Virus record (IMG/VR): IMGVR_UViG_3300007735_000481 | Span: 1 to 22,004 of that record | Direction: 5' to 3' (one strand) | Source of the DNA: a virus | DNA: 22,004 nt | Shown: in pieces, positions 1 to 22,004 of the stretch | How positions within the stretch are numbered: position 1 is the stretch's first letter | Layout: each line of letters starts with the position of its first letter | The notes under the pieces: model-generated | Told to the model about the DNA's origin: nothing | Seen by the model: the letters and a program-made list of their open reading frames with translations, nothing else | The model's database searches: none | Position numbers and translations under genes: made by a program

Positions 1-2
1 AT

Positions 3-767
3 GTGGCTGCTTCCGTCTTACTACAAGGCAGGAATGTTCTCTACATCACTCTTGAAATGGCAGAGGAACGTATTGCTGAAAGAATTGATGCAAACCTTCT
101 GAACATTCCTATTCAACAACTTAATGAATTGCCCAAACAAATGTTTGAGACAAAGGTGAATAGTCTTGCAAAGAAAACACAAGGTACATTTATCATTAAG
201 GAGTATCCAACTGCATCTGCACATTCGGGACACTTTAAGGCACTTCTAAATGAGTTGGCACTTAAGAAATCATTCAGACCTCATATTATCTTTATTGACT
301 ATTTGAATATTTGTTCTTCATCAAGATTTAAAGGTGGTAGTAACATCAACTCTTACACACTTGTAAAGTCAATCGCAGAAGAACTTCGTGGACTTGCTGT
401 GGAGTTTAATGTGCCAATTGTTTCTGCGACACAGACTACTCGGAGTGGTTTTGGTTCTTCTGATGTAGAACTAACCGATACTTCAGAATCCTTTGGACTT
501 CCTGCGACTGCCGATCTTATGTTTGCTCTCATATCCACAGAAGAACTTGAGAATCTTGGGCAGATATTAGTCAAGCAACTTAAAAACCGATATAATGACC
601 CAACAGTCAATAAAAGATTTGTTGTTGGTATTGATCGTGCCAAAATGAGACTTTATGATGTAGAGCAAGATGCTCAAAAAGATATACTTGACTCTAGTAA
701 AGAAGATGAGTATAATGATGAAGAACAAAGAAAACCTAAAAAATCATTTGAGGGATTTAAGTTTTGA
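3..767 (+). CDS. 41: Replicative DNA helicase gp41, C-terminal part (cut by window edge)
   Basis: This is the RecA-like motor half of the T4-type replicative helicase, which unwinds the lagging-strand template and works with primase gp61. The reading frame is open to the left edge, so the N-terminal domain and Walker A loop lie outside the window. What is visible: the segment NVLYITLEMAEERIAERIDA matches the T4 gp41 region after Walker A; RPHIIFIDYLN is the Walker B strand; SATQTTRSGFG is the following helicase motif. The tail is acidic then basic and ends in SFEGFKF. The GTG at position 3 is not a real start. The stop overlaps the next gene by 4 bases. Identification by motif pattern and gene context is strong. 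Confidence 0.93.
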   Translation: MAASVLLQGRNVLYITLEMAEERIAERIDANLLNIPIQQLNELPKQMFETKVNSLAKKTQGTFIIKEYPTASAHSGHFKALLNELALKKSFRPHIIFIDYLNICSSSRFKGGSNINSYTLVKSIAEELRGLAVEFNVPIVSATQTTRSGFGSSDVELTDTSESFGLPATADLMFALISTEELENLGQILVKQLKNRYNDPTVNKRFVVGIDRAKMRLYDVEQDAQKDILDSSKEDEYNDEEQRKPKKSFEGFKF

Positions 768-991
768 ATTATTATTCTGTGTTTGATAAAAATGGTAAAA
801 AAATTTCTGATTGTGCAAGTATAACTGATGCTATAATGCTGGTCGAACTTGGAGAAAACAGAACATATCGTCAAATTAAAAATATTAATCCAGAAACTGT
901 AAATATCTCTTGTATAAAATTAGCAGATGATTTACAACTTTCCAAACAAAAAATTCTACCCCAATCCGAATTAGAACCTTTTATTGTATGA
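764..991 (+). CDS. Small hypothetical protein, TTG start
   Basis: A 75-residue protein of unknown function with no recognisable domain. It sits between gp41 and mazG and overlaps both by 4 bases, so translational coupling is likely. The start chosen is TTG at 764, which overlaps the gp41 stop (TTGA). A GAGGG at 750-754 is well placed as a ribosome-binding site 9 bases upstream, and no ATG lies in the early part of the frame. The N-terminus (NYYSVFDKNGKKI) looks like a short beta hairpin. The overlaps on both sides support a genuine gene in the nucleotide/replication operon. Confidence 0.72.
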   Translation: MNYYSVFDKNGKKISDCASITDAIMLVELGENRTYRQIKNINPETVNISCIKLADDLQLSKQKILPQSELEPFIV

Positions 992-1416
992 CTACCGAAA
1001 ATCAATCAAAAACCATCGACACAAAAAAATATATTGAATTCGTTCGTGAGACTACAAGTCCCGCAAGTAGTGATTTCGCAGCACTTCTTGCTCGCATGAC
1101 TGAACTTGAAGTTCAGAATGATGCTGATATTCCTCGTCTTATGACTGCTGCATTTGGTATGAGTGCCGAGGCAGGTGAGTTCACCGAAGTTGTAAAGAAG
1201 ATTATTCTTCAGGGTAAACCTTATAATGAAGAAAATGTATTTCACCTAAAGAGAGAACTCGGTGATATCTGTTGGTATATCGCACAAGCCTGTATGGCAC
1301 TTGATACTAACTTTGAGGAAGTCTTACAAATGAACTTTGAGAAACTTTCGGCAAGATACCCAGAAGGAACTTTTGATGTGTTCCGAAGTGAAAATAGGGT
1401 CAAAGGAGATTTATAA
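988..1416 (+). CDS. mazG: MazG-type nucleotide pyrophosphohydrolase
   Basis: A 142-residue all-alpha NTP pyrophosphatase. MazG enzymes cut (d)NTPs to (d)NMPs and pyrophosphate with Mg2+. The metal-binding signature ExxE...ExxD is visible as E61-x2-E64 in SAEAGEFTEVV and E90-x2-D93 in KRELGDICWY. Cyanophage MazG is a known auxiliary gene; proposed roles are hydrolysis of dGTP/dCTP, which adjusts the pool to an AT-rich phage genome, or modulation of ppGpp. Which applies here cannot be seen from sequence. The ATG overlaps the previous stop (ATGA). A terminator follows directly, so mazG ends the gp41 transcription unit. Confidence 0.93.
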   Translation: MTTENQSKTIDTKKYIEFVRETTSPASSDFAALLARMTELEVQNDADIPRLMTAAFGMSAEAGEFTEVVKKIILQGKPYNEENVFHLKRELGDICWYIAQACMALDTNFEEVLQMNFEKLSARYPEGTFDVFRSENRVKGDL

Positions 1417-1425
1417 AATATTCAC

Positions 1426-1449
1426 TTCCCTCTTCTGGGAATTTTTTTT
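1426..1449 (+). terminator. Rho-independent terminator after mazG
   Basis: Stem TTCCC (1426-1430) / GGGAA (1437-1441), loop TCTTCT, followed by a run of eight T. It closes the gp41-mazG unit and runs straight into a late promoter. Confidence 0.8.
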
Positions 1450-1456
1450 ATAAATA
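1449..1456 (+). promoter_or_regulatory. T4-type late promoter TATAAATA
   Basis: An exact match to the T4 late promoter consensus recognised by gp55-RNA polymerase, overlapping the T-tract of the preceding terminator and ending 20 bases before the ATG at 1476. The same motif recurs 20-33 bases before several other genes in the window. Confidence 0.8.
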
Positions 1457-1475
1457 AAAGAAAGTATTTGTAAAA

Positions 1476-2228
1476 ATGGACGCACAAGATTTTCGCAATC
1501 TACAAGAAGCATACATTGGTGTTTATGATTATGATATTAGAGAAAAATTGGAATTCGAGTCTTGGGTAAATAATCTTCTTGAAGAAGGATATGACCTGAG
1601 CGATTATACTTGGGAAGAGATGTATGAGAATTATATTCAACTTGATGAAGCAATCTATAGTGAAAAGGGTAAAGCAAAAGCAGCAGAAATGATTGCCAAG
1701 CGTTCTACACCTTCAGGTAGAGCAAAGTCAGGTAAAGGTGCTAATGTTGCTCAAATCAGACAAATTCGTGGTTCTGGTAGAGGACGCTTTGATAGGGAAG
1801 GTCTGGGTGGAACTCCAATGACTCCAACCATGGCTAAAAATCCAATTAAGAAACAGAATTATGATGGAACTGGAAACAAAGCAGCAAGAAGAGCAGCAGC
1901 ACTCAACAACTCTTATGACCTCTACGACATCATCCTCTCACACCTTCTTGATGAAGGATATGCTGATACACAAGAAGCAGCACTTGCTATTATGGGAAAT
2001 ATGAGTGAAGAGTGGTCACAGAGTATTATTAGTGAAGGTCCAAACTACGATAAAAATCGTCAAAGAGCAGCAAAAAGAGCAGCAGAAAGAAATGAGGCCA
2101 GAAAAAGAGGACAGACAGGTAATGTTCCTGGTATAGGTTATGTATCCCCAAGACCAGAAAGAGAAACCTATAGAGATGCTGCTGGGGTAGAACGTCATAC
2201 ATCTGGTGCTAGAATGCCCCAAAAATAA
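1476..2228 (+). CDS. Hypothetical late protein, probably virion-associated
   Basis: A 250-residue hydrophilic protein with no domain I can name. The N-terminus MDAQDFRNLQEAYIGVYDYD resembles starts of other cyanophage structural-cluster proteins and contains LQE-A, which fits the (I/L)-x-E cleavage rule of T4-type prohead protease. Residues about 45-60 and 148-175 carry related short helices with LLEEGYDL and LLDEGYAD. The middle and C-terminal parts are rich in Arg, Lys, Gly and Ala (KAARRAAA, RAAKRAAERNEARKRG), suggesting a disordered nucleic-acid-binding tail. It is expressed from TATAAATA at 1449. A virion role is inferred from promoter class and neighbours. Confidence 0.82.
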   Translation: MDAQDFRNLQEAYIGVYDYDIREKLEFESWVNNLLEEGYDLSDYTWEEMYENYIQLDEAIYSEKGKAKAAEMIAKRSTPSGRAKSGKGANVAQIRQIRGSGRGRFDREGLGGTPMTPTMAKNPIKKQNYDGTGNKAARRAAALNNSYDLYDIILSHLLDEGYADTQEAALAIMGNMSEEWSQSIISEGPNYDKNRQRAAKRAAERNEARKRGQTGNVPGIGYVSPRPERETYRDAAGVERHTSGARMPQK

Positions 2229-2234
2229 TAAGTG

Positions 2235-2432
2235 ATGAAAACCTATCATCAGTTCTCTGAAGATATTGAGCAACGTAGAATAGAACTACAACAAAGGTCA
2301 AGAGACCAAATGCAGAGGTTTAAAGAGAAATCTAAAGCCTATGTGGATGCTCAAAGGCAGAGAACTTCTGATGCTGATGACCGTAAAAAATTCAAAGATG
2401 AAATTAAAAGAGAACTGAGAGATGAAAGATAA
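2235..2432 (+). CDS. Small charged helical protein with T4 internal-protein-like N-terminus
   Basis: A 65-residue protein, highly charged and predicted to be one long helix (EQRRIELQQRSRDQMQRFKEK...). A GTG lies directly before the ATG at 2235; I choose the ATG because the resulting start MKTYHQFSEDIE closely matches the T4 capsid-targeting sequence of internal proteins (MKTYQEFIAEA, from memory). In T4 that peptide directs proteins into the prohead and is removed by protease gp21. This suggests, but does not prove, an internal head protein. It begins 6 bases after the previous stop and shares its late promoter. Confidence 0.75.
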   Translation: MKTYHQFSEDIEQRRIELQQRSRDQMQRFKEKSKAYVDAQRQRTSDADDRKKFKDEIKRELRDER

Positions 2433-2434
2433 AT

Positions 2435-2442
2435 TCTAAATA
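2435..2442 (+). promoter_or_regulatory. Late-promoter-like TCTAAATA
   Basis: A one-base variant of TATAAATA, ending 23 bases before the ATG at 2466. The same variant occurs at 7021-7028 before another gene start, so it may be a weaker functional late promoter. Confidence 0.45.
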
Positions 2443-2465
2443 ATTGAAATGTTTTAAAAGAAGTC

Positions 2466-3887
2466 ATGGCTTTTACTCCAAGAACAGATCACAAGGAGTC
2501 CTTACAAGCTTTGGCCATGGCTTTAAGACAAAATAAAGGTTCAGATATTGAATCTATTGAACTTGCCCAGGCAATGCAAGGACTTGTATCTATTTCCCCC
2601 AATATAAAAAATAGTTGCATAATTGAATATTCAAAAATGGAAAGAGATTTTAATGTTTGGGTAAATTCTGGCGCACAAGATTGGATAGACTCTTCTGTGT
2701 GGATTGCTAATGCTGCTTACCAAAAGTATTGTTCTTCTGGAAATTATAATTTTTATAGACAAGATTTTGTTCCAGGATTTAAAGGGACTTACAATAAAAT
2801 AAGGAATAAAATTAAAAAAAATGCAAGTAGTTCTGTGTTAAAAAAAATGTATAGTGTGGTTGGGATGAGTGAAGATAAATGGAATCCCGCAGATATTATA
2901 GCTATTAAATCCAGAAACGCATCCTCTACATTAAAATTATTGGAAAATTTTGATGCTTCAAAAGTATCAAAAGAATCCAAAGAAATTAGAGATCAAAATA
3001 AAAAAATGAATTTATCTGGTAATGGTGGAAAAACAATTCATGTTATGGAAGATCTTGATGAAATGTATGAGTATAATAAATTAATACATGATTTATTTGA
3101 AAAAAAAGAGTGTATAGGAATTTCTTTAAAAAAAGCAACATCAAAATCAGTTAAAATGGTAGAGATTGATCATAAGGATACTGGAGGAATAAAGAAAGCA
3201 CTTAATATTAAAGTTGATATTACTAAAGTTTTGTATAGTGATTCTAATCAAAAGTGTATAGTGGAATTTGAAGTTTCTGGAGAGAAAGGACAATATTTGG
3301 ATATACGTGGATTTGAAAGTAGTAACAAGATTGCGGATGTACAAGTTCAACTTTCAAAAAAAGGAAGTTCTGCTGCCCATGGAAAAATTACTTTACCTGT
3401 CATTTCAATTATAACAAAAATGAGTAAAGGTAGAAGTTCTTTTTCTGCAATGAATGCTAAAAAAAGATCAATGTTTAAATCTTTAAATAGTAGCTCTATT
3501 CATAATTTTACAGATTGGAAAGTTTTTGATGATTATGTAAAAAATCCAACCAAACTTGCTGTTGATATGAATAAATGGTCTGAGTACATTCAATGGTTGT
3601 CTAAAAATAGACATGAATCTGTTTCTGTTATTAATGAAATTAAGAAAATGTTGAAAAATAAAACAAATGGAGTTTTTGATGCTGCAAAATATTTAAAACA
3701 TAAAGTTCAATCTTATGAAGTTGGATTTTTGTTGGACACAGAACAAAATCAAATAAAAGAATATATTAAAGAAAATATAATCAAATCAATAATATCTTAT
3801 GCTGGATCAAAGGGTATGGTTATTTTTAATGATTCTAAAGCTACTGCTTTTATGGTAAGCAGCACTTATGTAAAATGTGGTGGTTAA
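2466..3887 (+). CDS. Hypothetical protein with possible PD-(D/E)XK-like motifs
   Basis: A 473-residue protein, noticeably more AT-rich and lysine/serine-rich than its neighbours, which suggests later acquisition. I do not recognise a named family. Residues 139-144 (WNPADI) followed by GISLKK at 218-223 resemble the P-x-D ... (S/E)-x-K core of PD-(D/E)XK nuclease-fold proteins. The spacing is long but possible, and the second acidic position is replaced by Ser, so catalysis is doubtful. The rest is mixed alpha/beta, with a basic Ser/Lys-rich stretch at about 310-345. No signal peptide or membrane segment. The start ATG lies downstream of TCTAAATA. Confidence 0.8.
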   Translation: MAFTPRTDHKESLQALAMALRQNKGSDIESIELAQAMQGLVSISPNIKNSCIIEYSKMERDFNVWVNSGAQDWIDSSVWIANAAYQKYCSSGNYNFYRQDFVPGFKGTYNKIRNKIKKNASSSVLKKMYSVVGMSEDKWNPADIIAIKSRNASSTLKLLENFDASKVSKESKEIRDQNKKMNLSGNGGKTIHVMEDLDEMYEYNKLIHDLFEKKECIGISLKKATSKSVKMVEIDHKDTGGIKKALNIKVDITKVLYSDSNQKCIVEFEVSGEKGQYLDIRGFESSNKIADVQVQLSKKGSSAAHGKITLPVISIITKMSKGRSSFSAMNAKKRSMFKSLNSSSIHNFTDWKVFDDYVKNPTKLAVDMNKWSEYIQWLSKNRHESVSVINEIKKMLKNKTNGVFDAAKYLKHKVQSYEVGFLLDTEQNQIKEYIKENIIKSIISYAGSKGMVIFNDSKATAFMVSSTYVKCGG

Positions 3888-3923
3888 ATAAAACAAATAA
3901 ATAAAAGTATATCAAAACACAAT

Positions 3924-5246
3924 ATGAAGAAGTTTTTCCAATTTCTATCTGAAGCAACGGAATCACAGGCATCATCACAGGCAAGAAAACTTGGACTCAA
4001 AAGTGATGGTCACGGTGGATGGGTGGATTCTCGTGGAGAATTTGTTGCAAAAACAGAAAAGGGAAAATTAAAGTTTTATAATCAAAGACAAAAAACGGGA
4101 GAAAAAGATCCTGATCAGATTAGAACTCCTACAAATCAACAAGTCGCAGCAACACAGGTCAAAGCACCAGTAGCACCACCGGCACCAGAATCAAAGGCAA
4201 AGACACCACCAGAAGAAGACCAAAAAGAAGATGGAAAAACTCTGACGATTGTATTTGGTCGTTTTAATCCACCAACAATCGGACACGAAAAACTTCTCAA
4301 GGCAGCAGATAAAGCATCAACAGGAGGAGATCTAAAAATATATCCTTCCAGAACTCAAGACGCAAAGAAAAATCCTTTGGATCCGGATACAAAAATTTCT
4401 GTAATGAGAAAAATATTTCCAAAGTTTGACGAAAGAATCATAAACGACTCAAAGATGAAATCAATCTTTGATGTTCTTATTAATGCAAATGATGAAGGAT
4501 ATTCAAATGTAAATATTGTTGTTGGTTCTGATCGTCAGGCAGAGTTTGATAATCTCGCACAAAAGTATAATGGAGACCTTTATAACTTTGATTTAATAAA
4601 TGTGATTTCTGCAGGTATGAGAGATGCCGATGCTGCAGGAACAGAAGGTATGTCTGCATCTAAAATGAGAAAGGCAGTAATGGACGGAGATTTTGAGTCA
4701 TTTCGTAAAGGAACTCCAAAGTCATTAGACGATGGAGAAGCAAAGAATCTTTTTAATGCAGTTCGTCAAGGAATGGGTATAAAGAGTTCAAAGGTTAAAA
4801 AGGAATCATATTGTCTCTGGGAGATTGCTCCAAAGTTTGATATGAGAAATCTTCGTGAAAATTATGTAAAAGAAAAAATCTATAAACTTGGTGATATTGT
4901 AGAGAACTTAAATACTGGTCTGGTTGGTAAAATTACTCGTAGAGGTACCAATCATTTGATTTGTGTTACCGAACAGGACTATATGTTTAAGTCCTGGATA
5001 AAGGATGTAATGGAATATACAGAAACAAAAATGAGCAGAAAGCAAAGACTTCCAGGAAAACCAAATACTCTTGTCGGCACCTCTGGGTATTTTAAGTATG
5101 TTGCAGATATGACTCCGGGATTTGAAAAAGGTGATAATACAAATCTACAACACGGAGCAAAACCTTATAAAGGTTATAGTAATGTAAAAGAATTCATAAA
5201 TAAATATAGAAAAATAAAAGAAAGCACTTATTCTAATGTCTCATAA
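3924..5246 (+). CDS. Cytidylyltransferase-like nucleotidyltransferase with capsid-targeting-like N-terminus
   Basis: A 440-residue multidomain protein. Residues 1-11 ([11 protein letters not shown]) resemble the T4 capsid-targeting peptide, with L-S-E as a possible prohead-protease site. Residues 16-55 form a small conserved-looking module ([20 protein letters not shown]). A Pro/Ala-rich linker leads to a nucleotidyltransferase domain at about 105-285. This domain has [10 protein letters not shown] (112-121, the HxGH-type ATP-binding motif), VVGSDR (199-204) and [10 protein letters not shown] (243-252), equivalent to the ISxTxxR motif. The family includes NMN adenylyltransferase and phosphopantetheine adenylyltransferase; the substrate here is unknown. 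Residues about 320-365 look like a small KOW/SH3-type barrel ([18 protein letters not shown]). Its 3' end overlaps the next gene by 11 bases. Confidence 0.88.
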
Positions 5247-6465
5247 TATTCTTAACGATATTTCAAAGGTTTATTTGGAGCAGGTTGCCGTTGATGAGGG
5301 CAAAGTAGAACTCAAGCAAAGAAACAAAAATGAGATGCAACGCAAGGCAGGAAACCTTGGTCGTGAAGTAGTTTCTACTCCTAAAACTAAAAAGTATGCA
5401 GCAAAGAGAGATGCTGCTATGAATAGAATGGTAAAACTTGTATCTACAATTGCTAGTGATGATGAGAGAAAAAGATTTGATAGGATGCCCACCAGAGAAG
5501 AGTTTGTTGATGAAGCAAAGAAAAAACCAATGGTGAAGGTTTCGGTTCCACCAGAAAAACTTGGATATACAATTGCTGATATTGGACCTGGTGGAAAAGA
5601 GTATAATGTAAAAACTTATGGTTCTATGAAGAAAGAAGCACTAGACCCAGTAGGAAAAGAAGATGCTGATATTGATAATGATGGTGATACCGATAAGTCA
5701 GATAAGTATCTTCACAATCGTCGCAAAGTAGTTGGTAAGGCAATCTCAAAGAAGAAAGTAAAGGAAGGTTTCTCAAACTGGAGAAATGACCTTGCCGAAG
5801 TAATGGATGATATTGAGGCAGCAAAAAAAGTTGAAGAAAAAAAAAATATAAAAAACAAAATCACGATTAATCCAACAATCAAAGATTCTGTAGAAAATCT
5901 TGGTGGAACTCTGCTTGAAATTGTTGAACTTGATGAGTTGGATTATATTGTTGAAAATGTTTATACTGAACTTTTGGATGACGGATATGATGAGGATGAA
6001 ATTGAAGAGGCACTTGAATATGCTCTAACAGAAGCAAAGGTTACTTTTGGACACGATACTCCGACCACAGAAAAGAAAAAGCAAGGACTTTTAGGAACAG
6101 CAAAAAAATATCTTTCTAACCTTAAGAAGTCGGCAAAACAAGCAGTCGCAACAGGAGCAAGAAAAGTTGCAAGGGGTGCTCTGGGTGTTGCTCGTAAAAT
6201 GGAAGGTGGAGACACTACTCCAAGTCCTGCACAGACAAAACCCAGATCTGCATCAACATATCGTGGTGCAGGTGCAGGAACCAAGGAAAGAGTAAGTAGT
6301 GGTTCTTATACCCCACCCACTCAAAAGAAGGCAAAACCAGCACCAAAACCAGTTTCTGATCCGGAAGGAACATCAACACCAAAAGCAAAGGCAAAACGAG
6401 CACCAAAAAGAAAAAGATGTAAACGTGAGGATCTGATTGCTTCTATTCAGAATGATCAAAGGTAG
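5236..6465 (+). CDS. Lysine-rich late protein with EF-hand loop; amber stop splits it from the next frame
   Basis: A 409-residue, very basic, low-complexity protein. The N-terminus ([13 protein letters not shown]) is typical of cyanophage structural-cluster proteins. Residues 145-156 form a canonical 12-position calcium loop ([12 protein letters not shown], Asp at 1, 3, 5, 9 and 12, Gly at 6). Residues about 220-268 are an acidic helical region with [15 protein letters not shown]. The C-terminal third is Ala/Lys/Pro-rich, like a disordered nucleic-acid-binding tail. The frame ends at TAG 6463-6465 and stays open in the same frame for a further 179 codons. A virion role is inferred from context only. 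Confidence 0.83.
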
Positions 6466-6504
6466 ATTGATGAAAAGTCACTAAGCAAAGCCCAACAACG
6501 TTTT

Positions 6505-7002
6505 ATGGGTATGGTTTATGCAACAAAAAGTGGTGAAATGAAAGCACCATCACCAGAAGTTGCATCTGCTGCTGCAGGAATGACTACGAAACAAGCAAAG
6601 GATTTTGCAAAGACCAAGCACAAAGGACTTCCAGAGAAGAAAGTTTCGGAACAAATGCTTCCTGAACCCACCACAGAACCAGTAAATTCTATGGTAGACA
6701 AAAAAACAGAACTTCTGGACAAGTCTAAGATTGCTAACCTAAAAATGATTCAGCAAAAAAAGCAGCAAATTGATCGTCAAAAACTTCAAATGCAGAAGTC
6801 TGGAAAACTTCCTTTAGAAGCATCTTATCAACCAGAAGGTGAGCAGATTTCTGAAGTAGAACGACAAGATAATACAAAAATGTTTGTTGATAGAGTAAAT
6901 GCAATGAACACTCCTGCGTTTGAAAAGGGGTGGAAAAATTCTCCCAGTAATCCTAATAGTCCTAACTATGACTCTAAAAAAGTTATGCATCCTAAAAAAT
7001 AG
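6505..7002 (+). CDS. DUF3008-like protein, probably the C-terminal part of the preceding gene
   Basis: The first ATG is at 6505, giving 165 residues, but the conserved motif starts earlier. Codons 6466-6504 read IDEKSLSKAQQRF and run straight into MGMVYATKSGEMKAPSPEV, forming the SKAQQRFMGMVYA signature I know from DUF3008-type domains. This stretch lies in the same frame as the upstream gene, separated only by the amber codon at 6463. Either the protein is made by readthrough, it begins at a rare codon such as ATT 6466, or the upstream gene has been broken by a nonsense mutation. The rest is Lys/Gln-rich and hydrophilic, with a coiled-coil-like section at about 70-100. Function unknown. Confidence 0.72.
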   Translation: MGMVYATKSGEMKAPSPEVASAAAGMTTKQAKDFAKTKHKGLPEKKVSEQMLPEPTTEPVNSMVDKKTELLDKSKIANLKMIQQKKQQIDRQKLQMQKSGKLPLEASYQPEGEQISEVERQDNTKMFVDRVNAMNTPAFEKGWKNSPSNPNSPNYDSKKVMHPKK

Positions 7003-7020
7003 TTAAAATTAGGTAAAATC

Positions 7021-7028
7021 TCTAAATA
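7021..7028 (+). promoter_or_regulatory. Late-promoter-like TCTAAATA
   Basis: The same variant as at 2435-2442, ending 25 bases before the ATG at 7054. Possible weak late promoter. Confidence 0.4.
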
Positions 7029-7053
7029 GAATTGTTGTAATAGGATTTTTAAA

Positions 7054-7227
7054 ATGGCAAACGTAGTAAATTTAATCAAACCAATTTTGTTTCAGTTTCT
7101 CAATTCCTGCCAAGTAAAAAAACTGGTTGTAGATTTGATTGATCGTTATGTAAAGACAACCGATAATGACATTGATAATGTAATTGCCTCTACCGTAAGA
7201 GTTGCTCTTCTGAAGAACTGTAAGTGA
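7054..7227 (+). CDS. Small hypothetical protein (57 aa)
   Basis: ATG at 7054 encodes a 57-residue mixed helical protein beginning MANVVNLIKPILFQF and ending VRVALLKNCK. An amphipathic helix repeat (LVVDLIDRYVKTTDND) is visible. Support for a real gene comes from the TCTAAATA site upstream, the tight 4-base overlap (GTGA) with the next small gene and the terminator after the pair. No family is recognised. Confidence 0.65.
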   Translation: MANVVNLIKPILFQFLNSCQVKKLVVDLIDRYVKTTDNDIDNVIASTVRVALLKNCK

Positions 7228-7376
7228 TTACTTGCTTTCTCACAAATTGGGGATTCACAGTTGCCTTTGGACTGTTATTCTCCCTATCAGAATACATTGG
7301 GCAAAATCAAAATATAAAGGCAAATAGTGTTTATCAATTTGTCAGAAATGTTTTGATGATTATTGCAAAAAAATAA
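7224..7376 (+). CDS. Small membrane protein, GTG start (50 aa)
   Basis: GTG at 7224 overlaps the preceding stop codon and encodes about 50 residues with one hydrophobic segment (WGFTVAFGLLFSLSEYIG), followed by a polar part and a lysine end (MIIAKK). The likely product is a small inner-membrane protein of unknown role. The start is chosen by the coupled GTGA overlap; there is no ATG in the first half. A terminator begins directly after the TAA, which supports the gene end. Confidence 0.6.
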   Translation: MITCFLTNWGFTVAFGLLFSLSEYIGQNQNIKANSVYQFVRNVLMIIAKK

Positions 7377-7409
7377 AGAGACTCTCAAATTAACGAGGTC
7401 TCTTTTTTT
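7377..7409 (+). terminator. Rho-independent terminator
   Basis: Stem AGAGAC (7377-7382) / GTCTCT (7398-7403), extended inward by CTC/GAG across a bulged T, followed by a T-tract. It ends the 7054-7376 pair and runs into the next late promoter, the same terminator-promoter fusion as at 1426-1456. Confidence 0.82.
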
Positions 7410-7416
7410 ATAAATA
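7409..7416 (+). promoter_or_regulatory. T4-type late promoter TATAAATA
   Basis: Exact late consensus overlapping the end of the terminator T-tract, 32 bases before the ATG at 7449. Confidence 0.78.
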
Positions 7417-7448
7417 CTTTTTAGATTAACGAATTATAGGTAAAAAGA

Positions 7449-8201
7449 ATGGCACTCTGGGGAAACAATGATAATGTCGGTTCTGGTGGAACAGTATCTT
7501 TAGATTATAGCACTCTTGTTGTAACTGGTAGTGGAACTACCTTTGGAAATGTTGGTGCTGCTAAAACTGGTGATGTAATTAGATTTGGAGCAGCATTTAA
7601 TACTCACCTTGGAGATGCTGTAATTGTTGGAATTGCAAGCACAACTCAATTATCAATCGCATCAACCGCAGGACTGAGTGGAGCAGCAATTTCTGGAGTG
7701 CAGTTTCAAGTTAGTGAATCTCCAAAATTTGCAGTTCTTGATAGTCACCTAAATCAATCCAGTGGTGGAGATACTGAAACTATCACAGTATTAGTTTCTG
7801 CAGCAACTACAAATGCTGGTATTGGAACAAATATAGTTTTTGTCAATTCTTTGACTGGTGTTGTTGCGGGAGACACATTTGTGAGTGGTGCGAATAATAG
7901 AATTGTTTCAACTGTTGGTGTCACTAGTGTTTCACTTGCATCTACCATTTCTGCTGGAATTGCAACGGCAGCAGTCATCACATTCTCTAGAGTCACTGGT
8001 GGTCATGAAACTTCTGTGATTGGCGTTGAGGATGCCGGAACAGAAGCAGCAATATCAACAAAGTTTAAACTATCTCATGCAGGTTGGGTTGGAGTTACAA
8101 CTTATAGAGATAATGAGGGTAATATCAGAGTTAAGAGTGAAGTTCTTGTTGCGATGTCAGGTATTACTACTGGAAATACTGACTATCCACCCGCAATGTG
8201 A
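7449..8201 (+). CDS. Gly/Ser/Thr-rich beta-repeat structural protein
   Basis: A 250-residue protein rich in Gly, Ala, Ser, Thr and Val, with a beta-strand pattern typical of virion surface or tail proteins. Two related units are visible. In the first, GDVIRFGAAF is followed by VGIASTTQLSIASTAGL; in the second, GDTFVSGANN is followed by VGVTSVSLASTISAGI. The C-terminus (HAGWVGVTTYRDNEGNIRVKSEVLVAM) matches a module I associate with structural proteins of marine T4-like phages. It has its own late promoter and terminator boundary. Virion location is an inference; decoration or tail-fibre roles are both possible. Confidence 0.85.
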   Translation: MALWGNNDNVGSGGTVSLDYSTLVVTGSGTTFGNVGAAKTGDVIRFGAAFNTHLGDAVIVGIASTTQLSIASTAGLSGAAISGVQFQVSESPKFAVLDSHLNQSSGGDTETITVLVSAATTNAGIGTNIVFVNSLTGVVAGDTFVSGANNRIVSTVGVTSVSLASTISAGIATAAVITFSRVTGGHETSVIGVEDAGTEAAISTKFKLSHAGWVGVTTYRDNEGNIRVKSEVLVAMSGITTGNTDYPPAM

Positions 8202-8204
8202 TAT

Positions 8205-8600
8205 ATGATTTTTAATGAATTGAATAGTGATAATTTTCTTCTCTTTGCAGTTAAAAATTATGAAAACCCACAAGCAGTAACAAAAGAAGATTTTGATAAA
8301 GATTTAAATCATTTTAAATATATTAAAAGGTTACTGCGAAAGTATAAGAATGGAGATGAACTAAAAATTCATCTTCTTCTAAATCATTTCATTATTCTTT
8401 ATAATATTTTTGGTGAGGCAACAACACCAATGTTATTTTTCAAAATTGAAAAGGAACTTTGGTCTCCTATTAAAAGTTTTATTATTTTTCTTGGAAAACT
8501 CCCAGAGTATCCAAAATCAGATATTCATAATATTCAGGTTGATTTAGATTGTCTAGAAGAACTTTACAAAATCTATAATGGAAAAAAAGGCACTGAATAG
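8205..8600 (+). CDS. Hypothetical protein (131 aa)
   Basis: A helical protein without a recognised domain (FKYIKRLLRKYKNGDELKIH and similar amphipathic helices). It starts 4 bases after the previous stop and overlaps the next gene by 23 bases, so it is part of the late operon. The hydrophobic stretch LLLNHFIILYNIFGEATTPMLFF is interrupted by polar residues and is more likely a buried helix pair than a membrane anchor. Such small proteins are common in cyanophage structural clusters; no function can be assigned. Confidence 0.78.
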   Translation: MIFNELNSDNFLLFAVKNYENPQAVTKEDFDKDLNHFKYIKRLLRKYKNGDELKIHLLLNHFIILYNIFGEATTPMLFFKIEKELWSPIKSFIIFLGKLPEYPKSDIHNIQVDLDCLEELYKIYNGKKGTE

Positions 8601-8775
8601 AATAATTTCCATTATTAGAGAAAATATGGTAGCAAATGCTCCAGGTTCTCAAGGTGGATTTAGTGGATCTGCAAATCCACAAGGACCTGTTGCTGGACTT
8701 GATCCCACAATGAAATCAAAGAAGTTTTTTAAGGGAAAGAGAAAACCTTGGTTAGATTATTTAAAGAATAAATAG
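8578..8775 (+). CDS. Small basic hypothetical protein (65 aa)
   Basis: ATG at 8578 lies inside the end of the previous gene. The product has a short N-terminal helix (ALNRIISIIRENM), a Gly/Ser/Pro-rich linker (GSQGGFSGSANPQGPVAG) and a basic end (KSKKFFKGKRKPWLDYLKNK). The composition change and overlap are normal for late phage operons. Likely a minor virion or assembly protein, but this is inferred from place only. Confidence 0.72.
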   Translation: MEKKALNRIISIIRENMVANAPGSQGGFSGSANPQGPVAGLDPTMKSKKFFKGKRKPWLDYLKNK

Positions 8776-8841
8776 TCACAGATGATAATTCATATTTGCA
8801 AAGTGCTCCTTATCTAACATATTAACTTTGCTCTTAAAAAA

Positions 8842-9258
8842 ATGTCAGAAGAAATCGTAAAAGTTGCCGTATTAGAACAAAAGTTTGCTGACTTTGCAAA
8901 TATAGTCAACAAACTTGATGATGCGATTCAAAAAATGAGTGAAGTTAATACGAATGTAATTAAAATGCTTGCAGTTCACGATGAAAAAATTGAGTATGGT
9001 CAAAGAACCGATGACTTAATTTTAAAAATGATTGATAACCTTAAAGAAGAAAATCAAAAAGAACATAAAAAAACATCAGATAGAATTGATGATTTGGAAG
9101 AACAAGTTGGTGAAATTTCAAAAATCAAATGGATGACTGTTGGTACCGGAGCAGTTCTAACCGTATTAGTAGCACTTTTCGCAAGTTTGGCATCTGGTTG
9201 GTTTACTCCAAGTGGAATGGAAGATCATCGTCGTATAGAACAGACTCGTATAAAATAA
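8842..9258 (+). CDS. Coiled-coil protein with C-terminal membrane segment
   Basis: A 138-residue protein. Residues 1-95 are a long heptad-rich coiled coil (VAVLEQKFADFANIVNKLDDAIQKM ... RIDDLEEQVGEI, given in parts). Residues about 97-118 are a hydrophobic membrane segment (MTVGTGAVLTVLVALFASLA), followed by a short polar tail. This layout resembles XhlA-type and other holin-associated or membrane-anchoring phage proteins, but I see no diagnostic motif. Topology would place the coiled coil in the cytoplasm. No clear promoter is seen in the preceding 66-base gap. Confidence 0.8.
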   Translation: MSEEIVKVAVLEQKFADFANIVNKLDDAIQKMSEVNTNVIKMLAVHDEKIEYGQRTDDLILKMIDNLKEENQKEHKKTSDRIDDLEEQVGEISKIKWMTVGTGAVLTVLVALFASLASGWFTPSGMEDHRRIEQTRIK

Positions 9259-9288
9259 ATAAAAGAGTGTTGGCATTATTGCAGGCCA

Positions 9289-9393
9289 ATGAAAACTCAA
9301 AAGAAAACGACAATTTATTCACTTCAAAAACTTACCAATTCAATTGTCAAGTGGACAGCAATCATTACAAGTCTATGTCTTGACAAGATTTGA
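9289..9393 (+). CDS. Possible 34-residue peptide
   Basis: ATG at 9289 opens a short frame (MKTQKKTTIYSLQKLTNSIV...) ending in TGA at 9391. AGG at 9284-9286 is a close but imperfect ribosome-binding site. It fills the gap before gp61, and its end overlaps the gp61 promoter. No homology is recognised and it may be chance. Confidence 0.25.
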   Translation: MKTQKKTTIYSLQKLTNSIVKWTAIITSLCLDKI

Positions 9394-9407
9394 TAATCTG
9401 TTATACT
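9380..9407 (+). promoter_or_regulatory. Sigma70-type promoter for gp61-nrdA-nrdB
   Basis: TTGACA (9380-9385), 16-base spacer, TATACT (9402-9407). The predicted transcription start is near 9414, before the ATG at 9432. It fits host-polymerase (early/middle) expression of DNA metabolism genes. Confidence 0.72.
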
Positions 9408-9431
9408 GATATTAATGATTATCTTTTTATT

Positions 9432-10400
9432 ATGGATTTTATTGATGTAAAATACATCAATTTGATATCTTCTCGTCTTCAGAAGTTTAAAAGAGTCAAG
9501 AATAATCTTTATAACTTTCGTTGTTGTTTATGTGGAGATTCTCAAAAAAACAAAAGTAAGGCACGAGGATATTTGTATCAGGTCAAAAATAATACAAACT
9601 TCAAGTGTCATAATTGTGGTATCAATATCTCTTTTAGCAATTTTCTAAAACAAATTGATATAGAGATTCACAAACAATATTCTTTTGAGAAGTTTAAAGA
9701 AGGACACACCGGTAAAAACTTTGTGGTTGAAGAACCTAAATTTGAATTTAAGACTCCTGAATTCAAATCAAAGATAGATTTACCAAGAGCATCTGAAAAC
9801 TCAAGTGCATCTGGATATTTACAAGGTAGAAAATTAAATCCAGATAAGTTTTATTATGCCGAAAAGTTTAAGAAATGGACAAATTCTCTTAAAAAAACCT
9901 TTGATGATACGAAGTATGATGAACCAAGAATCATCATTCCAATGTTTTATGAAAAGACTTTAATTGGATTTCAGGGAAGATCACTGGGTATTAATAAGAT
10001 TAAATATATTACTGTAATGCTCCACGAAGATGCACCAAAAATTTATGGACTTGATGATGTTAAAAAGGACGAAACTGTTTACGTTACTGAAGGACCGTTT
10101 GATTCCACATTCCTTTCAAATGCGATTGCTCTGTGCGGAGCTGATGGTGATATTAGTAAGTGGGGGATTTGCGATCCTGTGTGGATCTATGATAATGAAC
10201 CACGAAATTCTAAAATTCACTTAAGAATCTCAAAGTGCATTGATCGTGGAGAAAAAGTTGTAATCTGGCCCAATAATATTCAGGAAAAAGATATTAATGA
10301 TATGATTCTTTCTGGACACAACGTTAAGGAAATGATTGAATCAAATACATATGTAGGATTAGAAGCAACACTTAAATTTACTACCTGGAAAAAAATATGA
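9432..10400 (+). CDS. 61: DNA primase gp61
   Basis: A 322-residue T4-type primase (T4 gp61 is about 340), which makes RNA primers for lagging-strand synthesis with helicase gp41. An N-terminal zinc ribbon is visible: C31/C32, C34 and C59-x2-C62 (FRCCLCGD ... FKCHNCG). The TOPRIM domain is at about 215-280, with the catalytic Glu in VTEGPFDS (E220) and an acidic pair in YDNEPRN (D254, E256). The frame is open to a TTG at 9390, but that lies upstream of the predicted transcription start, so I choose ATG 9432. It overlaps nrdA by 4 bases (ATGA). Confidence 0.92.
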   Translation: MDFIDVKYINLISSRLQKFKRVKNNLYNFRCCLCGDSQKNKSKARGYLYQVKNNTNFKCHNCGINISFSNFLKQIDIEIHKQYSFEKFKEGHTGKNFVVEEPKFEFKTPEFKSKIDLPRASENSSASGYLQGRKLNPDKFYYAEKFKKWTNSLKKTFDDTKYDEPRIIIPMFYEKTLIGFQGRSLGINKIKYITVMLHEDAPKIYGLDDVKKDETVYVTEGPFDSTFLSNAIALCGADGDISKWGICDPVWIYDNEPRNSKIHLRISKCIDRGEKVVIWPNNIQEKDINDMILSGHNVKEMIESNTYVGLEATLKFTTWKKI

Positions 10401-12697
10401 GTAACGGTCTTAAGGTTAAAAAAAGAAGTGGGCACGTTGAGCAAATAGATCTTGATAAGATGCATTTAATGGTTGATGAGGCATGTAAGGGTCTTGCGGG
10501 GGTTTCTGCATCACAAGTTGAGATACAGTCTGGAATTCAGTTTTATGATGGAATTACCACTGCCGAAATTCAAGAAATTTTGATTCGTAGTGCAAGTGAT
10601 TTGATTGATTTAGAACACCCGAACTATCAATTTGTTGCTGCTCGTCTGCTTCTATTTTCAATTCGTAAGCAACTTTATGGAAAGATGCAGGAACTTCCAC
10701 ATCTTGAGAAACATATTATGGACTGCGTTTCCGCAGAAGTTTATGATTCTGATATTTACAATAAATACTCCAAGGAAGATATTGATGCTGTAAATTCATT
10801 TATTCGTCATGATCGTGATTATCTGTTTACCTATGCAGGATTGCGTCAGGTAGTTGATAAGTATCTTGTACAGGATCGCAGTGGTGGTGGAGTATATGAG
10901 ACTCCACAGTTTATGTACGTTATGATCGCACTCACAATATTTGCGGAATATCCCAAAGAAACCAGACTTTCATACGTCAAGAGGTATTATGACGCAATCT
11001 CAAGACACAGAATCAACATTCCGACACCAATCATGGCAGGGGTCAGAACTCCCCTTCGTCAATTTGCATCTTGTGTTCTGGTTGATGTTGATGACTCCCT
11101 CGATAGTATCTTTAGCAGTGATATGGCTATTGGCAGGTATGTCTCACAAAGGGCTGGTATCGGTATCAACGCAGGCAGAATCCGTGGCATCAACAGTAAA
11201 ATCCGAGGTGGAGAAGTTCAGCATACAGGTGTTATCCCATTCCTCAAAAAGTTTGAGTCAACTGTTAGGTGCTGCACACAAAACGGGATTCGTGGTGGAA
11301 GTGCTACTGTCCACTTTCCAATCTGGCACCAAGAAATAAATGATATATTAGTTCTCAAAAATAACAAAGGTACGGAAGACAATCGTGTTCGTAAGTTAGA
11401 TTATTCAATTCAGATTAGTAAAATATTTTATGAAAGATTTATTCAAGATGGTGAGATTACGATTTTCTCCCCACACGATGTACCTGGACTATATGATTCT
11501 TTCGGAACAGACAAGTTTGATGATTTATACGTTCAATACGAAAATGATTCGTCTGTTCCGTCAAAAAAGATTAAGGCACAAGAACTTATTCTCAGTCTTC
11601 TTAAAGAAAGAGCAGAAACGGGCAGAATCTATATTATGAATATAGATCACTGTAATACTCACAGTTCTTTTAAGGATAAGATTGAGATGAGTAATCTTTG
11701 TCAAGAAATCACATTACCAACAGTTCCGATTCAGCATATTGATGAGACCACAGGAGAAATTGCATTATGCATTCTTTCTGCTATCAACGTAGGTAAAGTC
11801 AAGTCCGATGATGAACTCGAAGAACTCTGTGAACTTTCTGTTCGTGCTCTCGAAGAACTCATTGATTATCAAAAGTATCCGGTCAAGGCAGCAGAAGTTG
11901 CTACAAAGGCACGAAGATCTCTTGGAATCGGTTATATTGGTCTGGCACATTATCTTGCTAAACTGGGGTTCAAATACGATTCTCAAGGAGCATGGGATGC
12001 GGTTCACGGACTTTCAGAATCCTTTCAATATTTTCTTCTCAAGGCATCAAATAAGATTGCTCAAGAAAAAGGATACTGTGAATCTTTTGGACGCACCAAG
12101 TATTCTGATGGTATTCTTCCTATCGATACCTATAAGAAAGATGTAGATGAAATATCTTCCGTAAAACTTAATCACGATTGGGAAGGACTCAGAGCATCGA
12201 TTCTGAAACACGGTCTCAGACACTCCACACTGTCCGCACAGATGCCTTCCGAGAGCAGTTCTGTGGTATCTAACGCAACTAATGGTATCGAACCTCCTCG
12301 GGGATTTCTGTCCATCAAGAAATCCAAGAAGGGTCCACTGAAACAAATTGTTCCCCAATACGCAACACTTAAAAATAATTATACGTTGCTCTGGGATATG
12401 AAAAGTAATGATGGATATATTAAAATTGTTGCGATGATTCAGAAATTTTTTGATCAGGCCATCTCTGGAAACTGGTCTTATAATCCAGAAAATTATCCAG
12501 ATAATGAAGTGCCAGTTTCAATAATGGCAAATGATTTTCTGACTACATACAAGTATGGGTGGAAAACTTCTTACTATCAGAATACCTATGACATTAAAAC
12601 TGATGAAGTGATAGAAGAAAAGAAACCCAGTTTAAATGACCTAATTCATGAGTTAAGCAAAGTAGAGGAGGGAGAGTGTGAATCTTGTACAATCTAA
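10397..12697 (+). CDS. nrdA: Ribonucleoside-diphosphate reductase class Ia, alpha subunit
   Basis: A 766-residue complete NrdA, which reduces ribonucleotides to deoxyribonucleotides. The N-terminal ATP-cone occupies about residues 5-95. Active-site residues are all visible: C226 (ASCVLVD) and C458 (ALCILS) as the redox pair, N433-L-C435-Q-E437 carrying the thiyl radical site, Y726-Y727 for radical transfer, the PSESS loop near 618, and the mobile C-terminal CESC pair (C761, C764) that is re-reduced by thioredoxin or glutaredoxin. The presence of an ATP-cone implies allosteric dATP/ATP control may be retained. It overlaps gp61 upstream by 4 bases and nrdB downstream by 20. Confidence 0.97.
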   Translation: MSNGLKVKKRSGHVEQIDLDKMHLMVDEACKGLAGVSASQVEIQSGIQFYDGITTAEIQEILIRSASDLIDLEHPNYQFVAARLLLFSIRKQLYGKMQELPHLEKHIMDCVSAEVYDSDIYNKYSKEDIDAVNSFIRHDRDYLFTYAGLRQVVDKYLVQDRSGGGVYETPQFMYVMIALTIFAEYPKETRLSYVKRYYDAISRHRINIPTPIMAGVRTPLRQFASCVLVDVDDSLDSIFSSDMAIGRYVSQRAGIGINAGRIRGINSKIRGGEVQHTGVIPFLKKFESTVRCCTQNGIRGGSATVHFPIWHQEINDILVLKNNKGTEDNRVRKLDYSIQISKIFYERFIQDGEITIFSPHDVPGLYDSFGTDKFDDLYVQYENDSSVPSKKIKAQELILSLLKERAETGRIYIMNIDHCNTHSSFKDKIEMSNLCQEITLPTVPIQHIDETTGEIALCILSAINVGKVKSDDELEELCELSVRALEELIDYQKYPVKAAEVATKARRSLGIGYIGLAHYLAKLGFKYDSQGAWDAVHGLSESFQYFLLKASNKIAQEKGYCESFGRTKYSDGILPIDTYKKDVDEISSVKLNHDWEGLRASILKHGLRHSTLSAQMPSESSSVVSNATNGIEPPRGFLSIKKSKKGPLKQIVPQYATLKNNYTLLWDMKSNDGYIKIVAMIQKFFDQAISGNWSYNPENYPDNEVPVSIMANDFLTTYKYGWKTSYYQNTYDIKTDEVIEEKKPSLNDLIHELSKVEEGECESCTI

Positions 12698-13865
12698 AGT
12701 TTCTTCCACGGAGAACAAGACGCAAGTCAAAGGCATGACTGTTTTCAATACAGAACAAGTCAACAACAAAAAACAACCAATGTTTTTTGGAAAACCTTTG
12801 GGAATTCAACGTTATGATTCTTATAAGTATCCAATCTTTGATAAGTTAACAACTCAACAACTAGGGTATTTTTGGAGACCTGAAGAGGTTTCCTTGCAAA
12901 AAGATCGAGGTGATTATCAAACGTTAAGAGACGAACAAAAACATATCTACACATCTAATTTGAAGTATCAAATTATGCTAGATAGTGTACAGGGTCGTGG
13001 TCCCGGATTAGCATTTCTTCCATATTGTTCTTTACCAGAACTGGAAGCATGTATGACTGTCTGGGAGTTCATGGAAATGATTCATAGTCGTTCTTATACG
13101 TACATAATCAAAAACATATACTCAGATCCATCTGAAGTGTTTGATACAATTATTACTGATGAGCGCATTCTTGAACGCGCTAAGAGTGTTACAGAATCAT
13201 ATGATGATTTTATAACCGCAGCACAGAATTATGGATCATCCGATCAATGGATGTATCAACTTGAAAACGTTCCTCTCGCAAAAGATACACTCAATGATGT
13301 CAAAAGAAAGTTGTACAGAGCAATTGCAAATGTTAACATTCTTGAGGGAATTCGGTTTTACGTTAGTTTTGCTTGTAGTTTCGCCTTTGGCGAACTTAAG
13401 CTTATGGAAGGATCAGCTAAAATCATTAGCCTTATCGCAAGAGACGAAAATCAACATCTAGCACTTACTCAAAATATTATGAATAAGTGGAGAGAAGGTG
13501 ATGATCCCGAAATGCAACAGATTGCAAAGGAAGAAGAAGAGTGGGTTTATGCAATGTTTGATCGTGCTGTCAACGAAGAGAAAAGATGGGCTGACTATCT
13601 TTTCAAGAATGGTAGTATGATCGGATTAAACGATAAACTTCTTCAGCAATATGTTGAGTGGATTGCAAATCGCAGACTCAAGGCAATAGGATTAAAACCA
13701 CAATATGATATCGCAGCAAACAATAACCCACTTCCTTGGACTCAGCACTGGATTTCCTCTAAATCAGTTCAGGTGGCACCCCAGGAAACGGAAGTTGAAA
13801 GTTATGTGGTTGGTGGAATCAAACAAGATGTGAAAAAAGACACATTCAGCGGTTTCAAACTTTGA
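12678..13865 (+). CDS. nrdB: Ribonucleoside-diphosphate reductase class Ia, beta subunit
   Basis: A 395-residue R2 subunit that holds the di-iron tyrosyl radical. Ligands and radical residue are visible: D79 (RGDYQ), E133 and H136 with radical Y140 (EMIHSRSY), E223 (LEGIRFY), E257 and H260 (ARDENQH). The C-terminal peptide VKKDTFSGFKL is the tail that docks on NrdA. Start: GTG 12678 is preceded by a strong AGGAGG at 12666-12671 inside nrdA; ATG 12735 (MTVFNTEQV) is the alternative and matches the usual R2 length better, with a poor binding site. The DNA coding the last residues is repeated exactly 1.2 kb downstream. Confidence 0.96.
   Translation: MNLVQSKVSSTENKTQVKGMTVFNTEQVNNKKQPMFFGKPLGIQRYDSYKYPIFDKLTTQQLGYFWRPEEVSLQKDRGDYQTLRDEQKHIYTSNLKYQIMLDSVQGRGPGLAFLPYCSLPELEACMTVWEFMEMIHSRSYTYIIKNIYSDPSEVFDTIITDERILERAKSVTESYDDFITAAQNYGSSDQWMYQLENVPLAKDTLNDVKRKLYRAIANVNILEGIRFYVSFACSFAFGELKLMEGSAKIISLIARDENQHLALTQNIMNKWREGDDPEMQQIAKEEEEWVYAMFDRAVNEEKRWADYLFKNGSMIGLNDKLLQQYVEWIANRRLKAIGLKPQYDIAANNNPLPWTQHWISSKSVQVAPQETEVESYVVGGIKQDVKKDTFSGFKL
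13829..13863 (+). repeat. Direct repeat, copy 1 (nrdB 3' end)
   Basis: A 35-base sequence identical to 15076-15110, covering the codons for the NrdB C-terminal VKKDTFSGFKL. The two copies flank the endonuclease insertion. Confidence 0.95.
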
Positions 13866-13902
13866 CAGATACAACAGACTAAAGTAGAATATTATATAAA
13901 TA
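13862..13902 (+). promoter_or_regulatory. Tandem sigma70-like and late promoters of the first GIY-YIG gene
   Basis: TTGACA (13862-13867, containing the nrdB stop) with a 17-base spacer and TAGAAT (13885-13890), followed by an exact late site TATAAATA at 13895-13902, 23 bases before the ATG at 13926. A weak inverted repeat, AACAGACT (13873-13880) / AGTTTGTT (13915-13922), flanks the late site, with the 3' arm just before the start codon. Confidence 0.6.
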
Positions 13903-13925
13903 GTATTAGAGTTCAGTTTGTTAAA

Positions 13926-14666
13926 ATGTATTATGTTTATGAATTAATAGACCCGAGAGTTAATCTTCCTTTCTATATTGGAAAGGGTAAAGATAATCGG
14001 GTCTATTTTCATTTGTCGGAAAAATCAAGAGCAAAAAGTGAGAATAAGAGAAAATATAATAAAATACAAAAGATAAGAAAAGAAGGATATGAACCAGAAA
14101 TTAAAATAGTTGAATATTTTGAGAATGAAAATGATGCATATGAGTATGAGGAGCAATTGATAAAGAAATGTGGTAGAGTTAGATATGATGAAAATGGAAT
14201 ATTGATGAATATATGCGAAAATTCAAGGCCACCAAAATTAAAAGGAAGAACATATCAAGAAATATATGGGGATAAATGGGAAGAACAAATCCAGAAAAGA
14301 TTGGAAACAAAAAAGGAACGAGGAAATATGGGATTTACTGGAAAATCTCATACTGAAGAAAGTAAGAAAAAAACTTCCTTAAAAGTATCTGGTAAAAATA
14401 ATCCTAATTATGGGAAAAAGCATTCTAAAGAAACTCTTGAAAAAATTAGTTCTTCCTTGAAAGAACAATTCAAGAACGGAAGAAGAAAAAATAATACTTC
14501 AGTAACTTATCTTTTAACAAGTCCTTCTGGAGAAAATTTTAAAGTTTTTGGGGAACTTAAGAAATTTTGCAATCAAAATAAAATATCATATGCAACTATG
14601 CACGCAGCAATTCTTTATGATAGAAAAGGGCCAAGAAAAAATGGATGGAGTATTGAGAAAGTTTAG
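13926..14666 (+). CDS. GIY-YIG homing endonuclease inserted behind nrdB
   Basis: A 246-residue free-standing homing endonuclease. The GIY-YIG core is at the N-terminus: YYVYEL (2-7), FYIGKG (16-21), Arg25, and a catalytic Glu around 75-76 (YEYEEQL). Downstream are DNA-binding modules of NUMOD3 type (SGKNNPNYGKKHSKETLEKI) and a C-terminal helix-turn-helix-like part ending NGWSIEKV. The gene is AT-rich relative to nrdB and has its own late promoter, as T4 endonuclease genes often do. The likely cleavage target is the nrdB 3' end or its intergenic region in phages without the insert; this is inferred from position. Confidence 0.9.
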   Translation: MYYVYELIDPRVNLPFYIGKGKDNRVYFHLSEKSRAKSENKRKYNKIQKIRKEGYEPEIKIVEYFENENDAYEYEEQLIKKCGRVRYDENGILMNICENSRPPKLKGRTYQEIYGDKWEEQIQKRLETKKERGNMGFTGKSHTEESKKKTSLKVSGKNNPNYGKKHSKETLEKISSSLKEQFKNGRRKNNTSVTYLLTSPSGENFKVFGELKKFCNQNKISYATMHAAILYDRKGPRKNGWSIEKV

Positions 14667-15054
14667 AATATCACTACCAGAAGATGAGTGTGTGATAAAA
14701 CTTCAGGAGTATTGTAAGTTCTCTCATACTTTGTTAAAAGTTCCTGTAGTTTCTAAACCTTTATGTGCCGACGCAAACTGCCACAATAATGTAAATCATT
14801 ATGTGAATACCTATGGTGGAGAAAAAATAAGTGGATATTATTTAATCACAGATGTTGATGATGAAACTTATGGATGTGCAATATATCATAGTATTTGGAA
14901 AAATACTTATGGGGATTTGATAGATATAACACCATTTAAAGATGGTAGAGAATATAATATATTTTCTGTTTTGGATACTGTAGAATATTACTCTGGAGTT
15001 GTTTATGACGGAAAAGACTATAAAATATTAGAACCAGGACTTAATATTATTTAA
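14641..15054 (+). CDS. Unknown protein carried with the endonuclease insert
   Basis: I place the start at ATG 14641, overlapping the endonuclease end by 26 bases. The frame is open further upstream to 14548, but that part is antiphase to endonuclease coding. The roughly 137-residue product has a recognisable but unnamed module: CADANCHNNVNHYVNTYGGEKISGYY (cited as CHNNV...GG..ISGYY) then AIYHSIWKNTYGDLIDITP. I have seen this CHNNV/DITP pattern in diverse bacterial and phage hypothetical proteins. It lies wholly between the two nrdB-end repeats, so it entered as cargo with the endonuclease or as a later capture. No strong ribosome-binding site is seen. Confidence 0.65.
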   Translation: MDGVLRKFRISLPEDECVIKLQEYCKFSHTLLKVPVVSKPLCADANCHNNVNHYVNTYGGEKISGYYLITDVDDETYGCAIYHSIWKNTYGDLIDITPFKDGREYNIFSVLDTVEYYSGVVYDGKDYKILEPGLNII

Positions 15055-15075
15055 TTTTTTAACGCAACAAAATAG

Positions 15076-15110
15076 TGTGAAAAAAGACACATTCAGCGGT
15101 TTCAAACTTT
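15076..15110 (+). repeat. Direct repeat, copy 2 (second nrdB 3' end)
   Basis: Identical to 13829-13863. It keeps the frame of VKKDTFSGFKL and ends in TAA instead of TGA. It is probably the original nrdB terminus, followed by the original terminator. Confidence 0.95.
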
Positions 15111-15127
15111 AATATCAAGTATAGATA

Positions 15128-15154
15128 GGGGAGTAATCAACACTCCCCTTTTTT
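15128..15154 (+). terminator. Rho-independent terminator, probably original nrdB terminator
   Basis: Stem GGGGAGT (15128-15134) / ACTCCCC (15142-15148), loop AATCAAC, then six T. Confidence 0.85.
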
Positions 15155-15319
15155 ATGCCAAGAAATGAAATGAGTAAAGACGAACTCAAAGTTCGTGTAT
15201 TGAAATTAAAACATAAGTTATATGAAGATCAAGTAAATCAACTTATTACGAATCCCAAGGTTCTGGCTCATAAATATTTGGACGAAGTTCTTAACATTAT
15301 TGATGAGTATAGGTATTAA
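15155..15319 (+). CDS. Small hypothetical protein (54 aa)
   Basis: ATG at 15155 begins directly after the terminator T-tract and encodes a charged helical protein (MPRNEMSKDELKVRVLKLKH ... LDEVLNIIDEYRY). The composition and third-base use match core phage genes rather than the flanking endonucleases. The stop overlaps by 4 bases with the convergent antisense endonuclease. There is no good Shine-Dalgarno sequence because of the T-tract; the second Met (15170) is another possible start. Function unknown. Confidence 0.6.
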   Translation: MPRNEMSKDELKVRVLKLKHKLYEDQVNQLITNPKVLAHKYLDEVLNIIDEYRY

Positions 15320-16014
15320 ATTAAAAATATAATACCCTCCTCTAATTGTTTCTTATATTTTTGAAATCCCACTTTATTGTCTTTCATCCATTCAGTTACA
15401 CTTTTCCAAGTTTTAGTTCCATCACTAATCTTATGTCTCCTGGAATTTAAAAGTTTATTTTTATGCTCTTCTGATAGTTTTGTTCCATACATAGGATTTC
15501 CTTCACCAGAATACATTTCACTCAATTTTTGTCTAACATCTGGTCTTTTAGCAGGATTGTTATCGCCAGTCATAAGTTTTCGTTTATCTTCTCTATACTT
15601 ATCATTTCTCAAAACAACCTCATAAATTCCTGCTCTTTCGCTTACAAAAAATCTACCCTCAATATTTGTGTTATAATAATCATCAGTCATTAGAACATCT
15701 CTTTTGAATTGTTCCATAGTTTCATAATAAGACATAGATTTTTTATGAGGGCATAAGTAAAGTATTTCTCTTAAGAATTTATCTCCTCCTAAAAGTTTTA
15801 CATCTTCATTTAATTCATCACAGGAACCAAAATAATTTTTCCAATCACTTTCTTTTGTTTTTCTGCGACCAGTTTTTTTATCTTTTCTTCTTGACCAAAA
15901 AGATTTTTTACCAATATATTTTCTATCATTTGTTAAATTTGTTATCAGATAAACAAATCCTTCTATGCCTTTAGGAGCATCTATAAAATCTTCGTCGTTA
16001 TATTTCCAAGTCAT
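15316..16014 (-). CDS. GIY-YIG homing endonuclease on the minus strand
   Basis: The only clear minus-strand gene. The product from ATG at 16014 is 232 residues: GFVYLITNLTNDRKYIGKK (19-37) holds the GIY and YIG strands, with Arg42 following. The C-terminal half has a NUMOD3-type repeat (GEGNPMYGTKLSEEHKNKLL) and TKTWKSVTEWMKDNKVG, a NUMOD/helix-turn-helix-like DNA-binding end. An upstream ATG at 16032 is in frame, but the late promoter at 16046-16039 would start RNA at about 16033, leaving no leader. ATG 16014 has GAAGAAAG upstream and is preferred. The gene converges on the small gene before it and diverges from the one after it. Confidence 0.88.
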   Translation of the reverse strand: MTWKYNDEDFIDAPKGIEGFVYLITNLTNDRKYIGKKSFWSRRKDKKTGRRKTKESDWKNYFGSCDELNEDVKLLGGDKFLREILYLCPHKKSMSYYETMEQFKRDVLMTDDYYNTNIEGRFFVSERAGIYEVVLRNDKYREDKRKLMTGDNNPAKRPDVRQKLSEMYSGEGNPMYGTKLSEEHKNKLLNSRRHKISDGTKTWKSVTEWMKDNKVGFQKYKKQLEEGIIFLI

Positions 16015-16038
16015 AGAAATACTTTCTTCCATTAAAAT

Positions 16039-16046
16039 TATTTATA
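16039..16046 (-). promoter_or_regulatory. Minus-strand late promoter TATAAATA
   Basis: Plus-strand TATTTATA, giving an exact late consensus for the antisense endonuclease. Transcription should start at about 16033. Confidence 0.72.
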
Positions 16047-16052
16047 CTGAAA

Positions 16053-16346
16053 ATGTTTTTAAAATTTATTAAAAAAATCCTAAAGCACTTGACGGAAGAA
16101 TCAAGTGCTCCTATAGTGATAGAGGAAACTTCCAAAGACATTATTATGGAAACACAGATTGAACCCATCGTGCAGGTTCGTGACTGGGCAATTGAACGAA
16201 TCCGAACAGCAGAGGATTATGATACTGCCCGTGCCATCGCAGGTGAATTTGAGGAATGGTTAGATCTTGAGGGTCAAGATGAGATTTCTTATATTTGCCT
16301 GGAAGATGATAGCACCTTTGGAGATCAGGAAATTGATGTTCGGTAA
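16053..16346 (+). CDS. Hypothetical acidic protein (97 aa)
   Basis: ATG 16053 gives 97 residues: a short basic, hydrophobic start (MFLKFIKKILKHL) and an acidic C-terminal domain (VRDWAIERIRTAEDYDTARAIAGEFEEWLDL). An internal ATG at 16146 (METQIEPIVQV) would give only the conserved-looking domain of 67 residues and is an alternative. The C-terminal part has core-phage codon use. No family is recognised. A terminator follows at 16389. Confidence 0.72.
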   Translation: MFLKFIKKILKHLTEESSAPIVIEETSKDIIMETQIEPIVQVRDWAIERIRTAEDYDTARAIAGEFEEWLDLEGQDEISYICLEDDSTFGDQEIDVR

Positions 16347-16355
16347 ACCAGATTC

Positions 16356-16384
16356 TTGACAAAACCTAAATAATAAAATATAAT
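16356..16384 (+). promoter_or_regulatory. Consensus sigma70 promoter
   Basis: TTGACA (16356-16361), 17-base spacer, TATAAT (16379-16384): a perfect consensus promoter. The predicted start near 16391 falls within the 5' arm of the terminator hairpin that follows. It is presumably for the lysozyme-type gene at 16449. Confidence 0.75.
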
Positions 16385-16388
16385 GCTT

Positions 16389-16416
16389 AAGCAATCCTTA
16401 AAAAGATTGCTTTTTT
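16389..16416 (+). terminator. Rho-independent terminator
   Basis: Stem AAGCAATC (16389-16396) / GATTGCTT (16405-16412), loop CTTAAAAA, followed by T's. It ends readthrough from the 16053 gene. Confidence 0.8.
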
Positions 16417-16448
16417 ATTATGAGATTTTGACGTGACAACCTAGAGCC

Positions 16449-17177
16449 GTGGAAGATGCCCTTCGAGAGAGGTGGTATACCCCTCTTCTATACGGATGCC
16501 GAATTCTATTAAACTTAATGCTATTTTCAACAATTACACTCCTTTCAGTTTTAACTGCGTTTAATTCACCACTACTAATACCAGTGAGTGATCCACCAGT
16601 TCCTGAGAAAGAAAGTTTAGAACTTACTGTTCAAGAACTTCCAAATCAGAAAGACACCAAATCTGAAAAACTAAACATTACAGAAACGAAGGTCGAAAAT
16701 AAAGAAAAGATTTGGATATGTAAGGGGTGTAATCAAACAGAAACTTATGCTTTGAATTTCTTGCAAAAACAAGGAATCAAAGATAAGAATGCCCTTGCCA
16801 CCATTATGGGAAACATAAAACAGGAATCTGGATTTGTTCCCAATATTTGTGAAGGTGGTGCAAGAATAAAATATGAGTCTTGTAGATCCGGTGGATTTGG
16901 AATTATCCAATTTACAGATGCAGCAAGATATGATGGTTTAGGTAAATTTGCTTATCATACTGGAGGAAATCCATCTTCAATTGATACCCAACTTAAATAT
17001 ATGTTACATGAAGTTGATTGGAAAATGATTGAACCAAGAATGAAAACTCCTGGCAAATCTATTAACCAGTATATGTATTATGCTAGTAAGTGGATTCGTT
17101 GGGGCCATCATGGTGCAAGAACTGATTTTGCTTATAATTATTCTCGTAAATTAATTCTTACTGAAGTGAGTTCCTAA
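16449..17177 (+). CDS. Membrane-anchored phage tail lysozyme-type protein (chimeric)
   Basis: A 242-residue protein from GTG 16449. Residues about 17-38 form a hydrophobic signal-anchor (ILLNLMLFSTITLLSVLTAF), followed by a Pro/Glu/Lys linker and CKGC at 91-94. Residues about 100-235 form a phage tail lysozyme-type domain: ALNFLQKQGI, then ALATIMGNIKQESGF with probable catalytic Glu126, FGIIQFTDAARYDGLG, and WIRWGHHGARTDFAYNY. It likely cuts peptidoglycan on the periplasmic side during lysis or infection. The first 60 bases have core codon use, while the rest is AT-rich. A second, diverged 3' end (about 60% identical residues by eye) lies after the next gene. Confidence 0.83.
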   Translation: MEDALRERWYTPLLYGCRILLNLMLFSTITLLSVLTAFNSPLLIPVSDPPVPEKESLELTVQELPNQKDTKSEKLNITETKVENKEKIWICKGCNQTETYALNFLQKQGIKDKNALATIMGNIKQESGFVPNICEGGARIKYESCRSGGFGIIQFTDAARYDGLGKFAYHTGGNPSSIDTQLKYMLHEVDWKMIEPRMKTPGKSINQYMYYASKWIRWGHHGARTDFAYNYSRKLILTEVSS

Positions 17178-17221
17178 ATACATACACCTGACTTGTGTGG
17201 TAACTTTTCAGGTAAGACTTG

Positions 17222-17245
17222 GAGCATCGTAAGGTGCTCTTTTTC
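17222..17245 (+). terminator. Rho-independent terminator
   Basis: Stem GAGCATC (17222-17228) / GGTGCTC (17233-17239) with a GTAA tetraloop and a T-tract. It terminates lysozyme-gene readthrough before the endonuclease. Confidence 0.82.
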
Positions 17246-17248
17246 TTG

Positions 17249-17256
17249 TATAAATA
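17249..17256 (+). promoter_or_regulatory. T4-type late promoter TATAAATA
   Basis: Exact consensus, 25 bases before ATG 17282. RNA started at about 17262 lacks the 5' arm of the surrounding inverted repeat. Confidence 0.8.
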
Positions 17257-17281
17257 GTAATACCACACAAGTTAGAGTATT

Positions 17282-17938
17282 ATGAAACATTTTTATGTCT
17301 ATTATTCCTATGAGGAATATGGAAGAGGATATATTGGAAAAAGAGAATGTAAGTGTCTTCCAGAAGAAGATATAAGTTATTTTGGAAGCTTTCACGATAA
17401 AACTTTTCGTCCTACTCAAAAAATTATATTAGAAACTTTTGATAGTGTGGATAAAGCACTTGAAGCAGAATGTGCTCTTCACAACTTTTATGAAATAGAT
17501 AAAAATCTACACTTTGTAAATAGAGCAAAACAAACTTCTACTGGATTTTATTACAACAAAGGTCCCGGTAAAGAATCAAATAAGAAAAGAAGTGAGATGA
17601 TGAAAACTAAATACAATCCTATGAGTAATCCAGAATTAAAAGAGAAAGCAAGACAAAACTTAATTAAGTCATTAAATACACCTGAAGTAAGAAAAAGAAA
17701 AATTGAATCTGCAAAAATATCCCATAACCGTCCAGAAGTAGTTGAGAAGCATAGAAAAGCAGCAATCAAATCTCATCAAAATCCAGAAACAAAAAGAAAG
17801 CACATTGAGGCAAAACTTGGTGAGAAAAATCCTTGTTATGGTAAAAGGTGGATTACAAATGGAAAAGAAAACAAATATATAAACTCTATTGATGAACTTC
17901 CAATTTCTTTTTGGTATGGAAGAACTCAAAAGGTATAA
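17282..17938 (+). CDS. GIY-YIG homing endonuclease splitting the lysozyme locus
   Basis: A 218-residue GIY-YIG endonuclease: FYVYYSYEEYGRGYIGKRE (4-22) holds the two signature strands, followed by a conserved-type ISYFGSFHDKTF segment and an acidic residue in EAECALHNFYE. The C-terminal half is a lysine-rich DNA-binding region with NPELKEKARQNLIKS and NRPEVVEKHRKAA repeats, then a YGKRWITNGKENKYI module. Its last codons (QKV, stop) coincide with the point where lysozyme homology resumes, so the insertion junction lies at its stop codon. It is AT-rich and has its own late promoter. Confidence 0.88.
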   Translation: MKHFYVYYSYEEYGRGYIGKRECKCLPEEDISYFGSFHDKTFRPTQKIILETFDSVDKALEAECALHNFYEIDKNLHFVNRAKQTSTGFYYNKGPGKESNKKRSEMMKTKYNPMSNPELKEKARQNLIKSLNTPEVRKRKIESAKISHNRPEVVEKHRKAAIKSHQNPETKRKHIEAKLGEKNPCYGKRWITNGKENKYINSIDELPISFWYGRTQKV

Positions 17939-18173
17939 TGGTTTAGGAAATCATGCTGCCCGTCTTGGTGGTAGTCCATCTTCACTTGATACTCAACTCA
18001 ACTATATGTTGAATGAGAGTGACTGGAAGATGATTGAGAGGGGAATGAAGACCCCTGGAAGATCCATTGACAGTTATATGGGTCTTGCATCAAGATGGAT
18101 ACGTTGGGGGCATCATGGTGCTCGTACCGACTTTGCCTATCGTTATGCTAACAAGATGGTACTTGATACCTAA
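17931..18173 (+). pseudogene. Orphan 3' fragment of a tail lysozyme gene
   Basis: An open frame from AGG 17931 encodes 80 residues (RYNGLGNHAARLGGSP ... WIRWGHHGARTDFAYRYANK), matching residues 160-242 of the upstream lysozyme-type protein, with about three fifths identical by eye. It lacks the catalytic Glu region. The codon use (GCC, CTC, GAC, GGG) is that of core phage genes, unlike the AT-rich upstream copy. It is best read as the original resident gene's 3' end, cut off by the endonuclease cassette. An in-frame ATG at 17889 exists, but the 14 codons before the homology are endonuclease sequence in another frame. A terminator follows it. Confidence 0.78.
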
Positions 18174-18181
18174 ATTGATTG

Positions 18182-18208
18182 GTGGGGAGAACCCTCCCCA
18201 CTTTTTTT
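18182..18208 (+). terminator. Rho-independent terminator, original lysozyme terminator
   Basis: Stem GTGGGGAG (18182-18189) / CTCCCCAC (18194-18201), loop AACC, then seven T. Confidence 0.87.
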
Positions 18209-18216
18209 GTTTTATA

Positions 18217-18224
18217 TATAAATG
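18217..18224 (+). promoter_or_regulatory. Late-promoter-like TATAAATG
   Basis: Seven of eight bases match TATAAATA; it ends 19 bases before the ATG at 18244, the spacing seen at other late sites here. Confidence 0.55.
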
Positions 18225-18243
18225 TAATCACTTTTTATAAAAA

Positions 18244-18438
18244 ATGTCAGAAACAATACAAAAACTTTTGGATGCCGTAGATGTATGGAAAGACGAGGAT
18301 GATAAGTTTGTTGCAGGAAATAATGCTGCAGGAACTCGTGCTCGTAAAGCACTTCAAGAAGTTGCTAAAGCTGTAAAGGAAAGAAGAACAGAAATCACCG
18401 AAGAGAAGAATGCCCGTAAGGAAGCAAAGGCATCTTGA
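18244..18438 (+). CDS. Histone H1-like (Hc1-type) small DNA-binding protein
   Basis: A 64-residue helical protein. The segment AGNNAAGTRARKALQEVAKAVKE carries the N-x-x-AGTRxRK-x-LQE pattern I associate with histone H1-like Hc1 family proteins, which bind and compact DNA. The end is Lys/Glu-rich (TEITEEKNARKEAKAS). A role in phage DNA packaging or host nucleoid binding is possible but not shown. It is expressed from the late-like site upstream and lies 6 bases before the next ATG. Confidence 0.78.
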   Translation: MSETIQKLLDAVDVWKDEDDKFVAGNNAAGTRARKALQEVAKAVKERRTEITEEKNARKEAKAS

Positions 18439-18444
18439 TTGTCT

Positions 18445-18861
18445 ATGAAATTTGATTTCCAATTTGGTAAAAAGAAATCAAATATTTTTAGATATGCGAT
18501 TATAGGGGTCATATTGACTTCCGTTGTAACGGGAATATCGCAGTGTACTCATATTCCCGAAGAAAAAATTTACGATATTGTCGATCAAATTCAAAGAAAA
18601 ATACCAGGAAAACCTTTGAATGGTTGGATTATTACTGATCCAATTCTTTTAGATCGTAGAATCAAAGGAGATGTGAACAGGGCAATCGATGCCGTAAATC
18701 CAGAGTATAATCGGATTATTTCCGAGTATGATAAGAAATACGAACAAAGATATGTCGAATATCCAATAGATAAATCCGTGTGCTATACTGATGAATGTAA
18801 AAAACTTGGAGGGGAAATGAGAATCTGTGCCCCTTGGGTTGACTCGTGCCCCTTGCCGTGA
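18445..18861 (+). CDS. Membrane-anchored hypothetical protein
   Basis: ATG 18445 is preferred over the TTG at 18439, which directly abuts the previous stop. The 138-residue product has a basic N-terminus (MKFDFQFGKKKSN), one hydrophobic segment at about 14-33 (FRYAIIGVILTSVVTGIS), and a periplasmic-looking domain ending in a Cys-rich tail (CYTDECKKLGGEMRICAPW) with four to five cysteines that could form disulfides. No family is recognised. The tRNA-region promoter lies in its 3' end. Confidence 0.75.
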   Translation: MKFDFQFGKKKSNIFRYAIIGVILTSVVTGISQCTHIPEEKIYDIVDQIQRKIPGKPLNGWIITDPILLDRRIKGDVNRAIDAVNPEYNRIISEYDKKYEQRYVEYPIDKSVCYTDECKKLGGEMRICAPWVDSCPLP

Positions 18862-18867
18862 TATGAT
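18839..18867 (+). promoter_or_regulatory. Sigma70-type promoter for the tRNA-Arg region
   Basis: TTGACT (18839-18844), 17-base spacer, TATGAT (18862-18867). The start near 18874 would give a transcript reaching tRNA-Arg at 18956. Confidence 0.62.
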
Positions 18868-18955
18868 GGGTTTATGGGCAGCAGGAGTCCAAACCTTGTG
18901 TAAGACTCACCCCTCCTATGCCTCTCAACGATGCACAAACCAGGAGGTCTCTTAA
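18863..18955 (+). CDS. Possible 30-residue peptide
   Basis: ATGATG at 18863 opens a short frame (MMGLWAAGVQTLCKTHPSYA...) whose TAA ends at the base before tRNA-Arg. There is no clear ribosome-binding site, and the predicted tRNA promoter would start inside it. It could be conserved leader sequence rather than a gene. Confidence 0.25.
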   Translation: MMGLWAAGVQTLCKTHPSYASQRCTNQEVS

Positions 18956-19236
18956 GGGCACGTAGCATAATGGATAATGCAGCATCCTTCAATAGGAGCC
19001 TTATTTGGGAAACCTTATAAGTGAAACTTCTCAAATTCGGGGAACTCTAAAGTCTTTTGACTAAGACAATCCCGAGCCAAGCATCGCAAGATGAAGGTGT
19101 AGAGACTTGACGGGAAGTGCCTAAATCACTTTGATGATATGGTAAAGAGAAAGTCCAGACCACAAACAGAAATGGCGGGGAAATCCGTAGTGGTAAGCTA
19201 AGATGTCGATTGGGAGTTCGACCCTCTCCGTGCCTG
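18956..19236 (+). tRNA. tRNA-Arg(TCT) interrupted by a group I intron
   Basis: The 5' exon is 18956-18989 and the 3' exon 19198-19236. Joined, they give a full cloverleaf: acceptor GGGCACG/CGTGCCT, D-stem GCAT/ATGC, anticodon stem GCATC/GATGT, loop CTTCTAA with anticodon TCT, T-stem GGGAG/CTCTC with loop TTCGACC, discriminator G. CCA is not encoded. The intron separates U34 from C35 of the anticodon, so the tRNA cannot work until spliced. It would read AGA codons, which are frequent in these AT-rich genes. Confidence 0.9.
18990..19197 (+). ncRNA. Group I intron (IC3-like, cyanobacterial tRNA type)
   Basis: A 208-base intron without an internal gene. The exon ends in U and the intron in G (19197). 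The exon end CUU can pair with the intron's GAG (18996-18998), with the required U-G at the splice site. Conserved group I core segments are visible: CAAATTCGGGGAAC, GACAATCCCGAGCCAA, GGTGTAGAGACTTGACGGG and AGAGAAAGTCCAGA. These closely resemble the cyanobacterial/plastid trnL(UAA) intron core. Local hairpins fit P5 (AGTC-TTTT-GACT), P6 (CATC-GCAA-GATG) and P8 (AAGTG/CACTT). The insertion position (after U34) is the same as in trnL(UAA), arguing for descent from that intron family. Confidence 0.9.
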
Positions 19237-19239
19237 TTA

Positions 19240-19278
19240 GAACCTTTTAGTGTATAAATAATAGTAACTAAAAGGTTC
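19240..19278 (+). promoter_or_regulatory. Perfect inverted repeat enclosing the HNH gene's late promoter
   Basis: GAACCTTTTAG (19240-19250) and CTAAAAGGTTC (19268-19278) are perfect 11-base complements. The late promoter lies in the loop, and the 3' arm contains AAAAGG, the only good ribosome-binding site for ATG 19283. Confidence 0.85.
19253..19260 (+). promoter_or_regulatory. T4-type late promoter TATAAATA
   Basis: Exact consensus, 22 bases before ATG 19283. RNA would start at about 19266, just before the 3' arm of the inverted repeat. Confidence 0.82.
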
Positions 19279-19282
19279 CATT

Positions 19283-19753
19283 ATGACTAAATGTTTATTT
19301 TGTGAAAAAGATACTTCTAACCCAAAATTTTGCGGTAGAAGTTGTGCTGCTTCATACAATAATAAAAAGGTACCTAAAAGAAAACCTGAACATAAATGTT
19401 TAGATTGTGGAAAACCGATAACAGCAAATCGAGCTCGTTGTGTGGAGCACTATTTAATATGGGTGAAAAATAGAGAAGTAAAGGATATGACTCTTAAAGA
19501 AGCAATATATGAAAATCACCACAAGTCATCTGCATTCGCTTTGATAAGAACAAGAGCAAGAGCAATTGGCAAAAAACTTGGTTTTACGGAATGTGTCAAA
19601 TGTGGATATAATAAACATATAGAGGTTGCACACATAAAACCTATTGCTTCTTTTAGTGATAGTATAATGGTCAGTGAAATAAACTCAAAACAAAATATAA
19701 TACCATTATGTCGTAACTGCCACTGGGAGTATGACCATAATCTTTGGACTTGA
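19283..19753 (+). CDS. HNH homing endonuclease next to the tRNA intron
   Basis: A 156-residue zinc-rich endonuclease. N-terminal treble-clef-like zinc site: C4, C7, C17, C21 (CLFCEKD ... FCGRSC). Second partial site: C39, C42, C53. The HNH nuclease core is at the C-terminus: C104-x2-C107, H117 in VAHIKP, N138 (QNIIPLC), C143-x2-C146-H147. It lies 46 bases after the intron-bearing tRNA-Arg. Free-standing endonucleases beside endonuclease-free introns can drive their joint spread, so cleavage of intronless tRNA-Arg is a reasonable proposal but is unproven. Its stop codon lies inside the tmRNA -35 box. Confidence 0.9.
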   Translation: MTKCLFCEKDTSNPKFCGRSCAASYNNKKVPKRKPEHKCLDCGKPITANRARCVEHYLIWVKNREVKDMTLKEAIYENHHKSSAFALIRTRARAIGKKLGFTECVKCGYNKHIEVAHIKPIASFSDSIMVSEINSKQNIIPLCRNCHWEYDHNLWT

Positions 19754-19781
19754 CATCATCTCATAAATCGTGCTATAAATA
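19750..19781 (+). promoter_or_regulatory. Overlapping sigma70 and late promoters of the tmRNA gene
   Basis: TTGACA (19750-19755), 18-base spacer, TATAAA (19774-19779). The same bases 19774-19781 read TATAAATA, an exact late promoter. Both predict a start at about 19786-19788, so the tmRNA could be made through the whole infection. Confidence 0.78.
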
Positions 19782-19785
19782 TTGA

Positions 19786-19980
19786 TGTTCAAGAGGATAA
19801 GAATTCTGATGCTTCGGACTCGGGGGCAGTACCCGAATACTCCACTATAAGGGGTATCACAAGTTTCGACGGGGTATAAAGGTTTTATCTGTTGACGGAA
19901 CAAACAAACAAACGCAAACAAAATTGTTGCATTTTCGAGGACTTCTGTACCTTCTTTGGTATAGAACTCTGACGAATCTC
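19786..19980 (+). ncRNA. ssrA: Circularly permuted two-piece tmRNA
   Basis: tmRNA frees stalled ribosomes and tags the nascent protein. The acceptor piece comes first: T-stem TCGGG (19820-19824) / CCCGA (19832-19836), loop GGCAGTA, acceptor strand ATACTCC (19837-19843), discriminator A. After about 6 bases comes the coding piece: acceptor strand GGGGTAT (19851-19857), pairing all seven bases with G3-U70, the alanine identity pair, then AGTTTCGACGGGG, the conserved tmRNA D-loop region. TTTATC (19884-19889) can pair with GATAAG (19796-19801) as helix P2. The tag frame 19914-19961 encodes ANKIVAFSRTSVPSLV, stop TAG at 19962. The start matches the picocyanobacterial tag (ANKIVSFSRQTAPVAA, from memory) and has the same length. 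Exact processed ends are not known. Confidence 0.9.
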
Positions 19981-19983
19981 AAG

Positions 19984-20003
19984 GGGGCACTCGTGCCCCT
20001 TTT
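19984..20003 (+). terminator. Rho-independent terminator after the tmRNA
   Basis: Stem GGGGCA (19984-19989) / TGCCCC (19994-19999), CTCG loop, four T's. tRNA-Thr starts 5 bases later. Confidence 0.82.
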
Positions 20004-20007
20004 CTAT

Positions 20008-20079
20008 GCCCTTGCAGCTCAGTGGTAGAGCAACGCTTTTGTAAAGCGAAGGTCATCGGTTCAAATCCGTTTGAGGGCT
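20008..20079 (+). tRNA. tRNA-Thr(TGT)
   Basis: 72 bases: acceptor GCCCTTG/TGAGGGC, D-arm GCTC/GAGC, anticodon loop TTTGTAA (TGT at 20040-20042), T-loop TTCAAAT, discriminator T, no CCA. Mismatches occur at the outer anticodon-stem pair (A-A) and in the T-stem (T-T). It reads ACA and related codons. Confidence 0.9.
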
Positions 20080-20080
20080 C

Positions 20081-20109
20081 TTGACAAACACAATGAAATA
20101 ATTTATGAT
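20081..20109 (+). promoter_or_regulatory. Sigma70-type promoter for tRNA-Gly
   Basis: TTGACA (20081-20086), 17-base spacer, TATGAT (20104-20109). The start at about 20116 is just before tRNA-Gly at 20118. Confidence 0.68.
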
Positions 20110-20117
20110 TACTTTAT

Positions 20118-20189
20118 GCGAAATTAATTCAGCGGTAGAATGTCTGCCTTCCAAGCAGAACGTCAGCGGTTCGAATCCGCTATTTCGCT
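20118..20189 (+). tRNA. tRNA-Gly(TCC)
   Basis: 72 bases: acceptor GCGAAAT/ATTTCGC, anticodon stem TCTGC/GCAGA with loop CTTCCAA (TCC at 20150-20152), T-stem AGCGG/CCGCT with loop TTCGAAT, discriminator T, no CCA. It reads GGA codons. Confidence 0.93.
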
Positions 20190-20212
20190 TCCCTCTTAAG
20201 GGATTATATTTT
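20190..20212 (+). terminator. Weak terminator-like hairpin
   Basis: TCCCT (20190-20194) / AGGGA (20199-20203), CTTA loop, followed by TTATATTTT. It overlaps the first bases of the tRNA-Lys-like sequence. Confidence 0.4.
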
Positions 20213-20282
20213 ACAATAGATCATCAGTAGAGTTAGACGACTTTTAATCACTTGATCCCTGTTTCAAGTCCAGGTTGTGAAA
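20210..20282 (+). tRNA. Degenerate tRNA-Lys(TTT)-like sequence
   Basis: Exactly 73 bases with a full 7-pair acceptor (TTTACAA/TTGTGAA, one G-U), TA at positions 8-9, the typical lysine loop CTTTTAA (TTT at 20243-20245), T-loop TTCAAGT and discriminator A. The anticodon stem has two A-C mismatches (GACGA/TCACT), the D-stem is mostly wobble or mismatched, and the last T-stem pair is T-C. It is probably a decaying tRNA gene; function is doubtful. Confidence 0.5.
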
Positions 20283-20352
20283 TTTCCCAAAAACCGTTTT
20301 AATTTTTATATGTTGATTATATATATGTATATATTGAAAGATAAATTAAACA

Positions 20353-21060
20353 ATGACAAAAAAGAAAATTTATTACAATTATGTGCCGCAAAATCCATGC
20401 TCGTCAAGAGAAATATTTATTCCAATTAAAAGATATTCTAGTAATTTTTCAGAAAAGTCTGCATTCTTTACTTGCCCAGCATGGCAACATCAAACACACG
20501 ATACATTTACTGTTTATGCTTCGTGTAAAATACATTTACAAGTGACTGAAAATGATAATATTATTTCAAACAATTTAAGTTCAGAAGAATTGTCCAAATA
20601 CATATATCTAACTCCTAATTGGCAAGAAAAAAATTTTACAACACTTCAAATTGTAGATTTGTTTAGTAACTTCTTCTGGACGAACGAAAAAAATGTTTGG
20701 ATTTCAGTCTCACCACATCCTCTTACATCATTAAACAATAATTTTTATCATTGTGGAGCTTGGTTTAATTTGAGTAAATGGTCTAGAAATGTAAACATTG
20801 GAGCTATTATTGTTGACAGACTAAAACCAATTTCTATTGAGAGAGGAGATCCTCTTTTTAATATTAAGTTTCATACCGAAAATCAAAATGATAAATTTGA
20901 ATTAATTCAAAAAGAAATTCCAGAAGATGAAATTAAAAACACTCAAAAAAGACAATCTTTTTTTGAATCTGGAATTTGTCAGGGATTTGATTATACTTCT
21001 ATTATATTTGATAATAAAGAAAAAACAAAATGTCCTTTTAATTTTTTGTGGAAAAAATAA
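20353..21060 (+). CDS. Hypothetical protein (235 aa), AT-rich
   Basis: A complete gene with an unusually AT-rich, Asn/Lys/Ile/Phe-rich product, unlike the core genes. The N-terminal half has aromatic-rich stretches (FTCPAWQHQTHDTFTVYASC) and WISVSPHPLTSL. The segment VNIGAIIVDRLKPISIERGDPLF then IKF suggests a beta-sandwich/cupin-like fold with a conserved GDPLF turn. It loosely recalls DUF6065-type proteins, but I cannot confirm this. No signal peptide. The preceding 70 bases are almost pure AT without a clear consensus promoter. Confidence 0.75.
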   Translation: MTKKKIYYNYVPQNPCSSREIFIPIKRYSSNFSEKSAFFTCPAWQHQTHDTFTVYASCKIHLQVTENDNIISNNLSSEELSKYIYLTPNWQEKNFTTLQIVDLFSNFFWTNEKNVWISVSPHPLTSLNNNFYHCGAWFNLSKWSRNVNIGAIIVDRLKPISIERGDPLFNIKFHTENQNDKFELIQKEIPEDEIKNTQKRQSFFESGICQGFDYTSIIFDNKEKTKCPFNFLWKK

Positions 21061-21134
21061 GCAGTTTATAAGTTTAAAACTAAATAATTGAAAATACGTG
21101 AAAGAATTTCTATTTGAGTACTCTAGTTTCTCAT

Positions 21135-21142
21135 TATAAATA
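21135..21142 (+). promoter_or_regulatory. T4-type late promoter TATAAATA
   Basis: Exact consensus, 19 bases before ATG 21162, which supports that start over the upstream TTG at 21114. Confidence 0.78.
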
Positions 21143-21161
21143 TTTAAAAAAATTTTTGATC

Positions 21162-21674
21162 ATGAAAAAATTGTGCTATATTGATTCTTTTTTTACAGAA
21201 AATTTGTATGATAAATTTATAACATCAAGTTTAGATTGTCAATATTATGATACAAATTCAAGTAAAAGAAGTTTTTCTACAAAAGATCTTAGAGATATAG
21301 ATTTTAATTTATATAAAGTTTTTATTGATTGTGCTAAAAAAAAATTTAATGTAGAAATAATTGATTGTGAACTTAGATTTTATAAAAGAAAAAATACGAT
21401 ATATAATCCACATGTAGATGGGTTTCCTTTACATATTTTAGTTTATTTACAAGGAGAAAAATGCAACTTTGAGAATGGTACCTTTTTCATGAACAAAAAA
21501 AATGATAAAATATCAGTTCAAATATCAAACTTTGAAAACACTGCTGTAATTTTCGATGGCAATTTTATACATGGAAGTGTTCAGGGAAAATATAATGAAA
21601 GTGAAACTGGATTTAGATATAGTTTAAATTGTTTTATTAAAGATTATAAATACGTAAAAAAGGGACAATGTTAA
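21162..21674 (+). CDS. 2-oxoglutarate/Fe(II)-dependent oxygenase-like protein
   Basis: A 170-residue protein with the double-stranded beta-helix signature: iron ligands H84-x-D86 (NPHVDGFPLHILVYL) and distal H137 (FDGNFIHGSV), with R152 (TGFRYSLN) as the 2-oxoglutarate carboxylate ligand. Strand order and spacing fit prolyl-hydroxylase-like enzymes; many cyanophages carry such genes, mostly with unknown substrates. The start ATG 21162 is set by the late promoter at 21135, because the longer frame from TTG 21114 would begin upstream of the transcript start. AT-rich like the gene before it. It overlaps the next gene by 7 bases. Confidence 0.83.
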   Translation: MKKLCYIDSFFTENLYDKFITSSLDCQYYDTNSSKRSFSTKDLRDIDFNLYKVFIDCAKKKFNVEIIDCELRFYKRKNTIYNPHVDGFPLHILVYLQGEKCNFENGTFFMNKKNDKISVQISNFENTAVIFDGNFIHGSVQGKYNESETGFRYSLNCFIKDYKYVKKGQC

Positions 21675-21919
21675 GCATTAGATGTAAAGATTGTAATAAA
21701 GAATTGACTTCACACCCAACCAAAACGGTGTCATGTGGTTGTCCAAATATGGCAACTGTTTGTGGTGATAAAATTACTGCTGTTGACTTGTCCAGAGTGA
21801 TAATGCTAAACTCAACAAAAGAAGTCTCAAAATCAGCAGTTCTTACCAGAGAAGATTTACAATTTCAAGAAGAAAGGAGAAATCGTAAGGTTCGTAAACT
21901 GGACTTTGAGATACGATAA
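21668..21919 (+). CDS. Small zinc-binding protein (83 aa)
   Basis: Starts within the end of the oxygenase-like gene, with AGGGA 3-7 bases upstream as binding site. The N-terminus carries four cysteines arranged as a zinc knuckle (C6-x2-C9 in RCKDCNKEL; CGC at about 23-25). The C-terminal helix is charged (TREDLQFQEERRNRKVRKLDFEIR). It returns to core-like codon use. The TAA ends at 21919 and tRNA-Ser begins at the very next base. Function unknown. Confidence 0.8.
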   Translation: MLSIRCKDCNKELTSHPTKTVSCGCPNMATVCGDKITAVDLSRVIMLNSTKEVSKSAVLTREDLQFQEERRNRKVRKLDFEIR

Positions 21920-22004
21920 GGAAAGATGGCCGAGTGGTTTAAGGCAACAGTCTTGAAAACTGTCGAGGTGAAAGCCTCCGTGAGTTCGAATCTCACTCTT
22001 TCCG
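21920..22004 (+). tRNA. tRNA-Ser(TGA)
   Basis: 85 bases with the long variable arm of class II tRNAs: acceptor GGAAAGA/TCTTTCC, anticodon stem ACAGT/ACTGT, loop CTTGAAA (TGA at 21954-21956), variable arm CGAGGTGAAAGCCTC, T-stem GTGAG/CTCAC with loop TTCGAAT, discriminator G. No CCA is encoded; the window ends at its last base. It reads TCA codons. Confidence 0.95.

Follow-up and report, generated by a model that had tools for sequence, protein, structure and literature searches.

The tRNA-Arg(UCU) gene at 18956-19236 of the window (the whole 22-kb, 22,004-nt IMG/VR virus fragment analysed here) is split after U34 by a group I intron that contains no open reading frame (ORF), and the gene that follows encodes a free-standing HNH endonuclease. 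Comparison with related loci makes it probable that this is a splicing, mobile intron in a phage tRNA that the neighbouring HNH enzyme moves, i.e. a case of collaborative homing. The intron had been recognised in a sequence-only reading of this DNA, and its coordinates proved exact to the base. The linkage of a phage-borne tRNA intron to an HNH gene, which lies outside those coordinates, and the wide occurrence of such introns both go beyond that reading, and the linkage is the more interesting part.

A split tRNA-Arg(UCU) in a T4-like cyanophage

The source of the window is a T4-like cyanophage, its nrdA/nrdB and primase genes being 72-76% identical to those of Synechococcus phages. With introns allowed, ARAGORN reports a tRNA-Arg(tct) at 18956-19236, interrupted from tRNA position 35 onwards by 208 nt of intron; the default run, with introns disallowed, misses this gene. 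Its parts are:

18956-18989, + strand: tRNA-Arg(UCU) 5' exon, 34 nt, ending CUU, with U34 (ARAGORN with introns)
18987-18998, + strand: P1, exon CUU plus C with intron GGAG, U.G at the 5' splice site (sequence, helix definition)
18990-19197, + strand: ORF-less group I intron, 208 nt, ending in G (RF00028, 67.1 bits; covariation)
19026-19155, + strand: catalytic core P3-P8 (RF00028 alignment, pair counts)
19026-19032/19112-19118, + strand: P3
about 19037-19041/19071-19075, + strand: P4
19104-19107/19152-19155, + strand: P7; P6 and P8 also fall in the core
19159-19194, + strand: P9 region (pair counts)
19198-19236, + strand: tRNA-Arg 3' exon, 39 nt, starting CUAAG (ARAGORN with introns)

Joined, the exons give a normal 73-nt tRNA with the anticodon loop CUUCUAA, which places the insertion after U34, as in trnL(UAA); intronless homologues are found in cyanophages S-CAM1, SynMITS9220M01 and S-CREM1. 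The clean tRNA, the insertion point and the pairing of exon CUU with intron GAG in P1 had all been described from the sequence, and all three stand; in P1 a U.G, as is usual, marks the splice site, and the intron terminates in G. The Rfam group I model (RF00028, gathering score 50) matches 18980-19179 over its full length (67.1 bits, E 2.6e-15), and the hallmarks of a group I intron are present, namely a P3-P8 core with P7 and P4-P6, the U.G of P1 and the terminal G. Each of the 51 phage Arg(UCU) introns compared has a guide of GGAG or GGGG and a final G. Free folding of the whole precursor is weak (minimum free energy, z -1.58), and covariation, assessed over 22 to 33 relatives, was therefore used as the evidence for structure: among 22 distinct phage Arg(UCU) introns, helices P1-P9 contain 92.7% standard pairs, with two-sided changes at 25 pairs, whilst P5b and the P1 wobble column, where length or alignment varies, are without support as drawn.

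We propose that the precursor ribozyme would fold, pair exon CUU with the guide GAG and self-splice with a guanosine cofactor, restoring a tRNA that reads AGA. AGA makes up 60% of the Arg codons in the main ORFs of the window, which fits the earlier suggestion that splicing decides whether the phage tRNA can read these codons.

Just upstream of the tRNA lies a conserved RNA element, a neighbour and not part of the intron:

18912-18948, + strand: abiF RNA motif (RF03085, 49.3 bits)

Relatives keep this block whether or not they have the intron, and it stands in front of tRNA genes in S-SRM01, S-CREM1 and numerous IMG/VR loci. The window also carries a permuted (two-piece type) tmRNA at 19773-20022 (RF04321, 78.6 bits; RF01851, 71.1 bits), with its resume codon GCA at 19914 and the tag ANKIVAFSRTSVPSLV; it is phage-borne and of the picocyanobacterial kind. 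A tmRNA is likewise present in one of the compared loci (L049, at 12294-12588; L-numbers are the labels of these loci).

The linked HNH gene and its putative control region

The endonuclease gene and the elements in front of it are:

19240-19278, + strand: 12-bp hairpin GAACCTTTTAGT/ACTAAAAGGTTC, upstream of the HNH start codon, with the ribosome-binding stretch in its 3' arm
19253-19260, + strand: T4-type late promoter motif TATAAATA, in the hairpin loop
19283-19753, + strand: HNH endonuclease gene, 156 aa (PF13391, 8e-10), outside the intron, 47 nt after the tRNA

The HNH domain scores 38.9 bits against PF13391, for which the cut-off is 21, and homologues that are 79-85% identical lie 44-49 nt after an intron-bearing tRNA-Arg(UCU) at about 25 IMG/VR loci. 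Where the exon sequence is identical, 22 of 23 intron-bearing genes are followed by HNH or a remnant of it (a deleted remnant in two of them, L098 and L117), as against 0 of 107 genes that have no intron (Fisher p 5e-24, an overstated value because the metagenome contigs are related and non-independent). A further 51 contigs have an intronless copy of the window's own tRNA type, and none of them has HNH (0 of the 42 with enough flank). The endonuclease gene is outside the intron and genetically linked to it, as expected of a collaborative pair. Among the carriers, L088 and L117 share T4-like cyanophage genes with the window, and L102 is nearest to the freshwater cyanophage S-SRM01.

Collaborative homing has phage precedent (PMC3984707), and the arrangement here resembles the known pair in that a T4-like cyanophage carries an ORF-less group I intron beside the gene of a free-standing endonuclease; the host gene, however, is a tRNA, and the intron site is a predicted target of the HNH enzyme. 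SegB of T-even phages is a free-standing homing endonuclease of the tRNA region (PMC13096335), and is thus also encoded among phage tRNA genes, but it belongs to the GIY-YIG type and its tRNA has no intron, whereas the HNH gene described here is linked to one. Elsewhere in the window, endonuclease-like genes with NUMOD3 lie at 13926-14666, 15316-16032 and 17282-17938, the first two being GIY-YIG and the second SegE-like. The C-terminal part of the ORF at 16449-17177 is repeated in the ORF at 17889-18173, across the endonuclease-like gene at 17282-17938, and L098 matches both copies.

The hairpin upstream of the HNH start folds with a z of -3.3, and none of 200 shuffles was as good; its pairs 7 and 8 keep pairing via two-sided changes in some relatives, the inner pairs being less regular. 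All of the 15 relatives in the alignment have ATAAATA, at -26 to -32 relative to the ATG. In T4 intron endonucleases such as I-TevI, a hairpin encloses both the start region and a late promoter, such that transcripts reading through are kept silent and those started late are translated. The window shares this layout of hairpin, start codon region and internal late promoter; it differs in that the HNH gene is outside the intron and its regulation is predicted. By analogy, we infer that translation of HNH may be controlled in the same manner: the hairpin would block it until late transcription starts inside the hairpin.

Once made, the HNH enzyme would cut intronless tRNA-Arg(UCU) alleles in a mixed infection, repair of the cut allele would copy the intron and the HNH gene together, and the intron would shield its own allele from the enzyme. 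The compared loci bear signs of stages that would complete such a homing cycle, in the form of empty sites, deleted HNH genes and decayed introns. The isolate S-SRM01, related to the carrier L102, has at the corresponding place an intact tRNA-Arg(UCU) with neither intron nor HNH; L098 and L117 keep the intron beside an HNH gene whose internal deletion has left only the ends; and in L324 and L325 (upstream of 3001) the intron is reduced to a remnant of about 47 nt in the anticodon loop of an apparently broken tRNA, with an intact HNH gene 90% identical to the window's. There are also loci with HNH (84%) beside an intronless tRNA-Arg (L335 and L336), and others with the intron and no HNH nearby (L072, L049 and L097); compared with the window, L049 is 97% identical in its tRNA exons and 86% in the intron. 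Between the window and L259 the exons share 64% identity, the intron 91% and HNH 85%, so that, judged by these identities, the intron and HNH outlast the identity of the tRNA. Simple co-conversion leaves one feature unaccounted for, in that the 3' exon, which lies between the intron and HNH, varies from cassette to cassette. With its naturally occurring stages that lack the intron, lack HNH or are decayed, the pair offers a ready system for asking how an intron and a free-standing endonuclease are joined into a single mobile element.

Does the HNH enzyme move the intron, or do the two only travel side by side? It could be that HNH has no part in moving the intron, which would splice all the same, and that HNH homes independently to the 3' side of phage tRNAs and accompanies the intron by proximity. 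Distant HNH relatives (47-67%) lie about 46-57 nt after tRNA-Arg, tRNA-Ile and others, often intronless; going by these neighbourhoods the family is a general tRNA neighbour, and since close and distant relatives alike (44-57 nt behind tRNAs of many kinds, several of them without an intron) show this habit, the window's enzyme may be aimed elsewhere than at the intron site. The unpaired loci, namely L335 and L336 on the one hand, and L049 and L097 on the other, fit such independence as well. Independent homing would, however, leave HNH at intronless copies of the same tRNA sequence too, and the contrast between 22 of 23 and 0 of 107 therefore makes this explanation rather unlikely. An extremely improbable explanation is that of a decayed, non-splicing intron in a dead tRNA: L324 and L325 show that the intron can decay, but the window's copy has a complete core and covarying helices, and its splice-site pairs and tRNA exons are intact.

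Where the intron came from

The sequence-only reading had derived the intron from a host trnL, and this part found no support on comparison. Two trees were built, one quick (194 introns) and one careful (78 introns), both from a sequence alignment of 142-160 columns, and their deep nodes are poorly resolved. The window intron falls in a phage-only Arg(UCU) clade with L259, L098, L251, L254 and L049 (support 99; 100/98), and the cyanobacterial trnL introns form a clade of their own on a long branch (100/100). The phylogeny suggested as a check thus keeps the intron apart from the cyanobacterial trnL(UAA) lineage, of which it may nonetheless be distant kin: a forced joint clade was unrejected (AU p 0.418), and this leaves room for an ancient link. 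As for the supposed match of the core to cyanobacterial trnL, what held is a bacterial tRNA-type group I core, the sequence being nearer to phage and non-cyanobacterial introns; in the alignment and tree the window intron, a candidate member of the IC3 subgroup, falls among bacterial tRNA introns.

The genomes of the likely hosts point the same way. We compared lists of permuted tmRNAs and of introns by eye, under strict filters, for 386 cyanobacterial genomes in all. None of the 56 genomes with a permuted tmRNA above cut-off (picocyanobacteria) had a group I match, whereas about 330 other cyanobacteria yielded a match in 109. In a separate search, no group I intron was found in 41 genomes of the picocyanobacterial family with permuted tmRNA, which is the likely-host family, and the Arg(UCU) 3' junction pattern occurred in none of the 386. 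Transfer of a host cyanobacterial trnL(UAA) intron into the phage tRNA-Arg, for which the identical insertion position, the P1 logic and the AU result speak, is very unlikely in view of the separate clades, the lack of an intron in 41 genomes of the likely-host family and the junction missing from 386 cyanobacterial genomes. The IC3-type trnL(UAA) introns of cyanobacteria and other bacteria do share with the window intron their position after U34 behind CUU, the lack of an ORF at ~200-280 nt and the same core helices, whereas the intron here sits in a phage-borne tRNA-Arg(UCU), in a separate clade, with differences in core sequence and an external HNH gene. The alphaproteobacterial tRNA-Arg(CCU) introns (Agrobacterium type) are likewise group I introns in the anticodon loop of a tRNA-Arg, but are inserted after the anticodon (exon ..CCT, then AA..), in a tRNA with another anticodon and on a bacterial chromosome.

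A phage trnL(UAA) intron would be a nearer and more economical candidate source than host trnL, and the same CUU logic fits it. One such phage intron, L114, lies in tRNA exons 98-99% identical to an intronless cyanophage tRNA-Leu, and trnL introns therefore exist in the same kind of phage. Phage trnL introns adjoin the window clade in the quick tree (aLRT 82); the careful tree is without resolution there. The intron belongs to a phage-borne family and was probably acquired from other phages.

Introns in phage tRNAs at large

A 2014 review stated that all phage introns known until then lay in protein-coding genes, despite the many phage tRNA genes (PMC3984707), and we found no paper on tRNA introns in cyanophages in the open-licence literature. 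A single pattern derived from the core nevertheless matched at least 120 stretches in IMG/VR, and brought to light dozens of group I introns in phage tRNAs. About half of the listed matches lie inside tRNAs, Arg(UCU) being commonest (at least 51, with a second pattern), followed by Leu(UAA) (at least 16). Among the matches listed, 46 of the 51 phage Arg(UCU) introns are inserted after U34 and 5 after U33 (L110, L116, L019, L045 and L082). In bacterial genomes a slightly looser pattern gave at least 118 stretches, mainly in Leu(UAA) (39), Arg(CCU) (23) and Met/CAU (10); none of those listed is a true Arg(UCU) intron. The single bacterial 'Arg(tct)' call (L193) was a miscall, its 5' exon ending GACTCTT and a TAATCAA stretch following. 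The isotypes SeC, Tyr(ata), His(atg) and Ser(aga) that ARAGORN gave to intron-bearing tRNAs are, in part, also splice-site miscalls; most of those with ACTT..AAAATC are Leu(UAA). No match covering most of the Arg(UCU) intron was found among 50,697 phage records in INPHARED; a group I intron does occur in a tRNA-Leu(UAA) of the 735-kb phage LR756501.

With dozens of these introns residing in phage tRNAs, the idea that phages are the vehicle by which tRNA introns have spread so patchily in bacteria becomes testable. We tentatively entertain a broader picture, perhaps somewhat short of an even chance, in which phages hold a large pool of self-splicing tRNA introns, most of it undescribed, and Arg(UCU) is a phage-specific site; the HNH enzyme would target the anticodon loop, making this collaborative homing in a tRNA, and the pool could serve as a source of introns for bacterial tRNAs. 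A practical caution follows as well, in that default tRNA scans miss phage tRNAs that are likely functional.

On a 281-kb contig (L055, 3526-5058), three intron-bearing tRNAs lie within about 1.5 kb, for Arg(UCU), Leu(UAA) and a third of ambiguous isotype. The remaining half or so of the first viral matches lie outside recognised tRNAs, most of them in a capsid-like protein gene: L002, L003, L016 and about 40 other viral loci carry closely related ORF-less group I introns in the apparent major capsid protein gene of marine phages, and in KT997847 (L123) the capsid gene that contains the intron is annotated as two pieces.
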